A DNA stretch of 64,000 nt from contig NZ_KB933398.1 in NCBI RefSeq assembly GCF_000392615.1, positions 3,077,039-3,141,038 of the forward strand, written 5' to 3'. The position numbers and the translations under genes were made by a program. Positions 1 through 64,000 of the stretch are shown here, one piece after another; the stretch's first letter is position 1, and each line of letters opens with the position of its first letter. This DNA comes from Lysinibacillus sphaericus OT4b.31 (GTDB lineage Bacteria > Bacillota > Bacilli > Bacillales_A > Planococcaceae). The notes beneath the pieces were generated by a model. That model saw only the letters and a program-made list of their open reading frames with translations. It was not told the DNA's origin and did no database searches.

Positions 1-384
1 AAAGCGTTAACACAGGATCAGATGAGTGATTTGCTGGGTCTTTCAAAAAAAACACTTGTCCAGATTGAAAAGGGACGTATTCAAACAGGCTGGACAACAG
101 CCGTAGCCATTTGTGCCCTATGCCGTGACAGCTCCATTTTACAACACGAACTCGGAGGTGATCCTCTCGAGGTCATCGATTTAATCGCCAATCACGGGAC
201 ATTACAACCGAAAGATAAAACAATGGGTGGCTACATATGGTGGAAAAATCTTAGTGAACGCAATGGCTATCGCCTACAGCAAAACGTTATCAGTAATCAC
301 TATCGAATTTTAGATACCAACAACTACCGCCTTCTCTCTTCGTTTGACGAGCAAATCACCATGCAAGTATGGGAGAAACTATAA
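1..384 (+). CDS. Partial Xre-type HTH protein (5' end outside window)
   Basis: The frame is open from the first base, so the start lies upstream of the window. The visible N-terminal part (LTQDQMSDLLGLSKKTLVQIEKG) reads as helices 2-3 of a Cro/C1-type helix-turn-helix, a sequence-specific DNA-binding fold. The remaining ~90 residues have no motif I recognise; they include a WWKNL stretch that could belong to a small effector or dimerisation domain. The protein is short, as in single-domain Xre regulators. It is followed by about 540 bp without a gene. The target genes cannot be inferred from this fragment. Confidence 0.75.
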   Translation, partial: KALTQDQMSDLLGLSKKTLVQIEKGRIQTGWTTAVAICALCRDSSILQHELGGDPLEVIDLIANHGTLQPKDKTMGGYIWWKNLSERNGYRLQQNVISNHYRILDTNNYRLLSSFDEQITMQVWEKL

Positions 385-921
385 GGTTCCTTTGACTGAG
401 TCAAGATAGTCCATAACAAGGTCTATCTACTAGAACTGTATCTAAAAAGTCCTTCAAACAATAACGCCGTCCGCCTATTATGGTAAAAATCCGCTTCACT
501 TTCCGCAGGCAAGGCATGAGCCGCATTGCGCACTGCTATCTCATGCACTTGCCATACCTTTTCCTGTCGCTATTTTTCACTCACGTTTTCATCGTAAAAC
601 CAATTCGTAGGAGTCTACTGGTGATTATTATCCTTTTATCGAAAAATAGCATACTGAATCAATCAATTTCATAATTCACTTTCATATCAATAAAGGCGAA
701 GATGATGAAAGAAAACAAAGCAATTGTTCCTATCACATAAGTATATTCCGCTACAGGCGGACGCTTTCCGCGGAGCACCGATCCTTTGCTTTTTTCTCGC
801 TGGAGTCGCCTCTTTACGCTCCTACCAAAAATGTTCGTGTTTCTTTATAGAAAAAATATTTATGAAATGACTTCTAATAGAAACCTAAAACTTCTTGCTT
901 TACTTTTGGGACAGCCTCATA
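385..921. repeat. Gene-free stretch with degenerate repeats
   Basis: No supported gene lies here. Positions about 450-510 match a second block at about 15995-16050 (shared core: TTCAAACAA, then TATGGTAAAAATCCGC and TTCACTTTCCGC). Positions about 750-790 (TTCCGCTACAGGCGGACG and a CTTTCCGCGG core) are a diverged, truncated relative of the GC-rich dispersed repeat found intact near 9.2 kb and 46.9 kb. Open frames crossing this stretch follow the repeats and show no coding character. Confidence 0.55.
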
Positions 922-1878
922 TTAAGAAAGCATGTAAAATAAAATGACAAAAATATATGCAACATATAAATAACGCAATAGTAAATAGCCAGATTGCGGA
1001 GTTAGCTTTCGATTAATCCAATACTGCCAATAACATATCATGATTACACCTGGCGTGATGCATCCAATAAATAACGGTTGAGCAAATTTGAATAAATGTA
1101 GCATCCCCAATATGAACAAGAGGGTCACCCAAATTATATCCACAGCCACCCATTTTTTTTGTGGGAATAGCTCTGGCTTTTTCGGAAGCTTGTATTTTTT
1201 CAATATTAATCGAGTCAACAAAGCGTTTAGTAAAACCGCCACAATTAATATGATAGGTCCCTTAATTGAAATGTGTGAAAAATCTTTCTGGAGCTGCCAT
1301 ATCTCTTCTCTTACTTCTAATGCAGTTGCCTCAGGAATCATGTGAAAAACTTTTGTATCCCAATCCAACATTAATAGTTCGCCGTCAGTAGCAGCATAGT
1401 GATACCACTTTAGACGTTGTTGATGCCCATCTTGAAATGTAATGACCAAATCATAAGCTTCGCTGTCAAGATCCTTTACCACATTTGCGGGCAATTGCGT
1501 GTTTTGCTGTAAAGCTAAAAGTTTTTCTAGCTGTTGATAGGCTGTTGATGTGAGCTTTTCTACACCAAAATATAATCTTGAGTCCTTGCCATTAAATTGA
1601 TTGGGTGTATCTGTTTCATAAAAATGAACCGTACGAATAGCATTCGACAAAGGTAGGGTCGCATTTTTATTCGAATAGTTACTTTCAGTTATTAGCATCG
1701 TCATAATCAGTACTAACATCGCAAGTACCACTGTAAACACCGTCCGATATTGCCAGTGGTTGGATCTTGTCTTCTTCTGCAATCTCCCCTGTAGTTTTCT
1801 CCAGGTTTCCTCCTTTTCTGCATCGTTTCGCTTAACTTCCTGCATTTCCTGTAACAAATGATTTAGCTTTTCATTCAT
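922..1878 (-). CDS. Membrane anti-sigma factor, partner of the upstream ECF sigma
   Basis: A 318-residue protein with a charged cytoplasmic N-terminus (about 1-42), a first membrane segment near residues 46-64, a ~140-residue outer domain, and four more hydrophobic segments near 205-223, 243-262, 268-290 and 298-317. Its start overlaps the end of the ECF sigma gene by 8 bp, the usual arrangement for a translationally coupled sigma/anti-sigma pair. By analogy it would hold the sigma factor at the membrane until an envelope signal arrives. The extra C-terminal membrane segments are more than a classical single-pass anti-sigma has. No zinc-binding HxxxCxxC motif is visible. The role is inferred from position and topology, not from a recognised family. 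Confidence 0.7.
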   Translation of the reverse strand: MNEKLNHLLQEMQEVKRNDAEKEETWRKLQGRLQKKTRSNHWQYRTVFTVVLAMLVLIMTMLITESNYSNKNATLPLSNAIRTVHFYETDTPNQFNGKDSRLYFGVEKLTSTAYQQLEKLLALQQNTQLPANVVKDLDSEAYDLVITFQDGHQQRLKWYHYAATDGELLMLDWDTKVFHMIPEATALEVREEIWQLQKDFSHISIKGPIILIVAVLLNALLTRLILKKYKLPKKPELFPQKKWVAVDIIWVTLLFILGMLHLFKFAQPLFIGCITPGVIMICYWQYWINRKLTPQSGYLLLRYLYVAYIFVILFYMLS

Positions 1879-2380
1879 AAGTTAACCCCTCCTCCCCTAA
1901 GTGTTTTCTTAGTGTCTGTAAGCCTCTTGCTGTATTATTTTTCACCTTGGCCTCGCTCCACCCAAGTAACTTCGCCGTATCTTTTACTGAAAGTTCTTCT
2001 AAATAACGTAAGATAATTGCTTCTCGATATTCGAGCTTAATTTTATAAAGCGCTAGGAATAATGCTGAAAAATCTTCCCCTTTTATTAGAAATTCCTCTG
2101 GTAGTACAGTTTCATCTCGAATACATTCGTTATGAACAAACGGGATAAATCGCAAAATTTTCTTGCGCCGAAAATGGTCGTATACTAGGTTTCTTGCTAT
2201 TTTACGTAGCCACGTATGAACGTTTGATTCTTGTCTGTATGTATGTAAATATTGAAAGGCTTTATAGAACGTTTCCTGCGTTAAATCCTCGGCCATCTCC
2301 TTATTGCCTACTAAATAATAAATGTATTTATAAATGGCATCACTATGCATCTTATAGTCCTGTTGAAATTGTTGTAGCAC
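1871..2380 (-). CDS. ECF-type RNA polymerase sigma factor
   Basis: 169 residues with region 2 near residues 12-75 (a -10 recognition helix around AEDLTQETFYKAF, then WLRKIARNLVYDHFRRKK) and region 4 near 112-160 (YREAIILRYLEELSVKDTA, then SEAKVKNNTARGLQTLRKHL). It lacks regions 1 and 3, as group 4 sigma factors do. The start is GTG, with AAAGGAGG seven bases upstream. The downstream gene overlaps it and encodes a membrane protein that is probably its anti-sigma. A CGTC element upstream (plus-strand complement near 2411-2416) could be the -10 of an autoregulated ECF promoter, but the matching -35 is weak. The stimulus is unknown. Confidence 0.9.
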   Translation of the reverse strand: MLQQFQQDYKMHSDAIYKYIYYLVGNKEMAEDLTQETFYKAFQYLHTYRQESNVHTWLRKIARNLVYDHFRRKKILRFIPFVHNECIRDETVLPEEFLIKGEDFSALFLALYKIKLEYREAIILRYLEELSVKDTAKLLGWSEAKVKNNTARGLQTLRKHLGEEGLTYE

Positions 2381-2664
2381 ATATTTCCCTCCTTTCCTAC
2401 CTCAACTCTATAGACGAATGAATAAAGAAATGGCATCACCCCGACATATGATAAAGTGAAACTATTATCAGTAGAGATACACACTGACTATTAGTTAATA
2501 CATATGGACGGGGTCACTGTTACTTGGATGTCTTACTTACTCATAGTTAAAAATCGTTGATGTAGTAACCGTCAAACATGCTCAAAGTAGAACAGTCGAA
2601 TTTTGAAGAACATTTCTCTATACTTAATAGTAACCGCGTTTATACTGGAAAGGATGCTGTTTTT

Positions 2665-3399
2665 ATGACACGAATACTAGCAATTAGTGATATCCACGGG
2701 GAATTAGACCTTTTTGAAGAATTATTAGTAAAGGTAAAGTATGATGCTACTCAAGATCAGTTATTTTTACTTGGTGATTATATCGACCGAGGACCTTCTT
2801 CTAGCGGGGTTTTAAATTTAGTAAGTGAACTACAAGCAAAGGGTGCTCGTGTTTTGCTTGGCAATCATGAAGCTATTATGTTAAAAGCCTGTCGCTCAGG
2901 CCTTCCTAAGTCTTGGAAGCATTGGATTAGTCTTTGCGGGGGAGATGCAACACTGTCAAGCTATGGCTTTCAGGCAGAAGACTTTGAAGAGGCCCTTAAC
3001 AGCGATACATTACCTAGTTTTATTCAAACTTTACCTAAGCTCGAAGAACATTTACAGTTAATTGAAACGTTTGAAACCTATATTGAATTAGAAGATGCTA
3101 TTTTTGTCCATGCCGGAGTGGTGCCTGGTATAGCTATAGAGGATACTGATCCCTTGCAGTTATTATGGATTCGAGAAGAGTTTCATGCAAACTATGCAGG
3201 GGAAAAAACCGTGATTTTTGGGCATACCTCAACTTATAGGCTTCACCACGATCCAACCAATTTCAATGTCTATTTTGGGGAAAATAATATAATAGGAATT
3301 GATGGTGGAGCTGTTTTTGGTGGTCAACTACATGCCTTGGAATGGCCGAGTTGCCACATAACCTCCGTGGAAAGGGAAAAGCCAACAAGCGAAGAATAA
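2665..3399 (+). CDS. PPP-family metallophosphatase (Ser/Thr phosphatase-like)
   Basis: 244 residues with the metal-binding signatures of the PPP family: SDIHG (residues 8-12), GDYIDRGP (37-44), GNHE (66-69), VHAG and FGHT. These ligands hold a dinuclear metal centre that hydrolyses phosphomonoesters or, in ApaH/PrpE relatives, dinucleoside polyphosphates; which applies here cannot be read from sequence. I start it at the ATG preceded by GGAAAGGA ten bases upstream. The frame is open a further 29 codons upstream but those residues are unlike the family. It is a lone gene between the sigma operon and convergent ctaB. Confidence 0.85.
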   Translation: MTRILAISDIHGELDLFEELLVKVKYDATQDQLFLLGDYIDRGPSSSGVLNLVSELQAKGARVLLGNHEAIMLKACRSGLPKSWKHWISLCGGDATLSSYGFQAEDFEEALNSDTLPSFIQTLPKLEEHLQLIETFETYIELEDAIFVHAGVVPGIAIEDTDPLQLLWIREEFHANYAGEKTVIFGHTSTYRLHHDPTNFNVYFGENNIIGIDGGAVFGGQLHALEWPSCHITSVEREKPTSEE

Positions 3400-3437
3400 C
3401 TTGTTGGCCTGTCCTTTTCTATACAATTTCAATATCC

Positions 3438-4388
3438 TTAATATAATTTAAATATAACGCCTACCAATGAGTAAATAATAACCGTTGAAAATAGGATTGT
3501 CATATGAAATAGAGAGAAGACAAACATTTTCGTCGCCCACTTCACTTGATCCTTATTGCTATGATAGCCGTAAATACTCATCACAAGCCATGCTACACTT
3601 AATAATAACGCAACGAGCATGATACCTACGCTCAATGAACCGAATAAAAAACTAGATAAAATGAGTAAAATCAAATAAAAGTTCGTTTGATAGTAAGTGC
3701 GACGCATTCCTTTAACAACAGGTAACATCGGTACACTTGCCGCTTCATAATCAACACGCTTACGAATGGCAATGGCGTAAAAATGAGGCATCTGCCATAT
3801 CACCATCACAAAAAATAAACCCATTAAGGCTGGGTGCGTAATATCAGATGCTACAGCGGACCAACCGATTAACGGAGGTACAGCTCCCGATATACTACCA
3901 ATTTCCGTATTATAAATTGTGCGACGTTTTGTCCACATTGTGTAAGGCACTACATATAAAAAGAGGCCTAGGAAGCCAAATAGTGCAGCAAGTGGTGAAG
4001 CAAGTGCTAGTACTCCTACCCCAACAATGAGCATAGCAATAGCAAGCATCAACGTTGCTTTCGCTGACATTTCCCCTGTTACAGTTGGGCGATTTTTTGT
4101 ACGTGGCATAATGGCATCAATATCACGATCATACACATTATTAAATGCTCCTGCTGCCCCTATTACGAGAGCAGAACCGATTGTTGCAAAAATTATTTCT
4201 GGTATATTACCCATTAATGTCATTTTATTTTTATACATACCTAGCGCCAATCCAGCCCACATGGGAATTAAATTGGACTTAATAATCCCAGTTTTCACTG
4301 TCTGCGCCAAAATATCAGAACGCGAATGCTTCTCTAAAGTTGTTTCTACAGATTGTGGATTGTGCTCCGTTTTTAGATTCTGTTCCAT
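3438..4388 (-). CDS. ctaB: Protoheme IX farnesyltransferase (heme O synthase)
   Basis: 316 residues, mostly membrane helices, of the UbiA prenyltransferase superfamily. The first prenyl-diphosphate-binding motif (NNVYDRDIDAIMPRTKNRP) lies near residues 83-101, and the second conserved loop (RVDYEAASVPMLP) follows. It attaches a farnesyl group to heme B to give heme O, the precursor of heme A for cytochrome oxidase. It stands alone rather than beside ctaA or the cta operon, and is convergent with the phosphatase. Lysinibacillus-type genomes can carry more than one ctaB, so this may be a second copy. Confidence 0.93.
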   Translation of the reverse strand: MEQNLKTEHNPQSVETTLEKHSRSDILAQTVKTGIIKSNLIPMWAGLALGMYKNKMTLMGNIPEIIFATIGSALVIGAAGAFNNVYDRDIDAIMPRTKNRPTVTGEMSAKATLMLAIAMLIVGVGVLALASPLAALFGFLGLFLYVVPYTMWTKRRTIYNTEIGSISGAVPPLIGWSAVASDITHPALMGLFFVMVIWQMPHFYAIAIRKRVDYEAASVPMLPVVKGMRRTYYQTNFYLILLILSSFLFGSLSVGIMLVALLLSVAWLVMSIYGYHSNKDQVKWATKMFVFSLFHMTILFSTVIIYSLVGVIFKLY

Positions 4389-4695
4389 TCATCTTAATTC
4401 CTTTTCTCTCATAATTTCTACACGCTTTCCTCCCCCGATAGAAAGCGACAAATTTTGCATCAAACATATCAAATTATTATTTTACCTCTTTTGGAACGAG
4501 TATGTCTCAAAGTTCACATAAAGTACATGATTTCGTAAATAAACGATGCATGTCCATTTCACAACTCCTTCTATGATACCACCGACTGTCATGAATTTGA
4601 ACCGTATTGCCTTCATTCCTGCATATTGCTATTCAAGAAAAACTTTCTGTTCTATACTTATATGTATGTTCTACTAAACGAAGGAGTGTTACCCA

Positions 4696-5496
4696 GTGAA
4701 ATACGGATTTATTGGCCTAGGAAATATGGCCACTGCCATTATTAAAGGGATGTGCAAAAGCGGTGATTTCCAGTCCAATTTTATATACGGCTATAATCGT
4801 ACAAAAGCAAAAACAACAAAATTAGCAACCTCTTATGGCATACAAGCAACTGACTCTATAGAAGAGTTAATGTCAACTTGTGATGTTATTATTTTAGGCG
4901 TCAAACCACAAATGTTACCCGATGTTTTACCTGAAGTAAGAACGTATTTGCAAGAAAAGCATGTGATTGTTTCTATTGCCGCAGGAAAAAATTTAACGTA
5001 CTTACAAGGGTATTTATCAGAGGTCACACCCATTATTCGTGTTATGCCAAACATCAATGCTCTGATCGGTGCTTCTACAAGCTGTTATATGGCAAGTGAA
5101 CAAGTCACAACAACACAGCTTCAATTTGTCACAACTTTATTCGAAACTGTTGGTACCATTATCGAAGTACCAGAACATTTATTTTCGATTTTCACAACCA
5201 TTGGCGGTGCTTCACCAGCATTTACCTATATGTATATTGATGCTTTAGCTCGAGCGGCAGTACGTGAAGGTATGCCTAAAAATATGGCGCTCGAAATCGC
5301 TGCAAATGCAGTACTTGGCAGTGCGAAAATGATATTACAATCACAAGAACACCCCTGGTCACTTGTCGACCAAGTATGTTCACCTGGTGGTACTACTATT
5401 CAAGGTGTATCCTCCCTACAAAGTAATCATTTTGAAACAACGATTCATGATGCCGTTGCAGCGGTAACGGATAAAGATCGTAGCTTGTCAAAATAA
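4696..5496 (+). CDS. proC: Pyrroline-5-carboxylate reductase
   Basis: 266 residues. The N-terminus has the Rossmann dinucleotide motif GLGNM (7-11), followed by NRT for NADP ribose-phosphate contact. The C-terminal dimerisation part has SPAFTYMYIDALARAA and SPGGTTIQGV, both typical of ProC. It reduces 1-pyrroline-5-carboxylate to proline with NAD(P)H. The start is GTG, with AAGGAG nine bases upstream. It is monocistronic. The DNA just downstream is a decayed IS1182 transposase piece plus a dispersed repeat. Paralogues ProI/ProG cannot be distinguished here. Confidence 0.92.
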   Translation: MKYGFIGLGNMATAIIKGMCKSGDFQSNFIYGYNRTKAKTTKLATSYGIQATDSIEELMSTCDVIILGVKPQMLPDVLPEVRTYLQEKHVIVSIAAGKNLTYLQGYLSEVTPIIRVMPNINALIGASTSCYMASEQVTTTQLQFVTTLFETVGTIIEVPEHLFSIFTTIGGASPAFTYMYIDALARAAVREGMPKNMALEIAANAVLGSAKMILQSQEHPWSLVDQVCSPGGTTIQGVSSLQSNHFETTIHDAVAAVTDKDRSLSK

Positions 5497-5544
5497 CGCA
5501 GAACGTCTTTCTCTGATAGAATTCGGCTCCGTTCGAAGAAAAAG

Positions 5545-5579
5545 GTCTTGAAAACACTAAGTATTTTCGAGACCTGAGA
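5545..5579 (-). terminator. Hairpin with T-run on the minus strand
   Basis: A 13-bp imperfect stem (AGGTCTTGAAAA pairing with TTTTCGAGACCT) with the T-tract on the minus strand. It sits inside the truncated IS1182 transposase remnant and between proC and the repeat. It may also end proC transcripts as a plain hairpin. Confidence 0.55.
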
Positions 5580-5693
5580 TGCTACAAATGAATAGATAAA
5601 ATTAAAATCAATAGCAGCTTCCAATTTACGTACTAACTGGTCTTCAGGCACCATTTGGTCCATTGTCAGCATTTCTAATGATATGTCGTTCAC
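5580..5693 (-). pseudogene. IS1182-family transposase N-terminal remnant
   Basis: About 38 codons match the start of IS1182-type transposases (LEMLTMDQMVPEDQLVRKLE, then AAIDFNFIY). The frame then runs into a terminator hairpin and the rest of the ~450-residue protein is absent. On its own strand the piece lies about 45 bp downstream of a dispersed repeat copy. Recognition is from memory of the family, not a search. Confidence 0.7.
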
Positions 5694-5734
5694 TATTACT
5701 ATTGTTCGTCAACCTATCCATCACCTCCATCATT

Positions 5735-5958
5735 TATAGACGTACACGAGTTGATTGGCGCGTAGGCGGCGACTTCTGCAAAGAATAGCATGAACTGAAT
5801 GCCCCGCAGGAGCGTAGCGACGAGGAGTCTGAAGCCATAGTCTGAAGCCATGCCCGCGAAAAGCATCCTCCGTAGCTATAGCAACGGGTTCATTTAGATA
5901 CTTCTATATTTAAAAGAAGAGAGACTGTAAACAAACTCAGTTTTTTGAGGTTGTCTAT
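5735..5958 (-). repeat. GC-rich dispersed repeat, copy 1
   Basis: One of six copies of a ~165-bp repeat. Its recognisable blocks are ACGAGTTGATTGG, GGCGGCGACTTCTGC, CCCCGCAGGAGCGTAGCGAC, GAAGCCATGCCCGCGAAAAG and CAACGGGTTCAT. Read on the minus strand it follows a small hairpin and a CAGTC-T-rich tract (5929-5958). It contains a tandem duplication of the 12-mer GTCTGAAGCCAT (5827-5838 and 5840-5851), at the same place where two other copies carry a miniature transposon. Confidence 0.8.
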
Positions 5959-5992
5959 TATCCATTAATAAAAAGAACACCACTATCACATA

Positions 5993-6038
5993 AAAACAGA
6001 GTATCTCAAATCATAATCATTTGAGACACCCTGTTTTT
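5993..6038 (-). terminator. Rho-independent terminator of the esterase gene
   Basis: On the minus strand, AAACAGGGTGTCTCAAAT pairs imperfectly with ATTTGAGATACTCTGTTT and is followed by T residues. It lies just past the stop codon of the esterase gene. Confidence 0.75.
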
Positions 6039-6044
6039 TGTCAT

Positions 6045-6698
6045 TTAATGCACGTTGTCTAGTAATTCTTTTGCTAAAAACACACCTAAATCCTGCATAT
6101 TTTCTGGTGTGACACCGTGCCCATCTGGATACTGCTTGAATGTTACACGTGCACCAAATTGTTCAAACATTTCCTTGCTCTCAACGCCCCACTGAGATGG
6201 TATAACGTAATCATAATCACCATGTGAGATAAATATTTGTAGATGATTGATTGGACGAATAGCGTACTCTTCTGTTACAAATTTCGGCATGTATCCACTA
6301 AGTGCTACAACACCACGAATTAAATTCCCCATGACGAAAGCCAGGGATTGCGCTAAAACTGCACCTTGACTAAAGCCTACTACGTAAACTTTATGTGGAT
6401 CGATTTGATATTCTTCAATCGCTTCAAGCATAAAACGTTGTAGAGCCACTAACACCTGATCGAAAATTGCACGATCTGGCTTACCGACTTCTTGTATCGT
6501 AAAAAATGCATAGCCTGGCTTTTGTGTAATTGGACCACGTAAGCTAAAAATATGGCACTGCTCTTTGAAATTTTGCACTAATTGCGGCAAGTCATGCTCA
6601 TTACTGCCCATACCATGCAGTAAAAAGATTGCTGGGTATTTTTTATGTGGGTCCATATTGGACGGTTGTGTATGTTTAAATGTAAATGGTGTATTCAT
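6045..6698 (-). CDS. Phospholipase/carboxylesterase-family alpha/beta hydrolase
   Basis: 217 residues of the Abhydrolase_2 type. The oxyanion region is LLHGMGSNEHD (27-37). The nucleophile elbow is GFSQGA with Ser110. The acid is probably Asp163 (HGDYDYVIP) and the base is His194 (DGHGV). Such enzymes cleave short-chain esters; the physiological substrate is not evident. The start is the ATG with AAAGGA about nine bases upstream; an in-frame TTG 18 bases earlier overlaps that ribosome site and is less likely. It is monocistronic with its own terminator. The protein has no signal peptide, so it should be cytoplasmic. Confidence 0.85.
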   Translation of the reverse strand: MNTPFTFKHTQPSNMDPHKKYPAIFLLHGMGSNEHDLPQLVQNFKEQCHIFSLRGPITQKPGYAFFTIQEVGKPDRAIFDQVLVALQRFMLEAIEEYQIDPHKVYVVGFSQGAVLAQSLAFVMGNLIRGVVALSGYMPKFVTEEYAIRPINHLQIFISHGDYDYVIPSQWGVESKEMFEQFGARVTFKQYPDGHGVTPENMQDLGVFLAKELLDNVH

Positions 6699-6844
6699 GG
6701 GCAAAATTCCTTTCAAATAACATTACTACTATCTTACCATACTCAATTATTGTCCTGCACAAATGTTGGTTTATTTACTTCTTATCTCATCTAAAAACGT
6801 AAATCTTACTCCTACTTCAGCATTTGTAAGACTCACTGCAATAA

Positions 6845-6876
6845 AAAGACTCCACTGCACAAAGGAAGGGAGTCAA
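6845..6876 (-). terminator. Rho-independent terminator
   Basis: On the minus strand, GACTCCC and GGAGTC arms flank a 16-base loop and are followed by TTTTTAT, directly after the stop codon of the gene at 6882. Confidence 0.6.
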
Positions 6877-6881
6877 TATCA

Positions 6882-7439
6882 TTACATTAATTTGGTTTTG
6901 TTGATGAGACCATCTGTATGATAAGCAATATAACCATTGATAATACGAATTGTTTCCTGTGGCTCGGCATCAAAAAGTACCTTCGATTGTTCTGGAGTAG
7001 ATACTAGCACCGTCAATAAATCCATGCGCATTGAATGTCCTGCTGAACTATAGGCATAATCATAAACGATATCTTCTTCTGTTAAGCCTTGCGTTTCATA
7101 CTGTTGATGGAACAATTCCTTTGCTGTATCCATTTGTTCAGCAACTTGCTGACGAATACGCATTTGGTGCATCAGTAGCTCTTCTTCAAGTACAGTTGGC
7201 TTTAACCACTGTTTTTTTACAAGCATTTTTAAAAATTCTTTTTCCCAAATTTGCTCATTTTCTGTGAAATATAGCATATTCATCATCAGCATATCCCAAA
7301 AAGCGGTTTGTGATTGCACAGACTCTCGCTGCATTGTAATGGTCTCTTTAAAATGCTGTTCGACCTGGGTAATATTCATGTTTCGAACTAAATGGTTACA
7401 TACATTTTCTATAAATTTATTCGCCACTTCTTGTGCCAT
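6882..7439 (-). CDS. Protein of unknown function
   Basis: 185 residues, predominantly helical and charged, rich in Gln, Met and Glu, with no signal peptide or membrane segment. I do not recognise a family. The start is chosen at an ATG with AAAGGACGG about nine bases upstream; the frame is open 50 codons further but those residues look non-coding. It has a terminator immediately downstream and is flanked by an esterase and a TPR protein on the same strand, each separated by long spacers, so it is probably a single-gene unit. Codon use resembles its neighbours. Confidence 0.7.
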   Translation of the reverse strand: MAQEVANKFIENVCNHLVRNMNITQVEQHFKETITMQRESVQSQTAFWDMLMMNMLYFTENEQIWEKEFLKMLVKKQWLKPTVLEEELLMHQMRIRQQVAEQMDTAKELFHQQYETQGLTEEDIVYDYAYSSAGHSMRMDLLTVLVSTPEQSKVLFDAEPQETIRIINGYIAYHTDGLINKTKLM

Positions 7440-7730
7440 TATAAAAACCCGTCCTTTATATCTACAAATCATTTCACATCTATCATACCATGATTGTAGG
7501 ACATAAATAAACGGGCAACGTTTAGGCTTGTACACATGGTTGTTGGAATAACAATGAAACTCAAGGACATCCTGGCTCATCTCAACCAAATAGCTGACTC
7601 AATAAAAGGTCAACTGCTTAATCGACGGTAATCCTGCTTGTTTCTATTGTCTTACTCGCCTACAAGCGTTTCTATGTACGCATTGTCATGATAACCGTCC
7701 AATATTTTTGGACAGTCATGGCGCTTTAAT

Positions 7731-8432
7731 TTATGAAAATACATAGCTATCCATATTGGTAATGGTATTTTGGATAGCCTCTTTTAACGATAGCTGATGC
7801 TCAACACAATCAGCAAGTGCTTCCTCTAATGTAATAGCGGCATTCGCTATAAAAGGAGCCATTTGTAAATCTTTTGCTAATTGGATAAGAACGAGTGCCT
7901 TATTCCACTTCCAACGTGCATTTGTTGGATCAAGAATAATTGCTTGCTCTAAATAACCGAGTGCATCAAACGGCATCCAGCCAAAGCGATGCATCGTTTG
8001 ACCCGTTATCCCCCAATATAATCCCTTATTTGGATTCTCCGTCACTGCCTGTTTGAAACAATGCACACTTTCATTATAATGATGGGCAAATAGGAATAGC
8101 TCGCCCTGAGTAAAGAAGGATTGCGCCTTTTCGTTCGCTGTGCCCGTTTTCGCCATTTCCTCAAGTTCTTTCACACGCTTCGCAAATGCAGCCTCATCCT
8201 TTATAGCACGAATTTCTACGACAACAGCTGATTCAGGATAGCTTTCATCAGCTCGTTCACCATGCTGTATTTCTACTGAAAGTGTTGGCTTTGGATATTT
8301 CGCAAAATCATACCCCTCAAGTAAAGCAATATATTTATCAGCTAATGCCTTGTCAGGTCCTTCAGCTACTTGCTTTGCCATTTCATAACATCTCATCAAC
8401 TCTCCATTGTAAAAATAATCATCCATTGTCAT
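7731..8432 (-). CDS. TPR-repeat protein of unknown role
   Basis: About 233 residues. The C-terminal two-thirds contain helix pairs with TPR-like spacing (AQSFFTQGELFLFAHHYNES, then AVTENPNKGLYWG, then ALGYLEQAIILDPTNARWKW). These motifs mediate protein-protein contacts. The N-terminal ~90 residues are acidic and unassigned. Three in-frame ATGs cluster after a GGGGGAAAG ribosome site; I take the first one that leaves space (8432), and 8426 is equally possible. Upstream is nearly 1 kb of repeat and transposon debris, so no operon context is available. Confidence 0.7.
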   Translation of the reverse strand: MTMDDYFYNGELMRCYEMAKQVAEGPDKALADKYIALLEGYDFAKYPKPTLSVEIQHGERADESYPESAVVVEIRAIKDEAAFAKRVKELEEMAKTGTANEKAQSFFTQGELFLFAHHYNESVHCFKQAVTENPNKGLYWGITGQTMHRFGWMPFDALGYLEQAIILDPTNARWKWNKALVLIQLAKDLQMAPFIANAAITLEEALADCVEHQLSLKEAIQNTITNMDSYVFS

Positions 8433-8701
8433 ACATCTTTCCCCCATTTTACAATTCATCAGTATGTATAGTATACACTACAAAAAACATGACAAGATAG
8501 AATGCTTTTTACAACTAAAAGTCCAAGCAATCTCCACACATTCCACAATCAACAGGTCTATTCTAGCTTACTCTATCATTCTTTAAAGTGACGCCAAAGA
8601 AAGAGCCAGCCTTCAAAAGGCATCGACAATGGTACTCTCGTCTTTTGTGGTTAGTTTTTCGAAATTTCCTGGAAATAAAAGGACACATATCCTGCATACA
8701 C

Positions 8702-8782
8702 GATTTCTTTTAAGATGCGATAGAAAATCTGTTTAAATATAGCTGAATCTTTAATGCGACGTTCATAATTGTCATCGATAGA
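8702..8782 (-). pseudogene. IS1182-family transposase internal remnant
   Basis: Reading from 8782 on the minus strand gives SIDDNYERRIKDSAIFKQIF, then YRILKEI. This corresponds to the segment around residue 95-125 of IS1182-type transposases (FGKNYERRFKD..IFYRIL). It is directly joined to a dispersed repeat and is lost after about 27 codons. Confidence 0.6.
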
Positions 8783-9093
8783 CCTGCACTAGTTGGTTGG
8801 AGCGCAGGTGGAGGAGCGACTAGGAGACTGAAGCCATCATAGCTGTCAACTTAACAAAAATGTGTACTCTTTCGAAAAAGATGGTATGGATAAATACAAA
8901 TCTTTTTTGGAAGGAGTCATTTTTATGAAGACACCGAAAAATATACAGTTACTCCAAAAGAAATAAAACACACCATTCTTCTTGAAAAATTAAACAAATG
9001 AATGGTTGGAAATCTAAAGTTGACAGATATGGACTGAAGCCATGCCCGCGAAAAGCGTTCGCTGTAGCGGAAAGAAACGGGTTCATATAGAGT
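8778..9093 (-). repeat. GC-rich dispersed repeat, copy 3, split by a miniature element
   Basis: The two halves (8778-8837 and 9032-9093) are parts of the same repeat, separated by the 194-bp element. About 50 bp of the usual core (the CTTCTGCGGGAATAGC..CCCCGCAGG part) is missing. Its left edge abuts the IS1182 internal remnant and its right edge abuts a second short IS1182 5' piece. Confidence 0.7.
8838..9031 (+). mobile_element. IS231-like miniature element (MITE), copy A
   Basis: 194 bp. The left end is CATAGCTGTCAACTT; the right end, reverse-complemented, is CATATCTGTCAACTT, a 15-bp inverted repeat with one mismatch. It is flanked by a perfect 12-bp direct repeat, GACTGAAGCCAT (8826-8837 and 9032-9043). 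Inside are a ribosome site plus ATG (MKTPKN) and, in another frame, an ending (KEIKHTILLEKLNK, stop), as expected for an internal-deletion derivative of a transposase gene. CAT..TCAACTT ends and 11-12-bp target duplications resemble the IS231 group of IS4; that assignment is inferred. Confidence 0.8.
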
Positions 9094-9094
9094 C

Positions 9095-9150
9095 TTCAGT
9101 CACCATTTGATCAATTGGGCAGCATGTCTAATTGATCAAATGGTGCTATT
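9095..9150 (-). pseudogene. IS1182-family 5' remnant within a 16-bp inverted repeat
   Basis: On the minus strand, ATTAGACATGCTGCCCAATT and the following CAAATGGTGACTGAAGAC align base for base with the transposase start at 5693 (ATTAGAAATGCTGACAATGG). It has a stop codon and is cut off by the next repeat. The same stretch forms a 16-bp perfect inverted repeat (CACCATTTGATCAATT). Confidence 0.55.
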
Positions 9151-9183
9151 TTTCATCATCCTATCCATCACCACAATCATTTT

Positions 9184-9360
9184 TAGACGTACACGAGTTG
9201 CTTGGAGCGCAGGCGGCGACTTCTGCGGGAATAGCATGAGCTGAAGGCCCCGCAGGAGCGTAGCGACGAGGAGACTGACGCCATGCCCGCGAAAAGCGTC
9301 CGCCGTAGTGAAAAGCAACGGGTTCATATAGATAGTTCTATTTTAAAAGAAAAAAGACTG
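9184..9360 (-). repeat. GC-rich dispersed repeat, copy 2
   Basis: An essentially full-length copy running from ACGTACACGAGTTG to GGGTTCATATAGATAG. On the minus strand it starts immediately after the T-tract of the thioredoxin terminator. It includes the self-complementary CTGCGGG..CCCGCAG pair that could fold into a hairpin. Confidence 0.85.
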
Positions 9361-9383
9361 TCCAAAAGTAAATTTTGGACAGT
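9357..9383 (-). terminator. Terminator of the thioredoxin-like gene
   Basis: ACTGTCCAAAA pairs with TTTTGGACAGT; on the minus strand the stem is followed by CTTTTTTCTTTT. The dispersed repeat begins in this T-tract. Confidence 0.85.
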
Positions 9384-9395
9384 GACTTTGTAAAG

Positions 9396-9875
9396 CTATT
9401 TTTTTAATACTTCTGAATTAAAGAATGCACGTAAGTCTTCCTCTTGTAACGCACCTTCGAAACGATTTACCTCTTTGCCATCTTCAAAACGGATGAATGT
9501 TGGTGTTGCTTTAATGCCGTATTTATCCCATAACTCATCATACTCATAGACATTTATTTGCGCAATATCGACACCAAGCTCATCAGCAATTGGCATTAAC
9601 TTAGGTGTGAAAGCTTGACAGTGCACACAAATTGGACTGAAGAAATAAGCATTCACATCTTCACCTGCTTCGATTTTTGCTTCTAGCTCGTCAGGGAGCA
9701 TAATGTTTTGGTAATTTTCATCATCCAATTGGTCAATTGTTTCTTGTTTTAATTTTTTGTCACCGTATGGGTTATTTCCACTCGATAGTTTGTTATTGTT
9801 AGACACATTTGTTAGCACAATCACCGCTGCAAATAACACAACAATAATCGATCCGATAATTAATAGCTTTTTCAA
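9396..9875 (-). CDS. Membrane-anchored thioredoxin-like protein
   Basis: 159 residues. An N-terminal hydrophobic helix (about 3-22) anchors it, and the thioredoxin fold faces outward. The redox motif is CVHC (Cys83, Cys86), preceded by AYFFSPI and followed by a cis-proline loop KATPTF. It would exchange disulfides in extracytoplasmic proteins, in the manner of the Bacillus ResA/StoA/Bdb group; the specific partner is unknown. The start is TTG with AAGGAGGAG nine bases upstream. It is transcribed alone and closed by a strong terminator. No lipobox is present, so the anchor is an uncleaved signal. Confidence 0.85.
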   Translation of the reverse strand: MKKLLIIGSIIVVLFAAVIVLTNVSNNNKLSSGNNPYGDKKLKQETIDQLDDENYQNIMLPDELEAKIEAGEDVNAYFFSPICVHCQAFTPKLMPIADELGVDIAQINVYEYDELWDKYGIKATPTFIRFEDGKEVNRFEGALQEEDLRAFFNSEVLKK

Positions 9876-10072
9876 TGGACAAGCTCCTCCTTTTTCACAC
9901 TAAAACATCCTAGTTTTAGTGTATCCGGAATTGATTATAAAGTGTTTTGAAATCCTAGTAAACTAATTAGTCTTTGAACTTAAGATTTCTCACTATTCAA
10001 ACATAATTAAGATGTTTTTTGGAAAACTACTACCTATAAATGCTCAAAATGAATTTGGAGTGAAATGTAGCT

Positions 10073-12385
10073 ATGAAACACACTTTCCATCATGTTTTCA
10101 AAATTTATAAAAATGATATCCATAACATATTAACAAACTGGGTAGTTGCTGTCATTATTGGTGGACTCATCTTTTTACCTTCTCTTTATGCCTGGCTTAA
10201 TATTTACGCCTCGATGGACCCTTATGCTCATACAGCAAATATGAAGATTGCCGTTGTCAATGAAGACACCGGAGCAACTGTAAAGGGAGAAGATATAAAT
10301 ATCGGAAAGGAATTAACCGTTAATTTAAATGCCAATAAAAATTTTGCCTGGCAATTTACTTCAAGGCAAAAGGCTGTCGCTGACTTAAATAACGGCGACT
10401 ATTTTGCAGTCATCATTGTTCCAACTGATTTTTCCGAAAAGCTGACGTCAATTCTTACTGATAAACCGACAAAAGCGCACATCGATTATTATGTAAATGA
10501 AAAAATTAATCCGATTGCGCCCAAAATTACTAGTAAAGGAGCCAGTGTTTTAACCCAACAAGTTTCCAGTGAATTTATATCCACCGTCAATGGAACACTT
10601 TTTTCTATTTTCAATACACTTGGCGTTGAAATGGAACAAGACATCCCAGACTTTAGAAAATTTGAAAACTATATTTTCACCATCGAACAACATCTGCCAG
10701 ATATTGAATCATTTCTAACTCAAACATCCAAAGATGCGCAAAAAGCAGAAAAATTAATGAATCAAGCTACAACGCAAATCCCCGAAGTTCAAAAAATGAC
10801 AACTGACGGACTTACTACTGTTCAAAAAGGATTACAACTTATTAATGAGGCTGAAGCGGTGTTCAATAAATTATCTCCAATTGTCAAAAAGGATTTACAA
10901 ACCGTACAAAATATAGCAAATCAATTTACCCAACTTTTTGAAAAACTAGAACATGCCAATTTAGATACATCTGGCTTAACGCAAGCCAAAGAGGACCTTC
11001 AAAACCAAGTAAATTTGTCTCTGCAGAAAGTAAATAGCAGCATTCAAACACTCGAGGCATTAAAAAAATTAACCCAAGCGGAGACTGCGACTCGACAACA
11101 ACTTGAAAAAGATTTACAAAACGTGCTTACTTCACTTCAACAAACTGATTCACAAGATGTCATTCATCCGTTAGCAAGTAAGCAAATTATACAACAGCTT
11201 GAAACCCTTCAAGGCAATTTGCAAGTTAATCCTAGTATAAGCGATTATTCCTTCAGCTCACTAACTGCCTTAAATCAGCTAAAATCTAACCTAATAGAGC
11301 TATCTGGAAATTTACAGCAGTTGGGTCATGTAGATGAGGAGACCATAAAAAAAGACATAGCTGATGTACAACTAGTCGCACAAAACGCAGCAAATCGAAT
11401 AAATGAATTTCTTAGTTACTACGTTAATCAGCTAGAGCCACAAATTCAAACGACTTTGACAACTGCAAAAAATACATTAACAAATGCCTCCTCCATGCTG
11501 ACAAAGGTACAAACAATTATTCCACAGGCCACACAATTATTAACCAATGCGCAAAAAACATTAGCTACCGCAAATAATACCCTTGCTGTTGCACAATCAG
11601 ATTTTCCTACGTTAAGCAAAAAAATTATCGAACTGGCAAATAAGCTCAGAACACTTGAAAATGAAGCAGATCTATCCGAAATCGTGCAATTATTAAAAAA
11701 TGATGTTAATGCCGAACGAGATTTCTTTGAAGAACCCATTAAACTAGAAGAACATAGAATGTTCCCCATCGCTAATTACGGAACAGCTATCACACCTTTT
11801 TATACAGTGTTATCTATTTGGGTTGGTTGTTTATTATTGATATCACTTCTTGCAGTGAATATCCACCAGACAGAGCTCTATAGTGTGCGTGAAGTATATT
11901 TTGGCCGCTTACTAACATTTACTACTCTTTCCTTTATTCAAACACTTATCATTACAATTGGTGATGTTATCATGCTAGACGGTTCAATCAGTGCGCCCTA
12001 TTATTTTATATTATTTGGTCTTGTTATTAGCATTGTATTTGTCACAGTGGTCTACACGCTTGTGTCTGTATTTGGAAATGTGGGCAAAGCATTAGCGATT
12101 GTTATGCTGGTCTTGCAAATTGCAGGTTCAGGTGGCACATACCCTGTTGAATTATTACCAAAGTTTTTTCAATCCCTAAACCCATTTTTACCTTTTACCT
12201 ACGCAATTGAAATGATGCGTGAGGCAGTTGGTGGCATCATATGGACAAAAGTTTGGATAGATCTCACTTTTTTACTAGGGTTTTGGTTATTCTTTATACT
12301 GTTTGGTTTCTTCTTAAAAAAATTATTGAGCGAAAAAATGGAACTTTTAATGAACAAAACACGTGGTTCAGATATATTTCATTGA
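10073..12385 (+). CDS. YhgE/Pip-family membrane protein
   Basis: 770 residues with the YhgE/Pip (phage infection protein) layout. There is one N-terminal membrane helix (about 20-42) followed by LPSLYAWLNIYASMDPY, a family hallmark. A ~500-residue extracellular region follows, with long helical, Gln/Asn/Thr-rich coiled-coil stretches. The C-terminus has five or six membrane helices related to ABC-2 exporter permeases. Relatives include phage receptors and the membrane part of type VII secretion accessory systems; the role here is not fixed. No type VII gene is visible nearby. The SD is weak (GGAG about 14 bases upstream). Confidence 0.88.
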   Translation: MKHTFHHVFKIYKNDIHNILTNWVVAVIIGGLIFLPSLYAWLNIYASMDPYAHTANMKIAVVNEDTGATVKGEDINIGKELTVNLNANKNFAWQFTSRQKAVADLNNGDYFAVIIVPTDFSEKLTSILTDKPTKAHIDYYVNEKINPIAPKITSKGASVLTQQVSSEFISTVNGTLFSIFNTLGVEMEQDIPDFRKFENYIFTIEQHLPDIESFLTQTSKDAQKAEKLMNQATTQIPEVQKMTTDGLTTVQKGLQLINEAEAVFNKLSPIVKKDLQTVQNIANQFTQLFEKLEHANLDTSGLTQAKEDLQNQVNLSLQKVNSSIQTLEALKKLTQAETATRQQLEKDLQNVLTSLQQTDSQDVIHPLASKQIIQQLETLQGNLQVNPSISDYSFSSLTALNQLKSNLIELSGNLQQLGHVDEETIKKDIADVQLVAQNAANRINEFLSYYVNQLEPQIQTTLTTAKNTLTNASSMLTKVQTIIPQATQLLTNAQKTLATANNTLAVAQSDFPTLSKKIIELANKLRTLENEADLSEIVQLLKNDVNAERDFFEEPIKLEEHRMFPIANYGTAITPFYTVLSIWVGCLLLISLLAVNIHQTELYSVREVYFGRLLTFTTLSFIQTLIITIGDVIMLDGSISAPYYFILFGLVISIVFVTVVYTLVSVFGNVGKALAIVMLVLQIAGSGGTYPVELLPKFFQSLNPFLPFTYAIEMMREAVGGIIWTKVWIDLTFLLGFWLFFILFGFFLKKLLSEKMELLMNKTRGSDIFH

Positions 12386-12465
12386 TAATCGTCCTTGTCT
12401 TCTATATATGTTCAGTCGAACGATGATATAATGGAAGCATTGTAAACATGTAGGAGGCGCTATCT

Positions 12466-12975
12466 TTGAAAAAACTTACATCTATTTTTGTTATGGCATT
12501 ACTCGTTTTAAGTGCATGTGGAGAAGAAAAACAAGTAATTGAACAACAACCAACCGAATCACAAAGTGAAAGCTCACATGACGGGCATGATCATGCTTCT
12601 GGAGATATTCAGGAGGAAACTGCCGGTGCTGATGTGCTACCATCTTTTTTAGATAGTCAGTCAGAAAATATTCGACTGGTGTATCAAATTGCTGGTCAAT
12701 CAACAGAGATTCTAGAATGGATGCCATGTTACTGTGGTTGCGGTGAATCCGCTGGGCATAAAAGTAATTTGAACTGCTTCATTCAAGAAAAACGTGAAGA
12801 TGGGACAATGGTGTGGGATGATCATGGTACCCGTTGTATGGTATGTTTAGAAATTGCCCTACAATCAGCAAAAATGCATAAAGACGGTATGAGCCTAAAA
12901 GAAATTCGTCAAACGATCGATGACACTTATAAAAATGGCTATGCCAAACCAACTCCAACAGAGATGCCCGCTTAA
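12466..12975 (+). CDS. PCYCGC-motif lipoprotein
   Basis: 169 residues with a lipoprotein signal ending LSAC (Cys18), then a His/Asp/Glu-rich linker (HDGHDHASGD). The core holds the signature PCYCGCGE followed by GHKSNLNCF and a later CMVC pair. The Cys/His pattern suggests metal binding at the outer face of the membrane, but no activity is known to me. The start is TTG, with AGGAGG eight bases upstream. A TATAAT at about 12427 with a TGATG extension could be its -10. It has its own terminator. Confidence 0.85.
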   Translation: MKKLTSIFVMALLVLSACGEEKQVIEQQPTESQSESSHDGHDHASGDIQEETAGADVLPSFLDSQSENIRLVYQIAGQSTEILEWMPCYCGCGESAGHKSNLNCFIQEKREDGTMVWDDHGTRCMVCLEIALQSAKMHKDGMSLKEIRQTIDDTYKNGYAKPTPTEMPA

Positions 12976-12984
12976 AATACAAAA

Positions 12985-13007
12985 AACTCATCGTATTGAT
13001 GAGTTTA
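12985..13007 (+). terminator. Hairpin after the PCYCGC lipoprotein gene
   Basis: AAACTCATC pairs with GATGAGTTT around a five-base loop, just after the stop codon. The T-tract is short, so it may act together with the second hairpin at about 13010-13050. Confidence 0.6.
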
Positions 13008-13009
13008 AA

Positions 13010-13122
13010 CTATAGACAAACTCAAAAAATTGAGTTGTTTACAGTTTTTTTCTTTTAAACATTGAAGTATATATGAACCCGTTGCTTTCCGCTACGGCGG
13101 ACGCTTTTGCAGGCATGGCTTC
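13010..13122 (+). repeat. Dispersed repeat, copy 4, truncated, with terminator-like hairpin
   Basis: A hairpin (ACAAACTCAA and TTGAGTTGTTTACAG) followed by TTTTTTTCTTTT leads directly into the repeat start (TATATGAACCCGTTGC, then TTTCCGCTACGGCGGACGC). The repeat stops after GCATGGCTTCA and fuses to an unrelated sequence. The orientation is opposite to copies 1-3. Confidence 0.75.
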
Positions 13123-13223
13123 ATTTTGGACATCGCAAAGACCAAAAATGGAAGAAAATAGTTATTCGTAGCGTACTACTGTCGTTGCTAATAGGGGTTA
13201 TTCAAACTACTATTTCTGATAAA
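13107..13223 (+). pseudogene. Possible C-terminal fragment of a membrane protein
   Basis: The frame reads HFGHRKDQKWKKIVIRSVLL and SLLIGVIQTTIS: a basic stretch followed by a hydrophobic one, like the end of a membrane protein. It has no ribosome site, begins inside the truncated dispersed repeat and runs into a terminator. I read it as the tail of a gene whose front was replaced by the repeat. The parent family is unknown. Confidence 0.35.
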
Positions 13224-13228
13224 ATTTC

Positions 13229-13266
13229 AAAAGGTATTCGGCATGTGATCATTCCGAATACCTTTT
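13229..13266. terminator. Bidirectional terminator
   Basis: A perfect 13-bp stem, AAAAGGTATTCGG with CCGAATACCTTTT, flanked by T-rich sequence on both strands, between the fragment at 13107 and the convergent hydrolase gene. Confidence 0.8.
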
Positions 13267-13283
13267 GTCATCAATCTAAAAAC

Positions 13284-13820
13284 TTATTTAATGAGTTGTA
13301 ATACTGTTTTAAAATGTGCATGATCCGCTCTTTGAAGTAGCTCATATAGAATCATTTCTGTACTCGTCGGCAAAATCTCTAGTGCCTTCAATTTTTCAAG
13401 GCCAATCTCTTTGTTCGCCTTTGTTCGTGAAGATACGGCATCCACTACAACCTCGACCTCAAAGCCCTGCTCTTTTAACTGTCTTGCTGTTTGGTACACA
13501 CAAATATGTGTTTCGATACCTGTCACAATAAACTGTGTACGGCCGCTTGCCTTCATTGCATCGACAAAAACATCCTCCTGACATGCACTAAAGGCTATTT
13601 TAGCAATCGGTTGCCCCTGTAGGTGCTGTGCAATGTCTAGCGCTGTGCCACCTAAACGACTTGGATTTTGTTCGAGCCATAGAATGGGTACTTCCAGTGC
13701 GTTCATAGCCTGTACTAATTTTGCTACATTTTGAATGACAGCCTCACTGTCATCTACAATTGTCGCTAATTTGCCTTGTACATCAACCACAACAAGACAA
13801 GCTTCCTCTACTGTAAACAT
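13284..13820 (-). CDS. Isochorismatase-family cysteine hydrolase
   Basis: 178 residues. The catalytic triad of the family is visible: Asp13 (VVVDVQGKLA), Lys74 (IAKIAFSAC) and Cys107 (GIETHICVYQT), with the preceding cis-peptide VTGIE. It resembles YcaC-type single-domain hydrolases more than siderophore isochorismatases; the substrate is unknown. The start is the ATG with AAGGGGTG about seven bases upstream; an earlier in-frame start would place the ribosome site inside the gene. It is convergent with a gene fragment and divergent from serC, so it is transcribed alone. Confidence 0.85.
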   Translation of the reverse strand: MFTVEEACLVVVDVQGKLATIVDDSEAVIQNVAKLVQAMNALEVPILWLEQNPSRLGGTALDIAQHLQGQPIAKIAFSACQEDVFVDAMKASGRTQFIVTGIETHICVYQTARQLKEQGFEVEVVVDAVSSRTKANKEIGLEKLKALEILPTSTEMILYELLQRADHAHFKTVLQLIK

Positions 13821-14079
13821 TAAAACACCCCTTATCTCAATATTCACAGTTAATTATACCGAAAATTTTATGTTTATGTTGAGTTTTATGCTATTCCTTC
13901 AAGAGTCGGCGAATTGTCCAGAAGTAGCGCAAACCCTAAAAACGTATCGATTGTGTTTGAATTGTGTGCGTGCCTGGCACTATTATGCTCAAATATTGAG
14001 AATTTTATTTTTTCTCTTGAAAATTAAGTTATAATCCTATAAAGTGCATTTATCAAACAAAAATAAGGAGTGTACCATT

Positions 14080-15168
14080 TTGACACAACGTGCATACAAT
14101 TTTAACGCAGGCCCTTCTGCACTACCGCAAGAAGTATTAGAAAACGCTCAACAACAATTAGTGAACTTCCGTGAATCAGGTATGTCGATCATGGAGATGA
14201 GCCACCGTAGTGCAATTTTTGATGATGTACATAACGAAGCAATTGCTCTTTTGAAAAAACTTTATGCCATCCCCGAAAACTATGAAGTACTATTCCTACA
14301 AGGTGGGGCAAGCCTTCAATTCACGATGGTGCCAATGAACTTCTTACAGGCTGATCAAAAGGCTAGCTACGTATTATCAGGCTCTTGGTCTGAAAAAGCA
14401 ATCAAAGAAGCGAAATTTTTCGGTTTAGCTGTTGAAGCAGCAAGTACGAAAGAAAACAAATACCGCAATATTCCTGCATTGGCTGATATTCAATTCAATG
14501 AAGATGATGCTTATGTCCATATCACGTCAAACAACACAATTTACGGTACACAGTGGTATGATTTCCCTGAAACTGGTAATGTTCCATTAGTAGCCGATAT
14601 GTCTAGTGACATCCTTTCTAAACCAGTTGATATCAGCAAATTTGGTATTATCTATGCGGGTGCACAAAAAAATCTTGGTCCCTCTGGTGTTACAGTCGTA
14701 ATTATTCGCAAAGATTTACTTGAAAAAGCAAACAAAGAGATTCCAACAATGTTAAAATACACAACACATGCTGACAGTAACTCTTTATACAACACACCTC
14801 CGACATTTGGTATTTATATGTTAGGTGAAGTGTTGAAATGGGTTGAATCTAAAGGCGGCGTTGAAGCAATCGCGAAGCACAATGAAGTTAAAGCAAAAGT
14901 CATTTACGACGCCATTGACAATAGCAATGGCTTCTATACTGGACATGCAACGCCAGAAAGCCGTTCATTAATGAACATCACTTTCCGTGTCGCTGATGAG
15001 GAGCTAGAAAAACAATTCTTAGCTGAAGCAAAAGCAGCTGGTTTCGTCGGGTTAAACGGTCACCGTTCAGTTGGAGGCTGCCGCGCATCTACTTATAACG
15101 CAGTACCTTTAGAAGCTTGCGAAGCACTACGCGACTTTATGGTAGCATTCCAAAACAAACATCTATAA
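14080..15168 (+). CDS. serC: Phosphoserine aminotransferase
   Basis: 362 residues, the usual length. The N-terminal signature YNFNAGPSALP is present, as are LQGGASLQF in the cofactor phosphate loop and the PLP lysine Lys197 in YAGAQKNLGPSG. Near the C-terminus GHRSVGGCRASTYNA carries substrate-binding His and Arg. It converts 3-phosphohydroxypyruvate and glutamate to phosphoserine in serine biosynthesis. The start is TTG, nine bases after AAGGAG; an upstream in-frame GTG would include the ribosome site. It is not linked to serA here. Confidence 0.95.
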   Translation: MTQRAYNFNAGPSALPQEVLENAQQQLVNFRESGMSIMEMSHRSAIFDDVHNEAIALLKKLYAIPENYEVLFLQGGASLQFTMVPMNFLQADQKASYVLSGSWSEKAIKEAKFFGLAVEAASTKENKYRNIPALADIQFNEDDAYVHITSNNTIYGTQWYDFPETGNVPLVADMSSDILSKPVDISKFGIIYAGAQKNLGPSGVTVVIIRKDLLEKANKEIPTMLKYTTHADSNSLYNTPPTFGIYMLGEVLKWVESKGGVEAIAKHNEVKAKVIYDAIDNSNGFYTGHATPESRSLMNITFRVADEELEKQFLAEAKAAGFVGLNGHRSVGGCRASTYNAVPLEACEALRDFMVAFQNKHL

Positions 15169-15176
15169 TTTAACCA

Positions 15177-15217
15177 GCGGCGAATGATTATCTTAAAGAA
15201 ATCATTCGTCGTTTTTT
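15177..15217 (+). terminator. Terminator of serC
   Basis: CGGCGAATGATT pairs with AATCATTCGTCG and is followed by TTTTTT, directly after the stop codon. Confidence 0.85.
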
Positions 15218-15603
15218 GGCATTATTATAACAATCAATTACACCTCTATGTCGTTTCTCCATTCGAATTTTGTATCCCCCATTAAATATTAAAAAATCTA
15301 AATGCTCCATCTCCCACTTTTAAGATGTGTGAAGCTTCTGTGCCTAGCACCCTATTTTCAGTACAATAATACAATTGCTAAACGAAGGTAAACTTTACAA
15401 GGAAGAAAGAGGTAGGAAAACAAATTCATTTTATAGCATCCTTATCAGCTTGGGGATTCATACAACAGAATAATTTTTTAGAAAAATATAGTTTTTTAAA
15501 TGCTTTATCGGACATATTACCAATCTCCTTTCTTTCATAAATCATAGATTATAAGTGTAAGGCCTTAGCTTTACATTTACTATGGAGAAGGGAGGTCTTG
15601 TAA
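15218..15603. other. Gene-free spacer upstream of the cysteine-rich protein gene
   Basis: AT-rich, without a supported ORF. It contains a GTGCCTAGCAC near 15339, close to the GTGCCTGGCAC word at about 13969. It presumably holds the promoter of the following gene, which may be sporulation-controlled, but no clear -35/-10 pair was seen. Confidence 0.4.
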
Positions 15604-15975
15604 ATGGAGGATAGACGATATGGAACACATATGAACTGGGATCGTTGCAAATGCCAAAAACCTAGCAATTGTTGTAAAAAAGAGGAAAAATGTCACTGTA
15701 AAAAAGAAGACAAATGTCACTCTCATAAAGAAGACAAATGCTCAGACAGATTTGCTAACAATTGCAGAAGTTGTATTTGCGACCAACTAAGAAAATTAGA
15801 GGCTGGAACTCTAGTTGATATCTTCTTGTCAGGCGGTGGTAGCTTCCTTGGCTTGACTTTTATCAGCTTCAGTCCGCAAAATTGTTGCGCTTATTTCCTT
15901 GAGAATGGAACAGCAACTTCACCGCTTATTATAGACTGTAAAAAAATTGACGCTCTTCGCAGATTGTCTAATTAG
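15604..15975 (+). CDS. Cysteine-rich spore coat/exosporium-like protein
   Basis: 123 residues. Residues about 14-52 are Cys/His/Lys-rich with a short repeat (KKEEKCHCK, KKEDKCHSH, KEDKC). The rest, from CRSCICDQLRKLEAGTLVDI onward, is a compact beta-rich domain with GGGSFLGLTF, NCCAYF and a C-terminal IIDCKKIDALRR, resembling small self-assembling coat proteins of the CotZ/ExsY type and their relatives. It would be cross-linked in the spore surface. The GGGAGG ribosome site lies about nine bases upstream. The family is assigned by resemblance only. Confidence 0.6.
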   Translation: MEDRRYGTHMNWDRCKCQKPSNCCKKEEKCHCKKEDKCHSHKEDKCSDRFANNCRSCICDQLRKLEAGTLVDIFLSGGGSFLGLTFISFSPQNCCAYFLENGTATSPLIIDCKKIDALRRLSN

Positions 15976-15989
15976 TTTTTGAAGAGGCT

Positions 15990-16090
15990 GTTTAATTAGT
16001 CTTCAAACAACAATGCACGTCTTCCTATATGGTAAAAATCCGCTTCACTTTCCGCGGGAGTCTACGCGGATTTTTACCTTTGTATTAATA
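15990..16090 (+). repeat. Palindromic repeat related to the one near 450
   Basis: It shares TTCAAACAACAATGCACGTC and the TATGGTAAAAATCCGC core with about 445-500. In this copy GGTAAAAATCCGC (16030-16042) pairs perfectly with GCGGATTTTTACC downstream, giving a 13-bp stem with TTT after it. Confidence 0.6.
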
Positions 16091-16179
16091 ACAGATTACG
16101 CTTAGCCTATTTTACAGCTCTTTCGACGCTGGCTGACAACATCGATAACTATTTTTTCACAACCCCTTTTCCAAATAAA

Positions 16180-16213
16180 AAACCCTGTCAAAGTTTATTT
16201 TGACAGAGTTTCG
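16180..16213 (-). terminator. Terminator of the znu-zur operon
   Basis: On the minus strand AACTCTGTCAAA pairs with TTTGACAGGGTT, followed by TTTTAT. It overlaps the zur stop codon. Confidence 0.8.
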
Positions 16214-16623
16214 TGCTTACAATTTGGACATTTTCCGTAAATCTCAAATTTATGGTTTTCAATTTCATAATTAGGCAGTTTTTCTCCGAGCATTTCCATC
16301 GGGCAAAGATGCAGCTCTTTGACATTGCCACAGTCCATACAAATAAAATGATGGTGATGATGTTCCGACTCGCATTGCATACGAAAATTTCGTTCGCCTG
16401 ATAATTCCGTTTCTTCTAAAATGCCAAGCTTCACAAAAGTCGCCAGATTGCGATAAATCGTATCAAAGCTCATGCCAGGAAATTCTTTTTTCAGCACGTC
16501 TAATAAATCACGAGCGGTTAAATATTTATCCGTTGCCGCAAACATGTCTAATATTAATTCACGCTTATCTGTTTTTTTATAGCCGTTTTCTTTTAAAATT
16601 TCCCACGCTCTTGAAATATTCAC
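16195..16623 (-). CDS. zur: Zinc uptake regulator, Fur family
   Basis: 142 residues. The N-terminal winged helix ends with [16 protein letters not shown] (about 54-69). The C-terminal dimerisation domain has the metal-rich segment [14 protein letters not shown] and two CxxC pairs (Cys95/Cys98 and Cys132/Cys135) that hold the structural zinc. It represses zinc uptake genes when zinc is replete. The GTG start overlaps the znuB stop by four bases (GTGA), so it is translationally coupled and cotranscribed with the transporter, giving autoregulation through the Zur box upstream of znuC. The position matches zur in the yqf region of B. subtilis. Confidence 0.93.
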
Positions 16624-17483
16624 AGTGCTGCCTCCCCTTGTTTTGCAGATAATTTGAATACTACTTTCTTAACTACGATTACCAGTAATAAAATCAAAAT
16701 CGAAGTGACTACAATTGTACCACCGGGTGCTAAATCCAAATAAAATGCACTCACTAAACCAATTAACACAGCTGTTTCACCAAAAACAATAGCATAGATG
16801 ATTGTTTGCTTAAAACCTTTTGCCAGGCGCATTGCTGCTGCAACAGGTAATGTCATGAGAGAAGATACCAGTAAAATACCCACGATTCGCATGCTTGCAG
16901 CAATAACGAGCGCTGTTACAATCATAAACAATAGATGTACCCAACGTGCAGGCAGGCCGCTAGCTTTCGCATATTCTTCGTCAAACGACAGCACAAATAA
17001 TTCCTTAAAGAATAAAAATAAAAAGACAATGACAACAACAGCAATCCCCACAACCACCCATAAATCCTGGCGTGATACAGCTGACACCGAGCCGAATAAA
17101 TAACTCATTAAATCCGTACTAAAGCCACTTGCAAGTGAAATGAATATCGCACTAATCCCAATCCCACCTGACATAATAATCGGAATCGCTAGCTCTTCAT
17201 AATGCTTATATAACCGTCGCAAGCGTTCTATTAAAATAGAGCCACTTACCGAAGCCAAGATACCTAAATAGATAGGATTAAGCATAGCAAACATTGCAAA
17301 CGATTGACTTACATACAAGCTACCTGCAATCCCAGCCAGTGTCACATGTGATAAAGCATCTGCAATTAACGATAATCTGCGCACTACAATGAATACACCG
17401 AGAAGTGGTGCAATTATGCCAATTAAAAGCCCTGAGAAAAAGGCGTTTTGTAAAAATTCATAGTTTAAAATTGCTTCAATCAT
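16620..17483 (-). CDS. znuB: Zinc ABC transporter permease
   Basis: 287 residues with eight or nine hydrophobic helices, of the ABC-3 metal permease family ([20 protein letters not shown] near the N-terminus, SHVTLAG loop). It forms the membrane channel for Zn2+ with ZnuC and an external binding protein. I start it at the ATG with AAAAGGAG about seven bases upstream, leaving 14 bp after znuC; the longer frame would overlap znuC. The binding-protein gene (znuA/adcA) is not in this operon and must be elsewhere. Confidence 0.92.
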
Positions 17484-17497
17484 TACGCCTTCTCCTT

Positions 17498-18244
17498 TTA
17501 GTGAATCTTTCTCACGGAATGGCCGTACCAAGCATCGAGCGCATCCTGTGAAATTGTATCAAATTCATTTTTATAGCCATGGAAGTGAATCGTTTGATTT
17601 AAACACGCTACATGACTGATACGGTTCGAAACTGTATCGACATCATGTGTGACAAGAATCATCGTAATTCCCTGTTCCCGATTCAATTTCGCTAGCATAT
17701 CATAAAACGACTGCACATTCTCGTGGTCGATGCCAACGGTTGGCTCATCAAGAATTAGTAGACTTGGCTCACTCACCAAAGCTCGTGCAATAAAGACGCG
17801 CTGCTGTTGTCCACCCGACAATTCACCAATATTACGATTCATAAAGTCTTCCATCCCTACTGCTTTTAATGCTTCTTGCACTCTATCTTTTGCATCTCGC
17901 GCGGAACGCTTAAAAAGCCCTATTTTTTTTGTTAATCCACTTTTAACTACCTCTTGTACAGTTGCCGGAAAACCTGAGTTGAAGGCATTGGATTTTTGTG
18001 ACACATAACCAATCCATTCTCGGTGCTTGAATGTTGCACTTGGCTCACTAAATAATTTTATTTCACCCGACATTGGCTTCAGTAAACCTAAAATAATTTT
18101 TAGTAACGTTGACTTACCTGAACCATTAGGACCAAGTAATGCTAAAAAATCTCCTTCCTCCACTCGAAAAGAAATATTTTTTAATACTTGTGTATAGTCA
18201 TATTGAAATGACACGTTTTCAATTTCAATTAACGTTTTTTTCAT
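17498..18244 (-). CDS. znuC: Zinc ABC transporter ATP-binding protein
   Basis: 248 residues with all ABC ATPase motifs: Walker A LLGPNGSGKST (36-46), Q-loop in VSQKSNAFNSGFPATV, signature LSGGQQQRV, Walker B LLILDEP and the switch His in TMILVTHD. It powers zinc import with ZnuB. It is the first gene of znuC-znuB-zur. A canonical promoter and a near-consensus Zur box lie in its upstream region (see 18260-18320). The ribosome site is weak (GAAGCGAAGAT), which may limit basal expression. Confidence 0.93.
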   Translation of the reverse strand: MKKTLIEIENVSFQYDYTQVLKNISFRVEEGDFLALLGPNGSGKSTLLKIILGLLKPMSGEIKLFSEPSATFKHREWIGYVSQKSNAFNSGFPATVQEVVKSGLTKKIGLFKRSARDAKDRVQEALKAVGMEDFMNRNIGELSGGQQQRVFIARALVSEPSLLILDEPTVGIDHENVQSFYDMLAKLNREQGITMILVTHDVDTVSNRISHVACLNQTIHFHGYKNEFDTISQDALDAWYGHSVRKIH

Positions 18245-18259
18245 ATCTTCGCTTCTTTC

Positions 18260-18282
18260 TAATTCAAAATCATTACGATTTA
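18260..18282 (-). promoter_or_regulatory. Zur box
   Basis: The 23-bp site ends in the half site ATTACGATTTA and matches the B. subtilis Zur consensus at 20 of 23 positions by my count. It lies 15 bp before the znuC start and downstream of the -10, covering the expected transcription start, as a repressor site should. Confidence 0.85.
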
Positions 18283-18291
18283 CAAGTTGTA

Positions 18292-18320
18292 ATTATAAAT
18301 GATAGTTCAGTTTTTGTAAA
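18292..18320 (-). promoter_or_regulatory. Sigma-A promoter of znuC-znuB-zur
   Basis: On the minus strand: TTTACA (18315-18320), a 17-base spacer, and TATAAT (18292-18297), a near-perfect housekeeping promoter. The Zur box starts 10 bases downstream of the -10. Confidence 0.85.
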
Positions 18321-18349
18321 GAAAACAAAACTTAAAAGGAGGGTTAGCT

Positions 18350-18586
18350 TTGAGTATTCAATTTTTACAGCAATTATCTCAAAGTAGTGATAAGGAAATT
18401 GTGGCGATTGCACGTGCTGAAGGCTTTGAAATTAGTAGTTCCGAAGTGAAAAAACTTCGTCCTTATTTAGAGCAATTCTCATTTTCTTGGCTTTTTTTAG
18501 GTATTCCTAAAGACATACTTGTAGAAGTCGAAGCAGTGTTGGGAAGAAAACGTTCTCGCCAACTTATAGCCCTATTTACAAAGTAA
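18350..18586 (+). CDS. yqfT: YqfT-like small protein (DUF2624-type)
   Basis: 78 residues, soluble, no cysteine. Position (between nfo and zur as in B. subtilis) and size match YqfT; the sequence includes ARAEGFEISSSEVKKLRP and a C-terminal basic helix RKRSRQLIALF. Function is unknown. The start is TTG with AAAGGAGGG about eight bases upstream. It is divergent from znuC and shares that promoter region, so zinc-dependent occupancy there might also touch it. It is convergent with nfo through a shared terminator. Confidence 0.75.
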   Translation: MSIQFLQQLSQSSDKEIVAIARAEGFEISSSEVKKLRPYLEQFSFSWLFLGIPKDILVEVEAVLGRKRSRQLIALFTK

Positions 18587-18621
18587 TGTGATGTTTACAC
18601 GCTGACCATTATAGACAAAGC

Positions 18622-18662
18622 AAAGCCCAAAATCAGTACATCTACTGATTTCGGGCTTTTTC
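18622..18662. terminator. Bidirectional terminator between yqfT and nfo
   Basis: AAAGCCCAAAATCAGTA pairs with TACTGATTTCGGGCTTT across a four-base loop, with T-tracts on both strands. Confidence 0.85.
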
Positions 18663-18667
18663 TTTAC

Positions 18668-19561
18668 CTATCCACGTAATACATCGATCAGTTCAGGTTT
18701 GAATTCTTCACTTCGCAACATATCAATTTCGTATTTATAAGGTGCTGACTTTGATTTCGCATCACTATTTAATGGGACAAATGGTGTTTCTAAAATTTTT
18801 GGTATCGTCATTAATTGAGGGTGATGCACTACATATTTTAATGCATCGAAACCGATATGACCAAAACCAATATTTTCGTGGCGATCTTTACCGGCACCAC
18901 GAACATTTTTGGAATCGTTAATGTGCAGTACTTTAATGCGATCCACACCGATGATTTTATCGAACTCATTTAACACACCATCAAAATCTTCTACGATATT
19001 ATAGCCAGCATCATGCGTATGACATGTATCAAAACATACCGAAAGTCGTTCGTTATGTGTGACACCATCAATGATTTTTGCTAGTTCTTCAAAGGAACGA
19101 CCACATTCTGTACCTTTCCCTGCCATTGTTTCTAAGGCAATTTGCACGGGGAAATCCTGTGCTAATACTTCATTCAAGCCTTCAATAATCTTAGCAATCC
19201 CTGCATCTGCCCCTGCGCCAACATGTGCACCAGGATGCAAGACAATTTGTCTAGCTTCCAAAGCTGCAGTACGTTCGATTTCAGATTGCAAGAAATCGAC
19301 ACCAAGGCGAAACGTTTCAGGCTTTTCTGTGTTCGCAATATTAATAATATAGGGAGCATGCACAACGATATTAGACATGCCATTTTCTTTCATATGCAGT
19401 AAACCATTCATAATATTAAGATCAGAGATCGGTTTACGACGTGTGTTTTGTGGAGCACCAGTATAAATCATAAAGGTATTGGCTCCATAAGAGAGCGCTT
19501 CTTTACTAGAACCGAGTAGCATATCTTTCCCACTCATTGAAACATGTGAGCCAAGTAGCAT
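18668..19561 (-). CDS. nfo: Endonuclease IV (AP endonuclease)
   Basis: 297 residues. The TIM-barrel metal ligands are recognisable in [58 protein letters not shown] and ILETP; together these bind three Zn2+. It nicks DNA 5' of abasic sites in base excision repair; in Bacillus it is important in spores. It follows cshB with a 12-bp gap and GGAGG eight bases before its ATG, so the two are one operon, as in B. subtilis (yqfR-yqfS). Confidence 0.95.
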
Positions 19562-19573
19562 CAGTATACCTCC

Positions 19574-20875
19574 TTATTTTTTGCCGCGTGCCTTTATACG
19601 ACGTTCACGTTTTTTAATTTTATCCATTTCCCATTTCATGTTACGTTTATAGCCAGGCTTCACTTTCTTCGGCTTACGTACCATCGATTTGGCTTTCGCA
19701 TCAATTTCATTTTCATGCTTGACGCGATTTTTACGGGCATGACGTTCTTTTAGTTCTGTCCATTCCCCATCTTTTACGTCCTTTTGTACGAAAGGAATAC
19801 CCATTTTTTCGACACGTGCTAATGCATCCTCATCAGACGGCTCAAATAATGTAATGGCTGTTCCTTTATTACCTGCACGCGCTGTACGGCCAACACGGTG
19901 GATAAAGAACTCTAAATCTTCCGGAATTTCATAGTTAATAACATGGGAAATCCCTTGAATATCGATTCCTCGAGCAGCAAGGTCAGTGGCTACAATATAT
20001 TGATAATCTAAATCGCGAATTTGCTTCATCATACGGCTACGTTCACGTGGCGCTAAATCACCATGAATTTGTCCACACCGAATACCATTTTCCGTTAAAT
20101 AGCCCGCTACGTGCTCAGCTGTTTTACGTGTATTCGTAAAGATAACCGCTAAGAATGGGTTGATGCCTTCAAGAACATCTAGTAAACGTTTGTTACGTGA
20201 TTTTGAACGAATTGGTACTAATACAAAGTCAATGCCTTCTGCTACAGGGCGTTTATCGTTCATATGCACGTGAACTGGTGCTTCCATATATTTTTTCAAG
20301 AATGGTTGCAAACGTTCTGGAATAGTTGCTGAGAATACATACATTTCAAGCTTGTCCGGCATTTGAGAAGCAAACCCATCGATATCTTCTATAAAGCCCA
20401 TATCGAAAGCTAAGTCTGCTTCATCCACTACTAAAATTGGTGCGGTATGCACAAATAACGCTTGCTCTTTCACAAGATCACGAATACGTCCTGGTGTACC
20501 AACAACGATTTGTGGTTGCGTTTTTAACTTATCAATGGAGCGTTGTTTGTCCGTACCCCCAATAAATAATTTCGCTTGAATATCTGTTCCTTCAATTAGT
20601 TGAGTTAATGCATCAAAGATTTGTTGCGCTAATTCACGTGTTGGTGAAGTAATAACAGCTTGTACCTCTTGTTTTGCCACATCGACACGTTGCACTATCG
20701 GAATTAAGAAACTATGTGTTTTCCCTGTACCTGTGTGGGCTTGGCCAATTGCACTTTTCCCTTTAAGAATAAGTGGAATGATTTCTTTTTGTATCGGCGT
20801 TGGTTCTGTGAAGCCAAGTTTTGCTACTGCGTCCTGCAAAAATGGCTGAAAATTATAATCTGTATATTTTGACAT
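19574..20875 (-). CDS. cshB: DEAD-box RNA helicase
   Basis: 433 residues. The Q-motif is FTEPTPIQKEIIP (22-34); Walker A is AHTGTGKT; then PTRELAQQ, TPGRIRDL, VVDEADLAFD (DEAD), FSATIP, the helicase domain VATDLAARGIDI and HRVGRTARAGNKG. The last ~45 residues are very basic (RKPKKVKPGYKRN, KKRERRIKARGKK), a likely RNA-binding tail. It unwinds RNA; the B. subtilis homologue contributes to cold adaptation and ribosome assembly. The start has AGGAGG about nine bases upstream. It is cotranscribed with nfo. Confidence 0.93.
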   Translation of the reverse strand: MSKYTDYNFQPFLQDAVAKLGFTEPTPIQKEIIPLILKGKSAIGQAHTGTGKTHSFLIPIVQRVDVAKQEVQAVITSPTRELAQQIFDALTQLIEGTDIQAKLFIGGTDKQRSIDKLKTQPQIVVGTPGRIRDLVKEQALFVHTAPILVVDEADLAFDMGFIEDIDGFASQMPDKLEMYVFSATIPERLQPFLKKYMEAPVHVHMNDKRPVAEGIDFVLVPIRSKSRNKRLLDVLEGINPFLAVIFTNTRKTAEHVAGYLTENGIRCGQIHGDLAPRERSRMMKQIRDLDYQYIVATDLAARGIDIQGISHVINYEIPEDLEFFIHRVGRTARAGNKGTAITLFEPSDEDALARVEKMGIPFVQKDVKDGEWTELKERHARKNRVKHENEIDAKAKSMVRKPKKVKPGYKRNMKWEMDKIKKRERRIKARGKK

Positions 20876-21176
20876 ATTTCGTACCTCCTAATATCTAACC
20901 TATTGTACCATGATTCGTACATTTAGGTATCTTTACGTTCTATAAACACAAGGATTATCATTAATCTCTTGTTTTTATCACCGTTTCAACGCTAACCCTT
21001 ATCAAACTTACTTTAAATACAGCTATTATGCAATTAAAAATGTGCTGTGTGTAAAATGTAAAAGAGTGTAGGTAAACTTTTAGTAGTTTTTATGTCAATT
21101 TTCACATACTAATGATTTGTAGAATTACCACATGTTATGATAGAAAATGTAAGATAATAGAGGAGGTTGATTTTTG

Positions 21177-22232
21177 ATGAAAGCAGCAAGATGGTATAAA
21201 GCAAAAGACATCCGAGTAGAAAACATTGAAGAACCAGCTATTGCACCTGGAAAAGTGAAAATCAAAGTACATTGGACTGGTATTTGTGGAAGTGATTTAC
21301 ATGAGTATGCAGCTGGGCCAATATTTATTCCAGTGGAACAACCTCACTATGTAAGTCAAGACATTGCGCCAATTGTTATGGGCCATGAATTTTCTGGCGA
21401 AGTTGTAGAAATTGGTGAAGGTGTTACAAAAGTAAAAACAGGTGATCCTGTAGTTGTAGAGCCAATTCTTGCATGTGGCGAATGTGCAGCTTGTAAGAAA
21501 GGAAAATATAATATTTGTAAACACTTAGGATTCCACGGTCTTTCTGGCAGTGGTGGTGGTTTTTCTGAATACACGATGGTAGCCGAACACATGGTACACA
21601 AAATGCCACAAGGTCTTTCCTATGAACAAGGCGCTTTAGTTGAACCAGCAGCAGTAGCCTTACATGCAGTGCGTCAAAGTAAACTAAAAGCTGGGGACAA
21701 AGCGGCGGTTTTTGGCACAGGTCCAATCGGTCTACTTGTTATTGAAGCCCTTCACGCAGCGGGCGCATCTGAAATATATGCAGTAGAGCTTTCAGCAGAG
21801 CGTGCAGCAAAAGCCATGGAATTAGGCGCTACGGCAGTCATCAATCCAAAAGATGAAGATGCAGTGGCTCGACTGCATGAGTTAACAAATGGAGGCGTAG
21901 ATGTTGCATTTGAAGTGACAGGCGTGCCTGTCGTATTACAACAAGCCATTGACGCTACTACATTTGAAGGCGAGACGATTATCGTTTCGATTTGGGAATC
22001 GGCGGCTTCCATACTACCTAACAACATCGTTCTGTCTGAGCGAAATGTAAAAGGAATTATTGCGTATCGTGATATTTTCCCAGCAGTAATGGAGTTAATG
22101 ACACAAGGTTACTTCCCTGCTGACAAGCTTGTGACAAAACGCATCAGCCTTGATGAAGTTGTCACAGAAGGATTTGAAGCATTAATGAAAGAAAAAAACC
22201 ATATTAAAATACTTGTAAATTCACAAGAGTAG
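21177..22232 (+). CDS. bdhA: Zinc-dependent 2,3-butanediol dehydrogenase
   Basis: 351 residues of the medium-chain zinc alcohol dehydrogenase family. The catalytic zinc ligands are in GICGSDLHEY and MGHEFSGEV; the structural zinc cysteines are in CGECAACKKGKYNICKH; the Rossmann motif is FGTGPIGLL. The sequence closely follows B. subtilis BdhA (YdjL), which interconverts acetoin and 2,3-butanediol with NAD(H). The ATG is nine bases after AGGAGG; a TTG precedes it directly. It is monocistronic with a strong terminator. Specificity within the family is inferred. Confidence 0.85.
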   Translation: MKAARWYKAKDIRVENIEEPAIAPGKVKIKVHWTGICGSDLHEYAAGPIFIPVEQPHYVSQDIAPIVMGHEFSGEVVEIGEGVTKVKTGDPVVVEPILACGECAACKKGKYNICKHLGFHGLSGSGGGFSEYTMVAEHMVHKMPQGLSYEQGALVEPAAVALHAVRQSKLKAGDKAAVFGTGPIGLLVIEALHAAGASEIYAVELSAERAAKAMELGATAVINPKDEDAVARLHELTNGGVDVAFEVTGVPVVLQQAIDATTFEGETIIVSIWESAASILPNNIVLSERNVKGIIAYRDIFPAVMELMTQGYFPADKLVTKRISLDEVVTEGFEALMKEKNHIKILVNSQE

Positions 22233-22260
22233 CCGGGCTGAAAACTCGCTTATCCATATA

Positions 22261-22307
22261 AAAGCCGGTAGAGAAGTGACATATTTTCTCTACTGGCTTT
22301 ATTTTTG
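22261..22307. terminator. Terminator between bdhA and kdpC
   Basis: AAAGCCGGTAGAGAA pairs with TTCTCTACTGGCTTT, then ATTTTT. It ends bdhA and may stop kdp transcripts from the other side. Confidence 0.85.
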
Positions 22308-22329
22308 TGGCTTTTTCTACATTAGCTTA

Positions 22330-22971
22330 CTAGTCATTTTGTGTCATTTTTTTATATAGATCCACGTTTGCCTTAAGGAAGTTTACTTTGTCCTCACCAA
22401 ATACACCTAAATCACGACTTTCGGTATTAGCCTTGACAATTTCTCCTATCTCCTCTAGCGAAAGTCCGCTTGCTCGAGCAATGCGCTCTATTTGAATTTC
22501 AGCTGCCTTCACGCTGATATGCGGATCCAGACCTGACCCAGAGGCTGTTAACAGATCAGCAGGAATATCTTCACGTTTGACAGTCGAATTAGCTTGTAAA
22601 AATGCTGTAATATCCAACTCCATTCGTTTTTTTAGCTCAGGGTTGGACGGGGCATAGTTAAAAGTCCCAGAGCTGATACCACTATAGGCTGTTTCGCCAT
22701 TTTCATTTGGAATGGTATCTTCTTCTGTATAAACATTATAGTTAATAGAAGATACTCGACCCCAAAAGTACTCTGGTGATGTAAAGGCCTGACCTAACTT
22801 CTCAGAACCAACTACTTTGCTATCGATTTCTACTAAACTACCATTTGCCTGATGATAAAATAGCCCTTGGGCAATTCCAGTTACGGCAAATGGATAAAAC
22901 AACCCACATAATACGAACATTGTAAAAGTAATCATCAGCGCTTGTTTCGAGTTTTCAATAAATTTATGCAT
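22330..22971 (-). CDS. kdpC: Potassium-transporting ATPase subunit C
   Basis: 213 residues with one N-terminal membrane helix (about 14-35) and an extracytoplasmic domain. Family features are GLFYPFAVTGIAQ in the helix, AFTSPEYFWGRVS, ASGSGLDPHIS and ERIARASGLS. KdpC stabilises the KdpA-KdpB complex. It is the last gene of kdpFABC, with a GGAGGG site 12 bp after kdpB. Its length is at the upper end of the family because of the acidic insertion (YTEEDTIPNENGETAY). Confidence 0.95.
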   Translation of the reverse strand: MHKFIENSKQALMITFTMFVLCGLFYPFAVTGIAQGLFYHQANGSLVEIDSKVVGSEKLGQAFTSPEYFWGRVSSINYNVYTEEDTIPNENGETAYSGISSGTFNYAPSNPELKKRMELDITAFLQANSTVKREDIPADLLTASGSGLDPHISVKAAEIQIERIARASGLSLEEIGEIVKANTESRDLGVFGEDKVNFLKANVDLYKKMTQND

Positions 22972-22983
22972 ATAACTGCCCTC

Positions 22984-25047
22984 CTATAAGCCCAATATGT
23001 GTAATAGTGGCCCGATTAATAAATCAATCACCTTTATACCAATAAAGGGAGCAATTATGCCACCTAGTCCATAAATAAGTAAGTTCTTGTTTAATAATTT
23101 GGATGCACTCGTAGGCTTATACTTTACCCCTTTCATAGCAATAGGGATTAAAAATGGGATAATCACCGCATTAAAAATTAAAGCTGCAATGATTGCACTT
23201 GTTGGCGAATTGAGATTCATGATATTTAGTGCATTCATCTCCGGTACCGCTACCATCAACATTGCTGGGATTATGGCAAAGTATTTAGCTACATCATTAG
23301 CAATACTAAAAGTAGTCAATGCCCCTCTAGTCATCAGTAATTGCTTGCCTATCTCCACAACTTCGATGATTTTAGTTGGATTGGAGTCTAAATCTACCAT
23401 ATTTGCTGCTTCTTTTGCTGCATTAGTCCCTGAATTCATCGCAAGACCAACATTCGCCTGAGCTAATGCCGGTGCATCATTTGTACCGTCCCCAGTCATG
23501 GCTACTACTTTGCCAAGTGCCTGTTCATCCCTTATAACCTTGATCTTGTCTTCCGGCTTACTTTCCGCGATAAAACTATCCACTCCCGCCTCTTTAGCAA
23601 TAGCAGCCGCCGTGAGTGAGTTATCTCCAGTGCACATGATAGTTTTTATGCCCATTGCTCGAAGCTGATCAAAACGCTCCTTTAAGCCACTCTTTACAAC
23701 GTCTTTAAGATAGATAACACCTAAGATTTTGTTATTCACTGCCACAACAAGTGGTGTTCCGCCAACAGAAGATACTTGATGAACAAGCTGTTCCAAGTTT
23801 GCAGGCATTCTATGACCTGCTTTAATACTTTCTTGTTTGATCGTATCGTAAGCACCTTTACGAAGTATTGTGCCATCCTTCATATTCAGGCCACTCATCC
23901 GAGTCTGCGCTGTAAACGGAATATGCTCACTTGATTGAATAACATGCTCTTCCACTTTTGTCTCCACACCTAAATCATAAGCCAATGATACTATCGACTT
24001 ACCTTCTGGTGTATCATCTGTTAGTGAGCTAAGCCATGCAGCTCGCATCAATTCCCTTTGGTCGACACCTTTCACAGGTAAAAATTCAGATGCCATGCGA
24101 TTGCCATACGTTATAGTTCCTGTTTTGTCTAATATCAGCGTATCTACATCACCACAAGCTTCCACAGCTCTTCCTGACATAGCAATGACATTAAATTGTG
24201 TCACCCGGTCCATTCCTGCAATCCCAATCGCAGACAGCAATCCACCAATCGTTGTCGGTATTAAACACACTGTAAGTGCAATCAACGTAGCAATTGAAAT
24301 ATGCACATTTAAATACGCAGTCATTGGATAAAGTGTAACGACCACTAATAAGAAGATCATCGTTAAACTTACTAAAAGTGTATTCAGGGCAATTTCATTG
24401 GGCGTTTTTTTACGACTAGCACCTTCTATGAGCAGAATCATTTTATCTAAAAAGGACTCCCCAGGCAGTGAGCTGATTACAATCATTAGCCAATCACTTG
24501 TTACAGTAGTTCCCCCAGTTACAGAACAAAAATCACCACCACGCTCTTTTACAACGGGTGCAGATTCACCTGTGATGGCTGATTCATCAACTGTGGCAAT
24601 GCCATCAATTACTTCGCCATCATTGGGAATAACTTCACCTGCCTGAACTAACACAATATCTCCTTTTTTAAGTTCGTGAGCCTGTTTCATGATTTCTGAG
24701 CCGTCTTCTAAAAGGACACGTGCTTGTGTAACTGTATTTGTCTTTTTTAACGTTTGTACCTGTGCCTTCCCCCTGCCCTCAGCAATAGACTCTGCGAAAT
24801 TAGCAAAAAGAATCGTAATGAAGAGAATAATCGCGACAATGGCATTATAAAGCCGATCATGTTCTCCTTCCCCGCTTCCTAGAAGGCTAGGGAAAATCGT
24901 TAACAATAGAACAAATAAAAAACCAATCTCGACTACGAACATAACAGGATTTTTAATCATATATACTGGATTAAATTTTTTAAATGACTCTATCATAGAG
25001 CTTTTCAGCATATCACTCGTAATAAAACTTTTTCTTGCCGTTTCCAT
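22984..25047 (-). CDS. kdpB: Potassium-transporting P-type ATPase subunit B
   Basis: 687 residues. It has the actuator loop TGES (159-162), phosphorylation site Asp307 in DKTGT, the nucleotide-binding domain with KGAYD, and the hinge [11 protein letters not shown]. Seven membrane helices are visible. ATP hydrolysis here drives K+ entering through KdpA. Ser162 in TGES is the residue whose phosphorylation inhibits E. coli KdpB, and it is kept. It sits 15 bp downstream of kdpA with GGAGAG before ATG. Confidence 0.97.
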
Positions 25048-25062
25048 AAGTGACTCTCCTCA

Positions 25063-26757
25063 TCAAGAATATATTTGTAAATGTTCTGTAATTGGGCCAA
25101 GTGCCAATGCAGGTAAAAATGTTAAAGCGCCGATCATCAGTACAATGGCAACAAGTAAGATTGTAAAGGTCGTATTGTCGGTTTTCAATGTGCCCACCGA
25201 ATCACCATGCCACATTTTTTTAGCCAAAAGTGATGCAATAGCTAGTTGAATAATAATCGTTAGATAGCGCCCAAAGAACATCGCTAGACCTGTCGTAACA
25301 TTCCAAAAGGTCGTATTATCAGCTAACCCTTCAAAGCCCGAGCCATTATTGGCAGAAGCTGAAGCAAATTCATATAGTACTTGAGATAATCCATGTGCCC
25401 CCGGATTCGTTATGCCTGCCACGCCAGTTGTAGTGGCAACTGCCAGTGCTGAAAATAACAAAATAATGGCAGGATGTATTAAAATACAAAGTGCTATTAA
25501 CTTCATTTCCTTTTCCTCAATTTTCTTCCCTAAAAACTGAGGTGTTCGACCAATCATTAGGCAGGCAATGAAAATCGTCAATATCACATACATCATCATG
25601 TTCATCAGCCCGACTCCTTTGCCTCCAAATACTACGTTTAACATCATGTTAAACATCGGCACAAGTCCACCAATTGGCGTTAACGTGTCATGCATATTAT
25701 TAACAGATCCTGTTGTAAAAGCAGTTGTTACCGTTGTGAATAACGCAGATTGCGCGATACCAAAGCGCATCTCTTTCCCTTCCATACTGCCAAGTTCCTG
25801 TGAAATGCCAAGCTCACTAATGATTGGATTACCCGTGCGCTCGGCTACATAGACAGTAACTAGCCCCATAAGGAACAGCATACTCATGGCAACAAAAATA
25901 GATAGCCCTTGCTTGCCAAATATTGTTTTCCTTTTTCTATAAGCAACCATCAAGCTAAAAGCTACAACACAAGCCCCAGGCAACAACATCATAGAAAGCA
26001 TTTCAATTATGTTAGAAATAACCGTAGGGTTTTCAAAAGGCGTTGTCGAATTAGCACCATTAAAACCACCACCATTTGTACCTACGTGTTTAATAGATTC
26101 AAGCGATGCCACAGGCCCTAGCGCAATATCCTGAAACTTTCCTTCAATCGTTTCCACAGTCTTGTTCGAACTTAAAGTTTGAGGCGAGCCTTGCGATACT
26201 AAAATGATTGCAACTAGCATTGAAATTGGCATTAGTACACGTGTAATGACACGTACAAAATCTATAAAAAAATTACCTAATGTATCAGTTTTAGCTACTA
26301 AACGACGACAGAATGCCATGCAGGCTGCATAGCCAGTAGCAGCAGACGTAAACATCATAAATATAATCACCAGCATCTGAGACAAATAACTAAGTCCTGA
26401 TTCACCACTATAGTGCTGAAGGTTGGTATTAGTCATAAATGAAATGATTGTATTAAAGGAAAGTGTAGCTTCCATATTGTCAATATCATTTGGGTTTAAT
26501 AACAAAACCGATTGAATCCGTAATAGAATATAGCCAATAAACACCATAAAAGCATTTGACAGTATTAATGTCAGCACATATTGTTTTCCTGTCATATCGA
26601 CTTGCTTAATACCACATATTTTATAAATAGCACCATCGACTTTATCCAATACTGGATCAAGCCATGTTTTTTTTTGCATCGTTACTCGAAAAAGATAATG
26701 GCCCGCTAATATGACAAGCGGTAAATAAATGATTAAAACAATGGCAATTTGCCACAT
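25063..26757 (-). CDS. kdpA: Potassium-transporting ATPase subunit A (K+ channel-like)
   Basis: 564 residues with about ten membrane helices and the four pseudo-repeats of the superfamily of K+ transporters. Conserved selectivity loops include TNTNLQHY, GTNGGGFNGANS, TTAFTTGSVNNM and ANNGSGFEG. It binds and conducts K+ with high affinity for the Kdp pump. The ATG has GGAGGGG about ten bases upstream and follows kdpF by 23 bp. Confidence 0.97.
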   Translation of the reverse strand: MWQIAIVLIIYLPLVILAGHYLFRVTMQKKTWLDPVLDKVDGAIYKICGIKQVDMTGKQYVLTLILSNAFMVFIGYILLRIQSVLLLNPNDIDNMEATLSFNTIISFMTNTNLQHYSGESGLSYLSQMLVIIFMMFTSAATGYAACMAFCRRLVAKTDTLGNFFIDFVRVITRVLMPISMLVAIILVSQGSPQTLSSNKTVETIEGKFQDIALGPVASLESIKHVGTNGGGFNGANSTTPFENPTVISNIIEMLSMMLLPGACVVAFSLMVAYRKRKTIFGKQGLSIFVAMSMLFLMGLVTVYVAERTGNPIISELGISQELGSMEGKEMRFGIAQSALFTTVTTAFTTGSVNNMHDTLTPIGGLVPMFNMMLNVVFGGKGVGLMNMMMYVILTIFIACLMIGRTPQFLGKKIEEKEMKLIALCILIHPAIILLFSALAVATTTGVAGITNPGAHGLSQVLYEFASASANNGSGFEGLADNTTFWNVTTGLAMFFGRYLTIIIQLAIASLLAKKMWHGDSVGTLKTDNTTFTILLVAIVLMIGALTFLPALALGPITEHLQIYS

Positions 26758-26780
26758 ACCCTACCCCTCCTAAAAGCCTA

Positions 26781-26861
26781 TTAATAGTTATCTGGATACA
26801 ATAATGCATGCCCCAGATAACCAAAAAGCAATACAATCGTAATTCCCATGACTATCCACAT
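26781..26861 (-). CDS. kdpF: KdpF-like small membrane subunit
   Basis: A 26-codon ORF giving a single hydrophobic helix: MWIVMGITIVLLFGYLGHAL then LYPDNY. Size, position just before kdpA and the aromatic-proline end (LYP) fit KdpF, a lipid-like stabiliser of the KdpABC complex. AAAGGAGG lies seven bases before the ATG and overlaps the stop codon of the small ORF upstream, so translation is probably coupled. Confidence 0.85.
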   Translation of the reverse strand: MWIVMGITIVLLFGYLGHALLYPDNY

Positions 26862-26874
26862 ACTGATTCCTCCT

Positions 26875-26967
26875 TTATTTTTCATTGACTAGCTTATAGC
26901 ACCAAGCCGTTAACGCATAAAGACTGGCAAAACAAATAATCAGCAAGCCAATCATTAAAAGATCCAT
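26875..26967 (-). CDS. Small membrane ORF heading the kdp operon
   Basis: A 30-residue ORF: MDLLMIGLLIICFASLYAL then TAWCYKLVNEK. It is one hydrophobic helix followed by a basic tail. It has its own ribosome site (GGAAGGGTGAG, about nine bases before ATG), and its stop codon overlaps the ribosome site of kdpF. It is therefore the true first gene of the kdp operon. I do not know a name for it. It may be an extra Kdp subunit or a translation-coupling leader. The acidic residue at position 2 and WCYKL end would be the features to look for in relatives. Confidence 0.65.
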   Translation of the reverse strand: MDLLMIGLLIICFASLYALTAWCYKLVNEK

Positions 26968-27053
26968 CAATCGAAACTCACCCTTCCTGCTATTTGATGT
27001 TTTCATCATACTGACTTTCAAATTAATGTAGTGTTAGGAAATAGCCTCTTGGT

Positions 27054-27094
27054 ATTAAGAAATCATAAAGGTGAAATCTTTATACTTTCTTAAT
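27054..27094. promoter_or_regulatory. Dyad in the kdp divergent control region (candidate KdpE operator)
   Basis: ATTAAGAAATCATAAAG (27054-27070) and CTTTATACTTTCTTAAT (27078-27094) form a 17-bp inverted repeat with two mismatches around a 7-base loop. It lies between the kdpF and kdpD operons. A TATAAT at 27107-27112 serves kdpD and has no good -35, as is usual for an activator-dependent promoter. Binding by KdpE is inferred. Confidence 0.5.
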
Positions 27095-27131
27095 GGAAGT
27101 TAGCGCTATAATACAAATGAGGTGAAGGATG

Positions 27132-29837
27132 ATGGAAGATGTACGCCCCTCTCCAGAGACGTTTTTAGCGAAGATACGTGAGGAAGACGCCACTGCTGGT
27201 AAACTAAAGATATTTCTTGGTTATGCCGCTGGCGTAGGAAAAACTTATGCTATGCTTGACGCTGCACATCAAGCAAAGCAATTAGGAAAAGACGTGGTGA
27301 TTGGCTATGTGGAGCCACATCCTCGTCCTGAAACATTAGCTTTAATGGAAGGGCTTGAACAAATACCAACCAGAAAAATCAATTACAAAGGGAAAATCTT
27401 TCAAGAATTAGATATCGATGCGGTACTTAAACGTAAACCAGAGATTGTCTTAATCGATGAGCTAGCCCATACAAATGTTCCGACTATGCGCCATTTAAAG
27501 CGTTTTGGGGATGTAGAAGAATTACTTGCAAAAGGTATTCATGTTTATACAACTGTCAACATTCAACATATTGAAAGTCTCCAGGATATAGTTGAAGAAA
27601 TTACAGGCGTAAGAGTGCGAGAACGTATACCTGATTACTTAATTGATCACGCAGCACTAATAAAAATTGTAGATATAGAACCAGATGAGTTAATCCAACG
27701 TCTAATAGATGGAAAAATTTATCATATCCAACAAGCAAAAAAAGCTATGGAGTCTTTTTTCCGTAAAGAAAATTTAATAGCACTTCGAGAAATTGCTCTT
27801 CGAAGAACAGCTGATACCATCAATTACAAACAAGTAATGGATAACCCTTCTTTTAAACAATGTACACACATAGAAGAGCATATTTTAGTTGGTATTAGTA
27901 GCTCTCCTACCAATGCCAAAGTGATTAGAACTGCTGCCAGACTCGCACAAGCCTTACATGGTAAATTTACTGCACTTTACGTCCAAAAGGGAAAAGATGA
28001 CAAGCGGAACGAAGCGAATACCGAACGATTACAACAGCATATCAAGCTAACTGAACAACTTGGTGGGCATGTCGTGATTGTTCAGGAAGACGACGTAGCA
28101 GTAGCCCTTGCCAACTATGCACAAATTAGCGGCGTAACAAAATTAGTAATAGGCAGAACTGCTGTGAAAAGGAAATGGTGGCAACCTAATGCTAAAATCA
28201 GCGATCGGCTCAATGAGTATGTACCAAACTTAGCCATCCATATTGTACCTGACCATGACAACGAACCAATTTACCTTCCAGAAGTAAGAAATCAACTGAC
28301 ATTTGAATGGTTGGACTTGCTGAAAATGTTTGTAGTATTCAGTTTGGTTTCGCTATTAAGTCTCTATTTCTTCACGATAGGGGTCAGTGATTCAAATATT
28401 ATCACCATCTACATTTTAGGTGTGTTAATTCTTGCCATCTGGTCGTCTGGATGGATGATAAGCATTATTAGTTCAGTAATAGCAGTGCTCCTTTTTAATT
28501 TCTTTTTTACGGAGCCTCGCTTTTCATTTGAAGCTTATCATCGCGATTACCCTATGACTTTTTTAATTATGTTCATTTCAGGAGTCATCACAAGTAGTTT
28601 AACGAAAAAGATAAAGAAACAAGCTTCAATTGCAGTTCGAAAATCTTATCGTATGGAAGTACTCCTTGAAACAAATCGAAAGTTACAGCATGCCAAATCA
28701 ATGGACGATATTATTTACGAGGGTATGTCACAAATTGTTAAATTAGTGGAAAAACCCGTTCAATTTTATGAAATAGAACATAATTTGATAGTCAAATCGA
28801 TTTTTTATAGAACGGAAAGTATGACAAACAATGAGAATAATGAAATCGCGGCTCTCTTTGAAAATACCAATGAACGAGGTGTCGTAAATTGGGTAGTTAA
28901 TAATCAGCATGTAGCTGGCGTGACGACAGACATTTTCCCAGAGGTCAATGCTTACTATTTGCCGATTGTTTCTAGTGGTAGTGTAAGAGGGGTAGTTGGT
29001 GTAGCTCTTTCAAAAAATTCACCATTACCTGCATTTGAACGCAATATTCTACATGCCATTATGAATGATTTTTCATTTGCTCTAGATAAATGGTATCTAC
29101 AAAAATTAAATGCAGAAGTTGCAAAAGAAGCGGAACTAGAACAAATGAGAGCCAACCTTTTACGAGCTGTATCCCATGATTTACGAACGCCATTGACGAC
29201 GATTTCTGGCAACGCAGATATCTTGATGACCAATACAGCTGACATTTCAGAAACTGAAAAGCTTCGATTATATGAAGATATTTATAAAAATTCGAAATGG
29301 CTTGTACAAATGGTCGAGAATTTACTGGCCGTTTCTAAGTTAGATGATGGGCAGTTTGCTATAGAGATGCAACTAGAGCTTGTAGAGGATATTATTCAAG
29401 AAGCATTTTCACATGTTATTCCCATTAACAACACACATAAAATAGCCTACCATGTCGAACCAGAATTATTATTGGCAGTGATGGATGCACGCCTTATTAT
29501 TCAAGTAATCATTAATATCATGGATAATGCGTTGACCTATACACCATCGGATAGTCACATAACCTTCATTGCAAAGGAAGTTGGAGAATCCGTACACTTT
29601 AGTATCATGGATAATGGACCAGGTATTGATGACGCTTTAAAAGAGACATTATTCGAACCATTTGTAACAGGTAAGGTACAACGAAGTGATAGTCGAAGAG
29701 GTCTAGGGTTAGGTTTAGCTTTGTGCCAGACTATATTACGATTACATGGAAGTGAATTAACGGTTTCAGACAATAAACCACAGGGGACGATTTTTAATTT
29801 TTCACTTAAAAAAGGAGTAATGAATATCCATGAATAA
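27132..29837 (+). CDS. kdpD: Osmosensitive K+ channel histidine kinase KdpD
   Basis: 901 residues with the full KdpD layout. The N-terminal KdpD domain has a P-loop (GYAAGVGKTYAML). A universal-stress-protein domain lies near 245-370. Four membrane helices are near 395-500. A GAF-like region follows, then HisKA with His in SHDLRTPL, and the ATPase with MDNALTY, DNGPGID and GLGLGLA. The USP domain holds SSS (256-258) and FTALY (279-283) exactly 20 residues apart, the SxS-X20-FTAxY motif that binds c-di-AMP in Staphylococcus aureus KdpD. I prefer the second of two adjacent ATGs, seven bases after GAGGTG. It overlaps kdpE by 8 bp. Confidence 0.95.
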   Translation: MEDVRPSPETFLAKIREEDATAGKLKIFLGYAAGVGKTYAMLDAAHQAKQLGKDVVIGYVEPHPRPETLALMEGLEQIPTRKINYKGKIFQELDIDAVLKRKPEIVLIDELAHTNVPTMRHLKRFGDVEELLAKGIHVYTTVNIQHIESLQDIVEEITGVRVRERIPDYLIDHAALIKIVDIEPDELIQRLIDGKIYHIQQAKKAMESFFRKENLIALREIALRRTADTINYKQVMDNPSFKQCTHIEEHILVGISSSPTNAKVIRTAARLAQALHGKFTALYVQKGKDDKRNEANTERLQQHIKLTEQLGGHVVIVQEDDVAVALANYAQISGVTKLVIGRTAVKRKWWQPNAKISDRLNEYVPNLAIHIVPDHDNEPIYLPEVRNQLTFEWLDLLKMFVVFSLVSLLSLYFFTIGVSDSNIITIYILGVLILAIWSSGWMISIISSVIAVLLFNFFFTEPRFSFEAYHRDYPMTFLIMFISGVITSSLTKKIKKQASIAVRKSYRMEVLLETNRKLQHAKSMDDIIYEGMSQIVKLVEKPVQFYEIEHNLIVKSIFYRTESMTNNENNEIAALFENTNERGVVNWVVNNQHVAGVTTDIFPEVNAYYLPIVSSGSVRGVVGVALSKNSPLPAFERNILHAIMNDFSFALDKWYLQKLNAEVAKEAELEQMRANLLRAVSHDLRTPLTTISGNADILMTNTADISETEKLRLYEDIYKNSKWLVQMVENLLAVSKLDDGQFAIEMQLELVEDIIQEAFSHVIPINNTHKIAYHVEPELLLAVMDARLIIQVIINIMDNALTYTPSDSHITFIAKEVGESVHFSIMDNGPGIDDALKETLFEPFVTGKVQRSDSRRGLGLGLALCQTILRLHGSELTVSDNKPQGTIFNFSLKKGVMNIHE

Positions 29838-30534
29838 ACGAATTTTAGTAGTGGAAGATGATGTGGCGATTGGTAATTTAATAAAAATGACATTAACAAC
29901 ACAGCATTATGCATTCGACATTGAACGTGATGGTACAAGTGCCGTGCAAAAAGTGCTGTCAATGAAGCCGGATGTCATTATTCTTGATTTGGGTTTACCA
30001 GATATGGATGGTGTAGATTTTATTCATAAAGTGAGAAGTTGGACACAAACGCCTATCATCGTGGTTAGTGCTCGAAGTGAAGAACAGGATAAAATTAATG
30101 CGCTCGATGCTGGAGCCGATGACTATGTAACGAAGCCATTTAGTGTGGAGGAGTTACTAGCACGTATTCGAGTAGCCTTACGGAGAACTGCAAGCGAGCA
30201 TCATTTAGGTAGTGAGCAGTCCGTATTTGTGAACGGACATTTAGAAATTCATTATTTAGCAAATACCGTGTTAGTGCATGGTGAAGAAGTGCATTTGACA
30301 CCCATCGAATATAAGCTATTGGTCGTATTGTCAAAGCATGTTGGCAAAGTGCTAACACATAATTTTCTATTGAAGGAAATTTGGCAAAATGTTCTTCAGT
30401 CAGACGTTCCAAGCCTACGCGTGTTTATGGCGACACTACGCAAGAAAATAGAAGATAATCCATCTCACCCACAGTATATCCAAACACACGTACGTGTTGG
30501 ATACAGGATGCTACGTATTAGTGACGACGGCTAA
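29830..30534 (+). CDS. kdpE: Response regulator KdpE (OmpR family)
   Basis: 234 residues. The receiver domain has phospho-acceptor Asp in VIILDLGLPDMDG, the switch Ser in VVSARSE and Lys in DYVTKPF. The C-terminal winged helix includes HLTPIEYKLLVVL and RVFMATLRKKIEDNP, ending RVGYRML. It activates kdp transcription when phosphorylated by KdpD. It starts inside the end of kdpD, so the two are co-translated, and it is divergent from kdpFABC. A terminator follows. Confidence 0.95.
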   Translation: MNKRILVVEDDVAIGNLIKMTLTTQHYAFDIERDGTSAVQKVLSMKPDVIILDLGLPDMDGVDFIHKVRSWTQTPIIVVSARSEEQDKINALDAGADDYVTKPFSVEELLARIRVALRRTASEHHLGSEQSVFVNGHLEIHYLANTVLVHGEEVHLTPIEYKLLVVLSKHVGKVLTHNFLLKEIWQNVLQSDVPSLRVFMATLRKKIEDNPSHPQYIQTHVRVGYRMLRISDDG

Positions 30535-30596
30535 TGTTTCAAAAATTTAATGAAGAGTGGATTTCAAAAAAAGACAATACACTTTCACGAAAAATA

Positions 30597-30630
30597 GTAG
30601 CAGGAGTAAAAACTTCTCCTACTACTTTTT
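30597..30630 (+). terminator. Terminator of kdpDE
   Basis: GTAGCAGGAG pairs with CTCCTACTAC (one G-U) around a short loop, followed by TTTTT. Confidence 0.8.
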
Positions 30631-30963
30631 ATTTTTGTTTATTTTAATAAAAAGGTCCACATCTTTGCTAGATTTCAAATTTTTTTATGTCTTCTTTCAT
30701 TGACAATACCTACCACGTTAAGTTCATGTATGATTGCTACGTGTTTAAGACATTTCATGTACAGATGCAGCCACTTCTTCAATACTCCCTCCAAGTCAAC
30801 ACATCACATACATCGCGTTCCTGACGCATGAACTGTGGAAATGAAAACATGACGTTCTATCGTGACTTTAAGTGCATTTGTCGAACGCTAATCTAAGTAT
30901 CTGCATATCATATCTATAATCAGGTATGTCATCAACGATAAACTTGTATGAAAGGAGATCAAC
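30631..30963 (+). other. Gene-free spacer before the vrrA-like gene
   Basis: No ORF with a ribosome site. It begins with a T/A-rich stretch. A TTGACA at about 30702 could be a -35, with only a weak -10 downstream. Nothing else recognised. Confidence 0.35.
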
Positions 30964-31521
30964 ATGGTATTTCGACCACCTTATCCGTTTCAAATGTATC
31001 CCGGCGGCATGGGGATGCCCATGCAAATGCCAATGCAAATGCCTACACCTACACCAATGTCACCACAATCCTTTTACCCACCCGGAGGCTTCCCTATTCA
31101 ACCAAGAATGCCAGGTGGCTTTCAACCAAGAATGCCAGGTGGCTTTCCAATGTCTAATGGGATAGGGTCATTTGGAGGACAAATGCCCATGCCACCTGCG
31201 CAGGAGCCTTCAAAAATAGGTTCTTTTTTACAATCAGCGAATAGTTTATTTAACTCTGCCAAAACGTATACCCCTTATATTCAACAAGCAATGCCGATGG
31301 TAAAAAATATCCCTTCCCTTTTAAAATTGTATAAAGGGTTTCAGGGTCTCCCGGCTGCCGGTGCTGTTGCAGGGGCCAGTGCCGTTGCAGCCGAGGCAGC
31401 TACTGCAGGCGAGAAAGTAAGTTCACCTAGAAGTAGGCGTTCTTCACAGCAGAATGCACCATCATCTACACCACGTGAACCGCTTCCTTCAAAACCTCGT
31501 ATTTTCCAGCCACCTTTGTAG
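30964..31521 (+). CDS. yqfQ: VrrA/YqfQ-like Pro/Met/Gln-rich protein
   Basis: 185 residues. The first ~85 are low-complexity (MGMPMQMPMQMPTPTPM, then a twice-repeated QPRMPGGF); the middle (about 86-130) is a conserved helix KIGSFLQSANSLFNSAKTYT and YIQQAMPMVKNIPSLLKLYK; the end is Ala-rich, then Ser/Arg/Pro-rich. This matches YqfQ/VrrA, whose homologue in B. anthracis contains a well-known variable repeat. Function is unknown, possibly spore-related. AAGGAG lies seven bases before the ATG. Its place before ispH follows the yqf order. Confidence 0.8.
   Translation: MVFRPPYPFQMYPGGMGMPMQMPMQMPTPTPMSPQSFYPPGGFPIQPRMPGGFQPRMPGGFPMSNGIGSFGGQMPMPPAQEPSKIGSFLQSANSLFNSAKTYTPYIQQAMPMVKNIPSLLKLYKGFQGLPAAGAVAGASAVAAEAATAGEKVSSPRSRRSSQQNAPSSTPREPLPSKPRIFQPPL
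31099..31146 (+). repeat. 24-bp tandem repeat (two units) in yqfQ
   Basis: Two identical units CAACCAAGAATGCCAGGTGG + CTTT encode QPRMPGGF twice. A 12-bp unit (ATGCAAATGCC + A/T) is also doubled at 31021-31044. Both are in-frame and could vary in number. Confidence 0.85.
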
Positions 31522-31712
31522 TTTAGAAGTTTTTAATATTGCAAGATAGTAATAAAACAACCTCATATTCTTTCATATCGGTTGTTTAGTCGATACAAAA
31601 ACAGTCTTGGTGCAATTGCATCAAGACTTCATTGATAGATAGAACGTTTCTTTGTATTCGCCGTGCCTGTCCGTTATAATGTAGATACGTAAGCTTGAAA
31701 GGAGTCACAACC

Positions 31713-32681
31713 ATGCAAGTATTAAAAATTAATCCACGTGGCTATTGCTACGGCGTTGTTGATGCGATGGTAATCGCACGTAATGCCGCACTAGATAAAT
31801 CATTACCAAGACCTATCTACATTTTAGGGATGATCGTACACAATAAACATGTCACTGATGCCTTTGAAGAGGATGGCATCATCACATTAGACGGCGACAA
31901 TCGCTTAGAAATTATTGAACAAGTTGAAACAGGCACTGTGATTTTCACTGCGCATGGTGTTTCACCTGAAATTCGTGAGATTGCGAAGCGTAAAGGCTTA
32001 GTATCGATTGATGCCACATGTCCTGACGTAACAGTTACCCACGATTTAATTCGTGAAAAATCAGCTGAGGGCTACGATATTATTTATATTGGTAAGAAGG
32101 GGCATCCCGAACCTGAAGGAGCAATTGGCGTTGCGCCAGACCATGTCCATTTAGTCCAGTCGTCCACTGATATTGATTCTTTAAACTTAACGAATGATAA
32201 ATTACTTGTCACGAACCAAACAACAATGAGTCAATGGGATGTTGTACATTTAATGGATGGTTTAAAAGAGAAGTTTCCTCATATAGAAGTGCACAAAGAG
32301 ATTTGTTTAGCTACACAGGTACGTCAAGAGGCTGTTGCTAAACAAGCAGGAGAAGCCGATTTACTAATTGTTGTTGGCGACCCAAAATCAAATAATTCGA
32401 ACCGTTTAACGCAAGTGTCAGTTGAGATTGCTGGAACACCATCTTATCGTATCGCAGACGTTTCTGAGCTGAAAATCGAGTGGTTAAAAGGGATAAATAA
32501 CGTAGCGGTTACCGCTGGAGCATCTACACCAACACCTATTGTGAAAGAGGTTATTAATTTCCTTGAGCAGTATGATGATAATGACGAAACAACACATACC
32601 ATTAATCGGACAGTCACACTTGATAAAATCTTACCAAAAATCAAAACACCAAAGCCTGTTGAGAAAATAATGCCCTACTAA
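31713..32681 (+). CDS. ispH: 4-hydroxy-3-methylbut-2-enyl diphosphate reductase
   Basis: 322 residues. The three Fe-S cysteines are in RGYCYGV, DATCPDV and KEICLATQ, with the catalytic Glu in TMSQWD context and SNNSNRL for diphosphate binding. It makes IPP and DMAPP in the last step of the MEP isoprenoid pathway. The ATG is chosen because AAAGGAG lies nine bases upstream; the frame is open six codons further through that site. It corresponds to yqfP in B. subtilis and is followed by a terminator. Confidence 0.95.
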
Positions 32682-32706
32682 ATTTCTCCAACTAAACTTT
32701 AAAAAG

Positions 32707-32754
32707 AAGCTGTCTAAAAAGTGACAAGACATACTTTTTAGACAGCTTTTTTTT
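32707..32754 (+). terminator. Terminator of ispH
   Basis: AAGCTGTCTAAAAAGT pairs with ACTTTTTAGACAGCTT, followed by T residues. Confidence 0.88.
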
Positions 32755-32785
32755 CTGGAAAAAAGTTATTTATAGTTAGTTGATC

Positions 32786-33950
32786 TGACCCAAAAAAGTT
32801 AGACAAATATTTTAAGCAGCTTCTAAGATTTGAGTCCGGTATTGTACCGGACTCAGATCTTTTAATTTTGCCTTCATACGATTGTGATTATAGTAATGAA
32901 TATAGGCATCCAATTCTTTTTCAAAGTGCTCCATACTTTCAAATTCTTGCAAGTAAAGCAACTCAGACTTTAATAAGCCAAAGAAATTTTCCATGACAGC
33001 GTTGTCTAAACAATTTCCCTTACGGGACATACTTTGTATGATGGCATGCTCCTTTAATGTCCTTTGATATTTTTTCATTTGATAATGCCAGCCTTGATCG
33101 GAGTGAAGGATGACTTGATCTTCAGGTTTTAAACGCTTAACTGCTTGTTCTAACATATCACCTACAAGTTGATAAACCGGTCGTTTCATTACTTTATAGG
33201 CAATGATTTCCCCATTGCATAAATCAATGATTGGTGATAAATAGCGCTTCTCTCCGAATAAATGAAATTCGGTTACATCGGTTACCCATTTTTGATGCAT
33301 CTTCTTTGCTTTAAAATCTCGCTGGATTACATTTGGGGCAATGCGTCCAACATTCCCTTTGTAAGAGCGATACTTTTTCAATCGAACGAGGCACTTTAAG
33401 CCCATTTCATTCATTAAACGGTTGATGGTCTTGGGATCATGAGAAAATCCAAGTTTCTTTAATTCTTTTGTGATACGACGATAACCATAACGTCCTTTAT
33501 GTTCATGATAAATGGATTGGATAGTTGTCTTCACTGCAGAATATTTATCTTTTCGGTTCAAACGCTTTTCCCAATAATAATAGGTGCTACGTGGAATACC
33601 AGCGACTTTGATAAGGGCCACGACATCATAGGTTACCTTTAGTTCATAAATTACTTGCGCTTTGATTTTGGATGTAATTTTTCCTGCATTTGAATTAAGT
33701 ACATCCATTTTAAACTCCGCAGAATAACTTGTATAGGATTTCTTAAATCCCTCTTCTCCTTGTACTTGATATAAACAGACCCATCCTTGAATCATTTGAT
33801 AAGAAACCTTATATAAATCTTGAAGTTCCAAATAACTATGTTTCCCCTCAAGGTAAAGACGAGCCATGAATACTTTCTCTTCGGCAGTAAAGTTTGCCAT
33901 AAAAAAACACCCCTAAATCGTTAGATTTGGTGTCTAACAATTTAGGGGCA
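32786..33950 (-). mobile_element. IS3-family element, IS150 group (1165 bp)
   Basis: The left end TGACCCAAAAAAGTTAGACA and the inverse of the right end TGCCCCTAAATTGTTAGACA agree at 16 of 20 positions and have the TG..CA termini of IS3 elements. The flanks (GATC left, GTTC right) show no target duplication. At the right end a 14-bp inverted repeat (33912-33925 with 33933-33946) covers the transposase ribosome site, a known way to block translation from read-through transcripts. It is about 250 bp shorter than typical IS150 members. Confidence 0.85.
32812..33900 (-). CDS. IS150-type transposase, OrfA-OrfB fused by deletion
   Basis: 362 residues. Residues 1-70 ([20 protein letters not shown] onward, to FKMDVLN) are the first HTH of OrfA. 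From about 78 ([22 protein letters not shown]) the sequence is OrfB. The second HTH and leucine zipper of OrfA (~90-100 residues) are missing, and the two parts are joined in one frame, so the usual programmed frameshift is absent. The DDE catalytic residues remain: Asp in VTDVTEF, Asp in LHSDQGWHY and Glu in [13 protein letters not shown]. Activity is doubtful without the missing DNA-binding part. Confidence 0.88.
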
Positions 33951-34324
33951 GTTCATATAGAAGTATCTATATGAACCCATTGCTTTCCGCTACGGCGGAC
34001 GCTTTTCGTGGGCATGGCTTCAGTCCATAGCTGTCAACTTAACAAAAATGTGTACTCTTTCGAAAAAGATGGTATGGATAAATACAAATCTTTTTTGGAA
34101 GGAGTCATTTTTATGAAGACACCGAAAAATACTAGTACCCTTTTTCAAAAGAAATAAAACACACCATTCTTCTTGAAAAATTAAACAAATGAATGGTTGG
34201 AAATCTAAAGTTGACAGATATGATGGCTTCAGTCTCCTCGTCGCTAAGCTCCTGCGGGGCCTTTTCACTCATACTATTCTTTGCAGAAGTTGCCGCCTGC
34301 GCTCAAATCAACTAGTGTACTTCT
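33951..34324 (+). repeat. GC-rich dispersed repeat, copy 5, split by a miniature element
   Basis: It begins at the IS150 right end with an inverted repeat (GTTCATATAG..CTATATGAAC), continues as CCATTGCTTTCCGCTACGG to GGGCATGGCTTCAGTC (34025), is interrupted by the miniature element, resumes at 34223 and ends near CTCAAATCAACTAGTGTAC. Its end abuts an IS1182 transposase fragment. Confidence 0.8.
34026..34222 (+). mobile_element. IS231-like miniature element (MITE), copy B
   Basis: 197 bp, nearly identical to 8838-9031 with the same inverted ends (CATAGCTGTCAACTT / CATATCTGTCAACTT). It is flanked by perfect 12-bp direct repeats ATGGCTTCAGTC (34014-34025, 34223-34234), the reverse complement of the duplication around copy A. 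The copies differ mainly at the internal junction (34127-34145), where this one has three more bases. No complete ORF. Confidence 0.82.
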
Positions 34325-34461
34325 ATCGGTGACAATTATGAACGTCGCTTTCAAGACTCAGTTATATTTGAATAGATTTTCTATCGCATCTTAAAAGAAA
34401 TTGCGGATCAAGGATTATTGAGCGCTGACCATGTCTTCATTGATACGATACATAATGACAG
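34322..34461 (+). pseudogene. IS1182-family transposase internal remnant
   Basis: It reads SIGDNYERRFQDSVIFE, a stop, IFYRILKEIADQGLLSADHV, then FIDT, an internal segment of IS1182-type transposases (about residues 92-135) ending at the first catalytic region (VFIDS). It carries a stop codon and no start, and joins repeat copy 5 at the same base as the remnant at 8782 joins copy 3. Confidence 0.75.
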
Positions 34462-34478
34462 GTGTGCAACTCCTTTTA

Positions 34479-35180
34479 CTATTTACTAAAGTAATAATTT
34501 ATAGGTCGTCCGATGCCTCCATAGTGCACATCCATTGTTATTTCTTCTTGCTTATCTAGATAATCTAAATAACGCCTTGCCGTTACACGTGCGATACCGA
34601 CGCCACTGGCGACTTCTTCTGCCGAAGCACCGTCCACTGATTGTAAATAATGTAAAACCTTTTCAAGGGTTGAGCGATTAAAACCCTTCGGCAAATTCTT
34701 TTCATATTTCAAGACATTTGTATGCTCTCCCTCTTCATAGCCACCATGATAATGGAATAATTGATCGAGCTCCCCTTGTGTTAACGCCCTTTCCGTCTGT
34801 ATCCTCTGCTTAAAACGCTTATAATTTTCGAGTGTTCCATGCACGCGCTCAAACGAAAATGGTTTCATAATATAATCAAAGACACCGAGATGCAATACCT
34901 GTTTCACCGTTTCCATATCATTAGCCGCAGTTACAGTAATGACATCGACATGCATCTTTTGTTCACGAATTTTATGCAAGCTTGTAATCCCATCCTGCTC
35001 CGGCATGAATATATCCATAAATACTAAATCTGGCTTGAGGGTACAAATTTGCTGTAAACCTGTAACTCCATTTGCCGCTTGTCCAATGACCTCAAACCCC
35101 TCAACCTTTTCAATAAACTGGCGATTGACCTCACGTACCATGGGATCATCTTCTATTAATAATACTTTTATAAGTGTCAC
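34479..35180 (-). CDS. dctR: C4-dicarboxylate two-component response regulator
   Basis: 233 residues. The receiver domain has acidic EDDP (10-13), phospho-acceptor Asp in VFMDIFMPEQDG and Lys in DYIMKPF. The C-terminal part has the HTH of the CitB/DctR group (GASAEEVASGVGIARVTARR, then YLDYLDKQ). Phosphorylated by DctS, it would activate the transporter gene dctP. The GTG start has AAGGAGGG nine bases upstream. It follows dctS by 43 bp. Confidence 0.88.
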   Translation of the reverse strand: MTLIKVLLIEDDPMVREVNRQFIEKVEGFEVIGQAANGVTGLQQICTLKPDLVFMDIFMPEQDGITSLHKIREQKMHVDVITVTAANDMETVKQVLHLGVFDYIMKPFSFERVHGTLENYKRFKQRIQTERALTQGELDQLFHYHGGYEEGEHTNVLKYEKNLPKGFNRSTLEKVLHYLQSVDGASAEEVASGVGIARVTARRYLDYLDKQEEITMDVHYGGIGRPINYYFSK

Positions 35181-35223
35181 TGTCAGCCCTCCTTACACTA
35201 CGCTTTCACGAAAAAACCTTTTG

Positions 35224-36831
35224 TTAATGCAGATAGAATGTTATTAAAAAACTTGTGCCTTTATTTGACTCACTAATCACTTCAATATCGCCATGTCCTT
35301 TTTGAACAATTTCTTTTATCAAATAGAGTCCAATGCCTCTACCCTTCTTTTCCTTCGTTGAAAAACCATTATCAAAAATTCGAGCTTTTACTTTTTCTAC
35401 CATGCCAACGCCATTATCTGTGACTAATATCGCAAGTACATCGTCTTCCTCAGCAACTGAAACATGCACAGTTTTTTCTCCAACAGGCATGTCTCTTAAT
35501 GCATCAAAGGCATTTTCTATTAAGTTGCCAAATAAAATGACAAAATCATGATGATCTAAATTTTTCGGAAATGTTGAGAGATGACTCGCTCGATCAATTT
35601 CCAACGTAATCCCCTGTTCTTTTGCATAAGAAATTTTACTAAGCAGCAGTCCAGAAATATTTTCGTTTTTAATACGTTCATTTAGAAAATTGGTGATTTC
35701 ATCATGTTCTTCCTTCACTTGCGTTAAATAGGAAAGCGCTTGTGCATGATGACCAAGCTGTAAAAGCCCCGCAATGGTATGCAGTTTATTTTTATGCTCA
35801 TGTGTTTGCACACGAAGAGCTTGTACAAACGCCTTTACGCCCGTTAATTCCTCTGCAAGTTGTTTCACTTCAGTACGGTCCTTAAACATAGCGACAGCTC
35901 CAACCGTGTCGCCGTTTACCTGTATCGGAATTCGATTACTCATAATACTATGATCATTAATATATAGCTCACGATTGTAAATTGGACGATCTAATTCTAA
36001 AATTTCGGGTAACCGTGTGTCGGGTAACACCTCAAAAATTTTCTTGCCAATTAGCGTAGTATGTCGCCCAGATACCCCTAAAATATCACAGGCCTTTTCA
36101 TTGAAAATTGTAATAGTCAAATCATTATCAATAGCAATAATTCCTTCATGCATGGCGTTAAATGTTTCCGTTCGTTCCACATACATTTTGGCAATTTCAT
36201 GCGGCTCTAAGCCAAACATTTGCTTTTTCATGTGAAGTCCTAAAGTATGTGCACCCCAGGCACTAAATAACAATGACAATAGTATTGTAATGAACAGCTC
36301 TTTTTGGATAGATTGAAGTAACTCAGCGACCGTTAAAACACTATAACCAACAACGACTACGCCAATTTGGTGGCCATCATTGCTCATAATCGGTACGAAA
36401 GCACGTACCATCTCTCCGTATTGTCCATGTGCGATTGATGTATAATAATGTTCAGAAAACGCGGCGTTTAAATCGCCCGACTGAGAGATACCACCAATCT
36501 CTTCGGCACTTGGATGCGTGTATTTGCGTCTTTGCATATCGAGCACAACAATATACTGTGCCCCATTTATATCTCGAATTTCTTCCACAACAGGATTAAT
36601 ATACTGTGTTGCCTTTACAAAATCATCATTGGAAATATTGCTTTTCAGTTCTGGCAACTGCGATACTGTTTTTGCCACAAGTAAAGCTTGATTTTCAAGC
36701 TTATCTTTCTGCTCATTCATTACAAATCCTAACAAAAAAGTACCACCTATACTAAAGGAAACAATGAGGATAAAAAAAGTAAGAGACATGATTTTTCTCT
36801 GCATTGATAACTTATGAAATTTCAAGATCAT
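35224..36831 (-). CDS. dctS: C4-dicarboxylate sensor histidine kinase
   Basis: 535 residues. There are two membrane helices (about 15-35 and 175-195) around an extracytoplasmic sensor domain of the CitA/DcuS type (residues ~36-174), a PAS domain near 215-320, then a kinase with His in QTHEHKNKLHTIAGLL, N-box LIENAFDAL, DNGVGM and GRGIGLYLI. This is the CitA/DctS class. It is divergent from the binding-protein gene dctB, whose B. subtilis homologue works as a co-sensor. The start ATG is very close to GGGGGAGG; the TTG two codons later is an alternative. Confidence 0.9.
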   Translation of the reverse strand: MILKFHKLSMQRKIMSLTFFILIVSFSIGGTFLLGFVMNEQKDKLENQALLVAKTVSQLPELKSNISNDDFVKATQYINPVVEEIRDINGAQYIVVLDMQRRKYTHPSAEEIGGISQSGDLNAAFSEHYYTSIAHGQYGEMVRAFVPIMSNDGHQIGVVVVGYSVLTVAELLQSIQKELFITILLSLLFSAWGAHTLGLHMKKQMFGLEPHEIAKMYVERTETFNAMHEGIIAIDNDLTITIFNEKACDILGVSGRHTTLIGKKIFEVLPDTRLPEILELDRPIYNRELYINDHSIMSNRIPIQVNGDTVGAVAMFKDRTEVKQLAEELTGVKAFVQALRVQTHEHKNKLHTIAGLLQLGHHAQALSYLTQVKEEHDEITNFLNERIKNENISGLLLSKISYAKEQGITLEIDRASHLSTFPKNLDHHDFVILFGNLIENAFDALRDMPVGEKTVHVSVAEEDDVLAILVTDNGVGMVEKVKARIFDNGFSTKEKKGRGIGLYLIKEIVQKGHGDIEVISESNKGTSFLITFYLH

Positions 36832-36915
36832 CGCCTCCCCCTACTATATTTTAGCTTACTCCATATGTTAGAATAACAAAAACATAAGAAAATACGAATC
36901 AATCGGGTGTAATAT

Positions 36916-37965
36916 ATGAAAAAATTTATTATTGGAACAATAACCACTGCATTACTGTTAACAATTGCAATAAGCATACAGCAAGGTTTACTATTTGCAA
37001 AACCTCTCCCCTATGACGATGAACAAAAGGGCTTAGATACACAAATCACGATTCACTTAAGTCATGTTGTTGCTGAAAACACACCGAAAGGGTTAGCAGC
37101 AAGTAAATTTGCTGAGCTCGTCGAAGAAAAAACAAATGGTGAAGTCAAGGTACATGTCTATCCAAACGCCTCGCTCTTTAATGATGAAAATGAGTTTAAT
37201 GCACTACAAAACGGTGAAGTTGAGATGATTATCCCCACGTTTTCTAAAATGACCTCATATGTACCAGATTGGCAAGTGCTCGATTTACCCTATCTTTTCA
37301 ATACGGATGATGAGGTGCAAAAGGTACTAACAGGCGCAATTGGTGAGCAATTATTAGAAGAGCTTGAGCCCTTACATGTCAGGGGTCTTAGTTTTTGGCA
37401 TAATGGCTTCAAGCATTTAACAGCAGTCGATTATCCTATTCAAACTTTTGAAGACTTAAAAGGTTTACGCGTACGTACAATGCCTAGCAAAGCCCTTGAA
37501 AAACAATTCGAGGCAGTCGGTGCGACCCCCATTCCGATTTCCTTTAGTGAGGTCTTTACTGATTTAGAAGCACACGCTATTGATGCACAAGAAAATACGG
37601 CGTCCAATATTTTCTCAAAAGGTTTTTACAAAGTACAGCAACATATGACTTTAACAAAGCATGGTATTTTAGGATACGCTGTGTTAATAAACGAAAAATT
37701 TTGGAAGTCACTACCAATAAAAATCCAAAAGGAAATTGAGGAAGCTATGGAAGAAACGACGGATTGGCAATTTGAGCAAGCTGTTCTGATGAATGACACC
37801 GATTTACATAAACTAGAGCAGCAGCAAGGCTTTGATATTTATGATATGTCTGAACAGGAGCGTAAACGTTTTAAAGAAAAACTATCTCCTGTCTATGACT
37901 ATTACCGCGCAAATGTCGAAAATAATCATATACTCGCTGAAATCCAAAAGATTGTTTCTCCTTAA
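36916..37965 (+). CDS. dctB: DctP-family dicarboxylate-binding protein (co-sensor)
   Basis: 349 residues with a Sec signal (about 1-30, no lipobox). It is a TRAP-type substrate-binding protein: LSHVVAENTPKGLAASKFAE, then the conserved RTMPSKALEKQFEAVGATP with the carboxylate-binding Arg, and DAQENTASNIFSKGFYKVQ. No TRAP membrane subunits are nearby; instead it lies between dctSR and the dctP symporter, exactly as DctB of B. subtilis, which helps DctS sense C4-dicarboxylates. The ribosome site is weak (GGGTG). Confidence 0.88.
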   Translation: MKKFIIGTITTALLLTIAISIQQGLLFAKPLPYDDEQKGLDTQITIHLSHVVAENTPKGLAASKFAELVEEKTNGEVKVHVYPNASLFNDENEFNALQNGEVEMIIPTFSKMTSYVPDWQVLDLPYLFNTDDEVQKVLTGAIGEQLLEELEPLHVRGLSFWHNGFKHLTAVDYPIQTFEDLKGLRVRTMPSKALEKQFEAVGATPIPISFSEVFTDLEAHAIDAQENTASNIFSKGFYKVQQHMTLTKHGILGYAVLINEKFWKSLPIKIQKEIEEAMEETTDWQFEQAVLMNDTDLHKLEQQQGFDIYDMSEQERKRFKEKLSPVYDYYRANVENNHILAEIQKIVSP

Positions 37966-37985
37966 TACTTTTGGTCATTTATGAT

Positions 37986-38014
37986 AAAACCTCACTTTGA
38001 AGTGGGGTTTTTTC
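37986..38014 (+). terminator. Terminator between dctB and dctP
   Basis: AAAACCTCACTT pairs with AAGTGGGGTTTT and is followed by TTTTC, so dctP needs its own promoter. Confidence 0.85.
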
Positions 38015-38114
38015 TTTTGTATTATAATAGCTCCCCTAAAAAACCTCTACTATAAAACAGCCTCAAACCCTTGCTATTCTTTGTTTTTAATAGCTATTCT
38101 CAAAAAATGAACAA

Positions 38115-38152
38115 AATGAACAATAGAAACTTTTCGGTCATAAAAACTATTG
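38115..38152 (+). promoter_or_regulatory. Dyad upstream of dctP (candidate DctR site)
   Basis: AACAATAG and CTATTGTC are inverted arms about 19 bases apart in the dctP leader, ~75 bp before its start. A TATGAT near 38169 could be the -10. Assignment to DctR is inferred from context only. Confidence 0.35.
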
Positions 38153-38228
38153 TCGGAAAATTTCAGCTATGATAACGACATGAAAACGTTCACAAAATAT
38201 TCATCGACTTTTTAAGGGGGAGAGTTTA

Positions 38229-39491
38229 ATGCGTATAAATTTTAAAAATTTAACTGTACAAGTACTGATTGCAATCGTGCTCGGTATTGTTGTCGGTGCT
38301 ATGTTCCCAGAATTCGGAGCTAGTTTAAAAATATTAGCAGATATTTTCATCAAATTAATTAAAATGTTAATTGCACCTATCATTTTCTTAACAGTTGTTA
38401 TTGGGATTGGTAGTATGGGTGACTTAAAAAAGGTTGGTAAAATCGGCGGAAAGGCACTTATTTATTTTGAAATTGTGTCTACGTTTGCACTCGCAATCGG
38501 CTTACTCGTTGTTAATATTGTCCAACCAGGTAAAGGCTTTGATACAGATGCTGCAAATGGTGCAGATGTATCACAATACACGGAGCAGGCCGCTGCTGCA
38601 GAGCATGGTTTTGGTGCATTCATTATGCAGATTATTCCTGATAATGTTGTTGGAGCACTTGCTAATGGTGAGTTATTACCGGTGTTATTCTCGGCTGTAT
38701 TATTCGGTTTAGCGGCAGCTGCTATTGGCGAACCTGCCAAACCAGTCATTAAATTTTTTGAACAAGTAGCCGATATCTTCTTTAAAATTGTCAACATGGT
38801 GATGAGAATTTCACCAATTGGTGCATTCGGTGCCATGAGTTATACGATAGGAAATTTTGGGATAAAATCACTTGGTAATTTAGGTTTCTTAATGTTATCT
38901 GTATACATTACCATGTTCCTATTTATTACGTTAATCATCGGTGTGATCACACGTTACTTTGGCTTTAGCATTTTTAAATTTATTAAATATATTAAAGATG
39001 AAATTTTCATCGTCATTGGGACATCCTCTTCTGAATCGGCGCTGCCTTCTATGATGCGTAAGTTAGAAAATTACGGCTGTTCTAAACAAGTAGTTGGACT
39101 GGTTGTACCAACAGGGTACTCATTTAACCTAGACGGTACATCCATATACTTATCAATGGCGGCTATTTTTATCGCACAGGCGTATGGTGTCGATTTGGAT
39201 ATTTGGCATCAGATTACGTTGCTTGCTATTCTCATGTTGACTTCTAAAGGAGCTGCAGGTGTAACAGGTTCTGGATTCATCACACTTGCTGCTACACTTG
39301 CTGCATTCCCTATGATTCCAGTTGAAGGTATTGCACTATTAATTGGTGTAGACCGCTTTATGTCAGAAGCCCGCGCCGTAACAAACTTAATCGGGAATGG
39401 CGTCGCTGCAGTAGTCGTTTCTAAGATGGAAAAAGAGTTTGACCCCGAACAGGAAAAACGCGCGTTATCTGGCGAGGTAATGATAAAGTGA
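38229..39491 (+). CDS. dctP: C4-dicarboxylate/cation symporter (DAACS family)
   Basis: 420 residues with eight membrane helices and two re-entrant loops. Family motifs are KMLIAPIIFLTVVIGI, GTSSSESALPSMM (serine-rich hairpin), TGYSFNLDGTSIY (the cation and substrate loop) and the C-terminal RFMSEARAVTNLIGNGVAA. It imports succinate, fumarate or malate with Na+ or H+. GGGGGAG precedes the ATG. It is the output gene of the dctBSR sensing locus. Confidence 0.92.
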   Translation: MRINFKNLTVQVLIAIVLGIVVGAMFPEFGASLKILADIFIKLIKMLIAPIIFLTVVIGIGSMGDLKKVGKIGGKALIYFEIVSTFALAIGLLVVNIVQPGKGFDTDAANGADVSQYTEQAAAAEHGFGAFIMQIIPDNVVGALANGELLPVLFSAVLFGLAAAAIGEPAKPVIKFFEQVADIFFKIVNMVMRISPIGAFGAMSYTIGNFGIKSLGNLGFLMLSVYITMFLFITLIIGVITRYFGFSIFKFIKYIKDEIFIVIGTSSSESALPSMMRKLENYGCSKQVVGLVVPTGYSFNLDGTSIYLSMAAIFIAQAYGVDLDIWHQITLLAILMLTSKGAAGVTGSGFITLAATLAAFPMIPVEGIALLIGVDRFMSEARAVTNLIGNGVAAVVVSKMEKEFDPEQEKRALSGEVMIK

Positions 39492-39497
39492 AACTTC

Positions 39498-39606
39498 AAT
39501 CAGTGGGGGGTCTTCCCTACTGATTGTTAGTTGAACCAATCGGGCTTTTACGGTCAGTTGGTCGTCCACCTCTTATCTTTCAACTTGAGGTGGCGGCTTA
39601 CTGACC
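39498..39606 (+). other. Strongly structured intergenic element after dctP
   Basis: Two adjacent foldable units. AATCAGTGGGG pairs with CCCTACTGATT (39498-39525). Then GGTCAGT..ACTGACC encloses CCACCTC..GAGGTGG (about 39550-39604). Neither has a T-tract. It could be the end of an IS200/IS605-like element or a non-coding RNA; I cannot decide. Confidence 0.5.
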
Positions 39607-39625
39607 ATTCAAAAAATGTTACATT

Positions 39626-39673
39626 AAGGCTGTCCAAAAGAGCCATTTTAGCTTGATTGGACAGCTTTTTTTA
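39626..39673 (+). terminator. Terminator downstream of dctP
   Basis: AAGGCTGTCCAA pairs with TTGGACAGCTTT around a 17-base loop, followed by TTTTT. Confidence 0.8.
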
Positions 39674-39866
39674 TGTAGAAATAGTCCTTCGTTGTCGTAT
39701 TAGCTACTGTTAAATAATCGACTTATAAAATTCTCTTTTATCGTTTGTATCATTGAACCAGTTGGTACTGCGATCCTTATCTTTAATGGTAAAAAAATAA
39801 ATGAAAATAAAGCGAAACCTCCAATCTAGGTTAGCCGTATATAGTAAGTAGATTGGAGGCTTTTCC

Positions 39867-40403
39867 ATGGCTACATTTTCACTTACATATCCAAAATCAT
39901 TTGATAGACTTTCTAATTTGCCGATTGTTAATGAGCACGACGAAGCAGTTTGCGTACTTCAAAAAATCGAACGTTCAACTATAGGGAAAGTGCTTAATAC
40001 AATGCTCTTGATTGCAACGCAGGATTCACTACCACAACATTATGAAACACGTACTACACAAGGAACTCCACTTTTTCGAGTGCAATCTACACTATTCACT
40101 AAAGGCATAAGTCACCAGCTAATTATGCCTGATGGTAGCATTTTGCCCATCCAACGGAAAACTGTTCAACTTTTAGAATCTTCCTATTCTTTTACGATGG
40201 ATAGTCTTATCTTCCGCTTTGAAAAGGACTTCACTTCAACTGCTTATTTATATTGCAATGATGAAAAAATTGCGAGTGCATGTTATGTAGAAAATAGCAT
40301 TGTACGGGAAGGTATCGTCTATAAACTCTTCCATTCAGACGATACTTTATTCGTGGCATTATTGGCTTCACTTTACCAATCTCTATTTGTAGGGAGTAAC
40401 TAA
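39867..40403 (+). CDS. Tubby C-terminal-like domain protein
   Basis: 178 residues, beta-rich, with one hydrophobic stretch near the end (TLFVALLASLYQSLFVG). Alternating strands such as LPIVNEHDEAVCVLQKIERS and RVQSTLFTKGISHQLI suggest the tubby/LURP-one-like fold that small Bacillus proteins annotated this way share; this is a weak recognition. Function is unknown. There is an AT-rich leader with GGAGG near 39855. It is probably its own unit; ywbE follows 51 bp later and could be read through. Confidence 0.6.
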   Translation: MATFSLTYPKSFDRLSNLPIVNEHDEAVCVLQKIERSTIGKVLNTMLLIATQDSLPQHYETRTTQGTPLFRVQSTLFTKGISHQLIMPDGSILPIQRKTVQLLESSYSFTMDSLIFRFEKDFTSTAYLYCNDEKIASACYVENSIVREGIVYKLFHSDDTLFVALLASLYQSLFVGSN

Positions 40404-40454
40404 CTTCACTTTATGTTATAATTCAAATCATTCTACAGAGTTGTGAGGCGTAAT

Positions 40455-40652
40455 ATGAACGGACAACATCGAAAAGACATCCACCCTGGTCTTGAGGTCA
40501 ACATTATCCTCAAAAAAGATCAGCGGTCAGGTGTAAAAACAAAGGGCATTGTAAAGGATTTATTAACAAACGCTGCTTTCCATCCACATGGAATCAAGGT
40601 CCGCTTAACTGATGGACAAATCGGCCGTGTTTGTGACATTCTGCAAAAATAA
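40455..40652 (+). CDS. ywbE: YwbE family protein
   Basis: 65 residues: basic, with PGLEVNIILKKDQRSGVKTKGIVKDLLT and a C-terminal GIKVRLTDGQIGRVCDIL, the complete pattern of the YwbE family (DUF2196). It looks like a small RNA- or nucleic-acid-binding beta barrel, but no function is established. The ATG is about eight bases after GTGAGGCG; an in-frame GTG four codons upstream overlaps it. A terminator follows. Confidence 0.85.
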   Translation: MNGQHRKDIHPGLEVNIILKKDQRSGVKTKGIVKDLLTNAAFHPHGIKVRLTDGQIGRVCDILQK

Positions 40653-40654
40653 GA

Positions 40655-40692
40655 TAGCTGGTTATCTCTTATCGAGGTAGCCAGCTTTTTTA
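40655..40692 (+). terminator. Terminator of ywbE
   Basis: TAGCTGGTTATCTC pairs with GAGGTAGCCAGCT (G-U pairs included), then TTTTTT. Confidence 0.8.
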
Positions 40693-40794
40693 CTTACTAA
40701 TGGCTACTTAGCGATGAACGATAAATATTTTCATAAGCTTCCCTACCTTTTCATTATGTTAAATGATAAATTATTGCAGGCTTAGCCTGAACTC

Positions 40795-41379
40795 TTAACT
40801 ATCTGAACAGACACTTCCCAGTTTTACAAAAGGCCACAATGTGACTGTTCCTACTATGGAATCTTGAGAAATAAAACCAACATTTTGGTGCCGACTGTCT
40901 ATACTTCTACGACGATTATCGCCTAGTACGAAAAAATGTCCTTCTGGTACAGTCATTTCACCTAATTGCTCTTCTAAAGTGAAATCATATGTAAAATCCC
41001 CTTTATCTTGTAGGGCTTCTTTGTATTTCATTAAATATGGCTCTTCATACTTCTCACCATTTATATATAAATCATCATCTTTATACGAGATATGATCTCC
41101 AGGTAAACCTATTATTCGTTTAATATAATTCGTATCTTCATTTTCTTCAAAGACAATAATGTCAAATCGGTTATAGTCCGTTAATCGAGGGCCTATTTTG
41201 TTGATTAATACTTTTTCTCCATCTTTAAAAGTAGGCATCATGGAAGCACCATCTACAATTACGGGCGACAGGATGAAATAACGTACTCCCATCATAAAAA
41301 TTACCGTCAGACCTATGATCTTTACCCATGCCCATACTTCATGTTGATCTTTCTTCTTTGTCAAAGTAAACACTCCCAT
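40795..41379 (-). CDS. lepB: Signal peptidase I
   Basis: 194 residues with one N-terminal membrane helix (about 16-36). Catalytic Ser46 is in VDGASMMPT, catalytic Lys87 in NYIKRIIGLPGD, and the box E signature is GDNRRRSIDSR. It removes Sec signal peptides at the outer membrane face. Bacillus-type genomes have several sip genes and this is one of them. The start is unclear: the ATG touches AAAGG, while a GTG two codons later and a TTG five codons later have better spacing to AAAGGATGGGAG. Confidence 0.92.
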   Translation of the reverse strand: MGVFTLTKKKDQHEVWAWVKIIGLTVIFMMGVRYFILSPVIVDGASMMPTFKDGEKVLINKIGPRLTDYNRFDIIVFEENEDTNYIKRIIGLPGDHISYKDDDLYINGEKYEEPYLMKYKEALQDKGDFTYDFTLEEQLGEMTVPEGHFFVLGDNRRRSIDSRHQNVGFISQDSIVGTVTLWPFVKLGSVCSDS

Positions 41380-41538
41380 CCTTTAATGAGGATATCCCAT
41401 TATACGTCAATAGTGTATACGATTTACTAAGCAAAAAGTTCCGGTAAGTCTTCGCTTGAAATACCCCATTAGCAATTGCATGTCACAAAATAAAAAAGCA
41501 ATATGTACAAATTGAAATATACATATTGCTTTTTGTTA

Positions 41539-42075
41539 TTAGCGAATTGTTTTTAAAGCTGTTGTCCATGGAATGACTTGATCTAACATTTGGTTTACTG
41601 AATCAGCTTGCACATCTTTTGGCTTAAATACTGAGCCGTTTTCGAAGTCAGTAAATAAAGATAGTGCTGGATGTACACGAACATCAGCTACTAATAACTC
41701 TCCAAGGATACCTCGTAAGTGTTCTGCAGCACGCGCTCCACCAACAGAACCATATGAAACAATACCGGCTGCTTTGTTATTCCATTCTTCACGTAAGTAA
41801 TCTAAAGCATTTTTAAGTGCCCCTGAGATGGAATGGTTATATTCTTGAACAATGAAGACAAAGCCGTCACATGCAGCAACTCGTTGAGACCATGCTGCTG
41901 CTCCAGAAGCATCTCCACCCGGCTCACCTAGCAAAGGTAATTTAAATTCAGCAATATCGATAATTTCATATTCTGCATCACGACGTTTTTCTGCTAATTC
42001 TTTAACCCATTGACCTACTTGTGGGCTTAAACGTCCTTCACGTGTACTACCTAAAATAATCCCAATTTTCAACAT
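41539..42075 (-). CDS. NADPH-dependent FMN reductase (quinone/azo reductase-like)
   Basis: 178 residues with the flavodoxin-like fold: GSTREGRLSPQVGQWV for FMN phosphate, PLLGEPGG, EYNHSISGALKNALDY and SYGSVGGARAAEHLR. It reduces FMN or quinones with NADPH. The ATG has AAGGAGG eight bases upstream. A second possible start (TTG at about 42138 after GGGAGG) would add 21 residues in the same frame. Two MhqR-like operators and a promoter lie upstream, so it is probably induced by quinones or electrophiles, like the azoR and mhq genes of B. subtilis. Confidence 0.85.
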   Translation of the reverse strand: MLKIGIILGSTREGRLSPQVGQWVKELAEKRRDAEYEIIDIAEFKLPLLGEPGGDASGAAAWSQRVAACDGFVFIVQEYNHSISGALKNALDYLREEWNNKAAGIVSYGSVGGARAAEHLRGILGELLVADVRVHPALSLFTDFENGSVFKPKDVQADSVNQMLDQVIPWTTALKTIR

Positions 42076-42260
42076 TTCTTTTCCTCCTTGTTGTTCATCC
42101 GTTGAACTGAAACCGAATAATTTTTTTATAAAATTCAAGCTCGTTGCCTCCCTATCCTCCTTGAATTTTAAGGAAAACAGCTCTCTAAGCCATGGTGTAC
42201 AGGAATAAGTTCCTTTATACACAATTGACTCATAATTTATCGAGAGCACGTAATAATCAA

Positions 42261-42278
42261 TATCTTGAATTCGAGATA
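42261..42278. promoter_or_regulatory. MhqR-like operator, distal
   Basis: TATCTTGAATTCGAGATA, an imperfect palindrome identical to the one at 42332-42349. It matches the known MhqR operator pattern (ATCTCGAATTCGAGAT). Confidence 0.65.
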
Positions 42279-42331
42279 TTAATAAAAAAAATATAAATTC
42301 ATTGTTATGAATTTACTTCGAATCCCTCTAC

Positions 42332-42349
42332 TATCTTGAATTCGAGATA
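42332..42349. promoter_or_regulatory. MhqR-like operator overlapping the transcription start
   Basis: The same 18-mer TATCTTGAATTCGAGATA, placed directly downstream of the -10 of the minus-strand promoter, where a repressor would block initiation. Confidence 0.7.
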
Positions 42350-42350
42350 A

Positions 42351-42379
42351 ATTTAACATACCATAATCATCATTGTCAA
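42351..42379 (-). promoter_or_regulatory. Promoter of the FMN reductase gene
   Basis: Minus strand: TTGACA (42374-42379), 17-base spacer, TTAAAT (42351-42356). The MhqR-like operator starts one base past the -10. Confidence 0.7.
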
Positions 42380-42413
42380 TTGTTTCGTTTCAGATTTTTC
42401 TTTTCTCACTAAA

Positions 42414-42455
42414 AAAACAAGAGACACAACGCTTTGCATAATTGAGTCTCTTTAA
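42414..42455 (-). terminator. Terminator of the DUF2164 gene
   Basis: On the minus strand AAAGAGACTCAA pairs with TTGTGTCTCTTG, followed by TTTTTTT. Confidence 0.75.
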
Positions 42456-42462
42456 AATCCAT

Positions 42463-42710
42463 TTATTTTATTTTGAGTGGACGCTCTAATGCAGCTAGTT
42501 CATCTTCAATCGAAGCGAACTGTCTTTCCATTACATATTTGGCATCTGCAATGGCTGCATTATAAATGTGCGGTGCTACATATTCCTTCACAAAATCGAA
42601 TATTCTTTCAGCCTCAAATTCCGTTATATCCTCGTCTCGATTGTTATAAAAAAACGTTGAATGTCTGCGATTATTAACTCTTGTTGATCCTTTGTTAAAC
42701 GAATAAACAA
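42463..42710 (-). pseudogene. DUF2164-family gene with a homopolymer frameshift
   Basis: From a TTG with AGGAGGAG upstream the frame reads MFIRLTKDQQELIIADIQRF and F, then stops early (ITIETRI). In the next frame the family continues: YNNRDEDITEFEAERIFDFV, then KEYVAPHIYNAAIADAKYVM, ending LAALERPLKIK. A run of seven T (42646-42652 on the plus strand as A) would restore one 83-residue ORF if it were eight. So the gene carries a one-base deletion, a sequencing error, or slips at the run. DUF2164 proteins have no known function. Confidence 0.8.
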
Positions 42711-42775
42711 AAAAATCTCCTCCTCTCTATTAGTACACAACCGATTATCACTTCAAACTGCATCTATTTTTTCAC

Positions 42776-42814
42776 AAAAAGACTGAATTATCATCATCGT
42801 ATAATTCAGTCTTT
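42776..42814 (-). terminator. Terminator of the small membrane protein gene
   Basis: AAAAGACTGAATTAT pairs with ATAATTCAGTCTTTT around an 8-base loop, T-run on both strands. Confidence 0.8.
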
Positions 42815-42821
42815 TGTTTCT

Positions 42822-43046
42822 TTATTGTTTACATTCAAATGAATAGCTTGTTGATAAAAAATTTTTTTCCTTGGCGACAATGGCTTTACCACCATCATCC
42901 TCACATTGCTGTGTCATCGCTTCAATTTTCTTTTCATTCATATTATTGGTCATCAGCGTCATGCCTCCCCCAAATACAGCAATCATCAGACCAATAATAA
43001 TCCATAACTTGCCAGCTTTATTACCGGCAGGTCGCCCATTTCCCAC
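42822..43046 (-). CDS. Small membrane protein of unknown function
   Basis: 74 residues: a basic N-terminus, one membrane helix (about 15-33, IIIGLMIAVFGGGMTLM) and an acidic outer part with two cysteines (QQCEDDGG and SFECKQ) that could form a disulfide. I do not recognise it. The start is GTG with GAGGGG about eight bases upstream. It follows yqfO by 14 bp, so it is probably the last gene of the trmK-yqfO transcript, closed by the terminator at 42776. Confidence 0.65.
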   Translation of the reverse strand: MGNGRPAGNKAGKLWIIIGLMIAVFGGGMTLMTNNMNEKKIEAMTQQCEDDGGKAIVAKEKNFLSTSYSFECKQ

Positions 43047-43060
43047 ACTAATTCCCCTCT

Positions 43061-44182
43061 CTAAACAAATAAAAACGGTTCTGTATCAATGGTAGATTGT
43101 ACAAATTCCACTGTTAATTTTTTATCTTCACACATCGCTGCCATTTTTTTAGCTACACCCGCGATCATCACTTTTTCTACATGATGGCCAGGATCCACGA
43201 TTTGCAGACCAATAGATTGTGCATCTTGTGCTGTATGGAAATACATATCGCCTGTTAAAAACACATCTGCCCCCGCACGTTTAGCTGTATAAATATACTT
43301 ATTGCCGTCACCACCAACAAGTGCTATCTTTTTAATCTTCGACTGTAAATCACCAACGACACGTACTGTTGGAACATCTAGCTGCTGCTTTACAAATTCT
43401 GCAAACTCATGCAGCGTCATTTCCTTTTGCAAATAACCAATACGTCCTAGGCCCATGACATTTGTTCGCTGGTCTAAGCGAACCACATCATATGCAGGTT
43501 CCTCGTAGGGATGCACATTTAACATCGCCTTTAATAGACGATTTTTGATAGAGGCTGGGAATACGACTTCCACTTTCACTTCTTCCTCGACATGTAACTT
43601 ACCAATCGATCCCACATGCGGATTTGCTCCTTCTAACGCACGGAAACGTCCTTCTCCGATTGTGGTGTAGCTACATGCTTCATAAGATCCTAAGCGCCCT
43701 GCCCCAGCCTTTGCTAGCGACTCCCGTAGTTCCTCTGCATTGACAGAGGGAATAAAAACAGACAGTTTGAGTACATCCTCTGCATATGTTTCTTCTAATA
43801 TAGCACGATTTTCAAGCTGTAGAGCATCAGCCAGTAAATCATTGACACCGCCTTCAGCTACATCTAAATTTGTATGTGCTGCATAGACAGCTATATCATG
43901 CTTTATAAGCTTTTCATATAATTGTCCCGCTGGATTATCCGTGCGAATGTTCGCAAGACGTCTAAAAATGGGTGGGTGATGCGCTATAATAAGCTCACAT
44001 CCTTGCGCAATGGCTTCATCTGCTACTGTTTCGTTGACATCCAATGTGACTAAAACTTTTTTTACAGGTTTATTTAACGTGCCGATTGCGAGTCCAATGG
44101 GGTCGTTCTCCATGCATGCTAGTTTTTTAGGTGACCATGATTCAAACAATTGGATAATTTCTTGACCGTTTACTGTTTTCAT
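43061..44182 (-). CDS. yqfO: Nif3-like dinuclear metal protein YqfO
   Basis: 373 residues, the long Nif3 form with an inserted PII-like (CutA-type) domain in the middle (about 130-230, LSVFIPSVNAEELRESLAKA). Metal ligands are in IAHHPPIFRRL, AAHTNLDVAEGGVND, TGDMYFHTAQDA and DPGHHVEKVM. It is often annotated as GTP cyclohydrolase I type 2, but the true activity is uncertain. It starts 1 bp after trmK, so it is cotranscribed, as in B. subtilis. Confidence 0.93.
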   Translation of the reverse strand: MKTVNGQEIIQLFESWSPKKLACMENDPIGLAIGTLNKPVKKVLVTLDVNETVADEAIAQGCELIIAHHPPIFRRLANIRTDNPAGQLYEKLIKHDIAVYAAHTNLDVAEGGVNDLLADALQLENRAILEETYAEDVLKLSVFIPSVNAEELRESLAKAGAGRLGSYEACSYTTIGEGRFRALEGANPHVGSIGKLHVEEEVKVEVVFPASIKNRLLKAMLNVHPYEEPAYDVVRLDQRTNVMGLGRIGYLQKEMTLHEFAEFVKQQLDVPTVRVVGDLQSKIKKIALVGGDGNKYIYTAKRAGADVFLTGDMYFHTAQDAQSIGLQIVDPGHHVEKVMIAGVAKKMAAMCEDKKLTVEFVQSTIDTEPFLFV

Positions 44183-44183
44183 C

Positions 44184-44876
44184 TCATAAAACCCCTTCCA
44201 CTAACTTAAGTTGAGCTATTAACTCTGCGCGTTTACCTTCAATTTCAGGTGTTTGCTCTGCTCCTTCAATAGATTGTAAAACACGCTGCCAATTTTCTTT
44301 TTCACGCGTCCATTTTTTTATGAATGCTGGCGCTTTACGTAGCATTAATTTTGGACCATATAAAATTTCTGATGCAGTTAGCTCCATCGTCCCTCTTTGC
44401 AATACAAGAATTTCATAAATTTTATCATCTTCTTCTAAAATTTCTTCATCCAGAATCGCCCAATTATTCGCTAATGCCCATTCACGAATTACTTTTGCAT
44501 GAATATTTGGCTGCAAAATAAGTCGTGTAACACCTTGTAGGCTTTGAGGATGTTTTTCTAAAATCGACACAATTAGCGGTCCGCCCATACCTGCAATTGT
44601 AACTGTATCGACATGATCAGTCACTTCCACTGCTGCTAAGCCATCAGCTATTCTCACTGTAATTTTATCTGTTAAGCCTTCTTTTTGCACTTGTCCCACA
44701 GCTGATTCAAACGGACCTTTGACCACCTCACCCGCTACTGCGTAAGAAGCAATCCCTTTATGAATTAAATAGCAAGGCAAATAGGCATGGTCACTGCCTA
44801 TATCAGCAACTACCGCACCTGTTGGAACAAATTTAGCCACTGTTTCTAATCTTTTTGATAATTTTTGTGCGTTCAT
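44184..44876 (-). CDS. trmK: tRNA (adenine-22-N1)-methyltransferase
   Basis: 230 residues. The SAM-binding motif is VADIGSDHAYLPCYL (about 23-37); then VTIAGMGGPLIVSIL with the NPP-like catalytic region replaced by LILQPN. The C-terminal coiled-coil helix is basic (FIKKWTREKENWQRVL). It methylates A22 of bacterial tRNAs. It is the first gene of trmK-yqfO and lies downstream of cccA on the same strand, beyond that gene's terminators. Confidence 0.93.
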   Translation of the reverse strand: MNAQKLSKRLETVAKFVPTGAVVADIGSDHAYLPCYLIHKGIASYAVAGEVVKGPFESAVGQVQKEGLTDKITVRIADGLAAVEVTDHVDTVTIAGMGGPLIVSILEKHPQSLQGVTRLILQPNIHAKVIREWALANNWAILDEEILEEDDKIYEILVLQRGTMELTASEILYGPKLMLRKAPAFIKKWTREKENWQRVLQSIEGAEQTPEIEGKRAELIAQLKLVEGVL

Positions 44877-44929
44877 TTTTTACCGCCTACCTTATATAGA
44901 GTCCACTCTAGTATGTATGATGTCGTACA

Positions 44930-45020
44930 AAAAAACAAATGGAGCTGTCTCAAATTTTGAGCAACTCCATCAAAATAATAGAGGCTGTACCAAAAGCGTT
45001 CAAACACTTTTAGTACAGCC
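44930..45020 (-). terminator. Tandem hairpins ending cccA
   Basis: GGCTGTACTAAAAG pairs with CTTTTGGTACAGCC (44993-45020). A second hairpin, ATGGAGTTGCTCAAAA with TTTGAGACAGCTCCAT (44936-44970), is followed on the minus strand by TTTGTTTTTTTG. Confidence 0.7.
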
Positions 45021-45029
45021 ATAGTCAAA

Positions 45030-45380
45030 CTATTTTAGAGTAGAAATGTATTCAGCGATTGCTTTTGCTTCCGCTTCATTTTTCATTCCTGGTGTCATTG
45101 GTGTGCCTTCAATACCGTTAGTTAATACATCTACGATATGAGCTTCATCTAATCCGTGTAGGTTTGGACCAACACCACCAGTTAAGTCACCACCGTGACA
45201 ACCGATACAAGATTGTACTAATGCAGAACCATCATCAGTAGCTTCTGTAGTTTCGCCACCACCCTCATGTTCTGCAGCAATTTCTTTCTTGTTATCTGCT
45301 CCTTGTATAGACATGAAGAAAATAAGACCAATACCAAATGCCAGAATTAAGATGTAAGGAACGACTGGATTGTTTTTCAT
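45030..45380 (-). CDS. cccA: Membrane-anchored cytochrome c-550
   Basis: 116 residues with an N-terminal membrane anchor (about 8-26), an acidic Gly/Glu linker, and a c-type heme domain with CIGCH (Cys58, Cys61, His62). The axial methionine is in TPMTPGM. It carries electrons on the outer face of the membrane to cytochrome c oxidase. It sits next to sigA as in B. subtilis. AGGAGGGG lies about nine bases before the ATG. Monocistronic. Confidence 0.95.
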   Translation of the reverse strand: MKNNPVVPYILILAFGIGLIFFMSIQGADNKKEIAAEHEGGGETTEATDDGSALVQSCIGCHGGDLTGGVGPNLHGLDEAHIVDVLTNGIEGTPMTPGMKNEAEAKAIAEYISTLK

Positions 45381-45881
45381 GTGTTTCCCCTCCTCATTTT
45401 TAAATCTACTTCTATTATAATATAGAATCAGTCAACATCTAATATTGTACTGCATTAAACAAGAAACGAAAAGCCCTATTCGCTAAGTTTTCCTATGTTT
45501 GTAACAAATTCGACGTTTCTGTATCAATTGGATAAAATATGTCTTGATATCCCCAAGATTTGGACTTCTAAAATACCTTTTCCAATCGTTAATAGTTTTT
45601 CTTCTCGAAACTATCTTTCCACTTCAAGCGCTTTCATATACCTAAATTCATCATGATTTTTATTATTTCATGCTAAAGCATATCTTTATGTTAGAAACAC
45701 AATTATTAAGTAAAATATCATTTTCTGTCTTTTGAATCACTTTGACGCAAATATCTAATTACTATTTCACTAAATAAGCCATACTATTATTTTAATATAT
45801 CATTATCCCTTGTTTTCATTGTTATCTTCTTTTAAGAATACACATAAAAAAAGCTATACTACTATTTTAGAAAAATAAAAG
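45381..45881. other. AT-rich gene-free spacer
   Basis: Upstream region of cccA on the minus strand. It has several AT-rich -10-like words (TATAAT at about 45417) but no convincing -35. No ORF, repeat copy or RNA motif was recognised. Confidence 0.4.
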
Positions 45882-45913
45882 TCCCTCCTTTGAGCTTTCG
45901 ATCAAAGGAGGGA
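45882..45913 (-). terminator. Terminator of the membrane protein gene
   Basis: TCCCTCCTTTGA pairs with TCAAAGGAGGGA; on the minus strand it is followed by CTTTTATTTTT. Confidence 0.85.
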
Positions 45914-45918
45914 TACCT

Positions 45919-46482
45919 TTATGTTAAGTTTATGATATAATAGCCAATCAGTGCAATTAACCCCAGAACACCTGAGACTGTGAAATAAAGCAGTTTCATT
46001 TTTATGCCTGACCACAGCCACACGCCACAATTTGCCGCAATCAAACCAAATAATACAATATTATTCCCACTAAAATATGTAGTACAAATGCGAATTGAAA
46101 CACTAAATAACAAAATAGCTGCAATAATATGGAGTATAGGAGCCAGTAAGTTATTTTTCTTTACAACTCGGAACGCTGTTATGAATAATGTAATCGCAGC
46201 AATAGCCACAATAACTGTTAGAATCATTGTTAAAGAAGGTACTGTAAAATAGACATATAAGAGTGCAATTACGCTAATACATAGAGCCCCTAATAGGAAT
46301 ATCATTTTTCGTTTTTCTGAGGGCAAGATCGCCTGTTTATGAGTCGCATACTCAAGCTCCTCTACGTCTGTTCCTTCTGCATAGAGCGTTGCTAAAAAAT
46401 CGCAATAGTGCTCAGGTAATAGTTTGTTTTGTTTCCAAAACAAGATTTCATTTAAAATAATTTTTTTTCGAGGATTTGTCAT
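45919..46482 (-). CDS. Multi-pass membrane protein of unknown function
   Basis: 187 residues. A cytoplasmic N-terminal part (about 1-60: LNEILFWKQNKLLPEHYCDF, LATLYAEG) precedes five membrane helices. The N-terminal stretch resembles the short helical module found before membrane domains in some Bacillus proteins of unknown role. The ATG is nine bases after TTGGAGAA; an in-frame ATG six codons upstream overlaps this site. Monocistronic with a good terminator. I do not assign a family. Confidence 0.7.
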   Translation of the reverse strand: MTNPRKKIILNEILFWKQNKLLPEHYCDFLATLYAEGTDVEELEYATHKQAILPSEKRKMIFLLGALCISVIALLYVYFTVPSLTMILTVIVAIAAITLFITAFRVVKKNNLLAPILHIIAAILLFSVSIRICTTYFSGNNIVLFGLIAANCGVWLWSGIKMKLLYFTVSGVLGLIALIGYYIINLT

Positions 46483-46689
46483 AGTGTATTCTCCAAACAT
46501 TGCTTAATAATGGTTGTATTACAATTTTATCTCACAACCTGGGAAAGGGCATCTGTAAAAAGTCGCAATATGGAGAACTTATGACCCGTTCTTATTAGGC
46601 ATTTTTATTTCAACTGCTTTTCATAAGTAACGCTATCATTTATATTTTCAGGTAGATTGTCTTCATAAGGACGATGTTTCTTGTGCAAA

Positions 46690-46880
46690 ACGATAGATGA
46701 GTCTTGAAAGCCGCATTTATAATTTTTACCGAATGTTAGGAAAATATGGCACTTCGGTAGGAAAACCAAATCCTAAAAACCAACGATACGCCATGTTCGT
46801 TTGGATTTCTTTAATCGCACAGAACAAATACCAAATACATATTGAATAAATGTATTTTACTAGAACAATCGGATCAATAC
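46690..46880 (-). pseudogene. IS1182-family transposase internal remnant, frameshifted
   Basis: On the minus strand it reads SIDPIVLVKYIY, then IKEIQTNMAYRWFLGFGF and VPYF; after a frameshift near 46735 the match resumes as TFGKNYKCGFQDSSI. This is the region of about residues 38-105 of IS1182-type transposases (RPSIDPV..NMAYRWFLG..FGKNYERRF). It begins exactly where dispersed repeat copy 6 ends. Confidence 0.75.
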
Positions 46881-47037
46881 TTGATTGGAGCGCAGGCGGC
46901 GACTTCTGCGGGAAAAGCATGAACTGAAGTCCCCACAAAAGCGTAGCGACGAGGAGACTGAAATCATGCCCGCGAAAAGCGTCCGCCGTAGCGGAAAACA
47001 ACGGGTTCCTATAGATACTTCTATTTGAAAAGAAAAA
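46881..47037 (-). repeat. GC-rich dispersed repeat, copy 6
   Basis: A near full-length copy (TTGATTGGAGCGCAGGCGGC to CAACGGGTTCCTATAG). On the minus strand it begins in the T-tract of the sigA terminator and ends at the IS1182 remnant. Confidence 0.85.
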
Positions 47038-47078
47038 AGACTGTAAACAAACTCAATTTTTTGAGCAGTTTACAGTCT
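47038..47078 (-). terminator. Terminator of sigA
   Basis: AGACTGTAAAC pairs with GTTTACAGTCT, enclosing CTCAATTTTTTGAG; the minus strand continues with TTTTTTC. Confidence 0.88.
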
Positions 47079-47115
47079 GAAATACCTCCAATAGAAGGTA
47101 TCTTTTTATAAGGAA

Positions 47116-48243
47116 TTATTCTAAGAAATCTTTTAATCGTTTACTGCGAGAAGGGTGGCGTAATTTACGAAGCGCTTTAGCTTCAATTTGACGAATACGT
47201 TCACGTGTTACACCAAATACTTTCCCAACTTCTTCTAGAGTGCGTGTGCGTCCATCATCTAAACCAAAACGTAAACGTAGTACGTTTTCTTCACGGTCAG
47301 TTAATGTATCTAAAACATCTTCTAATTGTTCTTTTAACAGTTCATATGCTGCATGGTCAGAAGGAGATTGCGCTTCTGAATCCTCAATGAAGTCACCTAA
47401 GTGTGAATCGTCTTCTTCCCCGATTGGGGTTTCAAGAGATACTGGTTCTTGCGCAATTTTTAAAATCTCACGTACTTTTTCAGGAGTTAAATCCATTTCT
47501 TCACCAATTTCTTCTGGAGAAGGTTCACGACCTAAGTCCTGTAGTAATTGGCGTTGTACACGAATTAATTTGTTAATTGTTTCTACCATATGCACAGGAA
47601 TACGGATTGTTCGTGCTTGGTCAGCAATAGCACGTGTAATGGCTTGACGAATCCACCACGTTGCGTATGTCGAAAATTTAAAGCCTTTACGATAGTCGAA
47701 CTTTTCAACTGCCTTAATAAGCCCCATATTCCCTTCTTGGATTAAATCAAGGAATAGCATTCCACGACCAACATAACGCTTCGCAATCGAAACAACAAGA
47801 CGTAAGTTTGCTTCTGCTAGACGTTTACGTGCTTCCTCATCACCTTGTTCAATACGTTCAGCTAGCTTAATTTCTTGATCTGCAGAAAGTAAATCAACGC
47901 GACCAATTTCTTTTAAATACATACGTACAGGATCATTTATCTTCACGCCAGGTGGCACGCTCAAATCATTTAAGTCGAAAGTTTCTTCACTTGCTTCTTC
48001 TTTCATTAAACTTTCTTCTTCAAATTCTTCTTTACCAATGATTTGAATGTCTTTATGTTTTTCAAGATCTTCAGCGAAGTGAAAAACCTCTTCGTTTTCC
48101 AATTCATAAGGTGATAATTTCTCTGAAATTTCTTTCATCGAAATTTCACCTTCTGTTTTCGCCTTTTCTTGAAGCAATTTTTTTGCTTCATCTAATGTAA
48201 TTTCCACTTCTACCTCTTTTGAACGTTCAGACTTGTCCGCCAT
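47116..48243 (-). CDS. sigA: Primary sigma factor SigA (RpoD)
   Basis: 375 residues. Region 1.2 begins at [11 protein letters not shown], region 2 has [20 protein letters not shown] and [13 protein letters not shown], region 3 [20 protein letters not shown], and region 4 ends [20 protein letters not shown]. It directs RNA polymerase to housekeeping promoters of the TTGACA/TATAAT type, such as the one at znuC. It follows dnaG by 32 bp as in the classical macromolecular synthesis operon, with a strong terminator downstream. Confidence 0.98.
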
Positions 48244-48275
48244 AAACCTTCCTCCTTCTAAACAACCGAATCGGG

Positions 48276-50096
48276 TTAAATCGCCGATAACGATTTTCTT
48301 AAATGAATAATCTGTTGGGCGATTTCAAGTGCACGCGCATACTCATGCATCTTCTCCGCTTCCTTTGACTCATGCATCTTTTGATGTATTTCTTGCTCAA
48401 TTCGATATTTCTGCAGCTGGCGAATAGAATCTGTAACCTCTGCTTCCGCGTGATCAGGGTCTCTTTCTACCAAAGCCGCCTCCATAACAATTTTTCGTAA
48501 TTCAAGGTCATCTAAAATCTCTACAAAGCGTTGATAATCCGAATGACCGTATTCCTCGTAAAATCCTACTAAGCGAACAAAAACAGCCATATACGCATCT
48601 CGTACAAAAGGCTCTCTTTGTTCATTACGTAATACCCTGTCCACTACATCTATATTATGAAGCATATGAGCCAGTAATAAACGTTCGGCACGTTCGGCTG
48701 CGTCCATAGGCTTTTGTTGCTGCGTGACTGGCATCGAAGGCACCTGTATTGGTAGCTCTACTTTTGCAGAGCGTACCTGACTTGCCTCTATTTTTCGAAA
48801 TTGAGCATAAATCGCTTCTTCCGAAATATTTGTTTCATTTGATAGCTGTCGTATATACAAATCTCGTTCGACTGGTGAGGATCTACCTACTAGTTGTTCG
48901 AGTACTTCTTGAATATATTGAAGCGTATCGTTTTCAAACTGAAAATTCTTATTGCGTCTAGCATGCATCATCATAAAAGCAATATACGCATGTGGATTTT
49001 CCAAAATTTGTTCTTTAAAGGCTTGTCCACCTAGACTCCGAATATATTCATCAGGGTCTTGTTTGTCAGGTAATACTGCAATATCAACTTTCATGCGTTC
49101 AGTTTGTAGTAACTGGGCCGCCCGTTTTGCCGCATCAAATCCAGCATTATCACCGTCATAGCAAATCGTAACTTGCTCTACTAAGCGCTTTAGCTTTGTG
49201 ATATGCTGATTCGTAAGCGAAGTACCCATTGTAGCGACGGCATTCGTTACACCCACTGAATTAGCTGCTAAAACATCCATAAAACCTTCCATCAATACTA
49301 CTTGACGATTTTTTCGAATGGAGGTTCGTGCCTTGTCTAGGTTATAAAGCACTTCACTCTTATGGAAAATCGGTGATTCTGGACTATTTAAATATTTTGC
49401 CTCTTCACCAGTCGATGAAAGTATTCGCCCTGAGAAAGCAATGATTTTACCATTCTCATCACGAATTGGAAACATAATACGCCCTCTAAAACGATCAAAA
49501 TAGCGTTCTTCCCCTTCACGCTTGATAATTAAACCACTATCCGCTATTTCTTGTAAGTTATAACCTTTTCTTTCAAGCAATATCGTTAATGCATCAAAGC
49601 TTGGGAGAGACCATCCAATGCTATTAGATTCTATAAGTTCCCTTGTAAATCCTCTTTCTAGCAAATAATTTAAAGGCTCTTCACCGTCTTCTGTGTTCAA
49701 CAGTAAGTGATGAAAAAAATCCGCTGCAAAAGTATGCGCTTCTTTCATGCGCTCTTCTGCTTTAGAGACTGTTTTCGTCACTTCAGGTAAACTTGGGCCA
49801 ACATCTAAATGTATGCCCGTACGTTCACCAAGTTTCACGACTGCGTCTGGGAAAGATATACCTTCTATGTCCATGACAAAAGTAATGGCATTACCGCCTG
49901 CCCCGCAACCAAAGCAATGAAAAATCTGCTTATCTGTTGACACAGAAAAGGATGGTGTTTGTTCTCCATGAAATGGACAGAGTCCAAACCAATTACGCCC
50001 ACGTTTTGTGAGTTGCATGTATTCACTAATGACATCCACAATATCAGATTGTGTCCGAATCTGTTCAATCACTTCTTCTGGAATCTTCCCTGCCAA
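48276..50096 (-). CDS. dnaG: DNA primase
   Basis: About 606 residues. The N-terminal zinc finger (Cys40, His43 in [11 protein letters not shown]; Cys61, Cys64 in CFGCGAGGN), the TOPRIM core ([10 protein letters not shown], then [12 protein letters not shown]) and a C-terminal helicase-interaction domain are all present. It makes RNA primers at the fork. The start is placed at TTG ([14 protein letters not shown]) by family comparison; ATGs at 50102 and 50108 are alternatives because the ribosome site (GATGGTGATG) is poor. It precedes sigA in one operon. Confidence 0.95.
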
Positions 50097-50271
50097 TTTC
50101 ATCACCATCTTTAAGTTACGTTCTAAACACAATTCGCTATCCGTTTTAAAAATCCTTTATTTCTCGACAAAAAAATAGGAATTTTCTCTTTTTAAATATT
50201 TTTACCACAATTTTATTATTATAAAACAAAAATTAGTTTTTATCTATACTATTTTCAATACCGACCCAAAA

Positions 50272-50300
50272 AAACCGCCTCTAACAACCCGAGGTGGTTT
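50272..50300 (-). terminator. Terminator of ccpN-ppsR
   Basis: AAACCGCCTC pairs with GAGGTGGTTT; minus strand continues TTTTTTT. Confidence 0.85.
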
Positions 50301-50315
50301 ACTGAACTTTGTTTC

Positions 50316-51128
50316 TTATTGACAATTTGTAATATGTTCGATAATTTCATTTGCTGTTTCTTCTACAGCTTTGTTCGTCACATCGATAACTTTGCAACCA
50401 ATTTTACCGACAATTTTTTCAAAATGTTGAATTTCTTCTAAAATACGCGTATGTTGCGCATAGATGGCATCATCATTCAATCCTAAAGACATTAATCTTT
50501 CTTTTCTTATATAGTTTAATTTATCAGGAGAAATAATTAAGCCAAAACATTTTTTTTGATCGATTTGTAATAACTCTTCTGGCGGCTCCACTTCTGGTAC
50601 TAAAGGTACATTTGCCACCTTATAACGTTTATGTGCTAAATATTGTGAAAGTGGTGTTTTCGATGTTCGTGATACCCCTACCAGTACAATATCAGCTTGC
50701 AATAAACCACGCGGGTCTCTACCGTCGTCATATTTCACCGCAAATTCAATTGCTTCAATTTTTTTGAAGTAATCATCATCAAGCTGATGTACAATACCTG
50801 GTGTTTCAAGTGGATATTCTTCCATAAACGTAGCCATTGATTTCAGCGCAGTCCCCAATATATCCACGGCGTGCACTTTTTCTTTCTCACATAAATCATG
50901 TAACAACGCACGCATCTCATGTCGAACAAGCGTATAAATAATGAATGCCTTCTGTTTTACTGCTAGACATACAATTTTTCGTACTAGTTCTTCAGATTGG
51001 ATATGTGGAAAACGACGAATAATCGTTTTTTCTAAACCTGGTCGGAATTGACTAATAACGGCCTTTGCTACTTGGTCACCCGTTTCACCGACTGAATCGG
51101 AAACGACAAAAACTCGAAGTTTCTTCAT
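50316..51128 (-). CDS. ppsR: PPDK regulatory protein (DUF299 kinase/phosphorylase)
   Basis: 270 residues of the PEP synthase/pyruvate-phosphate dikinase regulator family (YqfL in B. subtilis). [16 protein letters not shown] is the N-terminal signature, and the ADP-binding P-loop is [16 protein letters not shown]. It phosphorylates and dephosphorylates the target enzyme to control PEP formation. The ATG has GAGGGGAAC about eight bases upstream. It lies 16 bp after ccpN; both genes affect gluconeogenesis in B. subtilis, so the pairing is meaningful. Confidence 0.93.
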
Positions 51129-51144
51129 ACTGTTCCCCTCAATT

Positions 51145-51777
51145 TTAGACATTTTGTGCAAGTGATAAGAAAGCACGTGTAATCGTCGTCTTCGTGAGAC
51201 GCCCAACAATTGATAAGCCACCCTCTTGTGGTTCTATTACCGGTAACGAATCTACTTCACGTTCGATTAGTTTATTCGCTGCAACAATCAACGAATCCGA
51301 TCTTTCACAGTACGAAATATTTGGCATTCTCGTCATAATGATATGTACAGGAATTTTATTTAAATCTTGCGTGCCAATACTTGTACGCAGTAAATCCTTG
51401 CGAGACAGTACTCCTGTCAAAAATTCGTTCTTATCTACGACAAAGAGGGTCCCCACATCCTCCGAAAACATGAAGCAAATCGCATCATACACCGTCATTG
51501 TTTCTGGTACAACGACTGGTCCGGAGTGAAAATCTTTCACTTTTAAATTGTTGATGCTATCTGTCATTGTAACAGACGTTTTTTTACCTGAATAGAAGTA
51601 GCCAACTCGTGGTCTAGCATCTAAAAATCCCGCCATCGTAAGGATAGCTAAATCTGGTCTTAAAGTCGCTCTTGTCAGATTAAGACGTTCTGCAATATGT
51701 TCGCCTGTAATCGGGCCGTTTTCTTTCACAATTTGTAAAATGTCTTCCTGACGTTTATTGAGTTCGATTGGACTCAC
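51145..51777 (-). CDS. ccpN: CcpN transcriptional repressor of gluconeogenesis
   Basis: 210 residues. An N-terminal HTH_11 winged helix (about 8-58, [20 protein letters not shown], then [13 protein letters not shown]) is followed by two CBS domains (about 80-205) that bind nucleotides (ATP and ADP in B. subtilis CcpN). It represses gapB and pckA in glycolytic conditions. The GTG start has a GAGG close upstream. It is divergent from the glyQS leader and cotranscribed with ppsR. Confidence 0.93.
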
Positions 51778-51867
51778 CGCCTCAAATCTAATAGTGTTAT
51801 ACTCATGCTCAATTATTATATACTATTTTAATGGTTATTGCGAAGAAAAGAACTACATGCTACAATA

Positions 51868-51896
51868 TTGACACAGACGCTTGCTCTACATGTATT
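51868..51896 (+). promoter_or_regulatory. Promoter of glyQS
   Basis: TTGACA (51868-51873), 17-base spacer, TGTATT (51891-51896), upstream of the T-box. Confidence 0.65.
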
Positions 51897-51902
51897 TTCG
51901 AG

Positions 51903-52126
51903 CGATATTGCGTTATACAAGCGATGATAGGAAAAAAGTATCTGTTCTATTTAATAGCGAGTAGAAGATGGTGAAAGTCTACACAGTAACAGAGAAAAGG
52001 CACTCCTTGAGCTAACTTTTTGAAAAGAGGTTTTAAACAAGTCGTTTAAAACAATCAGGGTGGAACCGCGGGTATTAGCACTCGTCCCTGGGCATTATTT
52101 GTGCCCGGAGACGGGTGCTATTTTTA
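51903..52126 (+). ncRNA. T-box leader of glyQS (glycine)
   Basis: It has the 14-base T-box core AGGGTGGAACCGCGGG (52057-52072), stem I with the GATGGTGAAAG region, and a terminator stem (52077-52126: AGCACTCGTC with GACGGGTGCT, inner GGGCA/TGCCC) followed by TTTTT. The likely specifier is GGC (51999-52001) in the loop AGAGAAAAGGCACTCC, which would read uncharged tRNA-Gly. It turns on synthetase expression when glycyl-tRNA is scarce. Confidence 0.9.
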
Positions 52127-52273
52127 GTTTAACTAGGATTACGGCAAATGTCTGATTTTGAAAAATTTTCAAAGTCTAAATCAAGCGAAGCGTCAGCAAC
52201 AACAAATCCGCCAAAGTAAATCTGATTAAACGACTCACTTATTTTATGAAAAACAATGAAGGAGGCTATTTTA

Positions 52274-53659
52274 ATGGCTAACAAATCAATGGAAACTATT
52301 GTATCTTTAGCGAAACATCGAGGCTTTGTCTTCCCTGGATCTGAAATCTACGGAGGCTTAGCAAACACGTGGGATTACGGTCCCCTTGGTGTTGAATTAA
52401 AAAACAATGTAAAAAAAGCATGGTGGCAAAAATTCGTCCAAGAATCAGAACATAATGTAGGTATCGACGCTGCAATCCTTATGAACCCAAAAGCATGGGT
52501 TGCTTCTGGACACGTAGGTAACTTCAATGACCCGATGGTTGACTGTAAAGCGTGTAAAGCGCGACACCGTGCTGATAAAATCATTGAAGACGCTGCGTTA
52601 GCAAAAGGTGATGAAATCATTGTAGACGGTATGACGTTCGACCAAATGAAAGAAACAATGGTGAAATACGATGTTGTTTGCCCTGATTGTGGCAAGGCTG
52701 ATTTCACAGATATTCGTCAATTTAACTTAATGTTCAAAACATTCCAAGGTGTAACTGAATCTTCTACAAACGAGATCTACCTTCGTCCAGAAACAGCACA
52801 AGGGATTTTTGTAAACTTCAAGAACGTCCAACGCTCTATGCGTAAACGTACACCATTTGGTATTGCACAAATCGGTAAATCGTTCCGTAACGAAATTACA
52901 CCAGGTAACTTCACATTCCGCACACGTGAATTTGAGCAAATGGAGCTTGAATTCTTCTGTAAACCAGGTGAAGATCTTGAATGGCATGCTTATTGGAAAG
53001 AATTCTGTAAAAACTGGTTACTAAACTTAGGCATGAAAGAAGATTCAATGCGCCTTCGTGACCATGAGGACGATGAATTATCTCACTATTCAAATGCGAC
53101 AACGGATATTGAATTTAAATTCCCATTCGGTTGGGGCGAACTTTGGGGAGTAGCTGACCGTACAGACTTCGACTTAAAACAACATATGGAGCATTCTGGT
53201 GAAGATTTCACGTATATTGATCCAGTTACAAATGAACGCTATGTACCATATTGTATCGAGCCATCTTTAGGTGCAGACCGTGTAACATTAGCTTTCTTAT
53301 GCGATGCCTATGATGAAGAGGAGCTTGAAGGAGATGATAAACGTACAGTATTACGTTTCCACCCTGCTCTTGCACCATTTAAAGCAGCAGTGTTACCACT
53401 TTCTAAAAAGTTATCAGATGAAGCTGCAGATGTGTGGTCGGAGCTTCGTAAAGCATTCCCAGTAGACTATGATGAATCACAATCAATTGGTAAACGCTAT
53501 CGTCGCCAAGATGAGATTGGTACACCATTCTGTATCACATACGATTTCGATTCAAAAGAAGATGGTCAAGTAACAGTACGTCACCGCGACTCTATGGACC
53601 AAGTTCGCATGCCTATCGCTGATGTTAAGGCATATATCGAAAAACATCTTCAATTCTAA
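52274..53659 (+). CDS. glyQS: Glycyl-tRNA synthetase, single-chain class II type
   Basis: 461 residues, the homodimeric alpha2 form found in archaea, eukaryotes and some Firmicutes, not the GlyQ/GlyS tetramer of B. subtilis. Class II motif 1 and 2 lie in [13 protein letters not shown] and [20 protein letters not shown]; a Cys-rich insert (CKACKARHR and CPDCG) binds zinc; motif 3 is IEPSLGADR. The ATG is preceded by AAGGAGG. Regulated by the T-box just upstream, with a terminator downstream. Confidence 0.97.
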
Positions 53660-53766
53660 TTAGATATGTCGTGCTTTAGCCTACTGCACCGAAAGTGTAA
53701 CGACAGGTGCAATTGCTTCTCGCACACTTATCTCGGATATTAAACCTTAAATTGAACTATAAAAAT

Positions 53767-53797
53767 AGAGGGAGTCACTTGATGCGACTCCCTCTTT
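53767..53797. terminator. Bidirectional terminator between glyQS and the HD-GYP gene
   Basis: AGAGGGAGTC pairs with GACTCCCTCT, followed by TTTG. Confidence 0.85.
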
Positions 53798-53798
53798 G

Positions 53799-55517
53799 TT
53801 ATATTTTTAACTTTGTAAATATACGTTCCTGCATTTTTTCTTCAAATGAAAACTTTTTCATACTCATTCCTACTAAACTAACCAGCAACTCTTCAATATC
53901 ATTTAATGAGTAATAAAGAAATGTGCCTTCACGCATCGGGCGCACTCGTTTTTCCATTGTTAATTCATCATCAATAAAGTAGGCCACATTAACCTCACAG
54001 TGCTCCATAAGCTGTGTAATGCGCTGATCGTCACCTGGATTGATAAAGAATGGCACTATTTTATCTATATACAAAATACTCTGAACTAATTTGATGAAAA
54101 AATTTTCGCGAAGTGATGTCTCCACCACTAACACAGTCGTTTGATCATGCTGATAATCCATGTACAAAACATTTAGTTGTTCTTCCAATAATTTCTTTAA
54201 GATAGTAATAGAATTTCTATATTTCGTCATATCGGTTTGGATTTCTCTTGTCAATAGTCTTAAAATTCTGAAAGCAGGTAAAAAGATTTTCAACACAATT
54301 TCTTTTGGATGCAAATGATCAATTAATTTATTAAAATGCCCTCTTAAGTTTTCCTCATCACAGCGAATTAATTGTTCTACAAATAAGTTAAATATTTCTT
54401 CAAAACTATTAGCGCGATAGTCAATCATTTCCGCAATTTTCACACTATAATTCAAAGGCAAATTCATAGACATTTGCTCATCTAATAGTTTAACTTTCGG
54501 TAGCGTCGGAAATAAGTCATAGACAAGTTCTACTTGCGCACGCCGAAAATCAGAAAGTAACACAACCGAGTTCACAGGATAAATTCCTAGACACTCCACA
54601 AATTTATGCATGAATTTTTCGTTATAGAGCTGACGATCACGATATAGAACAGCAAGCGCATCTGTCGCACCATACCCTGTATGATACACACGTTTCGATG
54701 TCATAGCGGAGTAAACATCTATTATCTGTAATAACTGCACACCCTCGCTCATTTCATCTGCACAAAGCTGATTCGGATATCCTCTCCCAGCAAATCGTTC
54801 ATGATGGTCCCGAGCCAAATAGGCAATATCCTCTTCACCATTCTCCATAAGTAGCTCAAAACCTTTTGTGGTATGCATTTTGACAATTTCAAACTCATCT
54901 TCAGATAGCTTTCGTTTTAAATTCAAGATTTCTTGTGGAATAAATACCTTTCCAATATCATGGAACAAATAGCCCCTTGCAAGTGCTTCGATATCTGTTA
55001 AACCTAAATGACGGGCAAAGATTGTACCTAGTACAAATACATCAAACGAATGAACAAATGAATACTCATCCCATTCTCTTAAGCGCATAAGCAAGTCGTA
55101 GCGATGCTTTTCTTGCAAAATCTGTTCAAAAATAGTTCTCACATACGACGTATCCTGTATACTCTTTAAAATTTGACCATAACGCAATTCATGAACAACA
55201 TTTTCTAAAGTGGTCATAAAAAGATTGTTTACCGCTTCTTTATATTCATCAATCTCTCCCTTTTCCTCTAAGAGCGGTGCAAATACATCCTCATACTCCT
55301 TCGTACGTTGCGCACCTATGTCATGGACAATTCGTACCGAATCAGAAGGTAAAAAAACTGATAATTCTTCTACTTTTCTTAGCTTAAGTAATGCAATAAT
55401 TCGCTCGGTTAACACTAAATCTCTTTTAGCTAATAAGCGATACTCAGAAAAAATATCTTCTGCTAAAATATCATCTGCTTCCACTTCGTCAATACTTAAA
55501 GTCACTTTTCTTAGCAC
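53799..55517 (-). CDS. HD-GYP domain protein (c-di-GMP phosphodiesterase-like)
   Basis: About 572 residues. The HD-GYP core (about 170-330) keeps HDIGK, HTTKGFELL, DHHERFAGRGYP and DVYSAMTSKRVYH, the ligands for the metal centre and the GYP motif. A ~240-residue C-terminal region is unassigned. It should hydrolyse c-di-GMP or act as its sensor. The start is unresolved: the frame is open to 55628, but the only strong ribosome site (AAAGGGAGGGAGG) precedes an ATG at 55548 in another frame (MLENCECGKKCAKK). One fewer A in the run at 55519-55524 would join that ATG to the main frame. I give the GTG at 55517 as a conservative start. Confidence 0.85.
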   Translation of the reverse strand: MLRKVTLSIDEVEADDILAEDIFSEYRLLAKRDLVLTERIIALLKLRKVEELSVFLPSDSVRIVHDIGAQRTKEYEDVFAPLLEEKGEIDEYKEAVNNLFMTTLENVVHELRYGQILKSIQDTSYVRTIFEQILQEKHRYDLLMRLREWDEYSFVHSFDVFVLGTIFARHLGLTDIEALARGYLFHDIGKVFIPQEILNLKRKLSEDEFEIVKMHTTKGFELLMENGEEDIAYLARDHHERFAGRGYPNQLCADEMSEGVQLLQIIDVYSAMTSKRVYHTGYGATDALAVLYRDRQLYNEKFMHKFVECLGIYPVNSVVLLSDFRRAQVELVYDLFPTLPKVKLLDEQMSMNLPLNYSVKIAEMIDYRANSFEEIFNLFVEQLIRCDEENLRGHFNKLIDHLHPKEIVLKIFLPAFRILRLLTREIQTDMTKYRNSITILKKLLEEQLNVLYMDYQHDQTTVLVVETSLRENFFIKLVQSILYIDKIVPFFINPGDDQRITQLMEHCEVNVAYFIDDELTMEKRVRPMREGTFLYYSLNDIEELLVSLVGMSMKKFSFEEKMQERIFTKLKI

Positions 55518-55628
55518 ATTTTTTGCCACATTCGCAATTTTCCAGCATAATGTGACCTCCCTCCCTTTTCCATAGGACTGCGTTATTCTAATAAACGTGG
55601 TTTTACTACGTTTTGCTGATAGAGGCAT

Positions 55629-56278
55629 GTTTTACAGTTTTTATATGCATGTCAGATATATAAATATTGAACTAATTTCCGATTGGTACAATACGTACAA
55701 ATTATACAAGAATAGTATAAACATAATTATCTATACCCCTTACAATATCATAGGTTAAAATACCTTTTCAACTAGTATATGGTACTCAAATGATTAGTTA
55801 ATACTATACTTATATTAAAAACCATTACCATATCAAGTTCTTTAGACTCATAAATTAGCTATACACTGTAATCCATTCCCTAGATACAATAAATACTTAT
55901 ACCTATTGTTTAAAACTACTTAATGTATATTTATTAATAAAAAAAGTTTTTTTCTTATAAAGATTTTCCTAAGAAAAATATTTTTTTTCGTTTATCGTTC
56001 CTTTGTACAGTTAATTGTATTTTCAGAACATATGATTTTGCGTTCGGCACTATTGAAATTTTTTCAGTTATAACTCATCTTCGCTCCCACTTCATATTGA
56101 TAGAGGATAAAATTCCCTCTATTCTCACCTTCAACAATTTGATATAAATAAAGTATTATAGTTAATGTTTAATGTTGAAAAACAATAATTTAACATTTTT
56201 ATGGTATACCGCCGTACTTTTCAGGCGTCTGGAAGTTTGAATTTGTTGTAGGAATGGTTTTACTATCACAAGCAGTGC
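55629..56278. other. Long AT-rich gene-free spacer
   Basis: No ORF with a ribosome site and no repeat copy. Near 56205-56240 there is a GC-richer block (TATACCGCCGTACTTTTCAG, then GCGTCTGGAAG) that could be a structured leader of the SLH gene, but it matches no riboswitch I know. Confidence 0.35.
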
Positions 56279-56284
56279 TATAAT
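56276..56284 (+). promoter_or_regulatory. Extended -10 of the SLH gene
   Basis: TGC directly before TATAAT (56279-56284) gives an extended -10, 29 bp before the start codon. No good -35 is seen. Confidence 0.5.
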
Positions 56285-56312
56285 TTACATCTATTTTTTT
56301 GGAGGAAATCAA

Positions 56313-57734
56313 GTGAATACACATCGTTTTTATCAAATGGCAATGGCCGCAACTCTAGCAACAAGCGCTATAGTCATAGCTACTCCAGCATATGCTGCTA
56401 CATCATTCCCCGATATCAATAAATCTACAGAGGAAGGCAAAGCTATTCTTAACTTAGCACAACGCGGTATCATTTCTGGCTACCCAGATGGCACATTCAA
56501 ACCAGCAAATTCGATTACTCGTACACAAGCAGCCAAAATTTTGGCTGGCATTCTACATCTTGATACTGACAATGTGACGAATCCACAATTTAAGGATATT
56601 CAACCTGGCGATGAGAACTATGGAGCGATTGCAGCATTAGCAAATGCAGGCATAATCAGTGGCTCAAATGGCTATTTCTACCCAACTAAAAATATTACAC
56701 GTGGTCAAATGTCAAAAATGATTGTAAAAGGTTTTGATTTACCAATTGCTGACATAACAGATATTCCTTTTACTGATGTCATAGTAGGCAGCGAATACGA
56801 ACCTTATATTCAAACGCTCTATGCCAATCACATAACAAAAGGAACTACACCTACTACATTCGGACCTCAAAACAATGTAAAACGTTCTCAATTGGCTACT
56901 TTTGTTGTTCGTGCTGAAAACACTCTAAACAATACGACTATTTATGCAAACAGCTATAACCAAGATTATATCTTTGCCTCTTACGGTGGCATCGAGCCAG
57001 CAGATGATCTATTCACTTGGGACGAAGAGCAAGATATGACAGAATCTATTACTATTAAGCCTCTAAAAGAAGGAACTGGTAAATTAGTTATTACTGGTTT
57101 TACTGAAGATACCGAGGAATTTATGGATGTCTTTTTCTTAGTTCATGTTAAAAATGTGAATGGAAAATTACAAACAACTTTGGAAGAAGTTCATGAAGCG
57201 GACCATATAGAAAACATGCCTCTAAACTTAGAGGAAAGTGACTTAGATTTCGTACCAACGGAAGTAAGCATTCAAACTGCTGATGGTCAAACCTTGTCTT
57301 CGGCGTTATATGCTTTAGAAACCAAAAATAATGCTACAACTTTATCCATCTTTGAAAACGGACAATATCTTTTGACATTTACCGATGGTACACAACAACA
57401 AACAATGGCTGCCGATGTGGATACGTATGATTTTGTTCGCAGAATCGATCTTTACGAGCTTTCAAATGATTTATCTTTTACAAGCGAAGATTTATCGTTT
57501 GAACCAACAAATGTCGTATTCGAAGATTTAAACGATGGTTCCGATCCAGCATACAAGGTTCCAGTAAAAGCGACAATCGAGGGAAGTACACTGAAAGTTA
57601 CTCCTCTAGCAGAAGGGACAGCCATTTTACATATAACTGGTAAAAATGGCGAAACGACTTATCTGTACATTGAATTTCTAAAAATCGCAGGTAAATGGGC
57701 TGCTTACTACGATATTGACAAAGATGCATATTAA
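56313..57734 (+). CDS. SLH-domain cell-surface protein
   Basis: 473 residues. A signal peptide (about 1-29, ending TPAYA) is followed by three S-layer homology domains: FPDINK..GIISGYPDGTFKP (about 32-75), FKDIQ..GIISGSNGYFYPT (95-140) and FTDV..HITKGTTPTTFGP (155-200). These bind pyruvylated cell-wall polymer. The C-terminal ~270 residues are acidic, beta-rich and not assigned. GTG start, GGAGG seven bases upstream. Similar N-termini occur in Lysinibacillus S-layer proteins, but at this size it is an associated protein rather than the main S-layer subunit. Confidence 0.88.
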   Translation: MNTHRFYQMAMAATLATSAIVIATPAYAATSFPDINKSTEEGKAILNLAQRGIISGYPDGTFKPANSITRTQAAKILAGILHLDTDNVTNPQFKDIQPGDENYGAIAALANAGIISGSNGYFYPTKNITRGQMSKMIVKGFDLPIADITDIPFTDVIVGSEYEPYIQTLYANHITKGTTPTTFGPQNNVKRSQLATFVVRAENTLNNTTIYANSYNQDYIFASYGGIEPADDLFTWDEEQDMTESITIKPLKEGTGKLVITGFTEDTEEFMDVFFLVHVKNVNGKLQTTLEEVHEADHIENMPLNLEESDLDFVPTEVSIQTADGQTLSSALYALETKNNATTLSIFENGQYLLTFTDGTQQQTMAADVDTYDFVRRIDLYELSNDLSFTSEDLSFEPTNVVFEDLNDGSDPAYKVPVKATIEGSTLKVTPLAEGTAILHITGKNGETTYLYIEFLKIAGKWAAYYDIDKDAY

Positions 57735-57751
57735 TAACTTGTAGATTATAA

Positions 57752-57788
57752 AAAATGCCAGAGGAATGTTAATCTTCCTCTGGCATTT
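57752..57788. terminator. Bidirectional terminator overlapping the recO 3' end
   Basis: AAATGCCAGAGGAA pairs with TTCCTCTGGCATTT; the recO stop codon (57769) and last codons lie inside the hairpin. Confidence 0.85.
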
Positions 57789-58563
57789 CTGTATTTGTAC
57801 TAGTTGCTCTCGGTTGTAATTCAGGTGTTCTTTCCAGTTGTTCGATAAATTTCTTTGTCTTAAAGCGAATTCCAGTTTGTTCCTCATAAATCGTTGTTAT
57901 AATTTTTTTGATAAAATATTTAGTTTCCTTCTTCAATTCTAGTTTTCCAATTTGATCAATTGGTACAGAATAAAACATTCGTATAAGCTTTAGTTGCGTA
58001 GGTGTTAAACGAATAATATAGGGATCATGCTGATAACAGCGATGACATAAAAAACCTCCCTGCGCAAAGGAAAAGGCGAATTCACCATCTACCGCACTAC
58101 ACGAGGCACAGGCATGTAAGATAGGTTGCACGCCAGTATAAGGTAGCATTTTCCATTCAACAAACAGCGTAATTGCTTCTGGATCATAGCCATCCTCAAT
58201 GGCCTGTAATGCCTGTAACAGTACTTCAAAAGCAAACGGCTCCGGCTTCCCTTCTTCCACTACACGCTCAACAAGCTCCATTATATAGCTGGCATATGCA
58301 GTCGCCATAATATCCTCACGAATATGGCGCATTGAATTCAAATGTTCTCCTTGTTGCAGTGTTCCCATACCTGTATGGTGTTGTACCATAAACATGCCAT
58401 GTGCGAATGGCTGCGTCACTGCCGCTAACCTACTCGAAGGCTTCTTTGCACCACGTGCCATGGTTGCCACCTTGCCAGCTTCACGCGTTAGTAGCGTGAC
58501 AATTTTGTTGGATTCACCATATGCACGCACCTTTAGAACAATACCTTCCCATTTATATAGCAA
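57769..58563 (-). CDS. recO: DNA repair protein RecO
   Basis: 264 residues. The N-terminal OB fold begins YKWEGIVLKVRAYGESNKIV and continues LLTREAGKVATMARGAKKPS. The C-terminal part has a zinc finger (CASCSAVDGEFAF, CHRCY). RecO helps RecR load RecA at ssDNA gaps. I start it at TTG, nine bases after AAAGGAGG, by comparison with the family; the frame is open 40 codons further but those residues do not belong. It follows era on the same strand, as in Bacillus. Confidence 0.93.
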   Translation of the reverse strand: MLYKWEGIVLKVRAYGESNKIVTLLTREAGKVATMARGAKKPSSRLAAVTQPFAHGMFMVQHHTGMGTLQQGEHLNSMRHIREDIMATAYASYIMELVERVVEEGKPEPFAFEVLLQALQAIEDGYDPEAITLFVEWKMLPYTGVQPILHACASCSAVDGEFAFSFAQGGFLCHRCYQHDPYIIRLTPTQLKLIRMFYSVPIDQIGKLELKKETKYFIKKIITTIYEEQTGIRFKTKKFIEQLERTPELQPRATSTNTEMPEED

Positions 58564-58583
58564 CCAGGTCACCCTCCTTTCCT

Positions 58584-58625
58584 TTAAGTGTATCCATAAG
58601 AAAATAGAGCTCTCCAAAACATCAT
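58584..58625 (-). CDS. Very short ORF in the yqzL position (possible remnant)
   Basis: AAAAGGGG precedes ATGATG and 13 codons (MMFWRALFSYGYT, stop). In B. subtilis the small gene yqzL lies here between era and recO, and its product begins with a similar aromatic W..FS pattern. This may be a truncated yqzL or chance. Confidence 0.25.
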   Translation of the reverse strand: MMFWRALFSYGYT

Positions 58626-58724
58626 TTGGACAGCCCCTTTTCACACTATAATTCATTACACTTAAAAACAGTGTTACGCGCAACTTCTATGGTGATGAGA
58701 GAACTCTACTGAATCTAACAACCG

Positions 58725-59642
58725 TTAATATTCATCATCACGGAAGCCAAAATCACGTAGATGTGTTGATTTATTACGCCAATCCTTTTGCACCTTAACC
58801 CATAGTTCTAGATATACTTTAGAACCGAGAAGCATTTCGATATCTTTACGCGCACGAATACCAACTTCTTTTAATAATGCGCCTCTTTTACCGATGACAA
58901 TCCCTTTTTGTGAATCACGTTCGACGATAATTGTCGCGGCCACATGGATTTTGTCTTCATTTTCTTCATCACGACGTATTTTTTCGATAACCACAGCAAT
59001 CGAATGTGGTATTTCTTCACGAGTTAAATGTAACACTTTTTCTCGAATAAGCTCTGAAATAATAAATCGCTCTGGGTGGTCTGTTACTTGGTCAGCTGGA
59101 TAATATTGCGGACCTTCTGGCAAATATTTCGTTAGTGTAGCCAATAGGTTTTCAACATTATTTCCTTGTAATGCTGAAATCGGCACTATTTCTGCGAAGT
59201 CGTAGCGTTCCTTATAGCTATCTATTATACCCATTAAAGCATCAGGGTGAACCTGATCAATCTTATTAATCACTAGGAATACCGGAGTAGGGTTACCTTC
59301 TAGCAACTCTAAGATGAACTCGTCTCCCTTTCCAAGCTTTTGCTCTGCGTTAACCATGAACATAATTACGTCCACTTCACGCAACGTGTTTTTAGACACC
59401 TTTAACATGAAGTCGCCTAACTTGTGCTTTGGTTTATGAATCCCAGGTGTATCGATAAAAACCATTTGGCTATCGTCTGTTGTTAGTACACCTTGTACTT
59501 TGTTTCGTGTTGTTTGTGGCTTATCACTCATAATGGCAATTTTTTGACCTATTACTCGGTTTAAAAATGTAGACTTCCCTACATTTGGTCGTCCAATAAT
59601 TGAGATAAAGCCTGACTTGTAGCCAGTTTTAGTTTCCAGCAT
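58725..59642 (-). CDS. era: GTPase Era
   Basis: 305 residues. The G domain has G1 GRPNVGKST (about 17-25), G2 QTTRNK, G3 DTPGIHKP and G4 NKID; the C-terminal KH domain includes [20 protein letters not shown]. It binds 16S rRNA and helps 30S assembly. The ATG lies inside the end of cdd (14-bp overlap), with GGAGGA about ten bases upstream. Order cdd-era-recO is as in B. subtilis. Confidence 0.97.
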
Positions 59643-60042
59643 TCTCTAAATCCTCCGTTGTGAATGCAAACGGTAGTAATTCGCCAACAGACGTTACCGT
59701 AACATCACCTTTTAAATTTGTTAAATAAACAGGCATAGTTGGCGCGCAAAACTCCATCATCACTTGACGGCAAGCTCCACATGGCGCACAAGGGCCATCT
59801 GTATCAGCGACAATTGCGATTGCTTCAAAATCATAAATACCCTCTGACACTGCTTTAAAAAATGCCGTACGCTCTGCACAATTGGTCATACTATAGCCTG
59901 CATTTTCAATATTACAGCCGTGAATGACATCGCCGTTTATCGTTAAAAGAGCCGCCCCTACTTTAAATTTCGAATATGGAACATACGCCTTTTCACGAGC
60001 TAACTTTGACTCCTCTAATAAAGCATGCATATCAATTGTCAT
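59629..60042 (-). CDS. cdd: Cytidine deaminase
   Basis: 137 residues, the homotetrameric class. [20 protein letters not shown] binds substrate, and the catalytic Glu and zinc ligands are in NCAERTAF and [10 protein letters not shown]. It deaminates cytidine and deoxycytidine to uridine forms for salvage. It overlaps era by 14 bp and is separated from dgkA by 242 bp that hold a strong hairpin, so cdd may start a new transcript. Confidence 0.95.
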
Positions 60043-60225
60043 CTACGCTAATTCTCCTCTACATAAAAATCAATTTCGCCTCGACATAATCGTGGCTGAC
60101 GCTCCGCTTCCAATGGTCTAGTTTTAAATCAGCATAAAGTATGCAACCAGTACTCTATAGCTAACATCCTTATTTTGCATTCTCAAAACGCCATTCTTCG
60201 AAGCTTTTACCAACACAATGTTGGT

Positions 60226-60266
60226 CACACAGGCGAAGCGACGTCCTGTCGCTTCGCCTGTGTTTC
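60226..60266. terminator. Perfect 16-bp hairpin between dgkA and cdd
   Basis: ACACAGGCGAAGCGAC pairs perfectly with GTCGCTTCGCCTGTGT around GTCCT. The T-rich flank is on the plus side, so it acts on the minus-strand operon only as a pausing or processing structure, if at all. Confidence 0.6.
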
Positions 60267-60284
60267 TTTCAATACGGAATGAAG

Positions 60285-60635
60285 TTAAAACCATTTCGGT
60301 ATAAAGATTAGTAAACCGATTATAGCACTGAATACAGCAAATACAAGTACTGCACCTGCTGCAATATCCTTTGCTTGCTTAGCAAGAGGATGTATAGCCG
60401 GTGACGCCAAATCCACCACTCGTTCAATGGCGGTATTTATCATTTCAAGAGCAAACATCAGTGCTATTAATAATAACACAACGTACCATTCTACACGTGA
60501 TAAACCAGTAAAATAGCCAACAATCAAGACAATGCCAGCACTAAGCACATGCGATTGGAAATTTTGCTCCTTACATGCTGTTAGAATACCTTGAAAGGCA
60601 AAGACGAACGAGCGAATATATTTGCGTCCATCCAT
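60285..60635 (-). CDS. dgkA: Undecaprenol/diacylglycerol kinase
   Basis: 116 residues with three membrane helices. The signature EMINTAIERVVDL carries the catalytic Glu and metal ligand. In Firmicutes this small kinase phosphorylates undecaprenol, recycling the cell-wall lipid carrier, rather than diacylglycerol. Its start touches the ybeY stop, so the two are translated together in the phoH-pgpH-ybeY-dgkA run. Confidence 0.95.
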   Translation of the reverse strand: MDGRKYIRSFVFAFQGILTACKEQNFQSHVLSAGIVLIVGYFTGLSRVEWYVVLLLIALMFALEMINTAIERVVDLASPAIHPLAKQAKDIAAGAVLVFAVFSAIIGLLIFIPKWF

Positions 60636-61109
60636 TTAGTCACGTCCTAATCCGTAAGACTGTAAAATTTCATCTTGCTTCCCGAACATCTTTTTTTCAT
60701 CCGCTGGTGCCATATGATCATAGCCAAGTAGATGCAAGAAGCCATGCACCGCTAAAAAGCCTAATTCCCGTTCAAACGTATGACCGTATTCCTCAGCCTG
60801 CTCTTTCGTACGATCTGTTGAAATGATAATATCTCCTAAAATTCGCGGCATCCCTTCAAATGTCACTTCCATTTCGCCCTCGCCTAATTCTTCTAACGCA
60901 AACGAGATAACATCTGTCGGTTGGTCCTTACCACGGTATTCACGATTAATCTCACGAATAGCTTCATTTGTTACAAATGTAACAGATACTTCCGTTTCTG
61001 GTTCAATATTTTCAGTTTTCGCCGCATGCTGTAAAAGCTTCTCAACAAGTTCCATATGTTCCGCTGTTACTTCATTTGTTTCATCTGTAAAATCAATTGT
61101 TAAAATCAT
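60636..61109 (-). CDS. ybeY: Endoribonuclease YbeY (rRNA maturation)
   Basis: 157 residues. The metal motif H-x3-H-x5-H is complete in [11 protein letters not shown], and the preceding [19 protein letters not shown], then LGDIIIST are family hallmarks. It processes 16S rRNA and takes part in ribosome quality control. It lies 8 bp after pgpH and directly before dgkA. Confidence 0.96.
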
Positions 61110-61117
61110 AGATCCTC

Positions 61118-63238
61118 CTACTTATCTGCCTTTGGGTATTCGATTCGTGAGTGGAAAATCCCATTCAACGTTTCGCAAAGAACTCTCTCTATACATTTTA
61201 ACTCTTTTATTGAAATATCGCATTCATCAAACTGATTGTCCTGTACACGATCATCAATAATAGCCTTCACTAGCTTGTGAATTTTTTCTGCATTCGGTTC
61301 CTTCATCGAACGAACAGCTGCTTCTACACTATCAGCAACACTAATAACCGCTGCTTCCTTCGTTTGTGGCTTAGGACCTGGATATCGGAACTTCGCTTCA
61401 TCAATGACTTTGCCTTCTTCCTTCGCTTTAAACAGGAAGAACTTTAACAGACTCGTCCCATGATGTTGCAAGGCAATATCAATAATTTCCTGTGGCATTT
61501 TGTAGCGTTTTAACATCTCTGCTCCATCCGTCGTATGCGCAATAATAATTTCAGCACTTGTTTCTGGTGGCATCGAATCATGCGGGTTGATACCGGACAT
61601 TTGATTTTCAATGAAAAAAGATGGTCTTTTCGTTTTTCCGATATCATGATAATAACATCCAACACGCGCAAGTAAGCCATCTGCACCTATTTCTTCACAT
61701 GCAGCCTCAGCTAAGTTTGCAACCATGACACTATGATGATATGTTCCTGGCGTTTCCATTAGTAATTTTTTCAGTAACGGATGATTTGGATTAGACAGTT
61801 CGATTAAACGCAAGGTCGATAATAAGCTAAATGCTGATTCAAAGAATGGCAATAAGCCCATTGTGAGCGCACCAGATAGCAGGGCAGATAATATTGCCGC
61901 GCTAAAGTAAAACAATAGCTCAGAAAATCCATATGACGACTGTGTCATGAGTAAATAAAATGCAATAAAAGCCATATTTACAAGTGAAATGACACCGACT
62001 GCCTGTAAAATATGCGAGCGTTTTTCGACACTACGCATAAAGAATAGACTCGCAAAGCCTCCGAAGATAATATACAGAGTAATTTCCATTTGCATCACGG
62101 ATGAATAACCTTCTTGGAAAATGACGCCTGCTGAAGCGGCTGTCATAACTGTAATCAGTATTGCGGCCCGATCATCAGCCAACAATCGCACTAGCATCGT
62201 TGCTAATGCTGTCGGGAATAAAAATGCTATGGTCACATCAAAACCACTTGCCACTAAGCTAATAAACTTCATTAAGAGAATCGATAAACTATAGACAATT
62301 ACTGTAACCAGTAGTGCATTGCGCTTTTTTTGTTCATCTGCTTCCCAGCGTTCAAATAAAATATACATGAATATTAATTGTAGGAAGGTTAAAATGATTA
62401 GTCCTGCAATGGGCTTGAAAGAAGCTTTATTACTTACCATTCCGAGAAGTTCGAGTTGTCGATAAGCCTCCGTATCAATTATTTGGCCTTCTTGTACGAT
62501 GATTTGTCCTTGCAAAATACGAGTAGGCTCAATGGATTCTTTCGCCTGCTCTATTCTGACTTTTGTTTGCTCCTCGTTTATCGTTTCATTCTCTACAATA
62601 CTTGCACGCCCGATTAAAACGACTGCATTTAATATTTTATCGGGATAGCCTCGCTGCCCACGAATTTTTGTTTCAAGATCATTTTGAGCAGCTAACACAT
62701 TTTCCGTACGAATTGATTTTTGCAAATAATCTTGCACAAGTTTTGATAGCATTGTGCTCGTTCTCTTTAAATCTGTATCGCTTTGTAGTAATAAACTTTC
62801 TAGCTGTCCATCTGTAAAAGTTACTGGCATTTGATCCACATCAATGGATTCTATTTTTTTTTGAAGTTGCGCTACTTGGTCAACTATTGCAACAGGTTCT
62901 TTACTGCTCTCAACATCCTTTTTTACTTCAAGGACATAGTCAAATAAAGACGTCACAATAGCGGCGCGTTGTTTGGCGACGTCCTCTGAAAACTGATAGA
63001 CGGGCGTAACTGCATCTGCTGCTTTTTCTCGCTCTTGTTGTGTCTTAACTGTATCTTCGATTGTTTTAGTAGACCGAACAGTTTCTGGTGCAAGCTGTAA
63101 TGGTTTAAAATCATATGTAACACCTTTAACATTGCCATACATAAATGCAAACTGTAAGGCTCCGGTTAAGATGAGAACGGCAATCAAAAAATAGCGAAAA
63201 CCAATAAGCTCAGTAATTTTTCGAAGTTGTTTCTCCAT
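61118..63238 (-). CDS. pgpH: PgpH-type c-di-AMP phosphodiesterase (7TMR-HD)
   Basis: 706 residues. An N-terminal helix (about 15-35), a ~230-residue extracellular 7TMR-HDED domain ([15 protein letters not shown] onward), seven membrane helices (about 275-455), then a cytoplasmic HD domain with [25 protein letters not shown] and HHGTSLL. It degrades c-di-AMP to pApA, the second messenger of potassium homeostasis. This links it to the kdp system in the same window. GGAGGTG precedes the ATG. A phoH terminator lies upstream. Confidence 0.95.
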
Positions 63239-63313
63239 CTGGCACCTCCTCTATCTATGTACTATCATACCAATTCAAAAAACATTTTTCTCGAAAATTG
63301 TATAAGAAAGCAA

Positions 63314-63345
63314 AAAAACAGCTATACATTTTTGCATAGCTGTCA
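63314..63345 (-). terminator. Terminator between phoH and pgpH
   Basis: On the minus strand ACAGCTAT pairs with ATAGCTGT and is followed by TTTTTTTGC. Confidence 0.75.
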
Positions 63346-63480
63346 CATTTTTTTCCAAATTATAACTTAATTCTCTTAGAAAGCATTTGCCTGCTAACAT
63401 GATTTTCCTCTTCGCCTTTCGCGAAAACTTAGGTGTACATACCGCTTCGCTTCCGGTACTAAAAATCGGTGCTACTGTCG

Positions 63481-63672
63481 TGCAGACTTTAGAATTGCGC
63501 TTTTGCGCAATCTTTTAATAACGTTGCACCTGCCGTTTCGTTTTACTTCACTTTCGGTGCAGACTTTAGAATTGCGCTTTTGCGCAATCTTTTAATAACG
63601 TTGCACCTGCCGTTTCGTTTCACTTCACTTTCGGTGCAGACTTTAGAATTGCGCTTTTGCGCAATTCTAAAG
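63481..63672. repeat. 77-bp tandem repeat with internal hairpins at the phoH 3' end
   Basis: Units start at 63481, 63558 and 63635 (TGCAGACTTTAGAATTGCGC), giving a period of 77 bp; the first two are almost identical and the third is cut after the hairpin. Each contains GATTGCGC-type arms around TTTT. In the last, CTTTAGAATTGCGC pairs perfectly with GCGCAATTCTAAAG, and this palindrome includes the phoH stop codon. Confidence 0.85.
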
Positions 63673-64000
63673 TTGCTGTTCTTCGTAGGCTTGAATGATT
63701 TTTGCTACTACTGGGTGGCGAACAACATCGCCTTGCTCTAAAATTTGGAAATAAATCGACTTGACATACTTTAACGTTCGCTCTGCCACGATTAGACCCG
63801 AATCCGTATTTTTTGGTAAGTCGATTTGCGTTTTATCGCCTGTGATGACCATTTTTGAACCGAAGCCTAAACGTGTTAAAAACATCTTCATTTGCGGATG
63901 CGTTGTGTTTTGAGCTTCATCTAATATCACGAAGGCATCGTCCAATGTACGTCCACGCATATAGGCTAAAGGCGCAATTTCGATCGTACCCCGTTCAATA
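63667..64000 (-). CDS. phoH: PhoH-like ATPase, partial (runs off the window)
   Basis: The frame is open to the right edge, so only the C-terminal ~110 residues are seen. They include [18 protein letters not shown] (Walker B), [24 protein letters not shown] and [10 protein letters not shown], all typical of the PhoH/YlaK P-loop domain. The role is an RNA-linked ATPase of poorly known function. It heads the phoH-pgpH-ybeY-dgkA run found in most Firmicutes. Confidence 0.92.

Follow-up and report, generated by a model that had tools for sequence, protein, structure and literature searches.

Two short elements within a dispersed repeat

The window, a stretch of 64,000 nucleotides from the genome of Lysinibacillus sphaericus OT4b.31, carries two short elements, both on its plus strand. 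Copy 1 (8838..9031) is 194 bp long and is flanked on that strand by the 12-bp target duplication GACTGAAGCCAT at 8826..8837 and 9032..9043. Copy 2 (34026..34222) is 197 bp long, and its flanks on the same strand, ATGGCTTCAGTC at 34014..34025 and 34223..34234, are the complement of GACTGAAGCCAT. Both 12-bp duplications are perfect. The inverted ends, CATAGCTGTCAACTT and CATATCTGTCAACTT, match at 14 of 15 bases, and the end sequences are identical between the copies. Since the two elements lie on the same strand of the window, they stand in opposite orientation relative to the repeat that hosts them. An earlier note, made from the sequence alone, had proposed these coordinates, ends and duplications, as well as a shared target entered in opposite orientations, and on all these points the flanks and strands agree with it. 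It had also treated both copies as one unit of ~195 bp, which they are not: their ends are identical and their deletion junctions differ.

Both insertion sites are intergenic. One lies between genes for TPR-like and thioredoxin-like proteins, the other between an IS3-type transposase gene, itself located after an IspH-like gene, and a response-regulator-like gene (all names from reading the translations). An IS3-type element with a 362-residue ORF, its family likewise read from the translation, occupies ~32787-33951; its right end is ~13 bp from the repeat holding copy 2, and no clear target duplication was found for it by eye.

The host repeat has a 148-base consensus, in which the duplicated target begins at base 87. 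The repeat split by copy 1 spans 8772..9091 on the plus strand, where it was traced through direct-repeat families D1-D3 and an nhmmer match at 9032-9091, its left part being diverged; the one split by copy 2 spans 33964..34320 on the minus strand (two nhmmer matches). Uninterrupted copies are found on the plus strand at 9188..9334 (the profile seed and best match) and, by nhmmer profile search, at 5741..5900 and 46875..47017; the same search gave a partial copy at 13070..13140 on the minus strand. Outside the window there were 6 matches in 400 kb, or ~15 per Mb, which at up to ~148 bp each amounts to ~0.2% of the sampled sequence. At this density, it would be extremely rare for two insertions at random to hit one base of the repeat. 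All nine sampled stretches that carry the motif GACTGAAGCCAT have it inside the repeat. In the window the repeat has no Rfam match at the gathering threshold, and three copies showed no more folding than their shuffled counterparts (z -1.60, 0.89 and -1.20), so a structured-RNA reading was rejected. Partial matches to the repeat, covering ~65% of the query at 77-79% identity, occur on three Priestia megaterium plasmids. Two half repeats, L139 (G000:C1:118588) and L142 (G000:C1:623092), begin with or close to GACTGAAGCCAT, the DNA to their left being unrelated or shortened; they could be scars of lost insertions or of adjacent deletions. At another locus (L033, 2425-2575), a gap of 100 N comes right after sequence resembling the end of the repeat, with apparently another IS beyond it.

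A structure scan covered 473,323 bases of this genome (the window, 20 evenly spaced 20-kb stretches and 3 loci), looking for elements of 90-420 bp in which 14 or more of 16 end bases match and the flanking repeats are exact over 8-14 bp; copy 1 and copy 2 were its only results. The inverted ends alone, with 3 mismatches allowed, gave 8 matches in the window against 8.77 expected, which is chance level. The departure from chance rests on ends, duplications and position combined.

The parent element and its relatives

Searching the same genome with the element gave 7 matching stretches, comprising the two window copies and three longer ones. In two of the latter (L038 and L039) a gap interrupts an element that has both ends and the beginning of a transposase, and the third (L040) has the right end and the transposase C-terminus, running into a gap; each gap is exactly 100 N in a draft assembly of 71 contigs. 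Up to their junctions the short copies are identical to the longer ones, copy 1 over its first 123 and last 77 bases and copy 2 over its first 106 and last 98. The flanks of L038, L039 and L040 are GACTGAAGCCGT, GACTTACGCCAT and GACTGACGCCAT, respectively, that of L040 being readable on one side only; wherever a repeat flank is readable, in five copies out of five, the same base of the repeat is used. A sixth end, L041, has decayed and sits in DNA not recognisable as the repeat. The draft contains no complete parent copy, and transposase residues 109-361 have no match in it. The Pfam DDE domain gave four weak partial matches in the genome, none of them at element copies, and when just the start of the transposase was compared with Pfam, the one match, to Nif11, was below threshold.

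Full-length relatives elsewhere are ~1.6 kb long with transposases of ~400-480 residues. Those of L067 and L075 score above the cut-off for NCBIfam NF033592 and also match Pfam PF01609, which places them in the IS4 family; the assignment is made on these relatives, the parent of the window copies being known only in pieces. The Y(2)R(3)E(6)K pattern is present in 31/31 distinct proteins of at least 400 residues, a count that leaves out 13 loci without an ORF of that length. The end pattern CAT-------AA--TAA is fitted by the left end of the window copies and by both ends of their close relatives; the right-hand end of these copies, CATATCTGTCAACTTTAG, is one base off, and the ends of the elements in genomes G036 and G126 do not fit its AA. 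Target duplications are 12 bp in the window and 10-13 bp in the relatives, with 13 bp in one of them (L086). Taken together, the longer copies in the same genome and the relatives with an IS4-family transposase agree with the IS231-type relationship that the earlier note had suggested, and the two short copies appear to be internally deleted forms of a ~1.6-kb element of this type.

In the host's family, 24 of 261 genomes have a match at E 1e-60; at most 6 candidates were scored per genome, making copy numbers lower bounds, and two further G048 copies were added. At class level, 5 of 398 genomes match at E 1e-100, two of the five belonging to another family. The sole named relative found is in Oceanobacillus jeddahense. 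No copies of the IS were found on plasmids at E 1e-60. In genome G027, two of three full-length copies (L071 and L072) have no intact transposase ORF despite intact ends and duplications.

Target sites across the clade

Target sites were tabulated for 68 records, made up of 64 loci and four copies from the present genome, and 62 of them have a resolved duplication. Leaving out the six without one (L109, L121, L123, L126, L127, L129) and three G038 copies classed as classical IS231-like gives 59; L074 and L084, at contig ends of G231, were also retrieved, as were L133-L138, and all of these stand outside the count. Sites were assigned by eye on oriented contexts (L076 and L112 were given the opposite orientation by the script), and repeat membership in relatives rests on similarity between insertion sites together with aligned contexts. 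With a repeat profile trained on G000, 200 kb of G182 gave 4 matches once the profile had been retrained, and 200 kb of G048 gave none; nor did a profile seeded from G048 find any.

On this basis, the host repeat contains 56 of the 59 resolved insertions, in 21 genomes, and three fixed positions account for 54 of the 56. At site 1 (21 insertions) the 12-13 bp duplication starts with GRCT in every case, GGA precedes it in 17 and GCCC follows it in 18; the four insertions lacking the preceding GGA (L076, L080, L085, L130) mean that a GGA core is not absolute. At site 2 all 27 insertions have a duplication of 10-12 bp that starts with GTC and is preceded by GGA, with one mismatch in the duplication of L096. 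Site 3 has 6 insertions. Of the remaining two, L091 is displaced by 3 bp and L120 lies elsewhere in the repeat. The insertion site of L130 is similar only to that of L129, whose decayed duplication (10/12 by eye) is at site 1. Both orientations occur within nine genomes, which indicates many separate insertions. Copies with unrelated flanks, which the earlier note had named as evidence against its proposal, do exist and are few: three of the 59 (L068, L088, L093) lie outside the repeat and match no other insertion site, L068 and L088 having GGGA|G and L093 lacking it. With all five readable copies here and 56/59 in the clade at the repeat, the note's claims of target-specific insertion and of the dispersed repeat as a landing pad have stood, and the preference belongs to the whole IS clade. 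The specificity is a property of the full-length IS.

On a tree of 32 transposase rows, with classical IS231-like rows as outgroup, six site labels require 7 changes, against a mean of 15.0 for shuffled labels, and 0 of 200 shuffles were as low; near-identical rows inflate this clustering, and the labels were assigned by the author, with L120 counted as site 2. The users of site 1 all fall within a single supported clade, of 14 rows; that clade also includes G048, a user of site 2, and two rows for insertions outside the repeat. A long-branch warning at the site-3 group makes its placement unsure. We lean, by a little, towards the view that an IS231-type clade in the Bacillales has specialised on one dispersed repeat, with lineages switching among at least three fixed positions, so that the repeat would serve as a genome-wide set of attachment sites.

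Two other accounts of this pattern were weighed. If the IS inserted widely and only insertions in harmless repeats persisted, intergenic positions such as those of both window sites would be expected, but survival of this kind is improbable as the source of the pattern: the repeat's share of the sampled sequence is far below that of all intergenic DNA, the base within the repeat is fixed, and seven classical IS231-like copies (five in G038, one in G022, one in G065) match no repeat site. Still less credence is due to a single insertion followed by duplication of the occupied repeat. Several occupied sites in G048 do share long similar flanks, but the two orientations in nine genomes, the differing duplications and the differing junctions of the window copies all speak against it, and we regard it as very improbable. 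For the window copies themselves, duplication with inversion of one occupied repeat is rejected by their opposite orientation and different junctions, which uphold the independent insertions claimed in the earlier note.

Probably, then, the window copies are deleted remains of an IS231-type insertion sequence whose insertion is mostly targeted to the repeat. The DDE transposase of this IS4-family element would direct most insertions to a single dispersed intergenic repeat and, in this genome, to a single base of it, with a 12-bp duplication and in either orientation. Recognition may rest on a short core around GGA|G, read by sequence or by shape in surroundings that the repeat provides, and the staggered cuts of the transposase would lie 10-13 bp apart. 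The repeat would offer a plentiful and mostly harmless landing pad, sparing the host and leaving many free sites. The window copies would have arrived as two separate full-length insertions, each of which then lost ~1.4 kb between microhomologies of 6 or 7 bp.

Origin of the short forms and comparison with known systems

Copy 1 consists of parent bases 1-123 joined to the last 77, with a 6-bp microhomology (CAAAAG) at its junction (8955..8960, plus strand), and copy 2 of bases 1-106 joined to the last 98, with a 7-bp microhomology (AAAAATA) at 34125..34131 (plus strand). Overlaps of this size are not rare, as 74 of at least 6 bp, the longest of 11 bp, exist between the two parent ends compared. 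Each junction was seen once among the 7 matches in this genome, and 20/20 end pairs in five relatives are full length (G048 8, G182 5, G027 3, G079 3, G171 1).

In biological terms, the simplest reading is that full-length elements inserted and then lost their interiors in place, and with fair confidence we take the short forms to be real deletions. This reading requires a coincidence, namely two independent deletions that leave 194 and 197 bp. With the centre of this IS missing from the assembly, false closure keeps some probability: a full-length IS may be present at both sites, the assembler having joined its edges over a chance overlap of 6-7 bp, in which case the target specificity would stand and the short forms would not exist. 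The draft state of the assembly, the 100-N gaps in the three longer copies, the unmatched transposase centre, the absence of a short form from the 20 end pairs and the nearly equal size of the products (from 106-123 and 77-98 end bases) are all in line with such closure. On the other hand, the window contains no N, overlaps of 6-7 bp are in general short for an assembler to join on, and read pairs can span ~195 bp, which would explain why short copies are closed and long ones are not. Gap closure is thus doubtful, though far from negligible. The earlier note's proposal of a mobile, non-autonomous ~195-bp element, with a full-length transposase moving the short forms in trans into the repeat, is also unlikely, and rather more so. 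In its favour, neither copy has lost its ends or its perfect duplications, elements with intact ends are plausible substrates, the similar sizes might stem from a limit on what can transpose, and IS231-related mobile cassettes (MIC231) are known by title from PMC2266710. Yet each junction was seen once, with no sign that a short form has multiplied, and the five relatives have full-length elements throughout.

Deletion in place thus remains our preferred reading. MIC231 and bacterial MITEs have IS ends without a transposase gene. The window copies share this feature, keeping IS ends and target duplication with no transposase gene, but they have no cargo, and instead of one short form in several copies there are two copies with two junctions, each occurring once, with no sign of moving as a unit. 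MIC231 and bacterial MITEs are listed among the reference titles of PMC2266710. That paper describes the IS231 subgroup of the IS4 family by CAT-------AA--TAA ends, direct repeats of 10-12 bp and the YREK pattern. The present clade resembles the subgroup, as described there, in size, CAT ends, duplication length, YREK pattern and IS4-family DDE transposase; it differs in targeting one dispersed repeat rather than scattered sites. In our survey, the classical IS231-like copies carry GGG on one side of their duplication and lie outside the repeat; the insertion sites of L125 and L126 are similar to each other.

The targets of cut-and-paste DDE transposases are usually loose. Here the landing pad stays the same across a clade and the exact base shifts, which provides a natural series for finding the part of the transposase that reads the target. 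The pattern also suggests a role as transposon landing site for a Bacillales repeat to which, within the window, no Rfam family matched at the gathering threshold, and the repeat may be a safe place for jumping genes to insert. Among the literature matches listed, nothing concerned this repeat or IS231-type elements targeting a Bacillales repeat; some of the elements may already be named.

Repeat-targeting insertion sequences are already known, one of them in the IS4 family. PMC1525189 names ISRm22 (IS4 family, 10/10 copies in REPs), ISPpu9, ISPpu10, ISPsy8 and IS1397 as targeting REPs; the words Bacillus and IS231 are absent from that paper. Like those elements, as described there, the present clade has its insertions at a fixed base of a repeat that is extragenic and dispersed. 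The target here is not a short palindromic REP, being ~148 bp long with no folding signal in the three copies; unlike the REP-targeting elements (PMC1525189), whose hosts carry such REPs, the present case joins a ~148-bp Bacillales repeat to an IS231-type clade that uses three positions within it.
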